Source of the DNA: Thermoplasmata archaeon
Lineage (GTDB): Archaea; Thermoplasmatota; Thermoplasmata; Lutacidiplasmatales; UBA184
Assembly (NCBI GenBank): GCA_027314915.1
Contig: DAHUZZ010000007.1
Coordinates: 1 to 64,000 of the forward strand
DNA: 64,000 nt
Reading direction: 5' to 3'
Made by a program: the position numbers and the translations under genes. Shown piece by piece: positions 1-64,000 of this stretch. The notes beneath the pieces are model-generated. The model saw nothing but the letters and a program-made list of their open reading frames with translations. It did no database searches and was not told the origin of the DNA. The stretch's first letter is position 1. Every line of letters begins with the position of its first letter.

Positions 1-1
1 G

Positions 2-193
2 GCAAAGAAGATCCTCTTCGTGAGTGAATCCCTCGGGGGCCTCGCGCGGATTACGTTCCAGATGGGCGTGTCGTACGTTCCGCACGAGAGAATGCAACGG
101 TCGATCGAACTCCTGGGGACTCGGGTCGCCCCGCTCGTTCGCCAGCAACTCACGACGGAACCTCCTGTCGGTCGGCAAACTAAGGATTCGTAA
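2..193 (+). CDS. LLM-class flavin-dependent oxidoreductase, C-terminal fragment
   Basis: The reading frame is already open at the window edge and stops with TAA at 191-193, giving 63 residues with no start codon. The peptide contains SESLGGLARITFQMG followed by HERMQRSIELLGTRVAPLVR. This matches the C-terminal end of luciferase-like monooxygenases (the GG-F-Q-M segment, then the S-I-E-L-x-G-x-x-V-x-P-x-V-R helix). These enzymes use reduced flavin (FMN or F420) in a TIM barrel. The gene is cut only by the window boundary, so substrate and cofactor cannot be judged. No neighbour within 1 kb suggests a pathway. Confidence 0.72.
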   Translation, partial: AKKILFVSESLGGLARITFQMGVSYVPHERMQRSIELLGTRVAPLVRQQLTTEPPVGRQTKDS

Positions 194-308
194 GCGACGC
201 GACGGGCGCGTCGGACACTCCCCCTTGGCGACTGGGCGGAGTCTGGCGTGGCCCGGAGGCCGAGATACGAGGTGCAAAGTCTCTAACACCCAACGTCTCG
301 ACCAGAAG

Positions 309-563
309 TCATTGGTGGCGGTCGAACAACTTTATTCGAAACTCTAGTGCCTTGCGATCCGGGAAATCGAACGGATCGTCGGGGAGATTTGGCAGTTTCT
401 TGCCCTCCGTCGTAATGATGTGTTTGGAGGTTGCCGTTCGACGAAATGGGACGTCAGCTGTGACTTGGACGTGAAAGTCCTCGTCCGGGGTCCATGTGTA
501 GTGCGGGCGCGAACTCGAGCCCCTCCGGGGCCGGAACCTCCATCCCTTGTCGAGCCGCCTCAC
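309..563 (-). CDS. small hypothetical protein or gene remnant
   Basis: An 84-codon frame in a stretch that is less GC-rich than the rest of the window. Residues 20-84 have a protein-like mix of charged, aromatic and aliphatic residues, including HYTWTPDEDFHVQV and DDPFDFPDRKALEFR. The first 20 residues are Arg/Ser-rich and look non-coding, so the true start may be lost or internal. I recognise no family. It could be the surviving 3' end of a decayed gene. Confidence 0.25.
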   Translation of the reverse strand: MRRLDKGWRFRPRRGSSSRPHYTWTPDEDFHVQVTADVPFRRTATSKHIITTEGKKLPNLPDDPFDFPDRKALEFRIKLFDRHQ

Positions 564-883
564 GGGGCGGCCCGCGCGCCACGTGCGTGGTAATCCGGGG
601 GAGAACGAAGGCGAGGCAAGTGACCGGTTCGCGAATGCAGAATGGCGATGGGGAGTGGATCCCTCAAGCTGGTGCGGGGTCTTGCCCGCTGATGGCTTGA
701 CCGATGTGAGGCCTTCTCTCCGACGGGGGTTGCTGGAACGGCCCGGTCTCCAAGTGCCAAAGCCGACCTCGGAGCGAAGCGGGTTTGTGCTTCTCGATCT
801 TGGGAGAACGCGTAGCGTCGCGGCGGGTTGTCCGGGGCCTTCCGGCAGCCCCTTTCTGTATGGGTTCTATAAGGAAAGTGTTA
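564..883. other. intergenic stretch without a supported gene
   Basis: About 320 bases between the small minus-strand frame and the tRNA-Arg gene. Frames here are Arg/Ser/Pro-rich with no recognisable motif. No tRNA-like fold, convincing TATA box or long inverted repeat was seen. Confidence 0.4.
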
Positions 884-957
884 CGGGCCCGCCGGGATTC
901 GAACCCGGGTTCGAGGCTCCGGAGGCCTCTGTGATGTCCAAGCTATACTACGGGCCC
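884..957 (-). tRNA. tRNA-Arg (anticodon CCG)
   Basis: The minus strand folds as a 74-nt tRNA. The acceptor GGGCCCG pairs with CGGGCCC, and the discriminator base is G. The anticodon stem GAGGC/GCCTC encloses the loop CTCCGGA, giving anticodon CCG. The T arm is CCGGG-TTCGAAT-CCCGG. CCA is not encoded and no intron is seen. The D stem (GTAT against TCAC) is weakly paired. CGG is a common Arg codon in this GC-rich genome. Confidence 0.9.
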
Positions 958-990
958 GCGCTGGAAACCGTGAGGGGACGAGGTTCCACC

Positions 991-999
991 CTCTTAAGG
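991..999 (-). promoter_or_regulatory. TATA-like box for tRNA-Arg
   Basis: The minus strand reads CCTTAAGAG about 38 nt upstream of the tRNA 5' end. That would start transcription roughly 10 nt before the mature tRNA, as expected for an archaeal tRNA promoter with a short leader. Confidence 0.45.
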
Positions 1000-1184
1000 T
1001 TCGGCCCCCTCCGCTCGCAGAACGCCGAGCCATCCTCGGTCCGCCGGGGGGATTGGTGCTCGCCGTGCCGCCCTTCCTGCGAACGGAGGACGTCAGGCTC
1101 CACGACCACCCGACCGGCGACGGCCACCGCGCCTGCGTCGCCCCACGCCCCAGTACCCCGCTACGGTCTCGGCTCAAACCGTCG

Positions 1185-2072
1185 TCACGTGAAGAGGTCC
1201 TCGAGGGGGTTTCCCATCTCCTTGACCTCCCGGACCTGCACGCCCCGGCGCTCGAGGTCCTGGATCAGCGGAGCCACGTCCTCGGGCCCGTTCAGTTCGA
1301 AGACATAGTACTCGCCGCGCTTCCTCTCCGGTGGGAGATGCTCCTCGCCGCGCGCGGCGCGGACGCCCACAGAGTAGGTCGCGGACCGGAGGTCCGAGAT
1401 CCGGCCGAAGAGGGAGAGTTGGCCGGCCTTGAGCGCGAGGACGTAGCTGCCGATCTCGCGGGCCTCGAACAGGTTGTGGGAGGAGTACAGCACGATCCTC
1501 CGGCGGCTGAGCGAGAGCAGGAGCTCCCGGATCTCCGCGGCCACCCGGGGGTCCAGGTTCGCGGTGGGCTCATCGAGCAGGTAGACATCGCGCTCCCGGA
1601 GGAAGACCCGGGCGATCGAAACGCGCTTCTTCTGGCCGGCGCTCAGCTCGGAGAAGAAGCGGTGGCGGAGCTCCTCCAGGCCGAGGAGCCCGATCACCCG
1701 GTCCACGTCCTCGCGGTGGGCCCGTTCGATCGCCGCGTAGTAGCCGACCGCCTCGTCGACGCGGAGCCCCTCGGGGATCCCGTCCAGGTGCGAGAGGAAG
1801 TGGATGCGGTCCCGGGTGCGCTGGTCCCGGACCGGGAGACCGTCGATGGCGACCGAGCCCTGGGTCGGGGCCAGGATGCCGGCGAGTGTCCGGAACAGGG
1901 TGGTCTTCCCTGCGCCGTTCGGCCCCAGCACCACGTAGACGCCGGGCGCCCCGATGGAGAACGAGACGCCGTTCAGCACCGGCGTGGCCCGGTACCCCGC
2001 GCTCACGTGGTCACAGACGAGCCCCGGCGTGCCGGGCCGCACCGGAGCCCGCCCCTGATCCCCCGTCGCCAC
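1185..2072 (-). CDS. ABC transporter ATP-binding protein
   Basis: This 295-residue ATPase drives an ABC-2-type exporter or resistance transporter at the cytoplasmic face of the membrane. Walker A is GPNGAGKTT (near residue 52). The signature is LSAGQKKR and Walker B with the catalytic Glu is VYLLDEPTANLD. The switch His lies in YSSHNLFEARE. The C-terminal 60 residues form an accessory domain typical of the CcmA/NatA-like group. It lies 12 nt downstream of the permease gene on the same strand, so the two form an operon read from about 2810. The substrate cannot be told from sequence. Confidence 0.9.
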   Translation of the reverse strand: MATGDQGRAPVRPGTPGLVCDHVSAGYRATPVLNGVSFSIGAPGVYVVLGPNGAGKTTLFRTLAGILAPTQGSVAIDGLPVRDQRTRDRIHFLSHLDGIPEGLRVDEAVGYYAAIERAHREDVDRVIGLLGLEELRHRFFSELSAGQKKRVSIARVFLRERDVYLLDEPTANLDPRVAAEIRELLLSLSRRRIVLYSSHNLFEAREIGSYVLALKAGQLSLFGRISDLRSATYSVGVRAARGEEHLPPERKRGEYYVFELNGPEDVAPLIQDLERRGVQVREVKEMGNPLEDLFT

Positions 2073-2084
2073 CCGAACTCACCC

Positions 2085-2807
2085 CTACATCGGAGAGAGG
2101 TACCGCTCCGGGTCCATCCACCGCGTCGACAGGAGGATCATGGCGAGGGCCGCCACCACGAAGGCCGCCGCGGCCCCCCCGGTGATGTAGTAGTAGTCGG
2201 ACTTCGGCGACGCCTCGGCCACGACCAGCACGAGGATCGTGGGGGCGACGGCGAGGAGCGGAGCGATCCCGGCGGGGCTGTTCAGGCCCATCCTCGGAGT
2301 GGAGAGCGAGGACCAGATCATGCCCGTCACCGTGGAGAAGACCACGGCGGCGTAGGTCATCGGGACGGTGTAGAGCAGCAGCGTGTTCTCCAGATCGGTC
2401 GTGATCTGGCCCCCGGTGGCGAGAAAGGCCCCCATCCCGACCGCGAGCGCCGCGGCGAGGACCACGGAGGCGAGGACGATCGACGCCACCAGGATGTTCC
2501 CGAAGAGCCACCCCGGCCGGACCCCGTAGGCGATCGAGTACTCGAGAACGCCCTTCGAGCGGTCGCTCGCGAAGAGCATGAGGCCGCCCATCGAACCCAA
2601 TGTGGCGAACAGCGGCACCTCGAGCGGGAAGGTCACCGCAAAGACGCCCGACTTCGCGTGGACGAGGACGAGGGAGAGGATCAGCACGATCGCGGTGCCC
2701 ATGGCGAGGTAGAGCCGTCCCGCCACCAGGCCGCGGCGGACCGTGACCGCGGTGAGCGACGTCAGTTCCGGACCGGGGCTTGGATCCTTCGTCTCGGTCC
2801 GCTCCAC
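2085..2807 (-). CDS. ABC-2-type membrane permease
   Basis: A 240-residue membrane protein with about six hydrophobic segments, roughly residues 31-50, 62-80, 100-130, 145-165, 178-198 and 210-230. A short polar cytoplasmic N-terminus (MERTETKDPSPGPE) precedes the first helix. It has the size and layout of ABC-2 permease subunits and is followed 12 nt later by its ATPase. A TATA-like box 25-32 nt before the ATG predicts a leaderless mRNA. No substrate-binding protein is nearby, which suggests export. Confidence 0.78.
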   Translation of the reverse strand: MERTETKDPSPGPELTSLTAVTVRRGLVAGRLYLAMGTAIVLILSLVLVHAKSGVFAVTFPLEVPLFATLGSMGGLMLFASDRSKGVLEYSIAYGVRPGWLFGNILVASIVLASVVLAAALAVGMGAFLATGGQITTDLENTLLLYTVPMTYAAVVFSTVTGMIWSSLSTPRMGLNSPAGIAPLLAVAPTILVLVVAEASPKSDYYYITGGAAAAFVVAALAMILLSTRWMDPERYLSPM

Positions 2808-2831
2808 GCGGGCTCGGAGAGTGCCGGTGGA

Positions 2832-2839
2832 CTATCAAG
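2832..2839 (-). promoter_or_regulatory. TATA-like box of the ABC operon
   Basis: The minus strand reads CTTGATAG, centred about 28 nt upstream of the permease start codon. Confidence 0.4.
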
Positions 2840-2952
2840 ACGTGGCCGGACCGGAACACCCTCCGTGCGATGCGCCGTACCCCTCCACGAGGGTCAGCAG
2901 AGCCGTGGACCTTCGGGGCCCGGGGGCCCTTGAAGGGCCCGCCATCGAGGGG

Positions 2953-3669
2953 TCAGCGCCGCACCGAGGGCAAGGCCGCCAAGGTCTCCGGTCGCGCGGC
3001 CGAAGGCGGCGGCGGAGCCTCAGGTCCTCCCGGGGGGATCCACCCCGCCCGTTCGAGCACATCGAGGATGTCCCCCGCCACCTCGGACGGCGGGCCCAGC
3101 GAGCCGTCCACGATCACATCGGGCCGGTCTCCGTTCGGCGAGGCGCGCGAGGGCATGACCCGCTCCTCGATCCGACCTTCGGACATCCACCGGTAGATGA
3201 CCGGGACCCCCTCCGGTCCCCGCAGCGGCCCCGCCGCCGACCGGATGTACACCTCCACGACCCGCTCGACACGGTCCTTCACCAACGCCCGGTCCACCAC
3301 CTCCATGAGCGGGTGGGCGACCACCACGGTCACCCCGTGACGGACGAGCGAGGCGGCCCCGTCGGCGAGGAGGCTCACCGCGTCCGAGGGGTCGAGCCGG
3401 GGCTCGGCCGGTTCCCCGGTCGCGTGCCGCGGAAGGAACTCCGCCTCGCGGAGCTGGGCACGCAGGCGATCGCACAGGGCCGGGCCGATCTGGCGGGGGA
3501 GCCCGGGCCGGCCCGAGGTGAGCCAGATGCAGACCCCCGTGCGCAGGGCCGCCGGCATCGCCGCCAGTCCCGGCCCCTCCTGGATCGCGGGCGTCATCGC
3601 CTCGACCTGGTCCGCGGTCTGCGGGACGTACATACGGCGGCTCACCGCCACGGGGAACTCCGGCGACAT
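2953..3669 (-). CDS. APS kinase-like protein lacking the P-loop
   Basis: This 238-residue protein follows the layout of adenylylsulfate kinase (CysC), which phosphorylates APS to PAPS. The N-terminal strand GVCIWLT (45-51) leads into the place where CysC has GLSGAGKST. Here it reads SGRPGLPRQ (52-60), with no Gly-Lys-Ser/Thr. Later CysC-like segments are VTVVVAHPLMEVVDR, the strand VVEVYIRSAAGPLRG, and a C-terminal DVIVDGSLGPPSEVAGDIL that resembles the usual VIDT-SPEE-I helix. The loss of Walker A makes ATP-dependent kinase activity unlikely. ATP sulfurylase is encoded about 10 kb away. The homology is inferred from motif order only. The Pro/Ala-rich C-terminus (about 25 residues) looks disordered. 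Confidence 0.55.
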   Translation of the reverse strand: MSPEFPVAVSRRMYVPQTADQVEAMTPAIQEGPGLAAMPAALRTGVCIWLTSGRPGLPRQIGPALCDRLRAQLREAEFLPRHATGEPAEPRLDPSDAVSLLADGAASLVRHGVTVVVAHPLMEVVDRALVKDRVERVVEVYIRSAAGPLRGPEGVPVIYRWMSEGRIEERVMPSRASPNGDRPDVIVDGSLGPPSEVAGDILDVLERAGWIPPGGPEAPPPPSAARPETLAALPSVRR

Positions 3670-3701
3670 GTTTCAACCTCGAGCCATGACTTCGAGGCAG
3701 G

Positions 3702-3709
3702 TCTAAGGT
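3702..3709 (-). promoter_or_regulatory. TATA-like box of the APS-kinase-like gene
   Basis: The minus strand reads ACCTTAGA, centred about 36 nt before the ATG. Confidence 0.3.
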
Positions 3710-3811
3710 GCGCCCGACCCGGCCGGGAAGTTCCTTCCCCTCCGGTCGGCCCGGCCGGCCCGGCCGGCAGCGGCCCCCGTGCCGGGCCGCCGCCGATCCT
3801 CCCGGAGCGTC

Positions 3812-5182
3812 TCAGCGGTCCGCGAGCCGGGCCATAGGCGCCAGGACGGGCCCAAGGGCCCCGGTCGGCGCGGTCACCGTGACGACGGGAGCCACCTCGC
3901 GACGGTACACTGCGACCGGCGTGGTCTGCGCGTTCGCCTTGAGCAGGGCGAGCTCCCGCCGGGTCCAGGACGGCTCCAGGGTCGCGCCGAGGATGAACCA
4001 CGCTCGCAGGCGCCCTTGGGGCACCCTCTCCCGGCGGAAGCCCGAGCGCACGAAGGGGTCCGGTGGCGCCCCCTCACTCCCCGGCGGTCCCGCGTCGGAT
4101 AGGCGGAAGTAACGCTGCGTGCGGGGCACGCCGACCAGGATCTCGCTCGTCAGGTCCGGGGCGAGCGGCGGCAGGGCCACCACCACGAGCGAGGTCGCGC
4201 GCGACGGGGGCGTCATCAGTACCGGGATCCGTGACTCGGAGGCGCGGTCGGACCAGGAGGCGGTCGCGACGGAGGCCTGCGGGACCGCGTCGACGAACCG
4301 CCGGGCCAGGACGTCCGCTTCCGGGATCCGGTCCGGCGAGGTCAGCACGACGATCCGCTCGGGGCTGAGCGAGACGATCATCGAGTGGAGGTCGTTGCCG
4401 CGCGCGGAGAGCTCGACCGCCGGCTGCGCCCGCGCGCGGGGGGTCTTGAGCGAGTACCGCAGGATCGAGAGCAGGATCCGGGAGCCGTCGCGGACGGCGC
4501 GGAGCTTGGCCTCCCCGACCCGCGGACGGTAGCTGACGGGGAACTGGGCGACGCGCAGTCCGCTCTGGAACGCCTTGATGAACAGCTCGGACTCGATCTC
4601 GAAGCCCTCCGACTCGAGGCCGAGCGCCGGGATCGACGCGCACCGGATCCCCCAGAAGCCGCTGCAGATGTCCAGGACCGGCTGCCCGCTGAACTGGGCC
4701 GCCGAGTAGTTGAGCAGGCCGTTCCCGACCCGGTGGACGAGGTCCCTCAGGCTCGCGAGCGGAGGCTTCTCGGGACGCCGGACCCCGATGACGACGTCGC
4801 GGCCGCCCTCCAGGAGGTCGAAGAGCGCCGGCAGCGCGCCCGCCGGGTAGGTGGCGTCGGCATCGAGGGTCGCCACCGACCGGTACTCCGCCGCGCGGGC
4901 CCACCCGAGCCCTTCGCGGACCGCCGCCCCCTTGCCGCGCCCGTGCTGTCGGAGGACCACGGCCCCCGCCCGCTCCGCGACCGACACGGTGCCGTCTTCC
5001 GAGTGGCCATCGATGATGGCGACGGTGGGCGGGAGCGAGCTCGGGGGGAACCGCACCTCGGCGATCTCCCCGAGCGTCTGGGCAAGCCCGGCCTCCTCGT
5101 TCAGCGTGGGCAGGAGGATCAGGCGTTCGGGCAGCCCCGGCCCCGGGGGATCGAGCGCCATGCCCTGGGTCTCCCCTCTCAT
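3812..5182 (-). CDS. family 2 glycosyltransferase with extra C-terminal domain
   Basis: Residues 18-235 form a GT-A glycosyltransferase of the dolichol-phosphate mannosyltransferase type. LILLPTLNEEAGL opens the fold, AIIDGHSEDGT is the nucleotide-binding loop, and GRGKGAAVREGL with TLDADATYPAGAL carries the DxD-like Asp motif. These enzymes move a sugar from an NDP-sugar to a lipid carrier or glycan. The C-terminal 220 residues have alternating hydrophobic strands (RIVVLTS, SLVVVALPP, RAWFILGATLEPSW) and no family I recognise. No membrane helices are evident. The start at 5182 has a TATA-like box about 27 nt upstream; an internal ATG at 5161 is an alternative. Confidence 0.8.
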   Translation of the reverse strand: MRGETQGMALDPPGPGLPERLILLPTLNEEAGLAQTLGEIAEVRFPPSSLPPTVAIIDGHSEDGTVSVAERAGAVVLRQHGRGKGAAVREGLGWARAAEYRSVATLDADATYPAGALPALFDLLEGGRDVVIGVRRPEKPPLASLRDLVHRVGNGLLNYSAAQFSGQPVLDICSGFWGIRCASIPALGLESEGFEIESELFIKAFQSGLRVAQFPVSYRPRVGEAKLRAVRDGSRILLSILRYSLKTPRARAQPAVELSARGNDLHSMIVSLSPERIVVLTSPDRIPEADVLARRFVDAVPQASVATASWSDRASESRIPVLMTPPSRATSLVVVALPPLAPDLTSEILVGVPRTQRYFRLSDAGPPGSEGAPPDPFVRSGFRRERVPQGRLRAWFILGATLEPSWTRRELALLKANAQTTPVAVYRREVAPVVTVTAPTGALGPVLAPMARLADR

Positions 5183-5205
5183 TCCCGGGCGGAGATCGGG
5201 CCGTG

Positions 5206-5214
5206 CGATTAAGG
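5206..5214 (-). promoter_or_regulatory. TATA-like box of the GT2 gene
   Basis: The minus strand reads CCTTAATCG, centred about 28 nt before the start codon at 5182. This predicts a leaderless or nearly leaderless transcript. Confidence 0.4.
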
Positions 5215-5336
5215 AGGGCCGTATGGCCCACCATATCCGGTGTCGTTTCCGGGCCCCCCGGCCGCGAACCGTTACGGAATCACCGGTACGCGTCGTAATG
5301 GTCGGGCGCGCGGCGTACGTCGTTCCCGGGCCCGAC

Positions 5337-5768
5337 CTACCGCCCGCGGTGGCGGAGGTAGAGCAGGGCCGGCTCGGTCATCCGGGCGAGCGCGAGACCG
5401 TCCGCCGAGAGCCGGTATTCGACCCGGGGAGGCCGCGTGTCCAGCACGCTGCGGAGGAGGAGCCCCCGCGCCTCGAGTTGCTTGAGCTTGCCGGAGAGGA
5501 CCCGCGGGGTGATGCCCCGGAGCTGGCGCCGCAGCTCCTCGAATCCGACCCCGCTCAGGGCGTAGAGCACCAGCACGATCTCGATCGACCACTTGCCGAG
5601 CAGCCCCCGCAGCACCTCGAGGTCGGCCTCGATCTGACGGGCCGGGTCGCCCGCGAGCTTGGAATCCACGACCGGCCCCACCTCGTCGAGGAGCATCGCC
5701 GCCCGACGGTGGAACTCCTCGAAACGGGCGCCCACGTCGCGAACGGAGAGGGCGCGCTGCACGGGCAT
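5337..5768 (-). CDS. HxlR-family winged-helix transcriptional regulator
   Basis: A cytoplasmic DNA-binding protein of 143 residues from the preferred start. The HxlR core is clear: LLGKWSIEIVLVLYAL, then FEELRRQLRGITPRVLSGKLKQLEARGLL, then the wing RPPRVEYRLSADG. About 45 N-terminal residues are helical and conserved in its paralogue at 13 kb. The open frame reaches up to 5852, but the first 28 codons overlap a strong TATA box at 5835-5843. I therefore place the start at the ATG at 5768, leaving a leader of about 45 nt. HxlR proteins usually repress or activate adjacent or own promoters in response to small molecules. Downstream is the GT2 gene on the same strand. Confidence 0.82.
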   Translation of the reverse strand: MPVQRALSVRDVGARFEEFHRRAAMLLDEVGPVVDSKLAGDPARQIEADLEVLRGLLGKWSIEIVLVLYALSGVGFEELRRQLRGITPRVLSGKLKQLEARGLLLRSVLDTRPPRVEYRLSADGLALARMTEPALLYLRHRGR

Positions 5769-5834
5769 CCTGAACTGCTCCCCGCGGCCGCGGTGCTCCG
5801 TGGAGGAACGGCGTTTCCGTTCAAGAGGTGTCGC

Positions 5835-5843
5835 GATATAAAT
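5835..5843 (-). promoter_or_regulatory. strong TATA box of the first HxlR gene
   Basis: The minus strand reads ATTTATATC, a near-consensus archaeal TATA box. It lies inside the longest open frame, which argues that the upstream start is not used. Confidence 0.6.
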
Positions 5844-5961
5844 GCGCCGCAACCCGCTAGGTTGGCGCGCGGCTCGTTCCGGCTTCCGCGCGCGAAACGC
5901 GGGAGTTCCGCCGCGTTCGCGCGCCGGTTCGGCGGCCCGGTCCCCGGGAGCGCGCCGCGCG

Positions 5962-7104
5962 TTACCAGGGTCGGCGGGAGGATGCCTCGTCCACCGGGAC
6001 CGTCGGGGGAGCCCGCGAGCTCTCGGGGGGATCCTCCGGCGAGGCCACGCCCTCGGAGCCCCGCGCCCGCCGGCGTCCGGCGGCCCACAGGAGCCCGAGG
6101 ATCACCGCGGCGGAGAGAAGGAGCACGAGGGGGCTCACCCAGCCGAGCCAGATGGGCGTCCAGAGCGCGGCGGGCCAGGCCGCGCCGCCGCCACCACCGG
6201 CAGGGGGGAGCACGCCACCCGAGGCGTTGGTCAGCTGGATCGGCTGCTGGTAGAGCATGTAGCTCAGCGACGAGAGCTCCCAGATGTGCGCCAAGACCGT
6301 CTGCGGACCCCAGGTCGAGGGGATCGTGGTGTTCCAGCAGAAGAACGACCCGAAGCTGGCGGGGACGGTCACCGTGGGCCCGTTGAAGGTCTGGATGGGG
6401 GCCGTGGTGGCGATGTGGACGGTGAATTCGCGGCCGGCGATGGGTCCCGCCAGGCAGATCGGGAAGGCCCCGCCGACGGCCAGCGAGCTCGGAGGCTGGC
6501 CCACGATGGTCGCGATCTGGGCGGGGGAGATGGTGCTCCACCCGGACCACGGCCCGGCCGTCTGGGTGCCGTCGGCGAGCGTCACGACCCACTGCCACTG
6601 GAGGCGGACCGGATAGGTGCCCGGCGCCCAGCTCGCCTGCACGGCGTACCCGTTGCTCGAGATCGTGGCGTTCGCCCCGGCCACGAACGTCTCCCCGGTC
6701 GCGAGCCGCATCGAGCCGTTCGCAACCTCCGAGACCGCGCCGTCCCCGCGGAGGACGAAGTTCGTGGGGGACAGGAAGACCCGGATCACGCTGCCCCCCG
6801 TCGTCGCGAACGTCGCGAGCGTCGCCGGGACCCGGACGGTGGCCGGTCCGGACGAGGCCGGATAGGTGGGATCGTAGATCCGGTACTGGACGGTGAGGCG
6901 GCTCCCCGGGTCGACGAACCCGGAGGGCCCGGTCGTGTTGAGGTAGAAGTTCCCGCTCCCCTGCAGTTCGACCTGGGGCTGGCTGGCCCCGGCCGGCGCG
7001 AACGACCACGGCCCCGCGAGGAGGATGATCCCGGCCACGGCGACCGCCGCCCCCAGGGCGAACCCGACGCGCGCCCTTCCCGAACGCCCTGTGATGGACA
7101 CCAT
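5962..7104 (-). CDS. secreted, C-terminally anchored surface protein
   Basis: About 380 residues. An Arg-rich N-terminus and a hydrophobic helix (VGFALGAAVAVAGIILLAG) act as signal peptide or anchor. A long beta-rich exterior follows, with many Asn-X-Ser/Thr sites (YLNTTGPSG, NTTIPSTW). A Gly-rich linker, a hydrophobic helix (SPLVLLLSAAVILGLLWAAG) and an Arg-rich plus acidic cytoplasmic tail end the protein. The segment QWQWVVTLADGTQTAGPW resembles FRWRWTVGEPNGTVLQGPW in the protein at 22.9-24.2 kb, so the two are probably paralogues. No enzymatic motif was recognised. The ATG at 7104 is preferred over a TTG three codons upstream. It is divergent from the GT-C-like gene. Confidence 0.65.
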   Translation of the reverse strand: MVSITGRSGRARVGFALGAAVAVAGIILLAGPWSFAPAGASQPQVELQGSGNFYLNTTGPSGFVDPGSRLTVQYRIYDPTYPASSGPATVRVPATLATFATTGGSVIRVFLSPTNFVLRGDGAVSEVANGSMRLATGETFVAGANATISSNGYAVQASWAPGTYPVRLQWQWVVTLADGTQTAGPWSGWSTISPAQIATIVGQPPSSLAVGGAFPICLAGPIAGREFTVHIATTAPIQTFNGPTVTVPASFGSFFCWNTTIPSTWGPQTVLAHIWELSSLSYMLYQQPIQLTNASGGVLPPAGGGGGAAWPAALWTPIWLGWVSPLVLLLSAAVILGLLWAAGRRRARGSEGVASPEDPPESSRAPPTVPVDEASSRRPW

Positions 7105-7203
7105 GGAAACCAAGCGGTCCGACGCGGGGTCATGGCTAAGAGACTCGGGGTTCGGACCGAACCGGTCCGGTACGACCGCCCCAGTGGGAGACGGGCCCCG
7201 CGG

Positions 7204-7228
7204 CTCCCCCCCGCCCCGGCGGGGGGAG
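7204..7228. repeat. GC-rich inverted repeat between divergent surface genes
   Basis: CTCCCCCCCGCC and GGCGGGGGGAG form an 11-bp stem with one bulged C and a 2-nt loop. It lies in the 250-base spacer between the secreted-protein gene and the GT-C-like gene, so it may be a regulatory hairpin. The spacer also holds the short palindrome TTCGGACCGAA at 7151-7161. Confidence 0.4.
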
Positions 7229-7354
7229 GCGGGGCGTGCGCCGAGAGGGAGGGGTCGTATCCCGTAACCAGCCCGTCAGCGAGCGCATTTCCCTCCGGCT
7301 CAGGTCCCCACCGCCCGGTCCCACCCCTACCAATGGGCGATCCGACCGGGCGAG

Positions 7355-9739
7355 ATGAATCAGCGAACGAGCTCCCCGGCCCCCGCTCCCCCTCCCGTTC
7401 CGCGCGACGGGGCCCCGGCGCCGGCGAGCCGCGCCTACTTCCTCCCGATGGGGCTCCTCCTCGCCCTCGTCGTCGGGCTCCTCGTGTACGAGTACACGCG
7501 GAACCCGCTGCCCCCCGGCGTCGACCCGGGCCACTGGCTCTCCGCCGCCTACTCCTACGTGGGGCTGCCCAGCGCGCCCGACCCGGCGAACCGGCCGCTG
7601 TTCTACTCGCCCCTCATCTTCCCCTTCCTGGGCGGGCTCTTCCTCGTCACCCGGGACGCCGCCACGGCGTCCACGATCTTCGCCGCCCTGCTCCTGACCT
7701 TCTACGGGCTCTCGGTCATCCACCTGGCCCGCAGGTTCCTCCGGACCGGGGTCGTCCAGGTCGCCTTCGTCGGGGGGGCGCTCCTCTGCGGCACGACCCT
7801 CCAGATGCTCTACTGGGGGGCCTATCCGAACTACCTCGGGTTCATCTTCTTCAACGAGTCGATGCTCCTCTTCCTCCTCTACGTCCGGGCGCGCACCGCG
7901 CTCTACGGGCTCGGCTTCTTCACCGCGGTCGCGGTCACCTACTTCGCCCACGACCTGAGCTTCTTCGTCCTGCTCGCGTGCCTCGGCGGGGCCACGATCT
8001 TCCTCCTCCTCTTCGGGAAGATGTCCTGGAGGTTCCTGGTCGAGCCCCAAAACCTCGCGGGGGTCCTCACGATCGCCGGGATCGTCGAAGGCTACAGCCT
8101 CTACACGGCCCGGCTCGGGATCCCGCATCCGAGCTACTTCTACTCGAACTCCTCGGCGTACGTCATCGACGAGATCGGCGAGATCTTCGAGCCCCTCGGC
8201 CACGCCCCGGCGTTCCTGCCGCGCGGGACGGTCCTGTACTTCGGGCCGTTCGCCACGGTGGCCCTCCTGCTCTCCGCCTCGCTGATCGCCGTCGTGGTCC
8301 TCGCGCTGGTCCGCCGGGCCCGGCCGGACCGGGTCAACGCCCGGGTGCTCATCGCCGCGGGCTGGCTGTGCGGGGCCGCCGCGGTGCCCGCGCTCGGCTA
8401 CCTGGTCCACGTGGACACCGACTACACCCGGTTCCTCTACTTCCTCCCGCTGCCGTTCGCCCTCCTCGCCGTGATCGCGCTCGAGCAGGGTCTCGCCCCG
8501 TACGTGCCGCTGGGCGCGCCTCCGGCGCTCCCGGCCCCGGAGCCGCCCCGGGCGCGGTCGGCCGACCGGAGGCGGCGACCGCTCCGGTACTCGGAACGGC
8601 GCGGATCACCGGTGGTCGCCGCGAGCTTCGTGGGGCTCGTCCTGATGCTCCTGTTCTTCACCGTGACCGTGCCCGTCGCGCAGGCCTCCGAGTACTTCGG
8701 CGCGGGCGGCCCGGGCCACCAGACCTCCCTCCTCGAGGCGACCCGGTGGCTCAAGGAGAATCCGGCCCCGGGGGGCGTCATCACCCAGCCGACGGTGGCC
8801 CGGTGGGTCGAGGCGCTCAGCGATCGCCAGGAGTTCACCGTGGGGCCCGTGTGGCTCCTCTTCAATCCCTTCCAGGTCGTGAACGCCGAGGAGACCTTCT
8901 GGGCCTCGAACGCGGCCTACGCGGTGACGAACTCCCAGGTGGTCCTCTCCTACTCCGGGTTCAACAGCTCCGTCTTCAGCCAGGACCCGATGTACTCCCC
9001 GTACATCCAGGGCGTTCCGTTCCCCACCTTCCGGGTCCTGCCGGGGGGCTTCCTCCTCAATGTCACGGCCGCGAACGGGACCCAGCTCGTCCCGCTCGGG
9101 GCGGCCCAGGGACCGATCGCCCCGCTGTCGGCCACCGACCGCGGCGACTGCACGGTGATCTACCAGAACTGGGCCGCCCAGGTCATCGAGATCGGTACCC
9201 CCCTGTCCGGCGGCCAGGCGGCCATCCAGTTCTACGTGCACCCCGCCGCGGGCGTCGCGATCCACGCCGTCACGGTCACCCTCGACCGGCCGCCCTACGG
9301 GGCGCTCGCGCTGCAGCACGCGGGCCTGGCCGGGATCTACTACTCCGACAATGGGACGCTCGCCTGGACGGTTTCGGGGCGGATCGGCCAGTACCCGGTC
9401 CCGGCCGACGTCACGAGCACGATCGCGTTCTCGGAACCGGCGACCCAGCAGGGGCTCGGCCCGTTCGCGGGCGGCGCGACCTGGCGCGGGGTCTTCCCCG
9501 ACCCGAACGGTTCGAAGCCGTTCCAGCTGGGGCTCACCGTCTCCACCCCGCGCACGAGCAACCCGACCCACTCGCTGCCGCGGGTCTTCGATTCGGCCAG
9601 CTTCCTGGCGAGCGAGTCGATCCACTTCATCTTCTGGTCGAACGCGCGCTACTTCGCCGAGCAGCTGTTCTATTTCGAGGTCCAGTTCGGATTCCGCATC
9701 GTCTACTCGAACTCGGCCTGGGTGATCCTCGAACGATGA
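7355..9739 (+). CDS. polytopic membrane protein, GT-C glycosyltransferase-like
   Basis: A 794-residue protein. Residues 30-430 carry about ten hydrophobic helices, and the C-terminal 370 residues after one further helix (VVAASFVGLVLMLLFFTVTV) form an extracytoplasmic domain. Features fitting a lipid-linked-sugar GT-C enzyme are VDPGHWLSAAYSYVG in the first loop and, outside, LLEATRWLKENPAPGGVI followed by ARWVEALSDRQEFTVGP. The latter resembles the exterior of oligosaccharyl- and mannosyltransferases. The catalytic residue cannot be assigned with confidence. A charged Pro/Arg-rich loop near 390-420 is cytoplasmic. It is followed 52 nt later by a phosphatase-superfamily gene, probably co-transcribed. 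Confidence 0.6.
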   Translation: MNQRTSSPAPAPPPVPRDGAPAPASRAYFLPMGLLLALVVGLLVYEYTRNPLPPGVDPGHWLSAAYSYVGLPSAPDPANRPLFYSPLIFPFLGGLFLVTRDAATASTIFAALLLTFYGLSVIHLARRFLRTGVVQVAFVGGALLCGTTLQMLYWGAYPNYLGFIFFNESMLLFLLYVRARTALYGLGFFTAVAVTYFAHDLSFFVLLACLGGATIFLLLFGKMSWRFLVEPQNLAGVLTIAGIVEGYSLYTARLGIPHPSYFYSNSSAYVIDEIGEIFEPLGHAPAFLPRGTVLYFGPFATVALLLSASLIAVVVLALVRRARPDRVNARVLIAAGWLCGAAAVPALGYLVHVDTDYTRFLYFLPLPFALLAVIALEQGLAPYVPLGAPPALPAPEPPRARSADRRRRPLRYSERRGSPVVAASFVGLVLMLLFFTVTVPVAQASEYFGAGGPGHQTSLLEATRWLKENPAPGGVITQPTVARWVEALSDRQEFTVGPVWLLFNPFQVVNAEETFWASNAAYAVTNSQVVLSYSGFNSSVFSQDPMYSPYIQGVPFPTFRVLPGGFLLNVTAANGTQLVPLGAAQGPIAPLSATDRGDCTVIYQNWAAQVIEIGTPLSGGQAAIQFYVHPAAGVAIHAVTVTLDRPPYGALALQHAGLAGIYYSDNGTLAWTVSGRIGQYPVPADVTSTIAFSEPATQQGLGPFAGGATWRGVFPDPNGSKPFQLGLTVSTPRTSNPTHSLPRVFDSASFLASESIHFIFWSNARYFAEQLFYFEVQFGFRIVYSNSAWVILER

Positions 9740-9791
9740 GGGGCGGGAGCGGGCGCGCCGGGGGCCGGGCGCCGGGGAACGGAGGGGGCCG

Positions 9792-11291
9792 GTGAGCGCC
9801 TCCGATCGCGCGCCGGTCCCCCCCTCGGCGGGCCGGCCGAACCTCCTCCTCGTCGTCCTGGACTGCGCGCGGGCGAAGAGCTTCCCGGGCGGACCGGACG
9901 GGATGGACGGGATGGTGGCCCGGACCCCGACCCTCGACCGGCTGGCCCGGGAGGGGACCCGCTTCCCCCGGGCGGTGGCGCCGTCGAACTGGACGATCCC
10001 GTCGCACATGTCCTTCTTCACCGGCGCCTACCCGGCGCACCACGGGCTCCGGACCTTCCGCGCCGGCGCGGCGCCCGAGGAGACGATCGCGAGCTGGCTC
10101 GGCCGGCGCGGCTACGAGACGGCGCTGTTCAGCGAGATGGTCCACCTGACGGGTGGCTACGGACTGGAGGAGGGGTTCTCCGAGCGGTTCGGACGGAAGC
10201 TCGGCATCTCGGACGAGGAGCGGACGGTCGTGAACCGGCTCGCCGGCCACGCCGACATCCTCTACTCGGAGCGGGTCCGGCGCCTGATCGGGCGGCTCCC
10301 GCCGACCATCGTGCCGATGAACGCGTTCAACCACTCGCAGGAAGTGACGTACAAGCGGGAGGTGTGCAGCGAGGGGACGGTCACCGAGTTCGACGGCTGG
10401 CTCGCGCGGCGCCGCTCCGGGTCCCCCTTCTTCGCCTTCGTGAACTTCGTCGACCCCCACGAACCGTACCCGCACGTCGAGGACGGCGCACCCGTCGGGC
10501 TGCTCTCGAAGTGGTACGCGCGGACGCCGCGGTACTACCTCCTCGCCGTCGAGGGGCTTCAGGAGAAGGTGCCGTGGAACTACCTGCTCCGCGGCTACCT
10601 CGCGACCCTCGCCGAGGCGGACCGGAAGGTGGGGCTCCTGCTGGACGCGCTCGCCCGGCGCGGCGAGCTCGATCGCACGCTGGTGGTCGTCACGGCCGAC
10701 CACGGCCAGTCGTTCGGCGAGTCCGGCAACGTCTACCACGGCTGCGGTGCCACCGAATCGATCGCCCGGGTGCCGCTCGTCGTCCGGCCCCCGGCCGGGA
10801 CCTCCCTGCCCGCGCACGTGGACCGCTGGACGAGCCTCTGCGAGATCCCGTCCTGGCTCCGGTCCGTCGCGAGCGGCCGCCCGCCCTACGACGAGGAGGG
10901 GCACGCCCCGTTCCCGTTCCGGGCGGCCGCCCCGGACGACACGGTCGTCTACTGCGAGGGGGCGCCGGCCTCCGACCCCAACCGGTCGCTGCGCGGGATC
11001 GGCCGGGACCGGAGCTGGAACCACCGGCTGCTCGCCGCCTACCGCGGCCGGGAGAAGTACGTCCTCGACCTGGTCACGGGCGAGCTCGTCGGATGGGAGG
11101 CCCGGGGCGACCTGGACGCACGGCCCGGCACCGCCTACGACCGGCGCGAGCGCGACGCGCTCCGCGACGAGCTGTTCGGCCCCTACGATGCCTGGGAGGC
11201 GGAGCGGCGGGCGCGGCGGCCCTCGGATCTCGAGCGGGACGTGGCGCCCGCCGATGTGTCCGGCCGGCTCCGTTCCTGGGGTTACGGCTGA
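9792..11291 (+). CDS. sulfatase-fold metal hydrolase with Thr nucleophile
   Basis: A 499-residue member of the alkaline phosphatase/sulfatase superfamily, starting at GTG. LLLVVLDCARA gives the first metal-binding Asp (D24), and VVVTADHGQSFGESG gives the second Asp-His pair. In classic sulfatases the next motif is C/S-x-P-x-R with formylglycine. Here it reads SNWTIPSHMSFFTG, placing Thr68 at the nucleophile position. That favours a phosphatase or phosphotransferase over an fGly sulfatase. No signal peptide is apparent. It shares a strand with the GT-C-like gene and faces a second superfamily member 20 nt away, suggesting joint work on envelope phosphoglycans or phospholipids. Confidence 0.75.
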   Translation: MSASDRAPVPPSAGRPNLLLVVLDCARAKSFPGGPDGMDGMVARTPTLDRLAREGTRFPRAVAPSNWTIPSHMSFFTGAYPAHHGLRTFRAGAAPEETIASWLGRRGYETALFSEMVHLTGGYGLEEGFSERFGRKLGISDEERTVVNRLAGHADILYSERVRRLIGRLPPTIVPMNAFNHSQEVTYKREVCSEGTVTEFDGWLARRRSGSPFFAFVNFVDPHEPYPHVEDGAPVGLLSKWYARTPRYYLLAVEGLQEKVPWNYLLRGYLATLAEADRKVGLLLDALARRGELDRTLVVVTADHGQSFGESGNVYHGCGATESIARVPLVVRPPAGTSLPAHVDRWTSLCEIPSWLRSVASGRPPYDEEGHAPFPFRAAAPDDTVVYCEGAPASDPNRSLRGIGRDRSWNHRLLAAYRGREKYVLDLVTGELVGWEARGDLDARPGTAYDRRERDALRDELFGPYDAWEAERRARRPSDLERDVAPADVSGRLRSWGYG

Positions 11292-11310
11292 GGTGGATCG
11301 CGCGCCCGCG

Positions 11311-12795
11311 CTACGGGTGGCTGCCCGCCGGGACCAGGCCCGGCGCGGGGGGACGCCCGGTCACCGGGGGCTCCTCGGTCCTCAGCCCGGCGATCACGCT
11401 TCCCTGGACATGGGCGGGCGGGTGCTCCCCGAGCAGGTCGAGGATCGTCGGCGTGATGTCCCGGATGTGCAGGAGGGGAAGGGTCCGCTCGACGGGGTAG
11501 CGCGGGTCGTGGAAGAGGAAGACCCCGTCGAAGGAGTGGACCGCGTCGTCCGGCCCGCTGTCGTTCTCCTCCAGGAAGAGCCCGGGATGTCCCATGGAAC
11601 CGGCGGAGCGCCACTTGAGCTCCCCCAGGTAGACGATCAGGTCCGGCGCGTCGCCCCGGACCGTCTGGTAGATCTCCCGGGGGTCCAGGACCCGGGTGCC
11701 CATCGGCTGGCCGTCCGGCGCGATGACGGCGCTCAGGTCGCGGGCGATCTGCTGACGGAGGTTCGGGAGCTGGCCGATGGGGACCACCCCCTGGGGCTCG
11801 CGGCCGCGGACGTTGAAGAAGATCCGGGCGTAGTAGCCGCCCTCGCCCCACGCGGTCGTCCGGTGCCAGTCGACCTCCATCTTGCCGAGCGGGGTCCCGG
11901 GGGCGGGGGCCGGCCGCTTCAGGACGAGGTAGCCCTGCTGCTCGAGCCACTCGTTGACGCAGAAGCAGCCGTTCATCGCCATCGACCCGTGGTCCGAGAC
12001 GACCATCACGTAGGTCCGGTCGTCGACCTGCCGCAGGAGCTTCCCGATGGACTCGTCGAGGGCGGTGTAGTAGTCGACCGCGGCGTTCTCGAACCGGTTG
12101 CCCCGGACGAACTTCGGATGGTCCGGGTCGAAGTACTTCCAGTAGGCATGGTGGAGGCGATCGGTCGCGATCTCGTGCACGGCGAAGACGTCCCAGGCCT
12201 CCTGGCCGTACAGCCACTCCGCCACGTCGAAGTGGAGGCGGGTCATCCGGAGGAGCTCCTCGAAGAGGTGCTCGCGCTCCGTCGACCGGAAGACCACGTC
12301 GAAGATGTACGGTCCGAACTTCCGCTCGAGCTCCTCCCGCAGCTCCGGCGGGTGGATGTAGTCGGTGACGCCCGCGGGGGTGAGGAAGTCGGAGATGTAC
12401 ACGCCCTGCACCGCCGGCGCCGGATAGCCGAGCGGCATGCCGATCACGCCCACGCGGTACCCCCGCGCGGAGAGGATCTGCCAGAGCGTCGGGACCGGGA
12501 CGTCCTTCGAGGTCGGCACGTACATCGTGTTGTACGTGCCCGGCTTGCGGTGCCGGAACCCGTAGAGACCGAGCGTGCCCGGATCCACGCCGGTGAACAT
12601 CACCGGCCAGGCGGGCACCGAGACGGGCGGGTCGGAGGTCCGGAGCGGCGCCCTAAGCCCGCTCCCGATCAACCGTCGGATGTTCGGCATCACCGGGCGC
12701 ATGCGATCGAACAGGAACTCCGGCGGGACCCCGTCCAGGCCGATGAGCAGCACCCGGCGTCGCGTTCCCTCGCGGTCCTCCGCGCGGTCGGTCAC
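11311..12795 (-). CDS. type I phosphodiesterase/nucleotide pyrophosphatase-like enzyme
   Basis: A 494-residue alkaline-phosphatase-superfamily protein. VLLIGLDGVPPEF supplies the first metal Asp (D21). The nucleophile region is SVPAWPVMFTG with Ser59 in the usual Thr/Ser position. VMVVSDHGSM gives the second Asp-His pair, and VHEIATDRLHHAYWK is a metal-binding segment of this archaeal family. The family cleaves phosphodiester or pyrophosphate bonds, often in nucleotide-sugars or nucleotides. The substrate is unknown here. It converges on the Thr-nucleophile hydrolase, with 19 nt between stop codons. A TATA-like box lies about 28 nt before the start codon. Confidence 0.8.
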   Translation of the reverse strand: MTDRAEDREGTRRRVLLIGLDGVPPEFLFDRMRPVMPNIRRLIGSGLRAPLRTSDPPVSVPAWPVMFTGVDPGTLGLYGFRHRKPGTYNTMYVPTSKDVPVPTLWQILSARGYRVGVIGMPLGYPAPAVQGVYISDFLTPAGVTDYIHPPELREELERKFGPYIFDVVFRSTEREHLFEELLRMTRLHFDVAEWLYGQEAWDVFAVHEIATDRLHHAYWKYFDPDHPKFVRGNRFENAAVDYYTALDESIGKLLRQVDDRTYVMVVSDHGSMAMNGCFCVNEWLEQQGYLVLKRPAPAPGTPLGKMEVDWHRTTAWGEGGYYARIFFNVRGREPQGVVPIGQLPNLRQQIARDLSAVIAPDGQPMGTRVLDPREIYQTVRGDAPDLIVYLGELKWRSAGSMGHPGLFLEENDSGPDDAVHSFDGVFLFHDPRYPVERTLPLLHIRDITPTILDLLGEHPPAHVQGSVIAGLRTEEPPVTGRPPAPGLVPAGSHP

Positions 12796-12818
12796 GGCCG
12801 CTGCGGAGGGAGGGTGGC

Positions 12819-12828
12819 TACTAATCCG
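12819..12828 (-). promoter_or_regulatory. TATA-like box of the phosphodiesterase gene
   Basis: The minus strand reads CGGATTAGTA, centred about 28 nt before the start at 12795. Confidence 0.4.
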
Positions 12829-12881
12829 ACCGCTGAGCCGTCGGTGAGACCGGGACGGCCGGGTGACTCCGACGTCCGGTA

Positions 12882-12951
12882 GTTACTTCGACCCGGAGTT
12901 ACCGGCGCGGTCCGCCGGCTCCGATCCCATGGGTCCTAATCGGTCCGTTAC
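12882..12951. promoter_or_regulatory. three GTTAC repeats upstream of the second HxlR gene
   Basis: GTTAC occurs at 12882-12886, 12898-12902 and 12947-12951 in the spacer between the divergent phosphodiesterase and HxlR genes. The last copy abuts the HxlR TATA box. They are candidate operator half-sites for the adjacent regulator, by position only. Confidence 0.3.
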
Positions 12952-12954
12952 TAC

Positions 12955-12965
12955 AGATTTATAGG
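12955..12965 (+). promoter_or_regulatory. TATA box of the second HxlR gene
   Basis: AGATTTATAGG lies about 31 nt before the ATG at 12991 and predicts a very short or absent leader. Confidence 0.6.
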
Positions 12966-12990
12966 TCCTTCCGAAGTCCGACCGCCGTAC

Positions 12991-13509
12991 ATGACGCTGG
13001 CGACCACCACCCCCCCGCGCACCTCGAAGGGCGGACCGACCACGATCCCCGCGGCCTCCTCCACGGACGAGGCGCTCGAGCGGGAGTTCTCCGAGTTCCG
13101 CGAGTCCGCCGTGCGGCTCATCGAGCGCGTGACCGACCTGGTGGGTCCGAGCGGCGACCCGGTGGGGGCCGCCCAGGCCGATCTCAAGATCGTGCGCTCG
13201 ATCTTCGGCAAGTGGTCGGCGGACCTCCTCCTCGCCCTCCACGCGGTCCCCTCGATCGGCTTCGAGGAGCTGCGGCGCAGCATGCCCGGGATCAGCCCGA
13301 GGGTGCTGTCGATGAAGCTCAAGGAGCTCGAGCAGAACGGGATGGTCCAGCGGGAGATCATCGATACCCGACCGCCCCGGGTCCGCTACTCGCTCACGCA
13401 GCGCGGATGGACGGTGGCCTGGCTCTCCCAACCGGTCTTCCTCTTCCTCCGTCTCACCGACCGGGGTCCCCGACCGGAGCCGGACGGCGCCCCGACGCTC
13501 GGCCGCTGA
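12991..13509 (+). CDS. HxlR-family winged-helix transcriptional regulator (paralogue)
   Basis: A 172-residue regulator closely similar to the one at 5.3-5.8 kb. Shared parts are GKWS at the start of the core, FEELRRSMPGISPRVLS in the recognition region, and the wing DTRPPRVRYSL. The N-terminal 70 residues form a predicted helical extension (EFSEFRESAVRLIERVTDLV) that ordinary HxlR proteins, usually 110-120 residues, lack. The start has a strong TATA box about 30 nt upstream. It sits between the phosphodiesterase and ATP sulfurylase genes. Which of these it controls is unknown. Confidence 0.85.
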   Translation: MTLATTTPPRTSKGGPTTIPAASSTDEALEREFSEFRESAVRLIERVTDLVGPSGDPVGAAQADLKIVRSIFGKWSADLLLALHAVPSIGFEELRRSMPGISPRVLSMKLKELEQNGMVQREIIDTRPPRVRYSLTQRGWTVAWLSQPVFLFLRLTDRGPRPEPDGAPTLGR

Positions 13510-13633
13510 GCGGACCCGGCGTGCTCCGGATCCCGGCCCGATAGGCCTCCGGTACCGGCCGGCACGGTCCCCCGGAGTTCGGGACCCCCGAGCCCTCCGG
13601 GCCACGACGTCCTTTGCGGCCGGTCACGGGTCG

Positions 13634-13642
13634 GGGAAATAC
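13634..13642 (+). promoter_or_regulatory. possible TATA-like box upstream of sat
   Basis: GGAAATACC is the only AT-rich octamer-like site in the spacer. It lies about 30 nt before the ATG of a 33-codon frame and about 130 nt before the sat start. Confidence 0.3.
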
Positions 13643-13667
13643 CGTCCCCCCGTCGGAAGGTACTCCG

Positions 13668-13769
13668 ATGCGGAATCGCGCGATGCGCCCGAAGGGGGCT
13701 CCGACCTTCCGGAACTCCGGCCGCCCACCGGGGCCGCCCGCGCGCGCGCGGGAGGGGGCGCATCCGTGA
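13668..13769 (+). CDS. possible 33-residue leader peptide overlapping sat
   Basis: A short frame starts at ATG 13668 and ends at TGA 13767-13769, overlapping the GTG start of sat (13766) in a GTGA junction. The peptide is very basic and Pro/Gly-rich (begins MRNRAMRPKG, ends AREGAHP). The only TATA-like site in the spacer lies about 30 nt before its ATG, so it would be the first translated element of the sat mRNA. Such coupling could regulate sat or simply deliver ribosomes. No homology is known to me and it may be chance. Confidence 0.3.
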   Translation: MRNRAMRPKGAPTFRNSGRPPGPPARAREGAHP

Positions 13770-15022
13770 TCCCGCTCCCGCACGGCGGCCACCTGATCGA
13801 CCGGAGGCTCTCCCCCGGGACGGCGGCGCGGCGCCGCGAGGAGATCGACGACCTTCCGAGCCTCCGGGTCGAGACCGAGCAGGCGCTCGACGCCGGGCAG
13901 ATCGGGACGGGGGCCTACAGCCCGCTGACCGGCTTCATGGACCGGGAGGTCCTCACCAGCGTGCTCGAGCACCGCCGGCTCCCCGACGGCCTCCCCTGGA
14001 CCCTCCCCATCCTGCTCACGCCGCCCGGCGACGCGAACCGCCGGGGGATCGACCGGCTCCGGATCGGCGAGGAGGTGCTCCTCCGGGGTCCCCGGGACGA
14101 GCCCGTCGCCCTCCTCCACCTGCGCGAGCGCTTCGCGGTACCCCGCACCGAGATCGCCCGGCAGGTCTACGGGACGACCGACCCGACCCACCCGAACATC
14201 TCCGACCTGCTCCGTTCGGGCGACGTCGCCCTCGCCGGCCCCCTCGAGACGTGGCCCGCGGAGCCCGGCGCGCGGTCGCCCTACGAGCTCACCCCGCTCG
14301 AGGCCCGGCAGGAGTTCCAACGGCGCGGGTGGTCCTCCGTCGTGGGCTACCAGACCCGGAACGTCCCGCATCGGGCCCACGAGTACCTGCAGCGGATGGC
14401 GCTCGAGCGGGAGGACGTCGACGGGCTGTTCATCCATCCGGTGATCGGCCGGCTCCGGCCGGGCGACTACCGGGCGGAGATCGTCGTCCGCGCCTACGAA
14501 CAGCTCCTCGCGAACTACCTGCCGCCGGACCGCGCCCTCCTCGCCACGCTGGCGATCGGGATGCGCTATGCCGGACCGCGGGCCGCGGCATTCCTCGCCA
14601 TCGTCCGGAAGAACTTCGGCTGCAGCCACTACATCGTGGGCCGGGACCAGGCGGGAATCGGGGACGTCTACGCGCCGTACGCGAGCCAGCTCATCTTCGA
14701 CGAGCTGCCGGTCGGCGTCGTCCCGCTCCGCTTCCCCGAGGCGTTCTTCTGCCGGCGGTGCGACGGCATCTCGACGTCCAAGACCTGCCCCCATCCGGCT
14801 TCGGAGCACGAGAGCGCGAGCCAGACCCGGATCCGCACGGCGATCCGGGAGGGGCAGCCGCTGCCCCGGGGCCTCCTGCGCCCCGAGATCGCCCAGATGC
14901 TGCTCCGCGAGGGGGAGCTCGCCCTCCACCTGCCGCCGCCGCCCACGGTGACGGTGCGACCGCGGGCCGTTCCCGCGGGGATGGGGGCGGCTCCGGTCCC
15001 GGCGCCGCCCGGTCCACCCTAG
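13766..15022 (+). CDS. sat: sulfate adenylyltransferase (ATP sulfurylase)
   Basis: A 418-residue cytoplasmic enzyme making APS and pyrophosphate from ATP and sulfate, or the reverse. The first motif QTRNVPHRAHE (196-206) holds the HxxH nucleotide site. The second canonical motif GRDHAG is GRDQAG here (292-297), with His replaced by Gln. FCRRCDGISTSKTCPH is a zinc-binding cluster seen in some thermophilic and archaeal ATP sulfurylases. The start is GTG, overlapped by a short upstream frame. No sulfite or APS reductase gene is in the window, so assimilatory, dissimilatory or recycling use cannot be told. A P-loop-less APS-kinase homologue lies 10 kb away. Confidence 0.92.
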   Translation: MIPLPHGGHLIDRRLSPGTAARRREEIDDLPSLRVETEQALDAGQIGTGAYSPLTGFMDREVLTSVLEHRRLPDGLPWTLPILLTPPGDANRRGIDRLRIGEEVLLRGPRDEPVALLHLRERFAVPRTEIARQVYGTTDPTHPNISDLLRSGDVALAGPLETWPAEPGARSPYELTPLEARQEFQRRGWSSVVGYQTRNVPHRAHEYLQRMALEREDVDGLFIHPVIGRLRPGDYRAEIVVRAYEQLLANYLPPDRALLATLAIGMRYAGPRAAAFLAIVRKNFGCSHYIVGRDQAGIGDVYAPYASQLIFDELPVGVVPLRFPEAFFCRRCDGISTSKTCPHPASEHESASQTRIRTAIREGQPLPRGLLRPEIAQMLLREGELALHLPPPPTVTVRPRAVPAGMGAAPVPAPPGPP

Positions 15023-15129
15023 GGCCGGAGGAGAGGGTCTTATTCGGCATCGTGGTATCCCCCGCGGGCCGGAGGAGGCGGGTGACCGCTAACTCGAAGA
15101 TTAGGGCCTTACGCTCCGTTCACGCACCC

Positions 15130-15139
15130 GGCTTATCCG
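15130..15139 (+). promoter_or_regulatory. TATA-like box of the histidine kinase gene
   Basis: GGCTTATCCG is centred about 25 nt before the GTG start at 15159, consistent with a leaderless transcript. Confidence 0.45.
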
Positions 15140-15158
15140 TCCTTCCCTCCGGCGAGCG

Positions 15159-18100
15159 GTGCCGCCGGTGAGCGCGTCTCCCCCGTCGAAGCCCGCTCCT
15201 CCGGCCGCTTCCTCGCCGGCGGTCCACGAGACGGAGGATCCCGGGGGGCTCCTCCACCGCGTGCTGGACGCCTCCACCGAGTACGCCCTCATCACCTCCG
15301 ACCTCACCGGCCAGATCACGCTCTGGAACGAAGGGGCGCACCGCGCCTACGGGTACCCCGTCGAGGAGATCCTCGGCCGGGGCACGCGCACGCTCTACGC
15401 GAGCGAGGACATCAAGGACGGCACCCTCGAGCGGGTCTTCCGCACCGCGCTCGCCCAGGGGAAGTACGAGGGGATCCTCCGGCAGCAGCGGCAGGACGGG
15501 GAGAAGTTCACCGCGCGCATCGTGGTGACGGTGCTGCGGGACCCGGCGGGCCATCCCACCGGCTTCCTGATCGTCGCGAAGGACACCTCGGAGGAGATCA
15601 CGCACCAGCAGCGGCTCATCGAATCCGAGGAGTACTACCGCGGGCTCATCGAGTCCAGCGTCGACGCCATCCTGACGACCGATACCGTCGGGCTCCTCAC
15701 CGACGTGAACCGTCGCTTCGAGGACCTCACGGGGATCGAGCGCGACCAGCTCCTCGGCACGCCGTTCAAGCAGTACTTCTCGGACCCCGCCCGGGCCGAG
15801 GAGGCGATCCGTCGCGTCCTCGCCGAGGACCGGGTGACCAACCTCGAGCTCACGCTCCGGTCGCGCCGGGGGACCCTGACCCAGGTCGCGTACAACGCGA
15901 CGACCTTCCGGGGCCGGGACGGCAAGCTGCGGGGGGTCTTCGCCACCGCCCGCGACATCACCGAGCACAAGGCGCTCGAGGCGGAGCTACGGGACTCGGA
16001 GGCCTACAACCGCGGGCTCATCGAGGCCTCCCTCGACCCGCTCCTCACCGTCGACCACCACGGCGGGGTCACCGACGTGAACCGCCAGATGGAGCGCCTG
16101 CTCGGGCTCCCCCGGGAGGAGATCATCGGCAGCCAGTTCGCCGACCACTTCACGGACGGTCCCCGCGCGTCGGCGGCGATCGCCCGGGCGCTCCGCGAGG
16201 GGTTCGTCGCGGACTGCGAGCTCGAGATCGAGCCGGAGCGGGGCCCGACCCGGATCGTCGCCCTCAACGCCTCCGTGTTCAAGTATCCCGGCGGCCGGGT
16301 CAAGGGGATCGTCGCGTCGGCCCGGGACGTCACCGAGCAGAAGCGGCTCCAGGAGCAGCTCCACGAGTCGCAGCGGTACCACCGGAGCCTCATCGAGGCA
16401 TCGCCGGACGCGCTCGTCGTCGTGGACCCGGACTACGTGATCTCCGACGTCAACGAGCAGATGGTGAAGATGACCGGGTACGCCCGGGCGGAGCTCGTCG
16501 GGGCCCCGTTCAAGAACTTCTTCCGGGAGCCGCACAGCGCGGTCCATGTCGTCCGCCAGACCTTCGAGAAGGGCGTGGCGACGAACTACCAGCTCGAGCT
16601 CGTGCCCCGCGACCGGGCCCCGCTGCCGGTCTCCCTGAGCGCGAGCGTGTTCACGGACCCCTCCGGCCAGGTCAAGGGGGTCTTCGCCTCCGCCCGCGAC
16701 ATCACCGAGCAGCGGGCGCTCGAGGAGAAGCTCCGGGAGTCGCAGAACTACAACCGGGGGCTCATCGAGGGCTCCCCGGACGCGATCTTCATCGTCGACA
16801 CGCAGCTGTACCTCACCGACGTCAACGAGCAGTTCGTCCGGCTCACCCGGCAGTCGCGGCGGCAGCTGCTCAAGTCGCCGTACCTGGACCACTTCGCCGA
16901 CCCCGAGGCGGCCTCGGCGGCGATCCGCCAGACCTTCGAGAAGGGGTCCCTCGCGAACTTCGAGCTGCTCCTCCGGGGGAAGCGCGGCGCGACGACGCCC
17001 ATCTCGCTGAGCGCCTCCGTCTTCCGGGACGTCCACGGCCGGGTCCGGGGGGTCTTCGCGACCGTCCGGGACATCTCCGAGCAGGCCCGGCTCGCCGGGC
17101 AGCTCCGCGAGTCCCAGAGCTACAACCGCAGCCTCATCGAGGCGAGCCCCGACGCGCTCGTCATCGTCGATCCGGTCGGGACGATCACCGACGTGAACCG
17201 CCAGATGGAGGTCCTGACGGGGCTCCCGCGCGAACGGCTCATCGGGACCCCGTTCAAGGACTCCTTCCACCCCTCCGACCGGGCGACGGAGGCGATGCGG
17301 AGGATCCTCGAGCAGGACCGTCTGACCAACTTCGACCTCGCGCTGCTCGCGAGCGACGGCCGGGAGACGCCGATCTCGCTCAACGGCGCGACCATCCACG
17401 GGGCGGACGGGGCGCTCCGGGGGCTCTTCCTGTCGGCCCGGGACATGACGGAGTACCGCCGGCTCGAGCTCGACCTGGTCGAGTCGCAGCACTACAACCG
17501 CAATCTGATCGAGGGCTCGGTGGACTCCCTCGTGGCGGTCGACCCCGACCTCACCATCACCGACGTGAACGAGCAGATGGTGAAGGTCTCGGGCTACCCC
17601 CGGGGCGACCTCCTGGGCTCGCAGTTCTACGAGTACTTCACCGACCCCGGCCGGGCCTCGGACGCCGTGCGCCAGACGCTCGCGCAGGGGACGGTGACCA
17701 ACTTCGAGCTCACGCTGCGGAGCCGGCACGGGCGGCTCCTCCAGGTCTCCTACAACGCCTCGGTGATCAAGAACACCGACGGCCGGGTGGTCGGCATCTT
17801 CGCGTCGGCCCGGGACATCACCGAGCAGAAGCGGCTCCAGGAGCAGCTCCGCGAGTCGCAGCTGTACAACCGCAGCCTGGTCGAGGCGTCCCCCGACGCG
17901 CTCGTGACCGTGGACCCGGACCTCGTCATCACCGACGTCAACGAGGAGTTCGTCCGCACGACCGGATCCTCCCGGGACGCCCTCATCGGCAGCTCCTTCA
18001 AGGACTACTTCAGCGACCCGGACCGGGCGGCCGCCGGGGTCCGCCGGACGCTGCGGGAGGGCTCGGTCGCGAACTACGAGCTCCTCCTGAACTCCGTGGA

Positions 18101-19754
18101 CGGCCGGCGCACGCTCGTCTCGCTGAACGCCGCGGTCTTCCGCGACAGCGAGGGCCGGATCGTCGGGATCTTCGCCTCGGCCCGGGACATCTCCGAGCAG
18201 AAGCGGACCGAGGAGAAGCTCCGGGAGTCGCAGAACTACAACCGGGGGCTCATCGAGGCGTCGCCCGACGCCCTCGTCACCGTCGCGCCGGACCTCGTCA
18301 TCACCGACGTGAACGAGCAGATGGTCCGGCTCACGGGCTTCGCCCGGAAGCACCTCATCGGCAGCCGGTTCCCCGAGCTGTTCGTCGAGCCCCGGTGGGC
18401 CGAGCACGGGGTGCGGCGCGCGCTCGAGGAGAACACCGTCTCGAACTACGAGCTCATGCTCCGCAAGCGGAACGGGCAGCGCATCCCCGTGTCGTTCAAC
18501 GCCGGGACCGCCTACGACATGGCCGGCAACGTCCGGGGGGTCCTCGCCACCGCCCGGGACATCACCGAGCAGAAGCGGCTCGAGGCCCAGCTCCGCGAGT
18601 CGCAGAACTACAACCGGGGCCTGGTGGAGTCCAACGTCGACGCGCTCATGACGACGGACGTGCTCGGGATCATCACCGACGTCAACCGGCAGATGGAGGT
18701 GGTGACCGGGCTGACCCGGGAGCAGCTCATCGGGACCCCGTTCAAGAAGTACTTCACCGACCCGGCGCTGGCCGAGGAGGGGATCCGCCGGGCCCTGAAC
18801 GAGAACAAGGTCACCGACTTCGAGCTCACCATCTGCGCCGCGGGCGGGAAGACCGTCGACGTCTCCTACAACGCCACGACCTTCCGGGACACGGAGGGGC
18901 GGCTCCGCGGCGTCTTCGCCTCCGCCCGGGACATCGTCGAGGCCAAGCGGCTCCGCCAGCAGCTCGAGCAGAAGAACCGGGGGCTCGAGATCCAGAACGA
19001 GCGGGTGCAGGAGGCGAACCGGATGAAGAGCGAGTTCCTGGCCAACATGTCCCACGAGCTCCGGACGCCGCTCAACAGCATCATCGGGTTCTCGGAGTTC
19101 CTCCTCTCCTCCGACGACCGGTCCACCCCGGAGGAACAGCAGGAGTACCTCTCCTACATCCTGAGCAGCGGCCGGCACCTCCTCCAGCTCATCAACGATG
19201 TCCTCGACCTCGCCAAGGTCGAGGCCGGCAAGCTCGAGCTCTTCCCCGGTCCGTTCTCCGCGCCGCGCGCCGTCGCCGAGGTCTGCGCGATGGTGAAGCC
19301 CCAGGTCGAGGAGAAGCACCTCCACCTGGAGACCACGATCGCCCCCGAGATCGGCACCGTGACGCTCGACATGCTGCGGTTCAAGCAGATCCTGTACAAC
19401 CTCGTCTCGAACGCGGTGAAGTTCACCGACGAGGGCGGCCGGGTCGAGGTCCAGCTCGCGCCCCAGACGGAGCGGGCGTTCGTCCTCAAGGTCACCGACA
19501 CGGGCATCGGGATCGCGCCGGAGGACCTCCCCCGGCTCTTCCGCGAGTTCGAGCAGCTCGATGCCGGGCCCGGCCGCCGCTTCCAGGGCTCGGGGCTCGG
19601 GCTGTCGCTCACGCGCCGCCTGGTCGAGCTCCACGGCGGCACCATCGAGGTGACGAGCCGGCTCGGCGTCGGGTCCGCCTTCACCGTCACCCTGCCGCTC
19701 AGCGTGGGCGGCCCGGGCGACCACGCCTCCGACCCGACGGAGGTCCCCGCGTAG
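15159..19754 (+). CDS. sensor histidine kinase with ten PAS domains
   Basis: A soluble 1,531-residue histidine kinase with no predicted membrane helix. A Pro/Ala-rich start (1-25) precedes PAS1 (about 30-150, ending in AKDTSEEITH). Nine further PAS domains repeat every 124 residues, each opening with a Y-N-R-x-L-I/V-E and D-A-L-x-x-D pattern and closing with ARDITEQKR-like linkers. The dimerisation/phosphoacceptor segment FLANMSHELRTPLNSIIGF has its His near residue 1299. The ATPase domain shows NLVSNAVKF, DTGIGIAPEDL and GSGLGLSLTRRL. Such arrays sense redox, light or ligands and relay conformational change. Two response regulator genes follow directly, so they are the likely partners. Confidence 0.93.
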   Translation: MPPVSASPPSKPAPPAASSPAVHETEDPGGLLHRVLDASTEYALITSDLTGQITLWNEGAHRAYGYPVEEILGRGTRTLYASEDIKDGTLERVFRTALAQGKYEGILRQQRQDGEKFTARIVVTVLRDPAGHPTGFLIVAKDTSEEITHQQRLIESEEYYRGLIESSVDAILTTDTVGLLTDVNRRFEDLTGIERDQLLGTPFKQYFSDPARAEEAIRRVLAEDRVTNLELTLRSRRGTLTQVAYNATTFRGRDGKLRGVFATARDITEHKALEAELRDSEAYNRGLIEASLDPLLTVDHHGGVTDVNRQMERLLGLPREEIIGSQFADHFTDGPRASAAIARALREGFVADCELEIEPERGPTRIVALNASVFKYPGGRVKGIVASARDVTEQKRLQEQLHESQRYHRSLIEASPDALVVVDPDYVISDVNEQMVKMTGYARAELVGAPFKNFFREPHSAVHVVRQTFEKGVATNYQLELVPRDRAPLPVSLSASVFTDPSGQVKGVFASARDITEQRALEEKLRESQNYNRGLIEGSPDAIFIVDTQLYLTDVNEQFVRLTRQSRRQLLKSPYLDHFADPEAASAAIRQTFEKGSLANFELLLRGKRGATTPISLSASVFRDVHGRVRGVFATVRDISEQARLAGQLRESQSYNRSLIEASPDALVIVDPVGTITDVNRQMEVLTGLPRERLIGTPFKDSFHPSDRATEAMRRILEQDRLTNFDLALLASDGRETPISLNGATIHGADGALRGLFLSARDMTEYRRLELDLVESQHYNRNLIEGSVDSLVAVDPDLTITDVNEQMVKVSGYPRGDLLGSQFYEYFTDPGRASDAVRQTLAQGTVTNFELTLRSRHGRLLQVSYNASVIKNTDGRVVGIFASARDITEQKRLQEQLRESQLYNRSLVEASPDALVTVDPDLVITDVNEEFVRTTGSSRDALIGSSFKDYFSDPDRAAAGVRRTLREGSVANYELLLNSVDGRRTLVSLNAAVFRDSEGRIVGIFASARDISEQKRTEEKLRESQNYNRGLIEASPDALVTVAPDLVITDVNEQMVRLTGFARKHLIGSRFPELFVEPRWAEHGVRRALEENTVSNYELMLRKRNGQRIPVSFNAGTAYDMAGNVRGVLATARDITEQKRLEAQLRESQNYNRGLVESNVDALMTTDVLGIITDVNRQMEVVTGLTREQLIGTPFKKYFTDPALAEEGIRRALNENKVTDFELTICAAGGKTVDVSYNATTFRDTEGRLRGVFASARDIVEAKRLRQQLEQKNRGLEIQNERVQEANRMKSEFLANMSHELRTPLNSIIGFSEFLLSSDDRSTPEEQQEYLSYILSSGRHLLQLINDVLDLAKVEAGKLELFPGPFSAPRAVAEVCAMVKPQVEEKHLHLETTIAPEIGTVTLDMLRFKQILYNLVSNAVKFTDEGGRVEVQLAPQTERAFVLKVTDTGIGIAPEDLPRLFREFEQLDAGPGRRFQGSGLGLSLTRRLVELHGGTIEVTSRLGVGSAFTVTLPLSVGGPGDHASDPTEVPA
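15628..18978 (+). repeat. nine tandem PAS-encoding units of 372 bp
   Basis: The conserved tyrosine-initiated segment at each PAS start recurs at about 15628, 16000, 16372, 16744, 17119, 17491, 17863, 18235 and 18607. Spacing is 372 bp in seven intervals and 375 bp once. Linker DNA is nearly identical between several units (for example the RDITEQKRL-coding stretches), pointing to recent internal duplication or gene conversion. Confidence 0.85.
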
Positions 19755-19765
19755 GGGGTGCCACC

Positions 19766-20170
19766 ATGGCCCGCATCCTGCTCGTCGAGGACAACCCGCT
19801 CAACGCCAAGCTCGCGCGGGTGATCCTCGAGCGGGCCGGCTACCGGGTGGAGGTCGCGGCCGACGCGCCGGAGGCCGAGCAGTCGATCCGGGCGATGCGA
19901 CCGGACCTCATCTTGATGGACCTGGGGCTGCCGGGGAAGGACGGCTACACGCTCACCCACGAGCTCCGGCAGGCGCCGGAGACCCACGACATCCCTGTCC
20001 TAGCGGTAACGTCGTTTGCGATGAAGGGTGATGAACAGAAGGCCATGGAGGCAGGATGCAGCGGGTACCTCACCAAGCCGATAAGCCGGGAGAGTATGTT
20101 GCGCGAAGTGCGCGGGCTGCTCGACCGGTCTTCGGGGCCGGACGGGACGCCACGGGCGGAGGGTATATGA
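19766..20170 (+). CDS. single-domain response regulator (CheY-like)
   Basis: A 134-residue receiver protein that probably accepts phosphate from the ten-PAS kinase. ILLVEDNPLNAK contains the acidic pocket, LILMDLGLPGKDG holds the phosphoacceptor Asp52, AVTSFAM has the switch Thr, and LTKPIS the invariant Lys. There is no output domain, so it must signal by protein contact or act as a phosphorelay intermediate. The start at ATG 19766 lies 11 nt after the kinase stop, and an upstream frame extension is only a shadow of the kinase. Its stop overlaps the next start in ATGA. Confidence 0.9.
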   Translation: MARILLVEDNPLNAKLARVILERAGYRVEVAADAPEAEQSIRAMRPDLILMDLGLPGKDGYTLTHELRQAPETHDIPVLAVTSFAMKGDEQKAMEAGCSGYLTKPISRESMLREVRGLLDRSSGPDGTPRAEGI

Positions 20171-20685
20171 CGAGCTACCGGGACCGGGAGACCTCGAGCT
20201 TTAGCGGACGCGGCGATCACGACGCGGCCTCGCTCCGGATCCTCGCGGTCGAGGATTCGCCGTCGGCCCGGAAGCTGTTCCAGGGGCTCCTCCTGCGGCT
20301 CGGGGTGGGGCTGCCGGACCTGCGCTTCGCCTCGAACTCGTCGGAGGCGCTCCAGCTCTTCACGCAGTGGCGACCGGACCTCGTCTTCGTCGACGTCGAG
20401 CTCCGGGCCCAGCCCGCGGCCCGGCCGGCGACCCTCGGGGCCTCGCCGCCCGAGCCGAACCCGCCGGCGCCCGTCGACGGCGACGACCTCGCGCGCCAGC
20501 TCCTCGACCGGAACCCGCGGCTCAACCTGGTCGTCGTCACGGCCTTCGACCCGGACCACCCCCGGGTGAAGGCGCTCGTCCAGCGGGGGGCCGCCGACGT
20601 GATCGTGAAGCCCGTCCTCGCCGCCCGGGTCCAGGAGGTCCTCGAGAGGTTCTCCGGGCCCAAGGTGAACGACCGGCGCCGCTAG
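20167..20685 (+). CDS. response regulator with proline-rich insertion
   Basis: A 172-residue receiver-domain protein overlapping the previous gene by 4 nt. After a 22-residue polar N-terminus come ILAVEDSPSARK, DLVFVDVELR with phosphoacceptor Asp76, VVVTAFDPDHP with the Thr, and DVIVKPV with the Lys. About 25 residues rich in Pro and Ala (79-104) are inserted right after the phosphoacceptor strand, in the loop before helix 3. In ordinary receivers this loop is 5-8 residues and helps couple phosphorylation to output. There is no separate output domain. It is the last gene of the kinase operon. Confidence 0.85.
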   Translation: MTSYRDRETSSFSGRGDHDAASLRILAVEDSPSARKLFQGLLLRLGVGLPDLRFASNSSEALQLFTQWRPDLVFVDVELRAQPAARPATLGASPPEPNPPAPVDGDDLARQLLDRNPRLNLVVVTAFDPDHPRVKALVQRGAADVIVKPVLAARVQEVLERFSGPKVNDRRR

Positions 20686-20697
20686 GCGGGCCCCTCC

Positions 20698-22842
20698 CTA
20701 GCTCCCCGGCGGCGGAGGCGGCTCCCCGGGAGGGGGCGCTTCCGTCCGCGCCGGCGCGGGGGACGGGCCGGCGCCCTCGGTGGCCGACCCCGATGGACCC
20801 GGAACGGTCGGACCGCCCGGGGGCGGCGATCGCCGACGGTAGATCGCCCACCCGAGGAGGCCAACGACCACCACGGCGGCCCCCAGGAGCGCGTAGGTGA
20901 CCTCCCAGGGCAGCTCCGCGCCGGGGGTCGTGGGGGGAGGTGGGGGGCTCTTCGGGGAGCCCGTTCCACCGAACGCGGTGAAGTTCGCCTGGTCCCGCGC
21001 GACCTCGCCCAGCCGATCGCGGACCGTCACCGCGAGCTGGTAGGTGCCGTTCCCCCTCGGCACGTAGACCAGCTTCGAGGAGTTGGTCCCCACCGGGAGC
21101 GTACCGTTGAGGGTCCACGCAAAGCTCGCCCCCTGCGGCGGGCCTCCCGTGAGGGCGGCGGTGGCGTTCTGGGCCACCCCCACCCGGATCGTCGGCGAGC
21201 CGAGGAGGAGATGCACCGAGAGCGGGCGCACCAGCGAAACGTTGACCACGTTCCCGCCGATGGATCCGCGGGCGTCGATCGCCGCCGCCGCCACCGAGTA
21301 GTTGCCGGGCGAGGGGAACCGCTCCGACGCGGACGGGCCCGTGGCCGGCGGGGCCCCGTTGCCGAAGTACCAGCGGACCTGGTACGGGGGGGTCCCCCCG
21401 CGGACGGAGGCGGTGAAGGTCACGTTGGCGGGGGCGACCGCCAGCGTGCGGTTCGCCGCCACCTGGACCCGGACCGGAGAGGTCGCGTTCTCCACGACCA
21501 CCTCGAGCGACCCCGTGGCGGTCTGGTTCGCGGCGTCGGTCTGCTCGATCGTGACCGGATAGGTCCCGCTGTCGAGGTAGACGTGCGTGGGCGCCGCGAG
21601 CGTGGAGCCGTTGCCCTCGCCGAAGCTCCAGCGGTAGGTGTACGGCGGGGAGCCACCGGTCACCGTCGAGCGGAAGCTCACGTTCAGGGGCGCCGCCCCG
21701 ATCATCGGGCTCGCCGAGGGCTCGACCGCGAAGGGGACCGGGAGACGGAACAGCCCGGTCATCGGCGGAAACGCCGGACTGTCGTTGTGGCCGGTGCTCG
21801 GGAGCCCGAGCAGCCACTCGATCGTGGAGAGCAGGTTGTAGTGGCCGGCGTCGAGCGGGTAGGTGTAGTTCTGCTGGACCCACGGTCCGATGGCCGAGAA
21901 GTAGACGTGGCCGCCGTCGGTCCCGTTGAAGCCGGAGGGGTCCGGTACCCCGTTGAGGAACCCCTCGTCGTAGGTCACGAAGACCACGCTCGACCTCATC
22001 CAGCTCGAGTTCAACTGCGGACCGAGGAACCCGCGGAGCCAGGCGTCCGAGGTGGGGACGTTGGTGTCGTGGCCGTCGTGGAGCATGTTCGGCGTGATGA
22101 AGGAGAACTGTGGCAGCGTCCCGTTCGCCACGGACCGGTTCCAGGCGTTGAGATCGAGCACGTGGCTGTCGCAGAGCGTGGCGTTCCCGACGAGGTCGGA
22201 GTAGTAGACGAAGGGGTCGTGCTTGACCGCGTAGGGATAGGCGTTCGTCGTGTCGCACGGCGTGGGCATGCTCTCCATGTAGCCGGCCCAGCTGAGCCCC
22301 GCCGACTGAAGGAGATGGCCGAGGTTCGAGGTGGAGTAGACCGAGTAGCCGTCGGAACCGCACTGCCAGGCCTTCCCCGAGGTGAGGGCCAGGTAGTTCG
22401 GGGCGGAGGGGTGGCAGACCCCGAAGTAGTGGCTCGCGTAGGCGTAGTGCTCCGCCAGGTAGCGGAAGAACGGCCCGTTCTTCCACACCGCCGTCGCCCC
22501 CGCGTTCTCGAACATGATCACGACGACGTGCCGGATCGGGGTCGGAAGACCGGCGGTCGCGGCGGGCGCCCGCAGGGGTGCGGCCGACTCCGGGGCGGGG
22601 GCGGCCGGGGCGGTGGATGCCGGGCCCCCGACCGGGATCAGGGCCCCCGCGGCCAGCAGTGCGGCCAGGAGGAGGACGAGCGGCCGGTCCCCCCCGCGGC
22701 GCGCCCCCGGGGGTCGGCGCGGCCTCGGGCGGGGGTCCCGATCAGGGCACGACGTCGGATCCCCTCCATGGGTCCGCCGGACCCACGGCCGAGCTCCGTC
22801 TCGCCGGCCCCGACCCCCTACCCGGTGGTGCGAGCGAAGCAC
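20698..22842 (-). CDS. surface phosphoesterase with PKD repeats and membrane anchor
   Basis: About 714 residues. An Arg-rich N-terminus and hydrophobic segment (LVLLLAALLAAGAL) export the protein. The catalytic part (about 105-370) belongs to the phosphoesterase/phospholipase C-acid phosphatase family: HVVVIMFENAG carries the metal/nucleophile region, then HPSAPNYLALTSG, and VVFVTYDEGF with GGHVYFSAIGP complete it. Two PKD-type domains (FRSTVTGGSPPYTYRWSFGE, FTASVRGGTPPYQVRWYFGN) and an Ig-like region follow. A C-terminal helix and Pro-rich tail anchor it. It would release phosphate outside the cell. The start is uncertain: GTG at 22842 lies 25 nt after the upstream stop, suggesting co-transcription. 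Confidence 0.82.
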   Translation of the reverse strand: MLRSHHRVGGRGRRDGARPWVRRTHGGDPTSCPDRDPRPRPRRPPGARRGGDRPLVLLLAALLAAGALIPVGGPASTAPAAPAPESAAPLRAPAATAGLPTPIRHVVVIMFENAGATAVWKNGPFFRYLAEHYAYASHYFGVCHPSAPNYLALTSGKAWQCGSDGYSVYSTSNLGHLLQSAGLSWAGYMESMPTPCDTTNAYPYAVKHDPFVYYSDLVGNATLCDSHVLDLNAWNRSVANGTLPQFSFITPNMLHDGHDTNVPTSDAWLRGFLGPQLNSSWMRSSVVFVTYDEGFLNGVPDPSGFNGTDGGHVYFSAIGPWVQQNYTYPLDAGHYNLLSTIEWLLGLPSTGHNDSPAFPPMTGLFRLPVPFAVEPSASPMIGAAPLNVSFRSTVTGGSPPYTYRWSFGEGNGSTLAAPTHVYLDSGTYPVTIEQTDAANQTATGSLEVVVENATSPVRVQVAANRTLAVAPANVTFTASVRGGTPPYQVRWYFGNGAPPATGPSASERFPSPGNYSVAAAAIDARGSIGGNVVNVSLVRPLSVHLLLGSPTIRVGVAQNATAALTGGPPQGASFAWTLNGTLPVGTNSSKLVYVPRGNGTYQLAVTVRDRLGEVARDQANFTAFGGTGSPKSPPPPPTTPGAELPWEVTYALLGAAVVVVGLLGWAIYRRRSPPPGGPTVPGPSGSATEGAGPSPAPARTEAPPPGEPPPPPGS

Positions 22843-22867
22843 GGTGCTCTCCGCTGGTCCCCCCGCC

Positions 22868-24247
22868 TCACGGGTAGGTGACCGCGATGGACCCGCTCGC
22901 GCTCACAAGGAGCGCCGAGTCGTTGAGGATGTGGAGCCCCCCGCTCGTCGTCCGGTTCGTGTAGCTGGCCCCGCCGCAGGCCCCGATCGTGTACGGGACC
23001 GGGCTGGACGAGGGCACGAGCGTGGCCTTCTCACCCGAGACGTAGGTCTGCTGGTCGAGCTGGATCCCGCCGCAGCTGCTGGGGCTGATCACGAACTCGA
23101 TGGTCGCCGAGGGGGCGTACAGGGCATCCAGGGTCAGGCTGTGGAGGATGGCCCCGCAGCTGTCGTGGACGTGCACGAGGTAGGCGCCGGGGTAGAGGAG
23201 GCCGTTCTCGCCCAGGAGCTGGATCGACGCCGGGACGCTCGGCGGATCCCCCGCGGGCGCCACGAAGGTCTGCTTCGCGAGGGGAACGCCCGTGCGGGCC
23301 GGCTCGAGCTCGATGAGGAAGCTCCGGCCGCCCGTATCGCCCCCCAGCCAGGCGGTGTAGTTCGATCCAATCTCGCCCGTCGTGCCGGTGGTCTCGAGCA
23401 CGGAGACCATCGGCGCCGGCAGGAAGATGCTGGGCAGGGAGTTCGGCCAGGCAGCCTGGGTCGTCGGGACGGTCCAGGGGCCCTGGAGCACGGTGCCGTT
23501 CGGCTCGCCGACCGTCCATCGCCAGCGGAACTCCAGGGCGACCTGACCGTAGCCGGCGCTCGCCATGACGGCGAGCCGGGAGGTCGACAGCACCGCGGGG
23601 CTCGTCGCGAACCCTCCGCCTCCGGGGAAGACCGTGGAGTGGGTCGCGAAGGAGGGCGACTCCCACCCGGGACCGCTCGGCTGGACCTCGGCCGGGGGGA
23701 TCACGACCTGGAGCGGGAGCCCGGACGTCGAAGGGAACGTCGCCGCCATCGAGGGCAGGTAGAGGCCGACCGTCGCATCGCTGGACGTGTAGTTCACGAC
23801 CCCGAACTGGTAGCTCACGGTGATCTGCCCGTTCGGCGCCAAGGAAACGTTCGGGGGCGGTGCGGGGATGAGCAGCGCGGACGGGGTCAGGCTCGGCACC
23901 GCGTTGCAACCGGCCTGGAGCAGGTTCTGGGTCACCGGGACCAACGCGCCGGGCGTGGAAGGGGGCGGCGCGCCGGGGGGCTGGTAGCCGAGGTAGGGGG
24001 CCACCAGCCCGAAGTAGAGCAGCACGGCGACGGCGATGGCGGCGACCGCGAGGACTGCTCCCGCCCACGTCCTCGCACGACGGCGCGCGGCGGCCCGGGC
24101 GCCGGGCCCGGACCGCGGTACGGAAACCTCCCGGGAGTCATGGTCCCTCTCCTTCGGACCCCGGGGGTCGCTCTCGGCCATCGTGGTTCTCCCTCGGAAC
24201 GTGGCCGCACCAGCACGGCCGAATCCTCCAACTCCGGAGGCTTCCAT
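22868..24247 (-). CDS. secreted or anchored beta-rich surface protein
   Basis: A 459-residue protein. Its 60-residue Arg-rich cytoplasmic N-terminus precedes one helix (AGAVLAVAAIAVAVLLYFGL). The exterior is beta-rich with Asn-X-Ser/Thr sites and several Cys (SCGAILHS, SSCGGIQL, GACGGASY) that may pair. The segment FRWRWTVGEPNGTVLQGPW and the following region resemble the 6-7 kb surface protein, so they are likely paralogues. No catalytic motif was seen. A TATA-like box (CTTCAAAGG) about 32 nt before the ATG supports this start and an almost leaderless mRNA. A perfect 6-bp inverted repeat lies between box and start. Confidence 0.6.
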   Translation of the reverse strand: MEASGVGGFGRAGAATFRGRTTMAESDPRGPKERDHDSREVSVPRSGPGARAAARRRARTWAGAVLAVAAIAVAVLLYFGLVAPYLGYQPPGAPPPSTPGALVPVTQNLLQAGCNAVPSLTPSALLIPAPPPNVSLAPNGQITVSYQFGVVNYTSSDATVGLYLPSMAATFPSTSGLPLQVVIPPAEVQPSGPGWESPSFATHSTVFPGGGGFATSPAVLSTSRLAVMASAGYGQVALEFRWRWTVGEPNGTVLQGPWTVPTTQAAWPNSLPSIFLPAPMVSVLETTGTTGEIGSNYTAWLGGDTGGRSFLIELEPARTGVPLAKQTFVAPAGDPPSVPASIQLLGENGLLYPGAYLVHVHDSCGAILHSLTLDALYAPSATIEFVISPSSCGGIQLDQQTYVSGEKATLVPSSSPVPYTIGACGGASYTNRTTSGGLHILNDSALLVSASGSIAVTYP

Positions 24248-24248
24248 A

Positions 24249-24264
24249 CTCGTTTCCTAACGAG
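24249..24264. promoter_or_regulatory. inverted repeat at the surface-protein transcription start
   Basis: CTCGTT-TCCT-AACGAG is a perfect 6-bp inverted repeat placed just before the start codon at 24247 and after the TATA-like box. This is a position where a bound repressor would block initiation. Confidence 0.4.
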
Positions 24265-24274
24265 GCGGCCACGA

Positions 24275-24283
24275 CCTTTGAAG
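24275..24283 (-). promoter_or_regulatory. TATA-like box of the surface-protein gene
   Basis: The minus strand reads CTTCAAAGG, centred about 32 nt before the ATG at 24247. Confidence 0.4.
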
Positions 24284-24352
24284 AGGGTCCGCCACCCTCC
24301 TCCGGCCGGGGGACGGTGCACCGCCCCCAGCTCGGATCTCGAGCGGACCGAG

Positions 24353-24366
24353 GATACGGGGTATCT
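24353..24366. promoter_or_regulatory. operator-like site, copy 1
   Basis: GATACGGGGTATCT: GATAC and GTATC form an inverted repeat around GGG(G). A near-identical copy lies 122 nt away in the same spacer. Confidence 0.4.
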
Positions 24367-24474
24367 AGGGTGCGCGATCGCGCGATCGGGTCGCGCGCCA
24401 CGACGGCACGGACCCCCCTCGGCTCGACAGGGGAGCTCGGGATGGGGCCATCACCGGGTCGTTCCGGCCATAAC

Positions 24475-24488
24475 GATACGGGCTATCT
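24475..24488. promoter_or_regulatory. operator-like site, copy 2
   Basis: GATACGGGCTATCT matches copy 1 at 13 of 14 positions. It lies 11 nt upstream of the TATA-like box of the glycoside hydrolase gene, where an activator or BRE-proximal regulator could act. Confidence 0.4.
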
Positions 24489-24498
24489 TGGTAACCTA

Positions 24499-24506
24499 CT
24501 TATACC
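24499..24506 (+). promoter_or_regulatory. TATA box of the glycoside hydrolase gene
   Basis: CTTATACC. Transcription would begin near 24530, leaving a leader of about 55 nt before the TTG start. Confidence 0.45.
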
Positions 24507-24587
24507 GCCGGCACCAGATATTCATCCAGTTACGACGTAGGCGACCGGCGAGCCCCCTCCGCGTCGCCCCGTCGGGGGAGAGCCGCA

Positions 24588-27326
24588 TTGCCCTTCAGTC
24601 ACCTGCGTGCTGCATCGTCGAACGGCAGCGCGAGGAGACGCCCCGCGTTCACGTGGCTCGCGCTCGCCGTGGTGGGGATCGTCCTCCTGTCGGGAGGGTT
24701 CCTTGCGAGGTCGCCCCCGGGTCATCTCCCGCCGCTCGCCGGGGGTCCCTGGGCCGCGGTGCGCGGGACCTCCGAGCGGGCCGCCGTGAGCCCCCCGGGA
24801 ACGGCGAACCTCACCCTCGGGGGCCCGATCGCCACGACCGGCCCGGACTTCTGGGGGATCGTCCCCCAGACCGCGACGGCCAACGGCCTCGCCGACGACC
24901 CGGCGATCGGGAAGTTCCTCAATGCCACGCCGTTCGGGGCCTTCCGGTACGCGGACCTCTCGGACAACTGCAACATCTCGGCGAACGTGGCCTACGCGAA
25001 CGCCGGCGGGGTCTCCGGTCCGTGCGCCCTCAGCATCGCCGCGCTCAAGGCGTGGTGCAGCTCGCGGACGACCCCCTGCGAGACCCTCCTCGACCTTCCG
25101 GCGGAGAACAACAACAGCGCGGAGGATGCCTACATCGCGAACTGGATCGTCCACACGGAGGGGTTCCAGCCGACGTACTGGTCCATCGGCAACGAACCGG
25201 AGATGTGGACCCACTACGGGATCCCCTGGACCCAGTGGAGCTCCTCGGACCGGTCGACGCCGAGCCCGCTCGCCTACGCCCTCGAGGTCCGGGCGGTGAT
25301 CTCCGCGGTGAGGGCCGTCGACCCGGCCGGCAGGTTCATCGGGATCGAGGCCGACTGCCAGTGCATCGCGTCCTGGTTCCAGGAGACCGTGGCGATCAAC
25401 GGGCCGAACCTGTCGGCGATCGCCTACCACACCTACCCGTCGACAAGCCTAGCGACCTCCGAGTCGCTCGCCCAGTTCTACGACCCGCTCGCGAGCTCGG
25501 CCAACCTCAGCACGAGCTCGACGATCGTGCGCAACGACATCCGGGGATGGTGCGCCGCCTGCGACTCGCTGCCGATCCTGGTCACCGAGTACAACGCGGG
25601 GCCGGGCTGGGCTCCGTCGAACCTCGCCGGCACCTACGCGAACGCGGTCTTCCTCGCGGCCTCCACCGTGCAGGGCCTGCTCGCGAACCTGACGACGCTC
25701 ATGGTGTTCAACCTCCAGACGGGCAGCACGAGCACCTTCGGCTACTCGATGATGAACGGCGCGGACCTCGTGGGGCCCACGGGGCAGCTCTATACGGAGC
25801 TCCTCCGGTACCTGCCGGTCGGGACGGTCCGCTCGACCCGGATCCCGGGCGCCCCGTGGAACGTCTGGCCGGTGGCCACCTCGAACTCCACGGACGCCGG
25901 GCTCCTCGTGGTGAACGCGGACCTGACGTCCTGGACGAATTTCTCGACGGCGGATGCGCTGCCGCCCGGGCGCGCGACGCTCATCTCCTGGCAACCGGGG
26001 GAGGCCGCACCGGTCCGCGCGACCGTCGCGCTCCCGGGCCCGGTCTCCGTTCCACCGCAGGGGATCGCGCTCCTGGTCGACCCCCTGGCCGCCCCGGCGC
26101 CCGGCCTCGCGGCCGAGCCGACCGCGTCGCCCGCGGCCGGGATCGCTCCCCTCGCCACCCAGCTCGCGGTCGCCCCGACGGGAGGCGCCCCGCCCTACTC
26201 GGCCACCTGGGCGTTCGGCGACGGCGGCACCGGTCGCGGGCTCGTGACCCACCACAGCTACGCCGCGGCGGGCAACTACACGGCCACGGTCACCGTCACG
26301 GACTCGGCCGGGCGCTCGGCGAACGGTTCGGTCGAGGTCCACGCGTTCGCGCCGCAGCCCGGCTGGTTCGTCTCCGCGTGGGCGAACGTCTCCGCCGGGA
26401 CCGCACCGCTCTCCGCCGAGTTCTCGGCGACGATCCACGGCGGCACTCCGCCCTACCTCGTCACCTGGGACCTCGGGAACGGTGCGAGCGAGCTCGGATC
26501 GAACGCGTCGACCCTCTACACGACGCCCGGCAACTACACGGCCGCGGTCACCGTCATCGACGGCCGCGGGAACACGACCCAGACGACCGTCCCGGTCGAC
26601 GTCGCGCCCACGGACCCCTCCCTGTCCGCGTGGTCGCTCGCGAGCCGGGCGGCGGGCGCCGCGCCGCTCGCGGTCTCGTTCGCCGCGCAGGCCAACGGCA
26701 GCGCGGCGGCGAACTACAGCTGGTCGTTCGGGACCCCGACGGGTCCCGCCTACGGTCCTTCGGTGACGCACACCTTCGAACTCGCGGGCACCTCCTCGGC
26801 CGAGCTCACGATACGTTCCTCCTCGAACACCACGGTCTCGCTCTGGATCCCCGTCCGCGTCTTCGCGCCCCTCTCGGTCGCGCTCGCGTCGCCCTCCCCG
26901 AGCGTGGACCTCGGCCGCTCCGCGAACCTCACGGCGACGCCGGACGGCGGCACGGACCCCATCACCTACTACTGGGCGGTGAACGGGGTCCCCGCGCCCG
27001 GCAACGGGGCGGAACTGAACGTGACCCCGAGCTCCGGGGGCGCGGTGAACGTCTCGGTCACCGCCGTCGATGGGGCCGGGGAGCGGGCGGTCTCCGACCT
27101 CCACCTCGCGGTCCTCCTCCCCTCCGGACCGGGCGACGCCCGCGTCGGCCCCCGGGCGGGCACCGGGTTCGCGGCCGTGGAAGGAGCGGCCCTGGCGATG
27201 GGGCTGCTCCTCGCCGCCGGGCTCGTCGTCGCGGTGCGTCGCCGGGGCCGCGCGCAGCTCCGGCGGACGAGCCCGCTCGGAAGGGCGCCGAAGGGACTCC
27301 CCCGGGCGGGCGACCGCCGGCGCTAG
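24588..27326 (+). CDS. surface glycoside hydrolase (clan GH-A-like) with PKD repeats
   Basis: A 912-residue exported protein, predicted start TTG. After a signal/anchor helix (22-40) comes a TIM-barrel-like hydrolase domain (about 80-420). Its acid/base Glu lies in SIGNEPEMW (E203) and a candidate nucleophile in PILVTEYNAG (E333), the spacing expected of clan GH-A retaining enzymes such as GH39, GH30 or GH79. A beta domain follows, then three PKD-like modules (PPYSATWAFGDGG, PPYLVTWDLGNGA, NYSWSFGTPTGP) and an Ig-like module. A C-terminal helix (ALAMGLLLAAGLVVAV) with Arg-rich tail anchors it. It likely cleaves glycans outside the cell; the substrate is unknown. Confidence 0.75.
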   Translation: MPFSHLRAASSNGSARRRPAFTWLALAVVGIVLLSGGFLARSPPGHLPPLAGGPWAAVRGTSERAAVSPPGTANLTLGGPIATTGPDFWGIVPQTATANGLADDPAIGKFLNATPFGAFRYADLSDNCNISANVAYANAGGVSGPCALSIAALKAWCSSRTTPCETLLDLPAENNNSAEDAYIANWIVHTEGFQPTYWSIGNEPEMWTHYGIPWTQWSSSDRSTPSPLAYALEVRAVISAVRAVDPAGRFIGIEADCQCIASWFQETVAINGPNLSAIAYHTYPSTSLATSESLAQFYDPLASSANLSTSSTIVRNDIRGWCAACDSLPILVTEYNAGPGWAPSNLAGTYANAVFLAASTVQGLLANLTTLMVFNLQTGSTSTFGYSMMNGADLVGPTGQLYTELLRYLPVGTVRSTRIPGAPWNVWPVATSNSTDAGLLVVNADLTSWTNFSTADALPPGRATLISWQPGEAAPVRATVALPGPVSVPPQGIALLVDPLAAPAPGLAAEPTASPAAGIAPLATQLAVAPTGGAPPYSATWAFGDGGTGRGLVTHHSYAAAGNYTATVTVTDSAGRSANGSVEVHAFAPQPGWFVSAWANVSAGTAPLSAEFSATIHGGTPPYLVTWDLGNGASELGSNASTLYTTPGNYTAAVTVIDGRGNTTQTTVPVDVAPTDPSLSAWSLASRAAGAAPLAVSFAAQANGSAAANYSWSFGTPTGPAYGPSVTHTFELAGTSSAELTIRSSSNTTVSLWIPVRVFAPLSVALASPSPSVDLGRSANLTATPDGGTDPITYYWAVNGVPAPGNGAELNVTPSSGGAVNVSVTAVDGAGERAVSDLHLAVLLPSGPGDARVGPRAGTGFAAVEGAALAMGLLLAAGLVVAVRRRGRAQLRRTSPLGRAPKGLPRAGDRRR

Positions 27327-27330
27327 GGCC

Positions 27331-29340
27331 CTAGGGGCCGAGCGGGCGCTCGCAGACCGGGCAGAAGGGCGCTCCCGCGGGGGCCGTCGCCCCGCACTCC
27401 GGGCAGGGGACCACGGGACCCGCGGCCGGAGGATGCGGCGCGGGCTTCCTCCCCGCGGGGCGGTGCCGGGCCCCGTTCCAGGCCACCGCGATCCCCACCA
27501 GAAGGAGCGCCGCGATGACCGCCACGCCCACGTAGGCGAGCACGCCCGCGAAGGGGCCGGTGGGCGGCGGGGCGATGGGGATCGTGGCCGTCGCCGGCCG
27601 GACGGTGACGATCGTGCGGGCCGAGACCTTCCCGCCGGAGGCATCCCCGACCGTGAGCACGACCGTGTACTCGGAGGGGGACGCCCACGCGTGGGAGGTG
27701 GTGCAGCCGGTGGCGGTGTGGGAGTCCCCGAACGCCCACGTGCACTGGTAGGCCCCGATCCCGCCGTCGACCGCGGCCGAGAGGTTGATCGGGTCGCCGG
27801 CCGGGGGGAGCGCGTCGGAGAGGCCGATGTGCGCCGTCAGGGGCAGACCGATCTCGACGTTCGCCAGGCTCACGTTCGCCGCGACCCCCAGGCCGTCGGT
27901 GACGGTGAGCTCCACGGTGTAGTTGCCCGCGTGGAGGTAGGCGTGCTCGGCGAGCGGCCCGGTGGCGGTCCCGCCGTCGCCGAACTCCCAGAGGTAGCTG
28001 TAGGGCGGGCCCGCACCCCCGGAGGCCGCGCCGGAGAAGTTGAGCGTCTGCGCGATCGCGGCGTCCGACTCCGAGACCTGGCCCGCGACCAGGAGCGGGG
28101 CGATGCGGACCGGGACCGAAGCGGAGGACCGGCCCCCGGCCGAGTCGACGACCGTGACGACGGCGGTGAAGTTCCCCGGGGCGGTGTAGCCGTGCGTGAC
28201 CCGGGCCCCGTCCGCCGTCCCGCCGTCGCCGAAGTTCCACGAGATGCTGCGCAGCGGGGCGAGCCCGCCGGTCACCGACGCGTTGAACTCGAGGGCGTAG
28301 CCGGGGTCCGCCACCGCGTGGCTCACGGTCGCGTTCACCGCGGGGAGCGCGTACACGGCGAGGGAGAAGTCCGTGGACGAGGCCGGGTCCGAGAGGAGGT
28401 CCGTCACGGTGCACTGCGCGGTGTAGATGCCGGGCTGCCGGTAGGCGTGGGTCGTGTTGGCCGTGTCGGAGCTCGTCCCGTCCCCGAAGCTCCAGAGGTA
28501 CTGGTAGGGCGGCAGACCCCCGCTCGCCGAGCAGGAGAAGTTCCCGGCCTGTCCGACGTCCTCGGCGGCGGGCTGGACCGCCGCGTTCGCCGACAGCGGC
28601 GCGATCCAGGAGATGTTCACGACGTCCGAGGGGTTGCTCACCGCCTGCTCCCCGCAGCAAAAGTCCACGATGGTGACCTCGAACTGGTCGTACTGCCGGA
28701 ACGGGGAGGTGAGCGCGAGCGTCGTGTTGTTGACGTCCCCGATCTGGTCGAGGGCCGTCCACGGCCCGCCGGAGCTCGCGCCGCTGAACACGTAGTCCGA
28801 GAAGGTGATCGGCCCGCCGTACGTCGCGTAGTTCGTCCAGGCGAACTCCGGCCGCGCCCGGTGCGGGTGCAGGACGAGACGCGGGTCCCTGGGCTGGGTC
28901 GCGCGGAGGACCGAGGAGCTCGCGCTCCGGTCGAGCGGCCCCTGGACCGCCACCTGGTAGTCGTAGGTCGTGGCGGGCGCGAGGCCCGTGACGGTGAAGT
29001 TGGCGGAGGTCGCGTTGAGTACGCTGGTCACGTTCGACCACGGCCCCCCGGGCCCCTCGGTGGAGACCTGGAGCGTGCTCGTCCCCTGGGCACCCTCGCT
29101 CGATCCGTTCCAGCTCAGCCCGAGGACCGTGGGGTCCATCCCGGTGACCTGGAGCTGGCCCCCGGTCCCGTGGTCCCCCGCCACGGGAGCGTCCGCCCCC
29201 CGTCCGATCGCCGCCCGGTCGATCCCGGGCGGAGCGCCGGGCGCCCCCGGTGCACGGGGCGTCTCGAAGCCCGAGAGGGCGATCGAGAGCACCACCACCG
29301 ACGTCGCCAAGGCAAGAAGCCGTCCCGGCCGTGACTCCAT
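27331..29340 (-). CDS. surface FN3/PKD protein with cytoplasmic zinc ribbon
   Basis: About 669 residues from the ATG at 29340; a TTG five codons upstream is possible. The signal peptide is followed by two fibronectin III-like modules (LQVTGMDPTVLGLSWNGSS, ATTYDYQVAV) and about four PKD modules recognisable by WSFGDG, WNFGDGG, WEFGDGG and WAFGDSH. One helix (FAGVLAYVGVAVIAALLLVG) leads to a cytoplasmic tail ending in a zinc ribbon, CPECGATAPAGAPFCPVCER. An external adhesive stalk joined to an internal zinc ribbon is unusual and suggests signalling or assembly across the membrane. It converges on the glycoside hydrolase gene, with 4 nt between them. Confidence 0.8.
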   Translation of the reverse strand: MESRPGRLLALATSVVVLSIALSGFETPRAPGAPGAPPGIDRAAIGRGADAPVAGDHGTGGQLQVTGMDPTVLGLSWNGSSEGAQGTSTLQVSTEGPGGPWSNVTSVLNATSANFTVTGLAPATTYDYQVAVQGPLDRSASSSVLRATQPRDPRLVLHPHRARPEFAWTNYATYGGPITFSDYVFSGASSGGPWTALDQIGDVNNTTLALTSPFRQYDQFEVTIVDFCCGEQAVSNPSDVVNISWIAPLSANAAVQPAAEDVGQAGNFSCSASGGLPPYQYLWSFGDGTSSDTANTTHAYRQPGIYTAQCTVTDLLSDPASSTDFSLAVYALPAVNATVSHAVADPGYALEFNASVTGGLAPLRSISWNFGDGGTADGARVTHGYTAPGNFTAVVTVVDSAGGRSSASVPVRIAPLLVAGQVSESDAAIAQTLNFSGAASGGAGPPYSYLWEFGDGGTATGPLAEHAYLHAGNYTVELTVTDGLGVAANVSLANVEIGLPLTAHIGLSDALPPAGDPINLSAAVDGGIGAYQCTWAFGDSHTATGCTTSHAWASPSEYTVVLTVGDASGGKVSARTIVTVRPATATIPIAPPPTGPFAGVLAYVGVAVIAALLLVGIAVAWNGARHRPAGRKPAPHPPAAGPVVPCPECGATAPAGAPFCPVCERPLGP

Positions 29341-29384
29341 ACTCGGGCGACCCAATGCCCGCTCGGACCCGGGTCGCCCGCTTA

Positions 29385-29393
29385 TCGGGGTCG
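29385..29393 (-). promoter_or_regulatory. TATA-like box of the FN3/PKD gene
   Basis: The minus strand reads GATAAGCGG, about 48 nt before the ATG at 29340 and about 33 nt before the alternative TTG. Confidence 0.3.
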
Positions 29394-29464
29394 TTGTGGA
29401 CCGGTTATCCGCTCGCCGGTCCGTGCGTGGGGGCGACCCGACGCGCGGAGCCCCTCGGCGGAGC

Positions 29465-29725
29465 TCAGGAGCTCGCCGGGGCGGCGGGGGCCGCCGGTGG
29501 GGCGGGGGCGGCGGGCTTCGGGCCCCGTCCCTTGGGCTTCTCGGCCTTCGGGGGCGGGGGAGCCTTCGATTCGGAGTAGCCGCACCGGCCGCACGAGCGC
29601 CGGTTGGCGTGCTCGGCCAGGAAGATGCCGGGGCCGCACTTGGGGCAGGACTTGTGGGTCCGGCCCAGCGTCTCGCCCTTCGCCTCGTACAGCCCGATGC
29701 GTGCTTTCGCCACGGTCCCGCTCAC
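29465..29725 (-). CDS. rps27ae: small-subunit ribosomal protein eS31 (S27ae)
   Basis: An 86-residue zinc-ribbon protein of the 30S subunit head/beak region. [19 protein letters not shown] followed by GRC gives a C-x2-C...C-x2-C zinc site. The ribosomal core ends near residue 53. The rest is an Ala/Pro/Lys-rich tail with no homologue in the roughly 50-60-residue archaeal family. The start is GTG, overlapping the S24e stop in GTGA, so translation is coupled. It is the last gene of the rpo7-spt4-DPCK-S24e-S27ae operon. Confidence 0.92.
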
Positions 29726-30204
29726 TCCTTCTTGGCGTCCGGCGCCGCAGGGGCCTTGGGAGCCTTGGCGGCCTTGGTCGGCTTCGCCGGCTTCGCGGCG
29801 GCCTCCCCCTCCGCCGGGGCGGGTGGCTTCGGCGCGGGCTCCGGTTCCGCCTTGGGCGGGGCGGGCGCGGCGGGGGCCGCGACCGGGGCCGCTTCGGTGC
29901 CGGGGGCTTGGGCGACGGCCTTCTCCTTGAGCCCGTTGCGGATCAGGATGTGCTCGCGGCTGATGGACTTCGCCGCGTCGGCGCTCGTGTAGGCGAGGGC
30001 CTCCCCGCGGGTCTGCGGGGCGCCGAACCGCGCGCGCATCCGCTCGATGACGAGCCGCTCCTTGGGGACCTTGAGCTGCTTGGCGAGCTCGCCGCGCACC
30101 TGATCGATCGTCGGCGTGGGGGCCTCGGCGTGGGTGATCTCGAACCGGTACTCGGTGCGCTGGAGGAGCGGGTTCGCCCGTTCCTCGAGAATCTTAAGCT
30201 CCAA
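29722..30204 (-). CDS. rps24e: small-subunit ribosomal protein eS24 (S24e)
   Basis: A 160-residue protein with the S24e core at residues 1-100: [20 protein letters not shown], then [20 protein letters not shown] and [13 protein letters not shown]. The core matches the usual archaeal length, but about 60 residues of Ala/Pro/Lys repeats follow ([29 protein letters not shown]). The predicted start is TTG at 30204 because the family begins at this point. It lies inside the end of the dephospho-CoA kinase gene (11-nt overlap). An ATG at 30294 would add 30 residues read from that gene out of frame. Confidence 0.92.
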
Positions 30205-30751
30205 GGTCCACCCGCCTGAGTTCCATCTGTGCGATGAGCGCCCGTACTCGCTCCTTCCCCACGGCGTCCACCGGGACGAAGGAGACCCCAGCACCCGGGA
30301 TGCCGTATATAACGGTGGCCCCGACGGGGAGCGACTCGACGAGGGCGAGGGCGCCGAGGTCCTCCTCCCCCCGCACCACGATGAGCCCGCCGTCCCCCGC
30401 CGCGAGCTCCCGCACCGCGCGGCGGAGCCGTTCGGTGAGCATCCCGGGCGGGTTCCGGACCTCGACCGAGCGCTTCCGGGCCAGGACCTCGAAGGCGCGC
30501 CGGTCGACCGGCTCGTTCCGCTGCGTCGTGTAGTCCACGATCCCCACGAGCGGGACCTTCCCCAGCGCGAGCGCGAGCGCCGTGACGCGGTCCCCGCAGG
30601 AGCCGAAGAGGCGCAGGTGCCGGATGCGGGCCTCGGCCTCCTCGCCGGCGAAGACCGGCCCGTAGCGGTCGGCGAGCGCGCCGCGGAGTCCCTCGGGGAC
30701 TACCCAGACGCGCTCCTCACTTGACTCGGAGCGCGTAGCGGCCCGCGGCAT
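30194..30751 (-). CDS. GTP-dependent dephospho-CoA kinase (DUF359)
   Basis: A 185-residue member of the archaeal DUF359 family, which carries out the last step of coenzyme A synthesis with GTP. The family pattern is clear: SCGDRVTALAL, VPLVGIVDYTTQR, a VRNPPGMLTERLR block, the VRGEEDLGALAL signature, and GATVIYGIPGAG. The ATG at 30751 lies 34 nt inside the end of spt4. No in-frame start is nearer, so the overlap is probably real. Position between spt4 and S24e is the conserved archaeal arrangement for this family. Confidence 0.88.
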   Translation of the reverse strand: MPRAATRSESSEERVWVVPEGLRGALADRYGPVFAGEEAEARIRHLRLFGSCGDRVTALALALGKVPLVGIVDYTTQRNEPVDRRAFEVLARKRSVEVRNPPGMLTERLRRAVRELAAGDGGLIVVRGEEDLGALALVESLPVGATVIYGIPGAGVSFVPVDAVGKERVRALIAQMELRRVDLGA

Positions 30752-30902
30752 GGATCCCCATCTTCCGGGCGATCTCCGACCGCTCGGGATCGATCACGAC
30801 GAGGTAGCCCTGCCACTCGCGGGAGACCTCTCCGCCGCACCGGGGGCACTTGTTCGCCTCGGTGATCGTCCGGCAGTTCTTGCACGCCTTGAGGCTGATC
30901 AT
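30717..30902 (-). CDS. spt4: transcription elongation factor Spt4
   Basis: A 61-residue archaeal Spt4 (formerly RpoE''), partner of Spt5 on the RNA polymerase clamp. The zinc ribbon is KACKNCRTI plus NKCPRCGGEVS. The conserved YLVVIDPERSEIARKMGI carries the Spt5-binding region and the invariant I-D-P. The true start is ATG 30902, overlapping the rpo7 stop in ATGA. Open sequence further upstream is a shadow of rpo7. Spt5 (nusG) is not in the window. Confidence 0.94.
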   Translation of the reverse strand: MISLKACKNCRTITEANKCPRCGGEVSREWQGYLVVIDPERSEIARKMGIHAAGRYALRVK

Positions 30903-31552
30903 GAGGATCCTGCCGCCGGGGTGGCCTTCGCGCCGGCGGACTTCGCGGGCGCCTCCCGCTTCCCGGTCGTCCGCTCCGGCTTGCGGCCGCCGGCCTTCTC
31001 CTCCGCCTTCTTGCGCGCCTCCTGGATCCACTCGAGGCGGCCCAGGCCCGGCTGGCGCATCGTGAGCCCGATGCGGCTGTCCCGGGGGGAGATCTCGGAG
31101 AGCGAGAGGGAGACGATCCGGCCCCGCACCTTGTAGCCGACCTTGAGGTCCTTCTTGGTCTCGACGCCGACGAGCCGCTGGTTGTGCTCGTCGATGTTGA
31201 CCCGGTCGTCCATGATCTGGGAGACGTGGAGGAGGCCGTCGAGCGGCCCGAACCGCACGAACGCGCCGAACTTCCGGATCTCGACGATGGCGCCCTCGAC
31301 GACCTCCTGGAGCTCGGGACGGAAGAGGAGGGCGTGGTACTCGACCTCCTGGTAGACGCCGCCGTCGCCGTGGATGATGTGCCCCTCCCCGATGGGGGTC
31401 ACCTCCCGGATCATCACGGTCAGGTTCTGGCCGTCGACGAGCTTCCCCTCGAACTGCTGCTGCGCGAGCTCGGGGAGCACCGTCGCGAGCTTCAGGCCGA
31501 GGCGCTCGGGGGGGATGCGAACGACCGCGTGCCGGTGGTCCAGATAGTACAT
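30899..31552 (-). CDS. rpo7: RNA polymerase subunit Rpo7 (RpoE')
   Basis: A 217-residue stalk subunit that, with Rpo4, contacts nascent RNA and the open complex. The N-terminal RNP-like half begins MYYLDHRHAVVRIPPERLG. The C-terminal S1/OB domain shows VEGAIVEIRKFGAFVRFGPL and GLLHVSQIMDD. After the normal end near residue 180, a Lys/Ala/Pro-rich tail of about 35 residues follows (ARKKAEEKAGGRKPERTTGK onward), which most archaeal Rpo7 lack. It heads the operon, with a TATA box about 27 nt before the ATG and hence a leaderless mRNA. Confidence 0.95.
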   Translation of the reverse strand: MYYLDHRHAVVRIPPERLGLKLATVLPELAQQQFEGKLVDGQNLTVMIREVTPIGEGHIIHGDGGVYQEVEYHALLFRPELQEVVEGAIVEIRKFGAFVRFGPLDGLLHVSQIMDDRVNIDEHNQRLVGVETKKDLKVGYKVRGRIVSLSLSEISPRDSRIGLTMRQPGLGRLEWIQEARKKAEEKAGGRKPERTTGKREAPAKSAGAKATPAAGSS

Positions 31553-31574
31553 TCCGGCCGCCGACCTAGACGGC

Positions 31575-31584
31575 GTATATGATG
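31575..31584 (-). promoter_or_regulatory. TATA box of the rpo7 operon
   Basis: The minus strand reads CATCATATAC, centred about 27 nt upstream of the rpo7 ATG. Confidence 0.55.
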
Positions 31585-31622
31585 GTTGCGAGGAGCGCGG
31601 AGGCCCCTCCCGCCGCGCGTTC

Positions 31623-32648
31623 CTACGGCCGGAGCCCCAGGGTCCGGTCCGTGATCGCCATCGAGCGCTCGGCGTCGGGGGCCAGGTCGAACATGGCGCG
31701 GACCGCGTCGATGTTCTCGGGCACGACGATCGACTCCTGGTGGATCGCCTGGAAGAACGCGATCTCCCGGCCGTCCAGGTGGAACCCCTCGTCCCAGAGG
31801 ACGTTCTCCATCATGTCGGGCCGGGGCCCGATCCCGAGGTCCCGGGCGTACTCCATCACCTGGGGCGTCCCGGCCACCCCCTCCCACGCGTGGAAGAGCC
31901 GGAACCGCCGCGTGCCGCGGAAGGCCTCGCGCAGCTCCTCGACGTCGCGGGGCGCGCGGGCGAGCTCGACCTGGTTCACGTGGACGTGCATGAGCGTGGT
32001 CGGCACCACGACCGCGGTCGTCCGCAGGTGGAGATCGGGGTAGATGGTCCGGACGTCGGGGCCGTGGTGGCTCGGGATGTGGAAGCTCGGAAGGATGCCG
32101 TTGATCGGCCCGCGCTGGCTCTCGGCCGGGTCGGCGGCGCGCCGGATGATCGTCGCATCCCACCGCGCGACCCCCCAGCGGGACCGGAGGATCGCCGCCG
32201 CCCGGGCGAGCCCGGTCGTGTTGCAGGAGACGACGCGCACCCGGCGGAGCCCCCGGCACTCCCCATAGTTCGCGAGCGCGCTGAAGGAACGCTCGGCGAT
32301 CTCTGCCTTCTCGCCCCCCTGGAAGATGGCCTTGAGCGAGCTCCGCCGGTCGTACAGCTTCGCGTTCTCCTTGCCCACCTTCTCCGGCGCGCAGTCGATC
32401 ACGACGTCGCACTGGCCCAGCAGATCGTCGAGCGACCCGGCGGTCGGGATCCCGGCCGCCTCGAACGCCTTCGTCCCCGCGTCGCCCGCGATGAAGAGCG
32501 GGTAGCCCTTCCGCACGGCGGTGGCGGCCTCGAAGCTGGGCCGGGTCTTCGCCACCCCGACGAGCTTCAGGTCCGGCTGGCGGGCCACCGCGTCGGCGAC
32601 GCGCTTGCCGATGGTGCCGTACCCGTTGACCGCGACCCGAACCGCCAT
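31623..32648 (-). CDS. gap: type II glyceraldehyde-3-phosphate dehydrogenase
   Basis: A 341-residue archaeal phosphorylating GAPDH, interconverting glyceraldehyde-3-phosphate and 1,3-bisphosphoglycerate. The Rossmann start is VRVAVNGYGTIGKRVADAV. The catalytic Cys142 lies in VVSCNTTGLAR. INGILPSFHIPSHHGPDV and MHVHVNQVE are hallmarks of the archaeal type II class, distinct from bacterial Gap. Length is normal. A strong TATA box (TTTTTATG) lies about 35 nt before the ATG. It is divergent from the acyl-CoA dehydrogenase, with 113 nt between the two start codons. Confidence 0.95.
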   Translation of the reverse strand: MAVRVAVNGYGTIGKRVADAVARQPDLKLVGVAKTRPSFEAATAVRKGYPLFIAGDAGTKAFEAAGIPTAGSLDDLLGQCDVVIDCAPEKVGKENAKLYDRRSSLKAIFQGGEKAEIAERSFSALANYGECRGLRRVRVVSCNTTGLARAAAILRSRWGVARWDATIIRRAADPAESQRGPINGILPSFHIPSHHGPDVRTIYPDLHLRTTAVVVPTTLMHVHVNQVELARAPRDVEELREAFRGTRRFRLFHAWEGVAGTPQVMEYARDLGIGPRPDMMENVLWDEGFHLDGREIAFFQAIHQESIVVPENIDAVRAMFDLAPDAERSMAITDRTLGLRP

Positions 32649-32677
32649 GGTCTCCGCGCCGGGAGCAGCCGGCCCGG

Positions 32678-32687
32678 CATAAAAACG
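32678..32687 (-). promoter_or_regulatory. TATA box of gap
   Basis: The minus strand reads CGTTTTTATG, centred 35 nt before the start codon. It is one of the most AT-rich sites in the window. Confidence 0.55.
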
Positions 32688-32730
32688 GTCCCGGACCCGG
32701 GATCCCCCGCGCGGGTGGGCGCGCCGAACG

Positions 32731-32740
32731 CTTTATCGGC
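32731..32740 (+). promoter_or_regulatory. TATA box of the acyl-CoA dehydrogenase gene
   Basis: CTTTATCGGC is centred 27 nt before the ATG at 32762, so the transcript is leaderless. Confidence 0.55.
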
Positions 32741-32761
32741 GCGCGTTCCCGCTCGGTCGGC

Positions 32762-33955
32762 ATGGATTTCGAGCTGGGCGATGAGGAGCTCGCCTTCCAG
32801 TCCGCCGTCCGGAAGTTCGGGGACACCGTCCTGCGCCCGCACGAGAAGGAGATCGACTCCACGGGCACCATCCCGCCGGGCGTCCTCCGCGAGATGGCGC
32901 ATCTCGGGCTGCTCGCCATGCCGGTGCCGACCGAGTACGGCGGGCTCGGTGCCTCCGCGGTCCTGACCGAGCTCGCGGCCGAGGAGATCGGCCGGGGCGA
33001 CTTCTCGATGGCGACCGCCGTCTTCTTCCTCCTCGAGGCCGGCTGGGGTCACATCCTCGCGCGGTTCGGCACCGAGGAGGCGAAGCGCGAGGTGCTCCCG
33101 CCGGTCTGCCGGGGGGAGGCGTTCCTGGGCGTCGCCACCACCGAGCCGGGCGGGGGCAGCGATCTCGCCAACCTGCGCACCGAGTCCCACCGCGAGGGCT
33201 CGGGCTTCGTCCTGCGGGGCGAGAAGGCGTTCCTCTCCGGCGTGGAGGAGGCGAAGCGGCTCGGCGGGGGCCACCTCACCCTCACGCGCGTCCGGGGCGG
33301 CCGCGGCTTCAACCTCCTCTACGTGCCGACGAAGCACCCGGGCCTCGCCACCCAGCGCTTCTCCAACATGGGCCGGATGGGGATCTCCACCGGCGCCATC
33401 ACCTACGACGACGCGCGCGTGCCCGAGCAGTACCTGATCGGCCGGGAGGGCGACGGCTTCTCCTGCGCGATGGCCGGGTTCACCGTCGCGCGGACGTTCG
33501 TGGCGGCCGCCTGCATCGGGGCCGCCGAGCGCGCGCTCGAGGTCGGCACCGCCTACATCAAGGAACGGAAGGCCTTCGGGCAACCGCTCGGGAAGTTCGA
33601 GGGGATCCAGTTCGAGCTCGTGGACCTCTACGCGCAGGTGGAGGCGGTGAAGTGGCAGTGCCGGCGGGCGGCCTGGCTCCTCGACCGGTACACGCTGCGG
33701 GGCGATGATTCGCACCGTTCGGAGGTCGACCGGGCCGTGGCGGCGGTGAAGCTCACCGCCCCGCCCATCGCGTTCGAGGCGGTGAAGCGGGTGATGATGT
33801 GGCACGGCGCCGCGGGCTACACCAAGGACGTCGGGCTCGAGCTCGGACTGCGCGGGATCATGTCCTACCTGGTCGGCGCCGAGGGCGGGCTCAACATCAT
33901 GCGGATCATCCTGGGGCGCGAGCTGCTCGGCCGGGAGTTCGTGCCGTACAAGTAG
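32762..33955 (+). CDS. acyl-CoA dehydrogenase family protein
   Basis: A 397-residue FAD enzyme of the acyl-CoA dehydrogenase fold. It probably oxidises an acyl-CoA from fatty-acid or branched amino-acid breakdown. LGLLAMPVPTEYGGLG is the N-terminal helical signature. FLGVATTEPGGGSDLANLRT is the FAD/substrate motif and RKAFGQPLGKFEGIQFEL the helix before the active site. A C-terminal AEGGLNIMR stands where related enzymes have the catalytic Glu (usually YEGT). No electron-transfer flavoprotein gene is nearby, so chain length and partner are unknown. ThiL follows 29 nt later on the same strand. Confidence 0.9.
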   Translation: MDFELGDEELAFQSAVRKFGDTVLRPHEKEIDSTGTIPPGVLREMAHLGLLAMPVPTEYGGLGASAVLTELAAEEIGRGDFSMATAVFFLLEAGWGHILARFGTEEAKREVLPPVCRGEAFLGVATTEPGGGSDLANLRTESHREGSGFVLRGEKAFLSGVEEAKRLGGGHLTLTRVRGGRGFNLLYVPTKHPGLATQRFSNMGRMGISTGAITYDDARVPEQYLIGREGDGFSCAMAGFTVARTFVAAACIGAAERALEVGTAYIKERKAFGQPLGKFEGIQFELVDLYAQVEAVKWQCRRAAWLLDRYTLRGDDSHRSEVDRAVAAVKLTAPPIAFEAVKRVMMWHGAAGYTKDVGLELGLRGIMSYLVGAEGGLNIMRIILGRELLGREFVPYK

Positions 33956-33984
33956 GTCCCGTGCCCGCGCGTAGGCCGACCCGC

Positions 33985-34938
33985 ATGGACGAGCGCCGGT
34001 TCCACGACTGGCTCGCCCGGAGCTCGCGACCGGGCGATGCGGGGATCCTCCCCGTCGGCGACGACGTCGCGGCCCTGCGCTCGGGCCCCGGGCTCCTCCT
34101 CCTGACCACCGACGCCTTCTCGGAGGGCACCCACTTCCGGGCGGAGTCCCCGCCCGCGGCCATCGGCCGCGCCCTCGTCGAGGCGAACCTGAGCGACCTG
34201 GCCTCGAAAGGGGCGCGGCCGGTCGCGTTCCTCCTGGACCTCCTGGTGCCCCCCGAGACCGATCCGGCGTGGGCGCGAGCGGTGGTCCGGGGGGTGCGCT
34301 CCGCCCTGCGCGCGCGCGGCCTCGGGCTCTCCGGAGGGGACACCAAGCCCGCCCGAACCCGGGTGCTGGTCGGCACCGCGGTCGGCACGAGCCGCCGCCG
34401 CCGGCTGCCCCGGCGCGACGGGGCACGGCCCGGCGACCTGGTCGCCACCACGGGCCTCGTGGGCCGGGGGGGCGCGGCGGCGCTCGCCCTCCGGGGGGAC
34501 GGCCCGATCTCCGCGGCCGCCGCGCGGGCGCTCCTTCGCATCCGCGCGCGGCTCGCGGAGGGCGCGGCGCTCGCCCCCTACGCCCGGGCGATGCTGGACA
34601 CCTCCGATGGGCTGTTCGAGGGCGCGCGGCTGCTGGCGCGCGCGAGCCGGGTCGCGGTCCTCCTCGAGCCGGGGCGCCTCCCGCTCGTGCCCGCGCTCCG
34701 CCGAACCCCCGTCCGGCGCCGGCTCGCGACCGCCGGCTTCGGGGGGGACTACGAGCTCCTCCTGACCCTCCCCCGGGACCGGCTCGCGGCGGCCCGGCGC
34801 GCGCTGGCGGCGACGGGGACGCCCCTCACCGTGGTGGGACGGATCGCCCCCGGTGCCGGGGCGTGGTGGGCGGAGGGCGCGACGCGGCGGCTCCTGCCGC
34901 GCGCCGGGTGGGACCCGTTCCGGCCGGCGCCCCCGTAG
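33985..34938 (+). CDS. thiL: thiamine-monophosphate kinase
   Basis: A 317-residue enzyme of the PurM/AIR-synthase fold that phosphorylates thiamine monophosphate to thiamine diphosphate, the cofactor of the E1 subunits encoded 20 kb downstream. GILPVGDDVAAL and LLTTDAFSEGTHF are the ATP/Mg motifs. NLSDLASKGARP and LSGGDTKPA follow in family order, and MLDTSDGLFEGARLL and GFGGDYELLLTL mark the C-terminal half. I chose ATG 33985 since the family starts just before the GDD motif; a GTG at 33961 is possible. Confidence 0.92.
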   Translation: MDERRFHDWLARSSRPGDAGILPVGDDVAALRSGPGLLLLTTDAFSEGTHFRAESPPAAIGRALVEANLSDLASKGARPVAFLLDLLVPPETDPAWARAVVRGVRSALRARGLGLSGGDTKPARTRVLVGTAVGTSRRRRLPRRDGARPGDLVATTGLVGRGGAAALALRGDGPISAAAARALLRIRARLAEGAALAPYARAMLDTSDGLFEGARLLARASRVAVLLEPGRLPLVPALRRTPVRRRLATAGFGGDYELLLTLPRDRLAAARRALAATGTPLTVVGRIAPGAGAWWAEGATRRLLPRAGWDPFRPAPP

Positions 34939-35036
34939 CGGACCGCCGCGGACACCGTGGACGCCCTCGTCGAGACGGGAAGCCCCGGACCGCAGGGCAG
35001 GGCACCGCTTTTCCCCCTCGGCGCTCACCGAGGGCG

Positions 35037-35957
35037 ATGGACGCCCTGGTCGCCGAGTCGCTGACCAAGGTCTACCTCGGCCGGGGGCGGCGCCGCACGC
35101 TCGCGCTCGACGGGGTGGACCTCCGGATCGGGAAGGGCAAGCTCTTCGCCTTCCTGGGCCGGAACGGGGCCGGCAAGACCACCTTCATCAAGATCGCCGC
35201 GACGCTCCTCGCGCCCACCTCCGGCCGGGTGTCGCTCTTCGGCGAGGATGTCCTCGCCCACGCGCCCCGGCTCCGCGAGCAGATCGCCGTGGTGCCGCAG
35301 GAGGGGCGGCCGTTCTTCCACCTCACCCCGCGGGAGCACGTCTACGAGTACCTCAGGGTCCGGGGCGCGGGCGCGGAGTCGGCGCACGCCCGGACGGAGG
35401 AGGTGATCGCCGCCATGGGGCTCGAGCCGTACGCGGGCATCCAGGCCCAGGCGCTCTCGGGAGGGCTCCAGCAGCGGACCCTCGTCGCGATGATCCTCGC
35501 CACCGAGGCGCCCTTCCTCTTCCTCGACGAGCCCACGCTCGGGATGGACCCGTTCGCCCGGCGCCAGGTCTGGAAGGTCATCCGGCAGGCGACCCGGAAG
35601 GGGTCGACGGTGCTCCTCACGACGCACTACCTGGACGAGGCCGAGCACCTGTCGGAGGAGCTCGCCGTGATCGAGGCGGGCCGGATCCGCTACCGCGGGA
35701 CCGCCTCCGACCTCAAGTCGAGCCTCGCGCGCGAGGTGCGTCTCGAGTTCGGCCCGGGGTTCACGGCGGAAGAGCTCACCCCCTTCGGCCGGGTCTACGT
35801 CGAAGGGGACCGCACCGTGCTCCTCACCCGGCGCTCCGCGGTCCGCGAGCTGACCGAGCTCGCCCTGGAGCGGGGGAGCGAGGTCGCGCTCGGACCGGTC
35901 ACGCTCGAGGAGGCGTTCCTGGAGCTCGTCGGCCGGCCCATCGAGGAGGAGGCCTGA
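35037..35957 (+). CDS. ABC transporter ATP-binding protein
   Basis: A 306-residue ATPase of the DrrA/NatA type. Walker A is GRNGAGKTT, the Q-loop is VVPQEG, the signature ALSGGLQQR and Walker B FLFLDEPTLGMD, and the switch His lies in LLTTHYLDEAEHL. The C-terminal 80 residues form the usual accessory domain. The first Met of the real gene is at 35037; open sequence upstream is a shadow. The permease starts 1 nt after the stop codon. The pair probably exports a lipid, drug or polysaccharide. No further operon genes are seen. Confidence 0.92.
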   Translation: MDALVAESLTKVYLGRGRRRTLALDGVDLRIGKGKLFAFLGRNGAGKTTFIKIAATLLAPTSGRVSLFGEDVLAHAPRLREQIAVVPQEGRPFFHLTPREHVYEYLRVRGAGAESAHARTEEVIAAMGLEPYAGIQAQALSGGLQQRTLVAMILATEAPFLFLDEPTLGMDPFARRQVWKVIRQATRKGSTVLLTTHYLDEAEHLSEELAVIEAGRIRYRGTASDLKSSLAREVRLEFGPGFTAEELTPFGRVYVEGDRTVLLTRRSAVRELTELALERGSEVALGPVTLEEAFLELVGRPIEEEA

Positions 35958-35958
35958 G

Positions 35959-36732
35959 ATGACGCGCGGTTCGCAGGCCTACTCGGCGCTCCGGATCTGC
36001 TGGTTCAACGGGCTCATCCCGCTGTGGCGGAGCCCGCTCCTCGTGGCCGCGGTCTTCCTCACGCCGTTCAGCTTCCTGTTCTTCCTGTTCGTGATCGAGG
36101 GTCCGACCAACCCCGGCCTCCTGCCCTTCGGGATCACGGGCGGCATCCTCTTCTCGACCCTCTTCGCGGGCAACGGGATGCTCAACGACTGCGCCTACCT
36201 GCGGCTCGAGCGGCAGCTGCAGACGATCTTCGTGGCGAGCCCGGTCCGCCCGTTCTCCTACCTGCTCGGCATGGCGCTCAGCGAGCTCGCCTTCGCGGCG
36301 CCGGCGATCGGGCTGTTCATCCTCATCCTCGCGCTGGTGCATCCGTTCGGCCTCGGGACCCTGCTCGTCCTGCTGGGGGTGATCGGCCTCACCTGGCTCA
36401 TGGCGACCACGCTCGGGTTCCTGATCTCGACCTTCTTCCGGCAGCTCCGGGAGATCTGGCCGATCGGGACGCTCATCTTCTCCACGCTGGCCATCCTGCC
36501 GCCGATCTTCTACCCCGCCTCCGTGATCCCGGCCCGGTGGCAGTGGGCGGCCTTCCTCGTCCCCTCCACCTACGCGAGCCAGCTCGCCCGGGTCGCGCTC
36601 GGGCTCTCCTTCGGGAGCCCGCTCACGCCCCCCCTGCTCAACGCGCCGTGGTTCTACGTCCTCGGCCTCGTGGGCTCGACCGCCCTCTTCGCGGGGCTCG
36701 CGAGCGCGCTCTCGCGCTGGCGGGAGCCGTAG
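35959..36732 (+). CDS. ABC-2-type membrane permease
   Basis: A 257-residue protein with six predicted helices, the size of DrrB/NodJ-type permeases. LLVAAVFLTPFSFLFFLFVI is the first helix. The loop after helix 2 holds the family segment RLERQLQTIFVASPVRPFSY. It is coupled to the ATPase gene immediately upstream. Confidence 0.87.
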   Translation: MTRGSQAYSALRICWFNGLIPLWRSPLLVAAVFLTPFSFLFFLFVIEGPTNPGLLPFGITGGILFSTLFAGNGMLNDCAYLRLERQLQTIFVASPVRPFSYLLGMALSELAFAAPAIGLFILILALVHPFGLGTLLVLLGVIGLTWLMATTLGFLISTFFRQLREIWPIGTLIFSTLAILPPIFYPASVIPARWQWAAFLVPSTYASQLARVALGLSFGSPLTPPLLNAPWFYVLGLVGSTALFAGLASALSRWREP

Positions 36733-36780
36733 CGCCGGCGCGGACCGCGCCATGCCGACGCACGGTAGAGCCGGACTTAC

Positions 36781-36798
36781 GGCTACCTTCAAGTAGCC
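36781..36798. promoter_or_regulatory. inverted repeat in the gdh promoter
   Basis: GGCTACCTTCAAGTAGCC is a perfect 6-bp inverted repeat with a 6-nt spacer, 38 nt before the gdh start codon. Its centre, CTTCAAG, resembles the CTTCAAAGG-type TATA variants elsewhere in the window, so operator and TATA element may overlap. Confidence 0.45.
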
Positions 36799-36821
36799 AC
36801 TTCCACCTCGCAGTCTTGTCC

Positions 36822-36830
36822 GGAAGGTGA
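36822..36830 (+). promoter_or_regulatory. ribosome binding site deciding the gdh start
   Basis: GGAAGGTGA lies 6 nt upstream of the TTG at 36837 and selects that codon over the later in-frame GTG at 36852. Confidence 0.55.
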
Positions 36831-36836
36831 CCCAAG

Positions 36837-38099
36837 TTGCCCGCAGAAGCTGTGAAGGTGAACCCGTTCGAGACGGCCAAGCGACAGGTCGACATCGTCT
36901 GCGACATCATCGGCGTGAACGGTGGCGTCCGGGAGATTCTCAAGAACCCGAAGCGGGAGCTCACGGTGAACTTCCCCGTCCGGCTCGATGACGGGAGCTA
37001 CCGGGTGTTCCAAGGCTACCGGGTCCAGTACAACATGGCCCGCGGACCCACCAAGGGCGGGATCCGCTACCACCCCGACGTGACCCTCGACGAGGTCCGC
37101 GCGCTCGCCGCGTGGATGACCTGGAAGTGCGCGGTCGTGAACCTGCCCTACGGCGGCGCCAAGGGTGGCGTCATCTGCGACCCGAAGCACATGAGCATGT
37201 CCGAGCTCGAGCGGCTCACCCGCCGCTACGCGAGCGAGATCAGCCCGCTCATCGGCCCGGAGATGGACATCCCGGCGCCGGACGTGTACACCGACTCCCA
37301 GACCATGGCCTGGATCATGGACACCTACTCCATGCAGAAGGGCTACTCCGTGCCCGGCGTCATCACGGGCAAGCCCATCGCGCTCGGCGGCAGCGAGGGG
37401 CGCGGCGAGGCCACCGGCCGGGGCTGCGCCTACGTCATCCGCGAGGCGGCGCCCCACGCGGGCCTCAAGGTCAAGGGATCCGCCGTGGCGGTCCAGGGGT
37501 TCGGCAACGCCGGCTCCGTGGCCGCGAAGATCCTCCACGACGAGCAGGGGGCGAAGATCGTCGCCATCTCGGACTCCAAGGGCGGCATCTACACCGCCGG
37601 CGGGATGGACCCGCACAAGGTCGAGGAGTACAAGCACAAGACCGGCTCCGTGACCGGCTTCCCCGGCGCGCAGCCGATCACCAACGAGGAGCTCCTCGCG
37701 TCGAAGTGCGACATCCTGGTGCCGGCCGCGCTCGAGAACGTCCTCACGAAGCGGAACGCCGACAAGGTCCAGGCGAAGATGGTCGCCGAGGCCGCGAACG
37801 GCCCGACGCTCCCCGAGGCGGACGAGATCCTCTTCGAGAAGAAGGTCACCCTCCTGCCCGACATCCTCGCGAACGCGGGCGGCGTCACGGTGAGCTACTT
37901 CGAGTGGGCCCAGGACATCCAGGGGTTCTTCTGGACGCTGGACGAGGTGAACCAGCGGCTCGAGCGGACCATGGTGAGATCCTACGGCGACGTCCACAAG
38001 GAGGCGCAGGCGCGCAAGGTCCACAACCGGACCGCCGCCTACGTGGTCGCGATCCAGAAGGTCGTCGACGCGATCCAGCGCCGCGGGATCTACCCGTAA
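36837..38099 (+). CDS. gdhA: glutamate dehydrogenase (Glu/Leu/Phe/Val family)
   Basis: A 420-residue hexameric-type dehydrogenase interconverting glutamate and 2-oxoglutarate plus ammonia. YNMARGPTKGGIRYHP holds the substrate Lys73. WKCAVVNLPYGGAKGG carries Lys97 and the catalytic Lys109. The nucleotide domain has VAVQGFGNAGSVAA, followed by ISDSKGGIY. Length is typical of archaeal enzymes. TTG start with a good ribosome binding site. Cofactor preference (an acidic end after the second strand would favour NAD) is not certain. The promoter carries an inverted repeat, suggesting nitrogen- or carbon-responsive control. Confidence 0.93.
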   Translation: MPAEAVKVNPFETAKRQVDIVCDIIGVNGGVREILKNPKRELTVNFPVRLDDGSYRVFQGYRVQYNMARGPTKGGIRYHPDVTLDEVRALAAWMTWKCAVVNLPYGGAKGGVICDPKHMSMSELERLTRRYASEISPLIGPEMDIPAPDVYTDSQTMAWIMDTYSMQKGYSVPGVITGKPIALGGSEGRGEATGRGCAYVIREAAPHAGLKVKGSAVAVQGFGNAGSVAAKILHDEQGAKIVAISDSKGGIYTAGGMDPHKVEEYKHKTGSVTGFPGAQPITNEELLASKCDILVPAALENVLTKRNADKVQAKMVAEAANGPTLPEADEILFEKKVTLLPDILANAGGVTVSYFEWAQDIQGFFWTLDEVNQRLERTMVRSYGDVHKEAQARKVHNRTAAYVVAIQKVVDAIQRRGIYP

Positions 38100-38151
38100 G
38101 CCGCGCCGTGCGGACCCGCTCCGGCCCGAACCCCTTCCCCTCCCCCGCCCC

Positions 38152-38790
38152 ATGAGCGCCGGCGGCCTTCCCCGGTGCCGCCTCACGGGCTGGGAGGACG
38201 TGGACCGCTGGGCCGACCGGCTCTCCGGCCGGATCCGCGCCGCCGACCGGGTGCCCGAGACGATCGTGGCGCTCACCCGGGGCGGCTGGGTGCCGGCCCG
38301 GCTCCTGGCGGACCGGCTCGGGATCCATCGGCTCCTCGCGCTCCGGGCGCAGCACTGGGGGGTCACCGCGACCCGGAGCGGGAAGGCCGAGCTCACCGAG
38401 GGGTTCCTCGGCTCGGTCGCCGGCCAGCGGGTGCTGGTCCTGGACGACATCACCGACACCGGCGAGAGCCTCGAGCTCGCCCGGGCCCACGTCCTCGAAA
38501 AGGGACCGGCGCGGCTCGAGACCGCCACCTTCCTCCACATCACGCACTCGAAGTTCGTCCCGGACTACTACGCCGAGGAGATCCCCCGGGACGCCTGGGT
38601 CTGGGTGGTCTTCCCCTGGAACTACTGGGAGGACCTCCGGGCGCTCGCGACGCGCGCCCGGACGGACGGCGGGTCATTCGAGCTCCTCCGCGACACGCTC
38701 GCGCGGGAGGCGGACCTTCACGTGCCCCTCGAGCACGTGCGGCTCGCGCTCGCGGGCGCGGCCCCCGTCGACGCGCGCGGCAGCGCATGA
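38152..38790 (+). CDS. purine-type phosphoribosyltransferase
   Basis: A 212-residue type I phosphoribosyltransferase. The PRPP motif is VLVLDDITDTGES (about 104-116), preceded by the hood segment PETIVALTRGGWVPARLLAD and followed by YYAEEIPRDAWVWVVFPWNYW. The last resembles the purine-contacting region of xanthine/guanine or hypoxanthine transferases. It would salvage a purine base with PRPP, but the base cannot be assigned. It follows gdh by 52 nt on the same strand, with a C-rich spacer and no clear promoter. Confidence 0.85.
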   Translation: MSAGGLPRCRLTGWEDVDRWADRLSGRIRAADRVPETIVALTRGGWVPARLLADRLGIHRLLALRAQHWGVTATRSGKAELTEGFLGSVAGQRVLVLDDITDTGESLELARAHVLEKGPARLETATFLHITHSKFVPDYYAEEIPRDAWVWVVFPWNYWEDLRALATRARTDGGSFELLRDTLAREADLHVPLEHVRLALAGAAPVDARGSA

Positions 38791-38820
38791 CCCCGTAGGG
38801 GGCCCCGACGGGGGCGCCCG

Positions 38821-40800
<1,980 letters not shown>

Positions 40801-40845
40801 CCCGTGCTTCCGTCCCGCCGTCGCCGGATCCGCGCCGGGCGCCCG

Positions 40846-41943
40846 TCAGCCCAGGAGCGAGCTCGGGTCCCCCGGGAGCTCCTTCTCGCCCGGGACCTTG
40901 AAGTACTGGGAGAGGACCGCCGCGGTCACCATCAGCGCGAGCCCGAGGACGAGCCCCCCGATGATGAGCGGGAGGGAGAAGGGGGTGGGCAGCTGCTCGA
41001 GGAACTGGATCATCCCGACGATGGCGTAGCTGATGAAGCCGAGCCCCACGATCGAGATCATCGCGATCGGGTAGGACGGACCGACCCGCCCGAGGGCCAG
41101 GTAGCGGCGCAGCGCGCGACCGGACTCCCAGATGGTCCCGGCGAGGAACCACCAGATGAGCCCGGAGTGGACGAAGTCCAGCACCCGGGCGATGGGCTCC
41201 TCCGTCGGGGAACCGATGTAGGCGTTGTACCCCTCGAGGAACCCCACGCCGGCCAGCGTGAGCGCGAGGAGCCCGAGCCCGAAGGCGACGGAGCCCTGCC
41301 GGATGTCCGAGGAGGCGCTCCGCACCGAATCGATGATCGCCTCGTCGACGTCGAAGGTCCAGAGGACCAGGTAGACGCCCAGGAGCAGCAACAGCGCGAC
41401 GACGCCCCACCAGATCACGCCGGCCGCCGCGGCCGCGCCGAGCGTCACCAGCGTGAGGGCGAACGGGAGCACCGTCTTCGCCCGGAACTTCGGGTCCTTG
41501 AGCGCCCGGACCATCGTGTAGTAGGTCGACTCGATGCTGGCGCTCTGCCGGACGTAGACCCGGTGGACCCCGTCGACGCGGATCCGGCTCTGGATGATGG
41601 GGAAGAGGTACTCGTCCTCCGCCCCGTCGGAGACCAGGTGCGCGGCGGTCGCCGGATGCTCCTTGAGGACCCGGTCGAACTGCTCGGCGACCTTCCGGTC
41701 GGAGAGCAGCCCCACCTTGGGCGAGCCCGTGAGGACCACCACCTCCGCCTCGTCCTGGTTCCGGAGGAGCTCGTCGAGCAGCTGCACGGCGGCGAACATC
41801 GCGTTGGTGTCCGTGTCGCCCGGGTCGGCGACCCCGAGCCGCTGTGCGGCGGAGAGCACCGAGGCCCGCCCGACGACCGGACCGACGATCCCGGCCTTCC
41901 GGCCCAGGTCGTCGTCGCGGTCGACGCAGACGACGAGCCGCAT
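40846..41943 (-). CDS. DUF373 family membrane protein
   Basis: A 365-residue archaeal protein of unknown function. The cytoplasmic N-terminal half (1-150) has an alpha/beta fold with MRLVVCVDRDDDLGRKAG, VADPGDTDTNAMFAAV and VVVLTGSPKVG, which are family hallmarks and suggest nucleotide or metal binding. The C-terminal half holds about six helices. I set the start at ATG 41943, since a TATA-like box about 28 nt upstream would leave the longer frame untranscribed. It lies between the substrate-binding protein gene and acs, all on the minus strand. Confidence 0.85.
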   Translation of the reverse strand: MRLVVCVDRDDDLGRKAGIVGPVVGRASVLSAAQRLGVADPGDTDTNAMFAAVQLLDELLRNQDEAEVVVLTGSPKVGLLSDRKVAEQFDRVLKEHPATAAHLVSDGAEDEYLFPIIQSRIRVDGVHRVYVRQSASIESTYYTMVRALKDPKFRAKTVLPFALTLVTLGAAAAAGVIWWGVVALLLLLGVYLVLWTFDVDEAIIDSVRSASSDIRQGSVAFGLGLLALTLAGVGFLEGYNAYIGSPTEEPIARVLDFVHSGLIWWFLAGTIWESGRALRRYLALGRVGPSYPIAMISIVGLGFISYAIVGMIQFLEQLPTPFSLPLIIGGLVLGLALMVTAAVLSQYFKVPGEKELPGDPSSLLG

Positions 41944-41966
41944 GGAGAAACCAAGGTCGTCCGGAC

Positions 41967-41976
41967 GGATAAGAGG
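41967..41976 (-). promoter_or_regulatory. TATA-like box of the DUF373 gene
   Basis: The minus strand reads CCTCTTATCC, centred about 28 nt before the ATG at 41943. Confidence 0.45.
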
Positions 41977-42079
41977 TTGGAGGAAGCGGCGGCGACGGTC
42001 CACCCCCCGCCCGGGGGCGGGCGCGCTCCGCGCGTCGGCCGGGAGCGCGCCCCCGGGCGGCGCCCGCGGACGGGACGAC

Positions 42080-45000
42080 CTAGGAGGCTCCGCCGCCCGG
42101 CTCGGTTTCGGGGGGGTCCGGGTGGGTCGCCTCCGGCTCCCCGGAGGGTTCGCCGGCGGCCGGCTCCGGGCCGGGGTCGGCCGGAGCGTACTCTTCCTCC
42201 GCGGGAGCGGCCGGAGGCCCCCGGCCGCGCCGCAGGACGAGGACCACCGCCACGACCCCGATCCCGACGACCACGAGGGCGAAGGCGAGGATCTCGAGCC
42301 CGAGGTTGCCCGGCAGCCCGAACAGGCCGCCCGTCGGCGAGCCGCCGCCGGGGGAGCTCGATCCGACCTGGAAGGAGACGGTGGCGTTGTCCCAGCGACC
42401 GACGTGGTCGCGCGCCTCCACCTGGACCGAGAAGGTGCCCGGCCCGGTCGGCGTGCAGGTCAGCGGCACCGTGTTCGCGCTGGTGCAGCCCGGGGGGAGC
42501 CCGCTGTACAGGTAGGTGAACGGCGCCGTCCCGCCGCTCACCGCGACCGAGAGGGTCGTACCGTTGCCGAGCTCGAAGAGGGCGGGGTCGGCCGTGAAGC
42601 TCTGGATCCGGGGATCCGGGTTCACGACGAGCAGGACGGTCGCCGTGAGGGGAGACGCGGCGCCCGAGATCGCGACCGAGACGTTGACCGAGAACTGGCC
42701 GGCGTGGGTCGGGACGCACTCGACCTGCGACTGGTCCGGCACGGAGCAGCCGGGGAGCCCGGAGTAGGTGTAGCTCAGCCCGTGGGCGCTCGAGAGGTTG
42801 GTCCACAGGACGACGGGCACCCCGACGTCGGTCGCCGCCGCGCTCGCCTGGAGGGCGGCCGAGGGGGTCGGGCCGGACTGGCTCGCGGCGCCCAGGATCC
42901 GGATCCCCGCCCAGAGCTGAGCGTCGAAGCCCCCGAGCATCGGGTTCGAGTTGAGGGTGGACGGATCGATCCAGGCGGCCACGGCGTTGGAGGTGTCGAG
43001 CTGGTAGTTGGCCGCGTAGAGCCCCAGCTCGGAGACGATGCGGTCGGCCATCGCGTAGTCGACGGTCCGGCCGGCGCCGAGGGGGGCGTTCGACGCCCCG
43101 CCCACGAGCCCCTGGAGCGCCTGGAACGCGGCGCCCTCGCAGGCGTAGGGGACCGGGGTCGTGAGCTGCGACCAGTAGGAGGCCGAGGCCGAGCAGCCCG
43201 AGCCGTCCGGCGAGGACTCCGCGACCGAGTCGGGAAAGGTGTAGGTGCTGTCCACGGACCAGGTCGCCCGGACGTAGTCCGAGAGGTCCGGGTAGTCGGC
43301 CACCCACCCGCCCTGGTAGACGGGCAGGGGGTTCGTCCCCGGCACGGAGAAGAGGAACGAGTAGGCGTCGGCCGAGGGCAGGTCGACCGGCACGGCCTGG
43401 AGCGCGTTCCCCGACAGGAGCGAGATGTTCTGGGCCCACTCCGTGTAGCGCGGGGTGAGGGCGCTGCCGTTGTAGACGAGGGGGAAGGTGCACGGCACGG
43501 AGGCCGTGCAGTTGTTCCCGGCCTGGTGGTCCTGCTGGACCTGGGTCCACCACCAGGCCGCCGTGCCGACCGTCCCGGCGTTGGGGCTCGGATCGGTGAC
43601 CGGCCAGGAGACGTTCGCGGGGGCGCCGCTCCCGATGAGCTCGGGGACCTGACCGCCGCCCAGGAACTGGGTCTGGTAGGCGACCTGCTCGCCCTCCCGG
43701 GTCTGGACGGTGGCCGTGGGGAAGGCCGTGATCAGGAACTGGCGGACGTTCGGGTCCGCGAACAGGGAGGAGGGCGCGGTGAAGCTCCGGCCGGTGAGGT
43801 TCTCGGCGCCCGTCACGTTGAGGGCGAAATTGAACGGGTCGTACTCGAGGATGCTCGAGGGGATCGAGCGGACGTAGACCGATCCGTCCTGCACGGCGGT
43901 GGTCACCGCCCCGCTCTCGCCGCCCACCACGTCGGTGAGGTCCGCGGTCCCGGTCGCGACCGCGGCGAGCCCGGCGCCCGGCGCCACGTCGTAGGTGAGG
44001 TTGACGCGCCCGAAGGAGGGGCGCGGCGCGCAGGTCGTCCAGGTGCAGGACGGGTTCGGGGCGTACGCCGGGTTGGCCACGAACTGGCTCGCGGCGGCCG
44101 AACTCGTGAGGACCGCGTACGGCCCGCTCCCGACCATGAGGTTCGTGAGCTGCCCCACGGGGGGGTACCCGAACAGGCGACCCGCGCTCTGGAGGGCCCA
44201 CGCGTCCCACGCGGTGGGGGCGATGGCCGCGACCGCCGACTCGAAGGCCGGTGACGTCGAGGAGGTGGCCCCGCCCGGCAGCGTGCAGGGCTGGTCCGCC
44301 TCGTCGCCCGGGGTCCCCGCCGTCCAGTTCGGGATCCCCGCCTGGCCGCCGGTGGTGGCCGGCGAGGACGCCCAGCCGCAGGAGAGCACCGAGCCGCCCT
44401 GCGGATCGGCGAGCAGCCCCAAGAGGAACGGCCAGGACTCCCCGTTGCCGCCCGCCTCCAGCGTGACGCAGCCGTGGTAGTTCGTGAGCGCGATCGGCGG
44501 GCAGGCGCTCGTGTTCACGCCGATGGCCGAGAAGATCTGCTGCGGGGTGTTGTTGTAGGGAGCGTGCTGGCCCCCGTCGTAGAGCGGGTTCGCGGCCCCC
44601 TGCGGCGAGTTCGGCCCCGGCAGCAGCGCCTGGGCGAGGATCCAGCCCGGCGTGCCCCCGGGCGCGACATCGGCGAAGGCCAGGTCCCGGGCGAAGGAGA
44701 AGAGCACGTCGCTGGGATACACCGGCCAGACGGCCTTCGTGGAGGGATCGTAGAACCGCGCGTGCGGATCGAGGACGAAGGTGTAGTTGTTCCCGCTCAC
44801 GAGGCTCGTCCCGAAGAGGGCCTGGCAGAGCGCGGAGCCGGGCACGCACGCGGCCAGGTCGGGGTTGTAGTCCGAGGCCGAAGGGCCGGCGAGCGACCCG
44901 TTGTAGGTGATCAGCTGCTCGTAGGTGTTCGCGAGCGCCGCGAGCCCGGCCGTATCGTAGTCGAACGCCGGATCGAAGGTCGCGCCCGGCCCGCCCGCGA

Positions 45001-45859
45001 GGTCGATCCGCAGCGTCGACGGGGAGGGGGAGGCCGGCACCGTGTAGCCCCGGCTCGCGTCGCCCGGGCCGACCACGAGGGTGAAGGTGTAGACGTTCGG
45101 GAACACCGAGCTGCCGACGTCCGTCGGCACCGAGTAGTTGAGCAGATAGACCCCCGGGGCCGCCCCGACGGGAACCGTCACGGTGGCGTTCCCGCTCCCG
45201 TCGGCGCCGAACCGCGCGGCGATCGAGAGCGGGGAGCCGACGGTGAAGGCCGGCGTCCCGAGCGAGGAGCCGGCCGCCGTCGGGGGATGCGCCACGGAGA
45301 CGGCGACGGTGACCGCGTCGCCGGGCCGGAGCACCCCGGTCGCCCCGGCGCCGCTCGTGGTGTTCGAGAGGAACCGTCCGGAGAGCTCGGCGAAGTCCCC
45401 CACGGTCAGCGCCGCGCCCGGCCGGGTCGCGTCGGCGACGAAGGAGGGCTCGACCTGGAGGTAGGGGATGCCCTGGAGATCGTCCTGCGAGGTCCCGCCG
45501 GTGTCCGTGATGTTGACGGTCAGCGCGTACCAGCCGGGGTTCGTGTAGGTGTGCGTCAGGACCAGGGCGGTGCCGCCGCCCGTGCTCCCGTCGCCGAAGT
45601 TCCACCGGGAGGAGGCGGTCACCTCTCCGTAGGGCAGGGGCACGCTCCAGACCATCGGCACCCCGGCGAGCCCGCCGACGACGCTCGACGTGGGATTGAG
45701 GTCGTGGGAACTGCCCGGGACGGGGGCGAGCACGGGGCCCGCGGGGCGTCCTGCGGCCCCCGGCAGGGCTCCGGCCGGCAGGAGCAGCAGCAGGGTGAGA
45801 ACGAGGACCGGCGGTACGAGGGGGGCCCGCGCCCCCGGGAGCCGGAAGCCGCCTCGCAC
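42080..45859 (-). CDS. giant anchored family 5 substrate-binding protein with PKD modules
   Basis: A 1,259-residue surface protein, GTG start. It has a signal peptide (VLVLTLLLLLPAGALPG) and a PKD domain (SSRWNFGDGSTGGGTAL). A beta region precedes a large domain (about 265-1010) resembling oligopeptide/nickel-type solute-binding proteins: DTAGLAALANTYEQLITYNG, YTFVLDPHARFYDPSTKAVW and LPVYQGGWVADYPDLSDYV are typical. Two Ig/PKD-like modules, a helix (LGLEILAFALVVVGIGVVAV) and an acidic Pro-rich tail follow. Ordinary family members are 500-600 residues, and no permease or ATPase for peptides is adjacent. Several Cys may form disulfides. A TATA-like box lies 25 nt before the start. Confidence 0.8.
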   Translation of the reverse strand: MRGGFRLPGARAPLVPPVLVLTLLLLLPAGALPGAAGRPAGPVLAPVPGSSHDLNPTSSVVGGLAGVPMVWSVPLPYGEVTASSRWNFGDGSTGGGTALVLTHTYTNPGWYALTVNITDTGGTSQDDLQGIPYLQVEPSFVADATRPGAALTVGDFAELSGRFLSNTTSGAGATGVLRPGDAVTVAVSVAHPPTAAGSSLGTPAFTVGSPLSIAARFGADGSGNATVTVPVGAAPGVYLLNYSVPTDVGSSVFPNVYTFTLVVGPGDASRGYTVPASPSPSTLRIDLAGGPGATFDPAFDYDTAGLAALANTYEQLITYNGSLAGPSASDYNPDLAACVPGSALCQALFGTSLVSGNNYTFVLDPHARFYDPSTKAVWPVYPSDVLFSFARDLAFADVAPGGTPGWILAQALLPGPNSPQGAANPLYDGGQHAPYNNTPQQIFSAIGVNTSACPPIALTNYHGCVTLEAGGNGESWPFLLGLLADPQGGSVLSCGWASSPATTGGQAGIPNWTAGTPGDEADQPCTLPGGATSSTSPAFESAVAAIAPTAWDAWALQSAGRLFGYPPVGQLTNLMVGSGPYAVLTSSAAASQFVANPAYAPNPSCTWTTCAPRPSFGRVNLTYDVAPGAGLAAVATGTADLTDVVGGESGAVTTAVQDGSVYVRSIPSSILEYDPFNFALNVTGAENLTGRSFTAPSSLFADPNVRQFLITAFPTATVQTREGEQVAYQTQFLGGGQVPELIGSGAPANVSWPVTDPSPNAGTVGTAAWWWTQVQQDHQAGNNCTASVPCTFPLVYNGSALTPRYTEWAQNISLLSGNALQAVPVDLPSADAYSFLFSVPGTNPLPVYQGGWVADYPDLSDYVRATWSVDSTYTFPDSVAESSPDGSGCSASASYWSQLTTPVPYACEGAAFQALQGLVGGASNAPLGAGRTVDYAMADRIVSELGLYAANYQLDTSNAVAAWIDPSTLNSNPMLGGFDAQLWAGIRILGAASQSGPTPSAALQASAAATDVGVPVVLWTNLSSAHGLSYTYSGLPGCSVPDQSQVECVPTHAGQFSVNVSVAISGAASPLTATVLLVVNPDPRIQSFTADPALFELGNGTTLSVAVSGGTAPFTYLYSGLPPGCTSANTVPLTCTPTGPGTFSVQVEARDHVGRWDNATVSFQVGSSSPGGGSPTGGLFGLPGNLGLEILAFALVVVGIGVVAVVLVLRRGRGPPAAPAEEEYAPADPGPEPAAGEPSGEPEATHPDPPETEPGGGAS

Positions 45860-45879
45860 GACCGTCAGCTATCCACCGT

Positions 45880-45888
45880 CCTATTTGG
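45880..45888 (-). promoter_or_regulatory. TATA-like box of the substrate-binding protein gene
   Basis: The minus strand reads CCAAATAGG, centred about 25 nt before the GTG start. Confidence 0.45.
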
Positions 45889-46122
45889 ACCTCGCCCCTG
45901 CCTTCCGTGGGGTGGTACCAATGGGGACGGAAGCCCTACCAATCTGCCAAACTGTAGCAACCTCGACGGTGGGCTCGTCGACGGGTCGGGGACTCCGCCC
46001 CAAACCCAAGCCACCCAACCCACCGCACCGAAATCGTGAGGGTCCGCTGGGAAGCAAGACAAACCCATCGAGCCCTACCCAGCGAGAAAACGCGGCCGTC
46101 AGGCAGGGGGACGAACTACGTT
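45889..46122. other. intergenic stretch of lower GC
   Basis: About 230 bases between two minus-strand genes. Frames here give only Pro/Arg-rich peptides without motif. It marks the start of a less GC-rich tract that runs to about 48.8 kb. No RNA fold was recognised. Confidence 0.4.
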
Positions 46123-46665
46123 TCAGTGCAGGTCGATAATCAGAGTCCCTGAATATGCGGTCGTCGGAGTGATCAGCTTGACCGTCACGGTTGCAGTCGC
46201 TCTGCTCGAGCCACTGTACCATGTGAATGGCGCGTTCGTGCTTCCCACCCCGAACCCGACCGTCTCGATGTAGACGCTCCCGCTTGAGCACGTGTTCGGA
46301 CCGAAGAACCCAGGGTAGCAAGTCAGGGTGTAGGAGACCGTTGGCGTGCTCCCGGCCTTAACGGAGAAGCCAGGAGAACTGCCAAGACTGTTGCCATTCT
46401 GGGTCCAAATGACTTGGCTCACACGAATCTTGTAAGGATTGAGCAGGTTGCCCGGTTCAGCCTCGTAGAAATAGAGCGACAGAGCGACCACGACGACGAC
46501 GACCACGGCCGCTATGGCCAAAGCACCCCTTCTTCCACCTCCACGCCGATGTGCTTTCGCGGGCTGGCCATCGGAGTGGGCGGCGGAGTTGCCACACTTC
46601 GGACAAAAGGCCGCGCCAGCCCTCAATGGGTTGCCGCACTTGGAACAGAAACCGCCCTCCGCCAT
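46123..46665 (-). CDS. zinc-ribbon membrane protein with exterior domain
   Basis: A 180-residue protein. An N-terminal zinc ribbon, FCSKCGNPLRAGAAFCPKCG (6-25), is followed by an Arg/Gly-rich linker (HRRGGGRRG) and one helix (ALAIAAVVVVVVVALSLYFY). About 110 beta-rich exterior residues come next, with two Cys that could pair (LTCYPGFFGPNTC). The ribbon faces the cytoplasm. It directly abuts the next upstream gene, which also has a zinc ribbon and helices, so the two form an operon. Function unknown. Base composition is less GC-rich than in most of the window. Confidence 0.75.
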   Translation of the reverse strand: MAEGGFCSKCGNPLRAGAAFCPKCGNSAAHSDGQPAKAHRRGGGRRGALAIAAVVVVVVVALSLYFYEAEPGNLLNPYKIRVSQVIWTQNGNSLGSSPGFSVKAGSTPTVSYTLTCYPGFFGPNTCSSGSVYIETVGFGVGSTNAPFTWYSGSSRATATVTVKLITPTTAYSGTLIIDLH

Positions 46666-47073
46666 TTACTGTCCTCGGCGGCGGTGAAGGCTGATCTGGT
46701 GAAGTGCCCAGCCAATGGGCGCGAGGAAGAAGCCCGTCCCTGCCAAGGCCGCGAACTCCTCCAAGTAGGTCTTCAGCGAATCGAGAGTCGTGGACGACCC
46801 CAAGGAGGCCGTGCCCACGACGAAGACCATGAAACCCACGAGAATGAGCAAGCCTCCGAGCAGAACGAGAATCATGCCCACCGTGAGCCCCTCGGGGAGC
46901 CCGACCGTTACGTAGCGGATTTCAGGTGTCCTCGAATTCGAGCCCGCCGAGCCACCTGAGGTGCCCGCAGGTAGCTCCGCGGCGCGGAGCTTCGCCCCGC
47001 ACTTCGCACAGAAGAGGTCGTCCGAAGTGTTCACGGCACCGCAGCTCGGACACACGGCCAAGCTTTCGGGCAT
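46666..47073 (-). CDS. zinc-ribbon membrane protein with two helices
   Basis: A protein of about 135 residues. The N-terminal zinc ribbon has CPSCGAVNTSDDLFCAKCG. A polar linker and two hydrophobic helices follow (GMILVLLGGLLILVGFMVFVV and FAALAGTGFFLAPIGWAL). A basic C-terminus ends the chain. The ATG at 47073 fits a TATA-like box 27 nt upstream better than the TTG at 47079. The stop codon is directly followed by the start of the second zinc-ribbon gene. Function unknown; zinc ribbons in such proteins often mediate protein contacts. Confidence 0.72.
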   Translation of the reverse strand: MPESLAVCPSCGAVNTSDDLFCAKCGAKLRAAELPAGTSGGSAGSNSRTPEIRYVTVGLPEGLTVGMILVLLGGLLILVGFMVFVVGTASLGSSTTLDSLKTYLEEFAALAGTGFFLAPIGWALHQISLHRRRGQ

Positions 47074-47095
47074 TCTCAAACCATGAAAGGTCAGC

Positions 47096-47104
47096 CTGTA
47101 TCAA
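47096..47104 (-). promoter_or_regulatory. TATA-like box of the zinc-ribbon gene pair
   Basis: The minus strand reads TTGATACAG, centred about 27 nt before the ATG at 47073. Confidence 0.45.
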
Positions 47105-47196
47105 CCTGCCGCAAGAGCCGCCCTCCGTCAGCTTCTCGGTAGTGTGAAAGAACAGGTGGTAGGCGGGGGGACCTCTCCCCGAGCCGGGACCGCTAA

Positions 47197-48425
47197 GAAC
47201 CGGAACGAAGAGAGGCCCATGAGAGAGAATACCACCCACCGATAGAGCTGGCCGGTCTGCTGAACCGCGCCGACCACCTCGGACGGGACGCTGTGACCCG
47301 ACTCCTCGAGGAGACCCAAGAGGAACTATGGGTGAACCTCCGCCGAGAACATCTCCCCGATCGTCGACGGAGATTCGTCCGCCACGGTACCCGACCTCGG
47401 ACCCTGATCACCCGCCTCGGTCGGATCGACTCCATCGTCCGAGGGATCCATGACCGTCGGAGAGGAGGTACCTTCGCTCCGCTCCCCTGCGCCCTCGGTC
47501 TCGGGAAGAAGCGCTACACTCCCGAGCTCCGCCTCCCCGCGGCCGAGCTCGCGACCCGCACGAGCCACGGTGAGGCCGCTGAGGGGCTCGAGCCGACCGT
47601 GGGGCTGCGCATCCCTCGTCGGATCATCTGGAACTTCCTGGCCGAGATCGCCGTGAGCGTCGAGCGAGCACTCCACGCCCCGACGGCCCCTCCGTCCGTC
47701 GAGCGCTCGGTCCATCAGGCGGACTCGACCTTCGTCAAGAGCCAGCAGCGGAGAGACGCTTAGCACGCCATCCACGTGGCCATGACCCAGGACCCGGAAC
47801 ACCACGTGCATCTCGCAGCTGTGAAGGTCGACGGACCCGCCCAATCGGTGCTGGTGGGACTCGAGGTGGACGGTCTGGTCACCGACGACGATAGTGGGCT
47901 GGTGGCCGTGCCGAGCCGAGTTCACCAACTCTGCCACGTCCACTTCGTTCGGCTGGTGGGGGAGTTGCTCCGAGAGGAGGGTGTGGGTCTGCTCGATCGA
48001 GAGACGCCCACCGGCGAGGTTCGAGGGATCCTAGCGCGTCTGCGCCACTCGGTGGAGTTCCACGCGACCCGTCGGGAGTGGAGGGCGATCGCAGAGCGAG
48101 TGCGGGGCACCCTGAACGAGCTGGAGGGAGTGGCCCGACGGCTCGAGCGGGGGGCGTGCCCCCACTCGGCGCGGACCATTCGGCGGGAGGCGAAGGCGCT
48201 GGTGGTGTTCGCCGAGGTGGCGGTGCACGGGATATCCACATGCCCGCGACGTCGAACGGAGTGGAGCGGGTTATGGGGATGATCGCGGATCGGTGCGAGC
48301 GCAAGTGGGCGCGGTGGGGGGGAGGTTTGTGGAACCTGTTCGTGCTGCTCTTGGCGCGGAAGACTCGGCGCGCGACCTGCGAGCGGGCGGTCCACGAGTA
48401 TACGAGGCGGGGAGCCTACGATTGA
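47197..48425 (+). pseudogene. degenerate transposase (ISH6/ISLre2-like)
   Basis: A transposase of roughly 400 residues broken at two places. From 47197 the frame reads IELAGLLNRADHLGRDAV, then LEETQEELWVNLRREHLPDR, KRYTPELRLPAAELATRTS and ADSTFVKSQQRRDA up to an in-frame TAG at 47761-47763. Directly after it the same frame continues HAIHVAMTQDPEHHVHLAAV to about 48235. There the frame must shift by one base to reach SNGVERVMGMIADRCERKWA, the conserved C-terminal block, ending at TGA near 48425. No good ATG precedes the first part. Family assignment rests on the motif order and is tentative. Its 3' end overlaps the 3' end of the SSB gene by about 10 nt. No terminal inverted repeats were found. 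Confidence 0.7.
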
Positions 48426-48775
48426 ACGGTTCCGTCAGGGGCGTCGTCCACCGATTCCGTCACACCACTCAGCTTCTCCAACTTCCCAGTTCGACCGAGC
48501 CCGATCTGCGGCCGTCCCTGATAGTCCTTGACCCAGCCTTCCGTGATACGGACCCGGTCGCCCTGAGCCACGAGGTCGACCTCGGAACCCCATAGCACCA
48601 ACGCGATCTCACCCGTGCCGTCCTTGAGGCGGGCATTCCGAACCTTCGTCTTGCCGCCTTGACGATTCTCGACCTCGCGGGCCTCGTCAAGTTGGACGAC
48701 TTCGGCCTCGATGGTCGCTACTCTCGACGGCCGCAGGTCCGAGATGAAGATCTTCGGGGGTTGACTCGTCGGCAC
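48416..48775 (-). CDS. OB-fold single-stranded DNA-binding protein
   Basis: A 119-residue single OB-fold protein of the archaeal SSB/RPA type, binding ssDNA in replication and repair. ISDLRPSRVATIEAEVVQLD opens strand 1, and VRNARLKDGTGEIALVLWG is the central signature with the aromatic Trp. VAQGDRVRITEGWVKDYQGR follows, and the C-terminus is short and acidic (ESVDDAPDG). The start is GTG, with a TATA-like box about 28 nt upstream. The dead transposase ends within its last codons, so insertion nearby may have replaced the original 3' end. Length is normal for single-OB members. Confidence 0.83.
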   Translation of the reverse strand: MPTSQPPKIFISDLRPSRVATIEAEVVQLDEAREVENRQGGKTKVRNARLKDGTGEIALVLWGSEVDLVAQGDRVRITEGWVKDYQGRPQIGLGRTGKLEKLSGVTESVDDAPDGTVQS

Positions 48776-48798
48776 GGTGGGGCGGTAGCTCGACGGGC

Positions 48799-48808
48799 CG
48801 ATAGAGAT
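48799..48808 (-). promoter_or_regulatory. TATA-like box of the SSB gene
   Basis: The minus strand reads TCTCTATCGG, centred about 28 nt before the GTG start at 48775. Confidence 0.4.
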
Positions 48809-48912
48809 TGTCCCGAGCCGTCGGCGGGTGGGCCGATCCCGCCGGCGGGCGTGTCGAGGTGTGGCAGACTGGTATGGCTTCCGAGGGGACTGGTATCACC
48901 CCTGACGGTGCA

Positions 48913-48987
48913 TGGGCCCAGTCGGATTTGAACCGACGACCTCCCGGTTATCAGCCGGGTGCTCCAGCCAACCTAAGCTATGGGCCC
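48913..48987 (-). tRNA. tRNA-Ile (anticodon GAT)
   Basis: The minus strand folds as a 75-nt tRNA. The acceptor GGGCCCA pairs with TGGGCCC and the discriminator is A. The anticodon stem CCGGC/ACCGG-type pairs around the loop CTGATAA, giving GAT. The T arm is GTCGG-TTCAAAT-CCGAC. CCA is not encoded and no intron is present. Confidence 0.93.
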
Positions 48988-49009
48988 CATCGCGGGGGAC
49001 CATATCGGT

Positions 49010-49017
49010 CTAAAACA
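49010..49017 (-). promoter_or_regulatory. TATA-like box of tRNA-Ile
   Basis: The minus strand reads TGTTTTAG, centred about 27 nt upstream of the tRNA 5' end. Confidence 0.5.
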
Positions 49018-49081
49018 CTTTTCTCCGGATCGACGCGCCCGGTACGGCCCGCGGCGGCCGAACTAGGACGGTCTCTCCGCC

Positions 49082-49498
49082 TCACTCTTCGACACCATCG
49101 AACTTCCCTGCGAGCTCCTTCGCCAGGACGAGGACCAACTCGGAGAGACTCGGGGAGGTCCCGGCCGTCCTAGGTCGCGTCTCGAGGAAGATGTTCCTCC
49201 CGTCCCGCCTCCACTGGTAGGACGCTCGCTCGGCCGCGGGTTCCGACGGACCCGGCGTTTTCGATTCCTCCATCTTCCAGGAACGTGATTCGGGCGCCTC
49301 GACCAGGAAGAGGTGCCCCCAGTGCTCCGCGCCTCCGCCGGACCTCCGCTTCAGGACGGCGCGCTTCCAGCCCCGGACCTCGCCGTCCGCCGAAGGGAGC
49401 GGCCACCAGGGGCCCGCATAGACTCCCGCGAACTCCGGTCGTCCCAGGACCTCCCGGAGGACCCGATCGACCGTGTCGGCCGTGTCCGTGAGCAGCAC
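49082..49498 (-). CDS. hypothetical protein
   Basis: About 139 residues from the GTG at 49498; the frame is open to an ATG at 49540. Sequence is compositionally normal, with VLREVLGRPEFAGVYAGPWW, the basic GWKRAVLKRRSGGG, and a C-terminal helix (LSELVLVLAKELAGKFDG). There are no membrane segments or signal. I recognise no domain. It lies alone between tRNA-Ile and the divergent DUF1684 gene. Confidence 0.5.
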   Translation of the reverse strand: MLLTDTADTVDRVLREVLGRPEFAGVYAGPWWPLPSADGEVRGWKRAVLKRRSGGGAEHWGHLFLVEAPESRSWKMEESKTPGPSEPAAERASYQWRRDGRNIFLETRPRTAGTSPSLSELVLVLAKELAGKFDGVEE

Positions 49499-49550
49499 GC
49501 GTGACTCCACGGGGTGAGGGGGTGACCCGCATGGCGCCACGCCCCCGAAC

Positions 49551-49560
49551 GCTTAAACGG
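49551..49560 (+). promoter_or_regulatory. TATA box of the DUF1684 gene
   Basis: GCTTAAACGG is centred 27 nt before the ATG at 49583, giving a leaderless mRNA. Confidence 0.5.
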
Positions 49561-49582
49561 CCCTCGGGTAGGCAGGGGGGAG

Positions 49583-50329
49583 ATGTCCTCCTACGAGGCG
49601 GAGCTCCAGAAAGAGCGCGACGCCAAGGACCAGTTCATGGCCCGGCATCCGGAGTCTCCCTTCATCATCGGCGAGGTGCCGCAGTTCGAAGGACTGCACT
49701 ACTTCGCGATCGACCCGGCCTTCCGGGTCGAAGCGCGCCTGGAGCGGCTCCCGGCGCCGCAGGAGGCGACCCTGCGGACGAACCGCGACGAGGAGATGAC
49801 CTGCCGGTACCTCGGCGACATGCGCTTCACGCTGGACGGCCAGGAGTGCTCGCTCCGGGTCTTTCACGCGGGCGAACAGGTGGGCCCGTCGGTCTTCATC
49901 CCGTTCCGGGACGCCACGTGCGGCACCGAGAGCTACGGGCCGGGACGGTACCTGATCCTGCAGCTGACCGAGGACGACCGGTACGTCCTCGACTTCAATC
50001 TGGCGTTCAACCCCTACTGCGCCTACACCGACCGCTTCGAGTGCGGGTTCCCGCCGAGCGAGAACGACCTCTCGGTCCCGATCCGTGCCGGGGAGACCGC
50101 GTGGGCCGACGAGGACCCGAACGCGGTCGTGCTGGGTCCCGACGCCGTCGAACCGGCCCGCCCGACGACTCGGGGCCGGGCCGGTCCGCCCGGCAAGACC
50201 GCACCGGTGGCGGGCGCTCGTGCCCACCCTCCCCGCGGCGCGACGCCGGCCAAGGTCGAGGCCCCCCGATCGGTCGCCCGGCCGAAGGGGTCGAAGGCGA
50301 AGACCGCGCGCAAGGCCGCCGGACGCTGA
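49583..50329 (+). CDS. DUF1684 family protein
   Basis: A 248-residue protein of a widespread family of unknown function, usually cytoplasmic or lipoprotein-like. Family marks are GLHYFAIDPAFRVEARLE, FIPFRDATCGTESYGPGRYL, and LDFNLAFNPYCAYTDRFECG followed by PPSENDLSVPIRAGE, a conserved Asn-Pro-Tyr-Cys-x-Tyr cluster that may bind metal. The core ends near 175. The remaining 70 residues are an Ala/Pro/Arg/Lys-rich tail (ending KGSKAKTARKAAGR) not seen in the bacterial family. A TATA box predicts a leaderless transcript. Confidence 0.87.
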   Translation: MSSYEAELQKERDAKDQFMARHPESPFIIGEVPQFEGLHYFAIDPAFRVEARLERLPAPQEATLRTNRDEEMTCRYLGDMRFTLDGQECSLRVFHAGEQVGPSVFIPFRDATCGTESYGPGRYLILQLTEDDRYVLDFNLAFNPYCAYTDRFECGFPPSENDLSVPIRAGETAWADEDPNAVVLGPDAVEPARPTTRGRAGPPGKTAPVAGARAHPPRGATPAKVEAPRSVARPKGSKAKTARKAAGR

Positions 50330-50341
50330 GGCGGGCCGGGC

Positions 50342-50932
50342 TCAATCGGACGCCGGACCCCAGGACGACGTCCAGCTGGACAGCCGTTCCTCGACGGCCG
50401 AGGACTCGGCCCGGAAGCGTCGGATCAGGTCGCCCACCCGCGCGGCGGCCTCGCGCCGGAAGGAATCGGGCAGCTGGGCGAAGAGGTTCTCCTCCTCCGC
50501 GCGCGCGTGGGCGCTCCATCGGTCGGCCTCCCCGAGCAATGCCGCTTTGAACCGTTTCCGGGCCCCGGGCTCCTTCCTTCGCACGGCGTCGAAGTCCCGA
50601 CGGAACTCTTCCGAGGCTCGGACCGCCGCGTCGTGCTCCCGCCGACAGGCTTCCCGGGCCGCCTGAAGGGGCGAGCCCGGCAGCTGGTCCAGGGCGCCGT
50701 CGAGCATCTCGACGATCGTGTGGTGGATCTCGACCAGGAAGCGCCGGTGGATCTCGAGCCCCTCCTCGATCCGCTTCTCATCGAGCGCGGTCGTGGTGTC
50801 GAGCGAGCTCCCGAGGCGGCGGAACCCGGTGGCGAGCATCTCGAGCAGCGTGTTGTCCCGGCGCAGGATGGCCACCGGATCGAGCGATCGGGCCGGCGGC
50901 TCGGCCTGCGGAGGGATGGATCCCGCGGTCAT
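50342..50932 (-). CDS. hemerythrin-like (HHE) protein
   Basis: A 196-residue helical protein. EIHRRFLVEIHHTIVEMLDG, CRREHDAAVRASEEF and WSAHARAEEENLFAQLP place His and Glu residues in the order of HHE/hemerythrin four-helix bundles, which bind a di-iron site and act in oxygen, NO or iron handling. Spacing is somewhat unusual, so metal binding is likely but unproven. A TATA-like box at 50961-50970 is too close to the first ATG (50950). Starting at the ATG at 50932 fits the usual spacing. It converges on DUF1684, with 12 nt between stops. Confidence 0.65.
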   Translation of the reverse strand: MTAGSIPPQAEPPARSLDPVAILRRDNTLLEMLATGFRRLGSSLDTTTALDEKRIEEGLEIHRRFLVEIHHTIVEMLDGALDQLPGSPLQAAREACRREHDAAVRASEEFRRDFDAVRRKEPGARKRFKAALLGEADRWSAHARAEEENLFAQLPDSFRREAAARVGDLIRRFRAESSAVEERLSSWTSSWGPASD

Positions 50933-50960
50933 ACGGATCCTTCGGTTCATGCCGCGCCCG

Positions 50961-50970
50961 GTAGATAAGG
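50961..50970 (-). promoter_or_regulatory. TATA-like box of the hemerythrin-like gene
   Basis: The minus strand reads CCTTATCTAC, which fits a start at 50932 and not at 50950. Confidence 0.4.
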
Positions 50971-50996
50971 CGGGCCCGTCCGACCGGGTCGACCGT

Positions 50997-51806
50997 TCAG
51001 AATCGGACGATGCTGCCCGTGGCGAGCGCCCGGCGCTCGAAGATCCCCCAGAGCGCCATCGCGAGGACGAGGCTCGCGAACGTGCCGAGGAGGAGGAAAC
51101 CCCAGTAGGGGAGCATCGTCGCGAGCCCGGCGCCGGCCACCGAGGCGCGGATCGCCGCCACGCCCCAGGTGAGCGGGAAGAGCTCGCCCGCGACGCGGAG
51201 GACCGGGGGCAGGAAGGAGAGCGGGAAGTTCACGCCGGAGAGGAGGAGTCCGGCGAAGAGGAAGATGTTCCCGAGGATGATCGAGGTCCGGAAGAAGAGG
51301 GCCACGCCCCCCAGGAAGAGCCCGAAGCCCACCATGGAGACGGTGGTCAGGAAGATCGAGAGCGCGAGGAAGGGGAAGTTCGCCCCGCCGAAACTCACGT
51401 GGTAGAGGAGCGCCGCGTAGAGGAGGCCGACGGTCACCGTCGCGAGGCTGACCAGGATGGGGATGACGCCCCGTCCCAGGTACATCGCGACCCGGTTCGC
51501 GGGCGAGACCAGGAGGTGCTCCATCGTCCCATGGTTCTTCTCCTGGTCGGTGGTCTGGCAGACCGAGAAGATGCTCGTGTAGGTGACCGTCGAGATGGCG
51601 TTGCCGAGCACGACGTACCCCACGCTCGCCTGCGCGTTGCCGGCGAGCGACGCGACGGTGGCGAAGAAGACCATCTGCGTGAGCGGCACGATGACGACGG
51701 AGCCGAACACGTAGTCGGCGCGCATGAAACCGAGCGACATCCTCGGGGCGAGGACCGCATTGGTCCAGAAGGTCCGCCAGATCGAGGCCCGGTGCGCGAC
51801 GGTCAT
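50997..51806 (-). CDS. ABC-2-type permease (second subunit)
   Basis: A 269-residue membrane protein with about six helices. A cytoplasmic segment reads TTDQEKNHGTMEHLLVSPAN, typical of ABC-2 permeases. The real start is ATG 51806; frame upstream of it is a shadow of the neighbouring permease gene. It is the last gene of an ATPase-permease-permease operon; the two permeases probably form a heterodimer. Confidence 0.85.
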   Translation of the reverse strand: MTVAHRASIWRTFWTNAVLAPRMSLGFMRADYVFGSVVIVPLTQMVFFATVASLAGNAQASVGYVVLGNAISTVTYTSIFSVCQTTDQEKNHGTMEHLLVSPANRVAMYLGRGVIPILVSLATVTVGLLYAALLYHVSFGGANFPFLALSIFLTTVSMVGFGLFLGGVALFFRTSIILGNIFLFAGLLLSGVNFPLSFLPPVLRVAGELFPLTWGVAAIRASVAGAGLATMLPYWGFLLLGTFASLVLAMALWGIFERRALATGSIVRF

Positions 51807-51817
51807 CTTCTCCTTCC

Positions 51818-52618
51818 CTAGTAGTCGCCCAGGTTCCCGGACTCGAGCACGTGCTGCTCGACCCGGCGGAAGATCGTGCCGGCGATGCCGATGTAGATGA
51901 GCGTCGTGGCGACCGCTCCCGCGATGTCCCAGTAGAGCCCCCAGGAGAAGCCGACGTATCCGGGGAGCGTCGCGTACCGGAGGGCGTCGAGCGCCCAGGT
52001 CGGCGGCAGGAGCAGGGCGATCGGGTTGGTCCAGAAGGGCAGCAGGATGACCGGGAACATGCAGCCGGTGCCGATGTAGAAGGCGAACTCGCCGAAGTTC
52101 TGGATGAACCCGGCGTACCGGGTGTAGACGTACACGGCCGCGAGCACCACGCCGACGCTCGCGAGCGTGAGCAGCACGAAGATGAACAGGACGGCGAAGG
52201 TGAGCGGCTGCTCGACGGGCAGGGGCCGCCGGTACGCGGCCGCGACCACCAGGTAGACCAGTACGCCCCCGACCAGCCCGGTGATCGCGTTCACGATCAC
52301 CCGGCCCGAGACGACCCAGAGGTACGGGGTCGGCGTGGTGAGCGTCGGCTCGAGGGTGCCGAGCTCGCGGTCCTGCCCGGTCGCCCAGCCGCTCCCGTAC
52401 AGCGTCTGGCCCCACATGCTCATCATCGCCGCCCCGAGCACCGCCTCGAGGACGAGCACGGGACCGGCGTACCGGTAGAGCTCGAACGCGGCGAACCCGA
52501 AGACCACGGGCGCGATCGTGCTGGGGATCACCCACTGCGGGTCCGCCAGGAAGCTCAGGAAGGCGAGACGGGTGGAGGCGGAGAGCGCGCGGAGCCGCGT
52601 CCCGGAGGCGTTCGCCAC
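51818..52618 (-). CDS. ABC-2-type permease (first subunit)
   Basis: A 266-residue permease with about six helices and the amphipathic segment DRELGTLEPTLTTPTPYLW after helix 2, matching the position of the related motif in its partner. Its start directly follows the ATPase gene (adjacent coordinates), and the second permease starts 11 nt downstream. Confidence 0.85.
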   Translation of the reverse strand: MANASGTRLRALSASTRLAFLSFLADPQWVIPSTIAPVVFGFAAFELYRYAGPVLVLEAVLGAAMMSMWGQTLYGSGWATGQDRELGTLEPTLTTPTPYLWVVSGRVIVNAITGLVGGVLVYLVVAAAYRRPLPVEQPLTFAVLFIFVLLTLASVGVVLAAVYVYTRYAGFIQNFGEFAFYIGTGCMFPVILLPFWTNPIALLLPPTWALDALRYATLPGYVGFSWGLYWDIAGAVATTLIYIGIAGTIFRRVEQHVLESGNLGDY

Positions 52619-53599
52619 CTACAGCGCCTCCTCCTCCACCAGGTCGAGGTAGATGTCCTCCAACGAGGTGCGGCGCTCGCGGATCTCGATCTGGGGGCGG
52701 CCGGGGAGCGAGGACCGGACGCGGGGAAGGTCCACCTCGAGGCCACGCACCCGGAGCGTGATCCGTTCGAGGGGCCCGAACTCCTCCGTGAGGAGCCGGG
52801 AGACCCCGGGCAGCCTCCGGAGCCGATCCAGCTCCGCATCCTCGAAGTCGTGGCCCTCGAGCTCGATGGTACGGTCGCCGCCCACGAGCCCGCGGAGGGC
52901 GGCCACCGTGTCGGTCGCCACGATCCGCCCCCGGGTGAGGACGGCGATCCGCTGGCAGAGCTCCTCGGCCTCGAACATGTAGTGCGAGGTGAGGAAGATC
53001 GTGACCCCCCCCGCGACCAGGCTCCGGACGAACTTCCGGGTCTCGCGGGCGCTCTTCGGGTCGAGCCCGATCGTCGGTTCGTCCAGGAAGAGGATCTCCG
53101 GATCGTGGAGGAGCCCGCGGGCCAGGTGGAGCTTCTGCTTCATCCCCCGCGAGTACTCCTCGACGCGCCGGTCGGCCGCGTCCGACAGCCCGACCAGCTG
53201 GAGCATGTCGTCGATCCGCCGGTCCCGTCCCGCGAGCTCGATCCCGTACAGGTCCGCGAAGTACCGGAGGTTCTCGCGCCCGGAGACCCGGTTGTACAGG
53301 CCCCGCTCTCCGCCGAGGACCAGGCCGATCCGGGGGCGGATCCGGTAGGCCTCCTTCGCCACGTCGAGGCCGAGCACCTCGGCCCGTCCCGACGTGGGCA
53401 GGAGCAGCGTCGCGAGGATCTTCGTGAGCGTGGTCTTGCCCGCGCCGTTCGGGCCCAGGAGCCCGAAGATCTCGCCCCGGCGGACCTCCAGGTTCACCCC
53501 GCGGAGCGCCTCGGTGCGCACGACTTCGTTGAAGAGGAACCCCTTGCGCGCGCTGTAGACGCGCGTGAGGTCCTGGATCCGGATCGCGGGAGGCTCCAT
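52619..53599 (-). CDS. ABC transporter ATP-binding protein
   Basis: A 326-residue ATPase of the Nod/Drr type. Walker A is GPNGAGKTT, the signature EYSRGMKQKL, and Walker B ILFLDEPTIGLD, with the His in FLTSHYMFEAEEL. Its signature has Arg after Ser (YSRGMKQ), common in this subgroup. The C-terminal 90 residues form an accessory domain. The start at ATG 53599 fits a TATA-like box (CTTTGAATAG) 30 nt upstream. It is divergent from the 2-oxoacid dehydrogenase operon. An efflux role is likely. Confidence 0.92.
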   Translation of the reverse strand: MEPPAIRIQDLTRVYSARKGFLFNEVVRTEALRGVNLEVRRGEIFGLLGPNGAGKTTLTKILATLLLPTSGRAEVLGLDVAKEAYRIRPRIGLVLGGERGLYNRVSGRENLRYFADLYGIELAGRDRRIDDMLQLVGLSDAADRRVEEYSRGMKQKLHLARGLLHDPEILFLDEPTIGLDPKSARETRKFVRSLVAGGVTIFLTSHYMFEAEELCQRIAVLTRGRIVATDTVAALRGLVGGDRTIELEGHDFEDAELDRLRRLPGVSRLLTEEFGPLERITLRVRGLEVDLPRVRSSLPGRPQIEIRERRTSLEDIYLDLVEEEAL

Positions 53600-53623
53600 G
53601 GAGGGCCCCTCCGTGACGACCGC

Positions 53624-53635
53624 TCTATTCAAAGG
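53624..53635 (-). promoter_or_regulatory. TATA-like box of the third ABC operon
   Basis: The minus strand reads CCTTTGAATAGA, centred about 30 nt before the ATG at 53599. Confidence 0.45.
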
Positions 53636-53783
53636 TTGCAGCATCCGACAGGGACGGCCGGACCCCGTACAAGCCCTCACGGCAGGCGAGGGCTGGCTCC
53701 CTCCGTGGAGGTGGCCGACCGGTTCCGCTTCCGGGCCCGAGCCCGGGGCGCCGGAACGGCCGGCGCGGAGCGCTCCGGCCAGT

Positions 53784-53792
53784 CTTTATATC
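53784..53792 (+). promoter_or_regulatory. strong TATA box of the 2-oxoacid dehydrogenase operon
   Basis: CTTTATATC lies 31-39 nt before the ATG at 53823, leaving a leader of about 10 nt. No other strong promoter was seen within the next 7.5 kb. Confidence 0.6.
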
Positions 53793-53822
53793 ACGACCTT
53801 CGCGTGCGGCCGTCGAGCTCTC

Positions 53823-54902
53823 ATGGCCGAAGCCTCCACGACCCCCGAGGCGAGCCCCCGGACGCCGGCCGAGGACCTTTCACCGGACCAGCTCCGGGCC
53901 GCCTACCGGCTGATGGTCCTCGCGCGCTCCGTGGACGAGCGGTGCCTGGCCCTGCAACGCCAGGGTCGGATCGGGTTCTACGCCCCGCTCCAGGGCCAGG
54001 AGGCGGCGCAGGTCGGATGCGCCTGGGCGCTGCGGCCGGAGGACTGGATCTTCCCCGCCTACCGGGAGATCGCGGTCGCGCTCGTGCGGGGCGTCCCGCT
54101 GCAGGCCATCATCGACCAATTCTACGGCAACGCCGAGGACGAGGTCAAGGGTCGGCAGATGCCGAACCACTTCGGCTACCGCCAGTTCCGTTTCGTCACC
54201 GCGTCGAGCCCCGTCGGGACCCAGATCACGCAGGCGGTCGGGACGGCGATGGCGGCCAAGATGCGGAAGGAGCCCATCGTCACGATCTCCTTCTTCGGGG
54301 ACGGGACGACGAGCTCGAACGACTTCCACGCCGGGCTCAACTTCGCGGGCGTCTTCCAGGCGCCCTCGATCTTCTTCATCCAGAACAACCAGTGGGCGAT
54401 CTCGCTCCCGCGGGAACGCCAGACGCGCAGCGCGACGCTCGCGGAGAAGGCGCAGGCCTACGGGATCGCGGGGGTCGTCGTCGACGGGATGGACCTCTCC
54501 GCCGTCTACCGGGTCGTCCGCGAGGCCCGGGAACGGGCGCTCTCGGGGGGCGGGCCCACCCTGATCGAGGCGCAGGTCTACCGGCTCGGTCCGCACTCCA
54601 CCTCGGACGATCCGAAGCGGTACCGCACCGAGGCGGAGCTCGCCGAGTGGAAGGGACGGGACCCGATCGCCCGGATGAAGCAGCAGCTGCTCTCCTCGGG
54701 CGACCTGACCGAGGCGCAGGACCAGGAGTACTGGGGGGAGGCGCGCGAGCAGCTCGCCTCCGTCATCAAGCACGCCGAGAGCGTTCCCCCGGTCGCCCCC
54801 TCCACGCTCTTCGAGGACCTCTTCGCCCGGCCGACCCCGGCGCTCGAGGAGCAGCGGGCCGAACTCGAGCGCCTTCTCTCGGAGGGCGTGGTGAAACCAT
54901 GA
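53823..54902 (+). CDS. 2-oxoacid dehydrogenase E1 alpha subunit (first copy)
   Basis: A 359-residue thiamine diphosphate subunit that decarboxylates pyruvate or branched-chain 2-oxoacids with E1 beta. The ThDP motif runs from SFFGDGTTSSNDFH to FFIQNNQWAIS. LQRQGRIGFYAPLQGQEAAQ and SPVGTQITQAVG are E1-alpha signatures, and YRLGPHSTSDDPKRYR is the phosphorylation-loop region. The chain continues about 60 residues after it, as in bacterial branched-chain types. Its stop overlaps the E1 beta start (ATGA). A second E1 alpha lies downstream. Confidence 0.93.
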   Translation: MAEASTTPEASPRTPAEDLSPDQLRAAYRLMVLARSVDERCLALQRQGRIGFYAPLQGQEAAQVGCAWALRPEDWIFPAYREIAVALVRGVPLQAIIDQFYGNAEDEVKGRQMPNHFGYRQFRFVTASSPVGTQITQAVGTAMAAKMRKEPIVTISFFGDGTTSSNDFHAGLNFAGVFQAPSIFFIQNNQWAISLPRERQTRSATLAEKAQAYGIAGVVVDGMDLSAVYRVVREARERALSGGGPTLIEAQVYRLGPHSTSDDPKRYRTEAELAEWKGRDPIARMKQQLLSSGDLTEAQDQEYWGEAREQLASVIKHAESVPPVAPSTLFEDLFARPTPALEEQRAELERLLSEGVVKP

Positions 54903-55876
54903 GCGAGCTCACTCTCGTGCAGGCCGTGAACCGCGGCCTCCAGCAGGCGATGCGCGCCGACCCGGACGTCGTCCTCCTCGGCGAGGACATCGGGGTGAAC
55001 GGTGGGGTGTTCCGGGCGACCGAGGGGCTCCAGAAGGAGTTCGGCGCCGACCGGGTGATCGACACCCCGCTCTCCGAGACCGGGATCGTCGGCACCGCCA
55101 TCGGGATGGCGCTCTACGGCCTCAAGCCGGTGCCCGAGATCCAGTTCCAGGACTTCATCTACCCGGCCTTCGACCAGATCGTGAGCGAGCTCGCCAAGTT
55201 CCGGTACCGGTCGGGCGGACAGTACCCCTGCCATGTGGTGCTCCGGGCGCCGTACGGGGGCGGGATCAAGGGCGGGCTTTACCACTCGCAGAGCGCCGAG
55301 GCCTACTTCGCGCACACCTCGGGGCTCAAGGTCGTGATCCCGAGCACGCCGGCCGACGCCAAGGGGCTGCTCCTCTCCGCGATCCACGACGAGGACCCGG
55401 TGCTGTTCTTCGAGCCGAAGCGGATCTACCGGGCGGTGACCGGCGAGGTGCCCGACGGGGACGTGCGGGTCCCGATCGGCACCGCGAGCATCGTGCGGGA
55501 CGGGACCGACGTGAGCCTCTTCGCCTACGGGGCGATGATCCCGCCGACGCTCAAGGCCGCCGAGAGCCTGGAGTCGGAGGGGATCTCCGCGGAGGTCATC
55601 GACCTGAGGACGCTCTCCCCGCTCGACGAGAAGGCGGTGCTCACCTCGGTCGAGAAGACCGGCCGCGCGGTCATCGTGCACGAAGCCCCCCGGTTCTGCG
55701 GGTACGGGGCCGAGCTCGCGGCGATCCTCGCGGAGAAGGCCTTCTTCTCGCTCAAGGCCCCCATCCAGCGCGTCACCGGCTGGGACACTCCGTTCCCCTA
55801 CGCCCTCGAGCATCTGTACCTGCCGAACGCCGAGCGGATCGTCCACGCGGCGCGCTCGACCGCCCGGGCCGGGTGA
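54899..55876 (+). CDS. 2-oxoacid dehydrogenase E1 beta subunit
   Basis: A 325-residue partner of E1 alpha. VVLLGEDIGVNGGVFRATEG, DTPLSETGIVGTAIGMALYG and KPVPEIQFQDFIYPAFDQI are standard beta-subunit motifs, and the C-terminal transketolase domain contains VEKTGRAVIVHEAPRFCGYG. The start overlaps the first E1 alpha stop; E2 follows 12 nt later. It is the only beta subunit in the operon, so both E1 alphas must use it unless another lies elsewhere. Confidence 0.94.
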   Translation: MSELTLVQAVNRGLQQAMRADPDVVLLGEDIGVNGGVFRATEGLQKEFGADRVIDTPLSETGIVGTAIGMALYGLKPVPEIQFQDFIYPAFDQIVSELAKFRYRSGGQYPCHVVLRAPYGGGIKGGLYHSQSAEAYFAHTSGLKVVIPSTPADAKGLLLSAIHDEDPVLFFEPKRIYRAVTGEVPDGDVRVPIGTASIVRDGTDVSLFAYGAMIPPTLKAAESLESEGISAEVIDLRTLSPLDEKAVLTSVEKTGRAVIVHEAPRFCGYGAELAAILAEKAFFSLKAPIQRVTGWDTPFPYALEHLYLPNAERIVHAARSTARAG

Positions 55877-55888
55877 GGGAACGGATCC

Positions 55889-57277
55889 ATGACGTTCGAG
55901 TTCCGGCTCCCCGACATCGGGGAGGGGGTCGCCGAGGGCGAGGTGGTCCACTGGTTCGTCGAGGAGGGCGGATCGATCCAGGAGGACGCCCCGCTCGTCT
56001 CCGTCCTGACCGACAAGGCGAACGTCGAGATCCCCTCGCCGCGCGGCGGCCGCATCGCGAAGCTGCACGCGAAGGAGGGCGAGAAGGTCAAGGTGGGCGC
56101 GCTCCTGGTCACGATCGAGGAGGCGGGGGCGACCGGGCCCGCCCCCGCCGCGGGCCAGACCCCGACCCCCGCCGCGGGCCCCTCCGGAGGCACGGCCGAG
56201 ACGGCCTCCTCCCGCGGAGCCGCGACTCCCTCGGCCGCAGTGCCTCCGCCGACCGCGGCTCCCCCGCCCACCCCGGCGCCCGCGGCGTCGGCGCGCGTCC
56301 TCGCCGCGCCGTACGTCCGACGCCTCGCCGCCGAGCGCGGGATCGACCTGTCCCAACTGCGTGGATCGGGGCCCAACGGGCGGATCACCGAGCAGGACCT
56401 GGACCATCCCACCCCCACGCCGGTCGCCGCTCCGGCGCCCGCACCCGCGGCGGCCCCCGCGGCCCGGGCGGTGCCCGAGGGGGCACCGGCCCCACGAACG
56501 GAGCCCGCCCACGCCCCCACCCCTTCGCGCGGCGCCCCCCCGAGCGCCGGCCCGCCCGTCGCGGCGGGCGCGGACGACGAGAGGATCCCGATCCGGGGCC
56601 TTCGGCGGGTCATCTCCGAGCACATGACCGAGGCGACCCACCGGGCCGCCCATTTCACCTACGTCGAGGAGATCGACGTTTCCGAGCTCGTGCGGACGCG
56701 CGAGAAGATGGCCCAGCACCTGGAGAAGCAGGGCACGCGGCTCACCTTCCTGCCGTTCATCATGAAGGCGGTGGTCGCGGGGCTCCGGGCCCACCCGCAG
56801 ATGAACGCGAGCATGGACGACGAGAAGAACGAGCTCGTCGTGCATCACCGCTACCACCTGGGGATCGCGATGGCCGCCCCGGAAGGGCTGATCGTGCCCG
56901 TGGTGCGCGAGGTGGACTCGAAGAGCGTCGGGCGGCTCGCCCGCGAGCTCCAGGACCTCAGCGAGCGCGGCCGCGCCGGAAAGCTCGGACGGTCCGAGCT
57001 CACGGGCAGCACCTTCACCATCACGAGCCTGGGCTCCCTTGGCGGCGTGCTCGCGACCCCCATCCTCAACTACCCGGAGGTCGCGATCCTCGGCGTCCAC
57101 AAGATCGTGCGCCGCCCGGTGTACCGGACCGACGGCACGCTCGGTCCGGCGGACCTGATGAACCTCTCCGTCTCGCTCGACCACCGGGTCATCGACGGGA
57201 TCGTCGGCGCCCAGTTCCTGAGCGTGGTCAAGGCGAACCTGGAGGACCCGCACCTGCTCTTCTCCGAGCTCGCCTGA
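55889..57277 (+). CDS. dihydrolipoamide acyltransferase (E2)
   Basis: A 462-residue core subunit with one lipoyl domain (1-80, Lys43 in LTDKANVEIPSP). An Ala/Pro linker leads to a peripheral subunit-binding domain (APYVRRLAAERGIDLSQLRG, about 133-170), and a second Ala/Pro linker to the acyltransferase domain (230-462). The catalytic His432 lies in LDHRVIDG, with Ile where most have Val. The inner-core SSFTITSLG-like segment GSTFTITSLGSLGGV is present. Its stop overlaps the second E1 alpha start by one base. Confidence 0.95.
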   Translation: MTFEFRLPDIGEGVAEGEVVHWFVEEGGSIQEDAPLVSVLTDKANVEIPSPRGGRIAKLHAKEGEKVKVGALLVTIEEAGATGPAPAAGQTPTPAAGPSGGTAETASSRGAATPSAAVPPPTAAPPPTPAPAASARVLAAPYVRRLAAERGIDLSQLRGSGPNGRITEQDLDHPTPTPVAAPAPAPAAAPAARAVPEGAPAPRTEPAHAPTPSRGAPPSAGPPVAAGADDERIPIRGLRRVISEHMTEATHRAAHFTYVEEIDVSELVRTREKMAQHLEKQGTRLTFLPFIMKAVVAGLRAHPQMNASMDDEKNELVVHHRYHLGIAMAAPEGLIVPVVREVDSKSVGRLARELQDLSERGRAGKLGRSELTGSTFTITSLGSLGGVLATPILNYPEVAILGVHKIVRRPVYRTDGTLGPADLMNLSVSLDHRVIDGIVGAQFLSVVKANLEDPHLLFSELA

Positions 57278-58344
57278 TGACCGCCGCGGCGGCGCTCGAG
57301 GGGACGGTCCCGCTCCCCTACGGCCCCCCGGAGCTCTTGGCCGCGCTCGGCGAACGGTGGAGCGAGCAGCTGGTGAGCGCCTACCGTTGGATGACGCTCG
57401 CCCGGGCCCTCGACGGCCGGATGCTCGGGCTCCAGCGCCAGGGCCGGATCGGCTTCTACGGCCCGGCGACCGGCCAGGAGGCGGTGGGGGTCGGTGCCGG
57501 GCTCGCGAGCCGGCCGGAGGACTGGATCGTCCCGGGGCTGCGGGAGCAGCTCATCGCGCTCGTGCGCGGGCACCCGCTCGGCCGGTACGTGGACCACCTC
57601 TTCGCGAACGACCGGGACCCGGCGCGGGGCCGCCAGATGCCCTGCCACCCGAGCGCCCGGGAGGTCCATTACGTGTCGATGTCGAGCGTGATCGGCACCC
57701 AGATCACCCACGGGGTCGGGATCGGCTTCGCGCTCCAGCGGTCGAAGGACCCCGGGGTGGCCTTCACCTTCTTCGGCGACGGGGCCACCAGCTCGAACGA
57801 TTTCCACGCCGGGCTCAACTTCGCGGGCGTCTACCGGCTCCCCGTCGTCTTCTGCTGCACCAACAACCAGTGGGCGATCTCGCTGCCGGTCGAGCGCCAG
57901 ACCCGGGTCGAGCGGCTCTCCGACAAGGCGCCCGCCTACGGGATCCCCGGACGCCGGGTCGACGGGACCGACCTCATCGCCGTGATGGACGCGCTCCTCG
58001 CGGCGGGCGCGAGCGCGCGGGCGGGCGAGGGACCCACCCTCCTCGAGTTCGTGGTCTACCGGATGACCCCCCACTCGAGCTCCGACGACCCGTCCCGCTA
58101 CCAGGCCCCGGACTGGATGCTGCGGGCCCAGGCGCACGATCCCTACCGGCGGCTCGAGCAGCTCATCGACGCCCTCGGGCTCCTCTCCTCCGGGGCGCGC
58201 GCGGAGGTCGCGGCGGGGGCCGACGAGCAGGTGAAGCAGGCGATCCAGGAGGCGGAGCAGGTCGGTCCCCCGAGCGCCGAGTCGCTCACGACCGATGTCT
58301 GGGCGACCGGGCCCCGGCCCGCCGGTCCCGCCGGGGAGGCGTGA
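57277..58344 (+). CDS. 2-oxoacid dehydrogenase E1 alpha subunit (second copy)
   Basis: A 355-residue paralogue of the first E1 alpha with the same ThDP block (TFFGDGATSSNDFHAGLNFA, then CTNNQWAIS). It differs at the substrate side: GLREQLIALVRGHPLGRYVD replaces the AYREIAVALVRG region, and the loop is YRMTPHSSSDDPSRYQ. The extension after the loop is about 80 residues. The two copies are clearly diverged, so they are not a recent duplication. Sharing E1 beta, E2 and E3 could give the complex two substrate ranges. It starts in TGATG with the E2 stop. Confidence 0.93.
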   Translation: MTAAAALEGTVPLPYGPPELLAALGERWSEQLVSAYRWMTLARALDGRMLGLQRQGRIGFYGPATGQEAVGVGAGLASRPEDWIVPGLREQLIALVRGHPLGRYVDHLFANDRDPARGRQMPCHPSAREVHYVSMSSVIGTQITHGVGIGFALQRSKDPGVAFTFFGDGATSSNDFHAGLNFAGVYRLPVVFCCTNNQWAISLPVERQTRVERLSDKAPAYGIPGRRVDGTDLIAVMDALLAAGASARAGEGPTLLEFVVYRMTPHSSSDDPSRYQAPDWMLRAQAHDPYRRLEQLIDALGLLSSGARAEVAAGADEQVKQAIQEAEQVGPPSAESLTTDVWATGPRPAGPAGEA

Positions 58345-58347
58345 CGG

Positions 58348-59799
58348 ATGGCCGGCACCTACGCGCGCGAGACCGAGCTCCTCGTCATCGGGGGGGGGCC
58401 GGGCGGCTACATGGCCGCGATCCGGGCCGGGCAGCTCGGCAAGAAGGTCCTCCTCATCGAGCGGGACGAGCTCGGCGGGGAGTGCCTCAACCGGGGCTGC
58501 ATCCCCTCGAAGGCGCTCCTGCATGCCGGTGCCCTCTTCCACGAGGTCCGCACGCTCGGCCCCGAGATCGGGGTCGTCGCGGGCTCCCTCGCCTTCGACA
58601 TGGCGAAGGCCCAGGCCTCGAAGCAGGCGCTCGTGGCGAAGGAGCGGCAGGGCGTGGCGCTCCTGCTCAAGTCCGCCGGCGTCCAGGTCCTGAAGGGCAG
58701 CGCCCGGTTCACCGGGCCCCGCTCCGCGGAGTACATCGCCCCCGACGATGGCCGGGAGCGGATCGACTTCGGGGACGCCGTGATCGCGACGGGGGGCGTG
58801 CCGCTGGTCCTTCCCGGGTTCGAGCCGGACGGCCGGCAGGTGCTGACCGCCACGGACCTGCTCGACCTGAAGCAGCTGCCGAAGTCCCTCCTCGTCCTCG
58901 GCGGGGGCGTGAGCGGCTGCGAGCTCGGCGAGTTCTGCGCCCAGGCGGGCGTTGCCGTGACCATCGTCGAGCTCCTCCCGCAGCTCCTCCCCGGGCTCGA
59001 TCCCGATCTCGCCCGGGAGCTCACGGGGGCGTTCGAGAGGCTCGGCATCGCCGTGCGGACCGGGCACCGGGCGACCGGGGTGCGGCGCGACGCGGAGGGC
59101 GTGGTGCTCGGGGTGACCGCCCCCGACGGAGCCGCGAGCGAGCTCCGCGCCGAGCAGCTCTTCCTGACCATCGGCAAGCGCGCGGCCACGAAGGAGCTCG
59201 GGCTCGGCGAGGCCGGCGTGGAGGCGGACCCGCGGACGGGGGCCGTCCGGGTCGATGACCAGCAGCGGACCAACGTCCCGCACATCTTCGCGGTCGGGGA
59301 TGTGGGCCGGCTCCCGATGCTCGCCCACAAGGCCTACCGGGAGGGGATCGTCGCCGCCGAGGTCATCGCGGGGAGGACGACCCGGTACAATTTCCAGGTC
59401 ATCCCCTCGGTGGTCTTCACCACGCCCGAGATCGCCTCGGTGGGCCTGACCCTTGCCGAGGCGACGTCGGGAGGCTACGCCGCGGCGCGCGAGGCGCGCT
59501 TCCCCTACGCGGCGCTCGGCCGCGCCCACGCCTACCACGCGACCCAGGGGTTCCTCAAGGTCGTGGGCGACGATGCGTCGGGTCTCTTCCTGGGGCTCCA
59601 CGCGGTGGGCCGCAGCTCCGGCGAGTTCGCCGCGGAGGCCGCGCTCGCGATCGAGATGGGCGCGACGGTGCGCGACGTCGCCCAGACGATCCACCCGCAC
59701 CCGACGTTCTCCGAGCTGGTGCAGGAGGCGGCGCTCCTCTGGCTCCACGAGCCGATGCACGTCGCCCAGCGGAGGCGCGAGGTTGCCCGACGTCCGTGA
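58348..59799 (+). CDS. lpdA: dihydrolipoamide dehydrogenase (E3)
   Basis: A 483-residue flavoprotein that reoxidises the lipoyl arm with NAD+. The FAD site is LLVIGGGPGGYMAAIRAGQL, the redox disulfide GGECLNRGCIPSK (Cys46, Cys51), and the NAD domain LLVLGGGVSGCELGEF. NVPHIFAVGDVGR is the second FAD motif. The C-terminal dimer domain ends with TIHPHPTFSELVQEAAL, supplying the active-site His-Glu pair. It starts 3 nt after the second E1 alpha and overlaps lipB. Confidence 0.95.
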   Translation: MAGTYARETELLVIGGGPGGYMAAIRAGQLGKKVLLIERDELGGECLNRGCIPSKALLHAGALFHEVRTLGPEIGVVAGSLAFDMAKAQASKQALVAKERQGVALLLKSAGVQVLKGSARFTGPRSAEYIAPDDGRERIDFGDAVIATGGVPLVLPGFEPDGRQVLTATDLLDLKQLPKSLLVLGGGVSGCELGEFCAQAGVAVTIVELLPQLLPGLDPDLARELTGAFERLGIAVRTGHRATGVRRDAEGVVLGVTAPDGAASELRAEQLFLTIGKRAATKELGLGEAGVEADPRTGAVRVDDQQRTNVPHIFAVGDVGRLPMLAHKAYREGIVAAEVIAGRTTRYNFQVIPSVVFTTPEIASVGLTLAEATSGGYAAAREARFPYAALGRAHAYHATQGFLKVVGDDASGLFLGLHAVGRSSGEFAAEAALAIEMGATVRDVAQTIHPHPTFSELVQEAALLWLHEPMHVAQRRREVARRP

Positions 59800-60436
59800 G
59801 TGGGGGCTCCGCGAGTACGCGCCCGCCCTCGAGGCGATGCGCGCGCTGCGGGCGGCCCGCCAGCGGGGCGAGGTCGGGGATACGCTGCTCCTCCTGGAGC
59901 ACCCCCCGGTGGTCACCGTCGGGGTCCAGGGGAACGAGGGGGAGCCCGCTCCGGAGGGGCTACATGTCTACCGCGTGGAGCGCGGCGGGAAGTCGACCTA
60001 CCACGGTCCCGGCCAGCTCGTCGGGTACCCCATCGTGGACCTGGGCCCCCGCGGCCGGGACGTGCGCAGGTTCGTCCGCGAGGTCGAGCAGATCGTGATC
60101 GACGCGCTCGCCGAGGTGGGCGTACCGGCCGGGAGGCGGGAGGGCCGGCGGGGGGTCTGGACGGGGACGGAGCGCAAGATCGCCTCCGTGGGGATCGCGG
60201 TCGAGGGCTGGATCACCTTCCACGGGTTCGCCCTCAACGTCGTCAACGACCTCCGCCCGTTCGAGCTCATCCAACCGTGCGGGTTCGACGGCCGTATCAT
60301 GACCTCGGTGAGCCGGGAGCTCGGGCGCCCGGTGCCGGTCTCCGATCTCGTCGCCCCGGTGCGCCGCGCGTGGGACGCCCTCTTCGGGGCCCCGCCCGGA
60401 GCGCCCGGGCCGGTCGCCGCGGTCGCGTCGGCATGA
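59783..60436 (+). CDS. lipB: lipoyl(octanoyl) transferase
   Basis: A 217-residue enzyme that moves octanoate from acyl carrier to the lipoyl domain of E2. YRVERGGKSTYHGPGQLVGY is the substrate motif. The catalytic Lys132 and Cys166 lie in ERKIASVGIAV and LIQPCGFDGRIMTS. The predicted start is TTG at 59783, overlapping the E3 end by 17 nt, since no ATG or GTG fits the family N-terminus. Lipoyl synthase (lipA) is not in the window. Presence in this operon shows the cell makes lipoate itself. The stop overlaps the next gene in ATGA. Confidence 0.93.
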   Translation: MPDVREWGLREYAPALEAMRALRAARQRGEVGDTLLLLEHPPVVTVGVQGNEGEPAPEGLHVYRVERGGKSTYHGPGQLVGYPIVDLGPRGRDVRRFVREVEQIVIDALAEVGVPAGRREGRRGVWTGTERKIASVGIAVEGWITFHGFALNVVNDLRPFELIQPCGFDGRIMTSVSRELGRPVPVSDLVAPVRRAWDALFGAPPGAPGPVAAVASA

Positions 60437-61338
60437 CCTCCGGCGCGGGCGCCCCGCCGCGGGTCCTCCTGGTCGGGGGCGGCGGCGGGCTCGTAGGCCG
60501 GGCGGTCCTCCGCGAGCTCGCGCCGAGCTTCCGCATCCGCTCCGTCCACCGGTCCCCCGTGCCCGCCGAGGCCGCGGCCGGAGTGGAGTGGGTCCCCGGC
60601 GACGTCGCCTCCGTGCGCGACTTCGACCCGCTGCTCGAGGGCGTCGACGCGATCGTGAACCTCGCGTGGTACCGCTGGGAATCCCCGCAGCGGTTCCGTG
60701 CGCTCTACGAAGGTCTGAGCCGGCTGCTCGAGGCGAGCGCCCGGCACACGTCGGTCCGGATCGTCCACGTGAGCGTTCCGGCCGCCCCCACGAGCCTCGA
60801 GACGGGGCTGCCGTACCTGACCTACAAGCGGCGGCTCGATCGCGAGCTCGCGGCGAGCGGGCTCTCCTACCGGATCCTCCGGCCGACGCTCCTCTTCGGA
60901 CCGGGCGACCGGCTCCTGACGGTGATGCTGCGCCTGATGGCCACCTACCACCTGTTCCCGATGTTCGGCGACGGATGCTACCATGTGAGCCCGCTCTCGA
61001 CGGCGGACCTCGCCCGGGTGGTCCGTCAGGAGATCGAGGGGACCGGGAACGGCACGGTGGACCTGGGGGGACCGGAACGGTGGGTGTACCGCGATCTCAC
61101 CGACCGGATGTTCTCGGCCCTCCGGCGGACGCCCCGCTACGTCGGGATGGGGGAGCGGACGGCGCTGTTCGTCGCCCGGCTCGTGGTCGGGGCGGGTTCG
61201 AAGCTGATCTACCCGTACGAGGTCGAGTGGCTCATGAGCGACCTCCTCGGGCTGCCGGCCTACCGCGGACTCGCGACCCCGCTCGAGGAGGTCGGACCCT
61301 TTCTGGACCGGATCGCGAACCAGCAGGCGCAAGTTTAA
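60433..61338 (+). CDS. NAD-dependent epimerase/SDR-like protein
   Basis: A 301-residue extended-type short-chain dehydrogenase/epimerase homologue. The Rossmann loop is VLLVGGGGGLVGRAVL, followed by the strand AIVNLAWY and the segment PYLTYKRRLDRELAASGL. YKRRL is in the usual Tyr-x-x-x-Lys position with the spacing changed (Y-K-R-R-L), so catalysis by the normal dyad is doubtful. RPTLLFGPGDRLLTVMLRLM resembles the NDUFA9/atypical SDR group, which often binds quinone or NADPH structurally. It is translationally coupled to lipB (ATGA). Its role with the complex is unknown. Confidence 0.78.
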   Translation: MTSGAGAPPRVLLVGGGGGLVGRAVLRELAPSFRIRSVHRSPVPAEAAAGVEWVPGDVASVRDFDPLLEGVDAIVNLAWYRWESPQRFRALYEGLSRLLEASARHTSVRIVHVSVPAAPTSLETGLPYLTYKRRLDRELAASGLSYRILRPTLLFGPGDRLLTVMLRLMATYHLFPMFGDGCYHVSPLSTADLARVVRQEIEGTGNGTVDLGGPERWVYRDLTDRMFSALRRTPRYVGMGERTALFVARLVVGAGSKLIYPYEVEWLMSDLLGLPAYRGLATPLEEVGPFLDRIANQQAQV

Positions 61339-61340
61339 GC
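61331..61340 (+). promoter_or_regulatory. TATA-like box of the HsdR-N-like gene
   Basis: AAGTTTAAGC overlaps the end of the SDR gene and is centred about 29 nt before the ATG at 61365, giving this gene its own leaderless promoter. Confidence 0.5.
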
Positions 61341-61364
61341 CCCCGACGCGGCCATCATACGCCG

Positions 61365-62306
61365 ATGGACGCGAACGAGCTCTCCCGTCGGATGGGGGAC
61401 TTCTACCTGGTCGCGAGCGAAACGCTGCACGACGTCAAGGACCTGACCGAGCAGCAGATCAAGCACTGGATCGTGGGACCGTTCCTGGTGGCGCTCGGCT
61501 GGGACCCGCGGGACAAGAAGCAGGTCTTCCTCGACTACCCGGTCGGCAAGGACGACCACGCGGACTATGCGCTGCTCGACGCCCACGGACAGCCCCGTAT
61601 CCTGGTGGACGTCCGCACGACCGGCGAGAGCGCGGCGGAGCCCGCCGGGGCCTCCGCGACGGCCAAGCAGGTGGGCGCCCCCCTCGTCCTGATCACCAAC
61701 GGCCGCGAGTTCTCCCTCTGGCACGTCCCCACCGGGGCCGAGCACCCGACGCCGCTCGCCCTCCTCGCGCTCAAGGAGCTCCCCGAGAACGCGGAGACGC
61801 TCCTCGGCCTCACCGGGGAGTACCGCGGCTCCGACACCGGCATCCAGCAGCTCCGCCGGGTCGCGATCCGCCAGGCGGTCCTCCAGCTCCTCGAGGAGAA
61901 CTCGGAGAAGACCTTCGACGCCGTGCTCGGCTGGGTGAGGTCCCAGGTGGCCCCCAACGGCGGCCTCGACGAGCCGAGCGAGCAGGCGGTCCGCGAGGCG
62001 ACCCTGATGTGGCTCAACGAGGAGCACCTCTCCATGCCGAGCTTCGCCGGCGGACCGGACGCGGTCAAGCCGAGCGAGCTCCGCGCCACCACGATGCGCG
62101 ACTGGGAGCCGTTCCCCCGCGGCCCGCCGGGGACGTTCCAGTACCGCTTCGACACGGGCAAGACGCTCGACGTCCGGCAGAGCCCGAAGGAGGTCCGCGA
62201 AGCGCTCCGCAACCAGGGGCTGCGGACCAGCACCTCCACCGCGTTCGGAGGGTTCTACGCCTCCCTGCGCGGGAAGGCGGGGCTACCGACCGCGAGCGGC
62301 GGCTGA
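61365..62306 (+). CDS. orphan HsdR N-terminal-like (PD-D/ExK) protein
   Basis: A 313-residue protein. The first 150 residues resemble the type I restriction enzyme R protein N-terminal domain (HSDR_N type). QIKHWIVGPFLVALGWDPRD is the start helix, FLDYPVGKDDHADYALLD holds an Asp67, and RILVDVRTTG takes the place of the usual E-V-K. Both active-site residues are altered: Asp82 for Glu and Arg84 for Lys, so cleavage is doubtful. LITNGREFSLWHVP is another family mark. Residues 160-313 are helical, then an unknown Arg-rich end. No hsdM or hsdS is nearby. It has its own promoter. Confidence 0.72.
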   Translation: MDANELSRRMGDFYLVASETLHDVKDLTEQQIKHWIVGPFLVALGWDPRDKKQVFLDYPVGKDDHADYALLDAHGQPRILVDVRTTGESAAEPAGASATAKQVGAPLVLITNGREFSLWHVPTGAEHPTPLALLALKELPENAETLLGLTGEYRGSDTGIQQLRRVAIRQAVLQLLEENSEKTFDAVLGWVRSQVAPNGGLDEPSEQAVREATLMWLNEEHLSMPSFAGGPDAVKPSELRATTMRDWEPFPRGPPGTFQYRFDTGKTLDVRQSPKEVREALRNQGLRTSTSTAFGGFYASLRGKAGLPTASGG

Positions 62307-62356
62307 ACCGGCCTGGGCGATCGACCGCGGGGCGCTTCCCCCGGGCCGGTCTTCGG

Positions 62357-63175
62357 CTAGCTCGCCCGGACCCCGACCGAGACCTCTTCGAGGGTGGTAC
62401 AGGTGGGGCAGAGTGCGCCGTGGCCCGCCGATTCCGCGGCGCCGGCGCAGTCGGCGCAGAGCGGAAGCCCGCATCCCCGACAGAGCGCGGCCGCCCCACC
62501 GGAGGGCAGGTGGCCGTCGCACCCGGCGCAGCCCTTCGCGGTCGCTCCGTTCGGGGGCGGGATGCTCGTCGGAGCCGCCGCGCGGGGGCTCGGTCGGACC
62601 GGCCGGGGGGCCTGGAGGAAGCTCGACAGCTCGTCCAGGCTCTCGAGGGTCTCGTCCCGCCCCGCCGCGCCCGTGCCGGGGAGGAAGGGCAGCGGACCGG
62701 TCGCCTCGGAGAACCCCGCGGCCCCGACGGCCGCGGCGTAGTCGATCCAGGCCCGGGCCGCCGCGGCATCGCCGCTCCCCACCGGGCGCGCCGGGGAGCG
62801 CGCGACCCGCGGGGCGGGGGGCCCCGGCCGGGATGCGGCGAACCGGGGGGCCCGGGGCTCCCACCGCCGCTCGGGGGCGGGATCGGGGTACTCCTCGGGA
62901 GCGGGGGTCGGGGCGACGTCCCGGCGAGATGCGGGTTCCGGCTCCTCCCCTTCGTCCGCGGCCAGCAGGGCGCCGACGAGCCCGCCCACCAGGGCGATCA
63001 TCCCGATGCCCACGAGGAGGATCCAGATGGGGATCGGGTCGTTCCGCACCGGGTTCGTGGCGTACATCCAGACGGAGAGCACGAGGCAGACGACGCCGAA
63101 GAAGAGGAACGGCATGCTCTCCCGGATCCCGTCCAGGTACCGGTGGAACCGGGGGGGCGTCGAGGGACGCCGCAC
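62357..63175 (-). CDS. membrane protein with C-terminal zinc ribbons
   Basis: A 272-residue protein. Two helices at the N-terminus (FLFFGVVCLVLSVWMYAT and IWILLVGIGMIALVGGLVGALL) are followed by a 130-residue Pro/Ala/Arg-rich disordered linker. The C-terminal cysteine cluster KGCAGCDGHLPSGGAAALCR continues GCGLPLCADCAG and LCPTC, making at least two zinc-binding knuckles, B-box- or ribbon-like. The Cys region faces the cytoplasm. It belongs with the other zinc-ribbon membrane proteins in the window, but with reversed order (helices first). Function unknown. It converges on the HsdR-N-like gene. Confidence 0.7.
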   Translation of the reverse strand: MRRPSTPPRFHRYLDGIRESMPFLFFGVVCLVLSVWMYATNPVRNDPIPIWILLVGIGMIALVGGLVGALLAADEGEEPEPASRRDVAPTPAPEEYPDPAPERRWEPRAPRFAASRPGPPAPRVARSPARPVGSGDAAAARAWIDYAAAVGAAGFSEATGPLPFLPGTGAAGRDETLESLDELSSFLQAPRPVRPSPRAAAPTSIPPPNGATAKGCAGCDGHLPSGGAAALCRGCGLPLCADCAGAAESAGHGALCPTCTTLEEVSVGVRAS

Positions 63176-63351
63176 CGAGGGGTAGGCTCGACCCCCGGTC
63201 CACCGGGGCGGCTCCTCCCCATCCTCTCGAGGTCCGCGGACGCTCCGCCCGGTCGAACCTACCGTACTGGCGCCCGTACGCCCCTCACTTCGTTCGTGTA
63301 TCCATGGGAGGATGCGAGATTTGAGACTTCCCCGTCGGGAGCCCGCCCCCC

Positions 63352-63369
63352 GGCCCCCGTCCGGGGGCC
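63352..63369. terminator. perfect hairpin after the pilin-like gene
   Basis: GGCCCCCGTCCGGGGGCC is a perfect 8-bp inverted repeat with a 2-nt loop. It lies 14 nt past the stop of the pilin-like gene on the minus strand. No T-run follows, so termination is inferred from position only. Confidence 0.35.
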
Positions 63370-63383
63370 CCCCGGTGGCCGAT

Positions 63384-63953
63384 CTACGGGCAGCTCGCGA
63401 TCGCGGAGCACTGGTAGAGGGTGACCGTGAGCCCCCGGAGCGACTGGTTCTGGTGGCCGAGGTCCCAGATCAGGAGGAGGTTGCCGGCGACCGGGACCGG
63501 CGTCGCCTGCTTGACGTAGAGCGACTGGACCGCTCCGCCCTGGCTGCCCGAACCCACGAACATCGTGAGCTCCATCGCGCCGGAGAACCCCGTCGAGAAC
63601 GAGTAGTTCTCCCACTCGCTGAAGTCCCCGAAGGTGCAGGCACTCCCCTGGGCGGAGGAGCCGGAGCTCATGCAGAAGACGTTGAGCCCGGCCCCGAGCG
63701 TGTCGGGGGCCGCCGGGCTTCCGAGGCCGCCCACGAAGGTCATGCGCGCGGGGTTCGGGGTGACGTTCAGGACCGTCGCGACGTAGGCCACCCCGGCCAC
63801 CGAGCCGCTGGTGGCGGTCGCGTTGCCCCCGCCGGTCTCGTTCTGCTGCGTCAGGAGGAGGTTCGCCGCCGCGAGGGTGAACCCGATCGTCAACGCCAGG
63901 ATGGCGATGACGGTACCGATGTAGGCGGTGCGCCGCCGGACGACCTGGGCCAC
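63384..63953 (-). CDS. pilin- or archaellin-like secreted protein
   Basis: A 189-residue protein, GTG start. A short basic N-terminus (MAQVVRRRTAYIG) precedes a 20-residue hydrophobic helix (TVIAILALTIGFTLAAANLL), then Gln/Asn and a Gly/Ser/Thr-rich exterior with beta strands and N-X-S/T sites. This is the plan of archaeal type IV pilins, but no clear PibD-type cleavage motif is seen, so a plain anchored surface protein is possible. Four Cys in the exterior (FCMSSG, ACTFGD, YQCSAIASC) may form disulfides. No pilus assembly genes are in the window. Confidence 0.55.
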   Translation of the reverse strand: MAQVVRRRTAYIGTVIAILALTIGFTLAAANLLLTQQNETGGGNATATSGSVAGVAYVATVLNVTPNPARMTFVGGLGSPAAPDTLGAGLNVFCMSSGSSAQGSACTFGDFSEWENYSFSTGFSGAMELTMFVGSGSQGGAVQSLYVKQATPVPVAGNLLLIWDLGHQNQSLRGLTVTLYQCSAIASCP

Positions 63954-64000
63954 GGAGGGGCTCCTGTCCTCGCCGAGGAGGGCCCCCGTACGTCTCGAGG

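Follow-up and report, generated by a model that had tools for sequence, protein, structure and literature searches.

Two adjoining zinc-ribbon membrane proteins in an archaeal genome, and the ribbon as an exchangeable tail on unrelated membrane proteins of the lineage

Introduction

In B. subtilis, YdjG and YdjH are both needed to bring the SPFH protein YdjI, together with PspA, to the membrane (PMC8581546, PMC9239133, PMC11237479). YdjG consists of zinc ribbons and a membrane segment (PMC11237479, PMC9239133), and YdjI itself bears a C-terminal zinc finger (PMC8581546); according to two-hybrid data it is YdjH, and not the ribbon protein YdjG, that makes the direct contact to YdjI and PspA (PMC8581546). 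A literature search on archaeal membrane ribbons gave no directly relevant paper.

Here we describe two adjacent genes, ORF1 and ORF2, that lie within an analysed stretch of 64,000 nucleotides of archaeal DNA (the window). An earlier note on this DNA had described them as an operon of two zinc-ribbon membrane proteins and, counting two further proteins of the window, had proposed a membrane-tethered recruitment system, perhaps for surface-protein or secretion complexes. YdjG is the closest experimental precedent for the pair: both cases have in common an N-terminal zinc ribbon on a membrane segment, two side-by-side membrane proteins and a ribbon-bearing SPFH protein in the organism.

Methods

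The source genome (G000) is an archaeal metagenome assembly of 1.85 Mb in 76 contigs and is 84% complete; the window is GC-rich (71.6%). Ribbons were recognized by the pattern C-x2-C-x(~10)-C-x2-C and the PF13240 gathering score of 25 bits. Searches with PF13240 and with an ORF1 profile covered 61 genomes across the class, and about 100 relatives were searched for the intact pair. The helix positions given for ORF1 and ORF2 were taken from AlphaFold2 models.

Results

Predicted structure of ORF1 and ORF2

The TAA of ORF2, the upstream gene, directly abuts the ATG of ORF1 (Table 1), an arrangement that makes translational coupling of the two likely; a TTG six bases upstream of the ORF2 ATG is also a possible start. 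Each protein carries one C-x2-C-x10-C-x2-C ribbon scoring above the Pfam cut-off, with cysteines C7, C10, C21 and C24 in ORF1 (PF13240, 32.2 bits) and C8, C11, C22 and C25 in ORF2 (PF13248, 32.6 bits; PF13240, 30.3 bits), through which zinc would be bound. In the AlphaFold2 models, ORF1 has a single TM helix (residues 45–69) and a confident beta-sandwich at about residues 79–180 (pLDDT >90 over residues 81–180), and ORF2 has two helices (residues 65–90 and 97–134; mean pLDDT 72), while the linkers (residues 30–44 of ORF1 and 33–47 of ORF2) fall below pLDDT 50 and are probably flexible. The Pfam matches and modelled helices thus confirm that zinc-ribbon membrane proteins with N-terminal ribbons are encoded where the earlier note had placed them.

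Table 1. Positions of the genes and features of the window that are discussed in the text
Feature	Positions	Strand	Description
ORF1, 180 aa, ATG start	46123-46665	-	N-terminal ribbon, basic linker, one TM helix, predicted Ig-like beta-sandwich (PF13240 and AlphaFold2)
ORF2, 135 aa from ATG	46666-47073	-	N-terminal ribbon, low-confidence linker, two-helix hairpin, basic C-terminus (PF13248 and AlphaFold2)
PKD-domain surface protein	27331-29340	-	C-terminal anchor helix and predicted cytosolic ribbon
Two-helix protein with C-terminal eight-Cys (4xCxxC) module	62357-63175	-	Different zinc type
Decayed UPF0236 (ISLre2-type) transposase	47236-48425	+	Sits between the ORF1/ORF2 pair and the OB-fold gene
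tRNA-Ile (gat)	48913-48987	-	
OB-fold gene	48416-48775		

When the outer domain of ORF1 was compared with solved structures, Foldseek gave no match with E <=0.001; its best match was the FimA pilin (Ig-like; E 0.022, TM-score 0.37–0.41), a similarity that allows only 'Ig-like sandwich' to be assigned to what is predicted to be an extracellular Ig-like beta-sandwich. The membrane and outer parts of both proteins matched no Pfam or NCBIfam family. A PDB sequence profile, applied to find a function for the ORF1 outer domain, returned noise (best E 0.24; ba3 oxidase subunit II, 0.4). A defence system was rejected (no PADLOC match), as was a viral origin of the pair, given that viral contigs yielded ribbon matches only.

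Conservation and genomic setting of the pair

Among the roughly 100 relatives, only a second species of the genus (G004) also has the intact pair, with the same gene order, protein identities of 61% and 74%, and both frames intact as they are in G000. There it lies near the same tRNA-Ile, with the tRNA in the opposite relative orientation. Its abutting stop and start codons and its conservation in G004 mark the pair as a genuine unit of two genes, in line with the operon proposed earlier. Outside G000, near-full-length matches in the collection of named genomes came only from two Thermoplasmata metagenome genomes.

In another genus (g7), G016 has an ORF1 homologue (57% identity) that directly adjoins rpiA (identified from its sequence), and at this same spot by rpiA G011 has an ORF2 relative (29% identity), the synteny being at 78–87% DNA identity. 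An ancestral pair with differential loss of its halves would explain this pattern; as for remnants of the missing partners, no ORF2 was recognizable upstream of ORF1 in G016, and no ORF1 in G011. It is possible that the pair moved as a cassette.

The pair is AT-rich for the genome, with GC contents of 0.60 and 0.64 for its two genes against 0.72 for the window, and a GC3 of 0.70 and 0.79 against a mean of 0.91 (SD 0.07); in G004 the GC3 values of the pair are 0.64 and 0.68. Its neighbours are an SBP/PKD surface protein, the transposase remnant and the OB-fold gene. The transposase (PF06782, 24.9 bits) has an internal stop and a frame change and is present as a single copy in the genome. A search for flanking or terminal repeats marking a mobile unit gave only chance-like short pairs in 46900-49100, on the tRNA side. 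We also observed that a stretch of lower GC (46100-49500; 0.58–0.69 versus 0.72), flanked by the tRNA-Ile, spans the pair, the transposase remnant and the OB-fold gene.

Abundance and distribution of the ribbon

Further members were indeed found when ribbons were counted genome-wide, as the earlier note had advised: G000 has 19 PF13240 matches in about 14 distinct frames, about nine of which also encode a membrane helix. The family is present in 61/61 relatives searched, with 9–51 matches per genome, and the same ribbon type is also found in SPFH scaffolds and in surface proteins. Among named genomes the ORF1 ribbon found matches in Clostridia, Acidobacteria, Bacteroidetes, Planctomycetes and others, and at 38 of the 47 ribbon-matching loci, nearly all of them bacterial and two on viral contigs, the same protein encodes at least one helix. 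The ribbon is a generic, widespread module, with nothing unusual in the ribbons of ORF1 and ORF2 themselves. A ribbon type matching unrelated proteins had been named beforehand as the outcome that would speak against a common system, and this is what we found, in all the relatives as well as in many bacteria.

Within the 64-kb window three Zn_Ribbon_1 frames are seen where 0.48 are expected from the roughly 14 frames in 1.85 Mb (Poisson P 0.013, rising to 0.075 with the adjacent pair counted once), a mild clustering whose P values ignore the selection of the window for the pattern.

Exchange of the ribbon for other tails

The ORF1 profile search gave matches in 21 of the 61 genomes. An N-terminal ribbon is present in 12 of the 26 homologues with the beta-domain that were read through and absent from the other 14; the ribbonless proteins have instead a Pro-rich N-terminus (e.g. 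L131, L139, L141, L151) or a short basic stub (L132, L140). Two ectodomain cysteines are conserved in nearly all ORF1 homologues, with or without the ribbon. Among 10 ORF2 relatives the ribbon is missing in two or three; as alternatives, the hairpin bears a Pro-rich tail in L023 and L027 and, in L030, a Cys-rich ribbon-like segment at the C-terminus. Most homologues of the PKD-domain surface protein likewise lack a ribbon, their terminal tail being basic or Pro-rich; one in G005 has the ribbon. Since the ribbon is swapped in all three families, it is a detachable tail, one of several (ribbon, Pro-rich, short basic stub) that are interchangeable on unrelated membrane proteins of the lineage.

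Other architectures were encountered in the course of these searches. An MscL channel (PF01741, E 1.5e-20) at L044:10982-11404 (G000 contig C33, 87981-88403) has a C-terminal CxxC-x10-CxxC ribbon-like tail. At L142:76-1929, a protein of 618 aa with 12 predicted helices and no Pfam match shows a C-terminal fusion to a possible ORF1-like helix and sandwich. In L190 and L195 (G015, G020) a paralogue with ribbon, helix and sandwich lies within a recurring neighbourhood that looks redox-related, judged by eye from sequence, its neighbours being thioredoxin-like, Rieske-like, AhpD-like and Ccc1/VIT-like proteins and a protein of 457 aa.

Topology

In 26 of 35 ribbon-plus-helix proteins the helix flank towards the ribbon is more basic than the other, in keeping with the positive-inside rule. 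Of the seven exceptions, five are double-ribbon proteins of an SPFH cluster (see below) whose hydrophobic segments are borderline, and one more is found in L079, where the segment is weak. The rule is held by 18 of 22 ORF1 homologues (P 0.002), including 10/10 of the ribbon carriers tested. A basic flank on the ribbon side leads us to predict that the ribbons of the membrane-tethered proteins face the cytosol.

Other zinc proteins of the window

By its sequence, the PKD-domain surface protein carries the same generic ribbon (sub-threshold for PF13240, with 17.9 bits for the protein and 23.4 bits when the genome was searched, against the cut-off of 25) but is otherwise unrelated to the pair. 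The 4xCxxC module of the two-helix protein gave no match to the Zn_Ribbon_1/3 models and is therefore placed with another zinc type, outside the ribbon group; this protein has a long linker, with homologues in 6/6 genomes of the genus searched and some elsewhere in the family. The count of four proteins in 64 kb that pair a zinc module with a helix thus holds, with one module differing in type. A single family was rejected for the four, only three of which share the ribbon type while the remaining parts are unrelated. No module is kept by all four and their homologues: three have ribbonless homologues and the fourth has another zinc module. What the four share is a fashion in tails and not a common family, and any further ribbon protein in the window appears as an independent user of the module, not as a part of the ORF1/ORF2 unit.

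An SPFH cluster elsewhere in the genome

On contig C3 of G000 (L040, ~36.0-39.4 kb), one strand encodes a 4-helix membrane protein, a ribbon-bearing helical protein, a three-ribbon SPFH protein (assigned by PF13421, Band_7_1) and a further ribbon protein. A ribbon protein of ~390 aa (the SPFH protein in G000) adjoining a double-ribbon protein of ~330 aa recurs in about 11 relatives. No genomic link of the pair to this cluster or to such a partner was found, and the PspA family (PF04012) has no match in G000, at its 84% completeness.

Discussion

We suggest that ORF1 and ORF2 probably form a co-translated two-protein membrane unit whose ribbons serve as generic docking or cap modules and are swappable tails. 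The two proteins, translated together, would make up a small membrane unit in which ORF1 lies N-in/C-out with its Ig-like sandwich outside, and the ORF2 hairpin has both ends inside; most likely they would bind each other within the membrane. The ribbons would hang in the cytosol from flexible linkers, and the outer sandwich may touch the envelope or a ligand, while the two ribbons together could provide a site at which a cytosolic protein docks. Against this explanation stand a neighbourhood in which no gene points to such a partner, the finding of the intact pair in just one other genome of about 100, and the low GC3 and transposase remnant, which allow for a recent and perhaps marginal acquisition. 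Moreover, the dispensability of the ribbon in relatives fits a purely structural role equally well.

Such a structural role, in which a partnerless ribbon, as a small folded cap, stabilizes the N-terminus, secures its N-in orientation or helps the cytosolic end to stay soluble (Pro-rich tails doing likewise), we regard as unlikely. It would account for the way in which ribbon, Pro-rich tail and basic stub freely replace one another on a given membrane core and for the use of a very short conserved module on linkers modelled with low confidence; however, the ribbon residues are intact in carriers, and since ribbons, like Pro-rich tails, commonly serve in interactions, their exchange is compatible with docking too.

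Quite doubtful is a reading in which the ribbons dock on the three-ribbon SPFH protein of C3 as their shared hub and the membrane ribbon proteins act as anchors or sensors in an envelope-stress system that lacks PspA but works in the manner of YdjG/YdjH/YdjI. The one-strand ribbon cluster with its SPFH protein, the recurrence of the two neighbouring ribbon proteins in relatives, and the need for YdjG and YdjH in the membrane placement of YdjI and PspA speak for it, but the pair is unlinked to C3, G000 gave no PspA match, clusters of the C3 type are widespread while the pair is rare, and the two-hybrid contact is made by YdjH and not by the ribbon protein.

That the pair is cargo of little function, mobile or acquired recently, which arrived near the tRNA-Ile with the now decayed transposase, is very unlikely: the low GC and GC3, the UPF0236 remnant alongside, the order rearranged around the same tRNA-Ile in G004 and the different site (rpiA) in genus g7 are set against frames intact in both genomes at the protein identities given above, a low GC3 common to G004, which suggests that the pair is older than the split, and the finding of no terminal repeats on the tRNA side.

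Returning to the two-protein membrane unit, we consider these two genes an ordinary pair, specific to the lineage and equipped with a zinc module that is very common, and not a new recruitment system. Of the recruitment system proposed earlier, the tethered ribbons, predicted to be cytosolic, survive; no support was found for four proteins acting as one system, given their unrelated outer parts and a ribbon that is dispensable in homologues, nor for the role suggested in surface-protein or secretion complexes. The useful result is that in this archaeal class the ribbon is an exchangeable tail, by prediction cytosolic, that is swapped with Pro-rich tails on the same core, and shared ribbons should not be read as a shared system. 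It is highly improbable that the pair serves as sensor and anchor in an archaeal envelope-stress system independent of PspA, with its two ribbons capturing the three-ribbon SPFH protein and ribbon-ribbon contacts tying many unrelated membrane proteins to a single scaffold beneath the membrane; should ribbons converge on the conserved SPFH scaffold, this would be a candidate membrane-stress platform for archaea without PspA.

Finally, considering the described systems, the C3 cluster resembles B. subtilis pspA-ydjGHI in make-up, in a genome without a PspA match. YdjG combines two ribbons with an NTF2-like domain related to YpeB (PMC11237479, PMC8581546), whereas the pair has one ribbon in each protein, a beta-sandwich in ORF1 and only a hairpin in ORF2; of the partners that the YdjG operon supplies, namely PspA, a TPM-domain protein and an SPFH protein, none is encoded next to the pair in the window. 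As a YdjG-type PSP membrane anchor the pair therefore fails on operon partners and ectodomain, and that it works like YdjG/H is a possibility. The zinc-ribbon membrane protein TcaA (NCBIfam NF053815) offers a parallel in layout only, that of ribbon plus helix, the weak match of ORF2 residues 7–78 reaching 12.9 bits against a cut-off of 550. The SHOCT domain, although helical, devoid of zinc and different in sequence, is like the ribbon in being short, portable and found on many unrelated proteins, including SPFH/band 7 proteins (PMC3581485).
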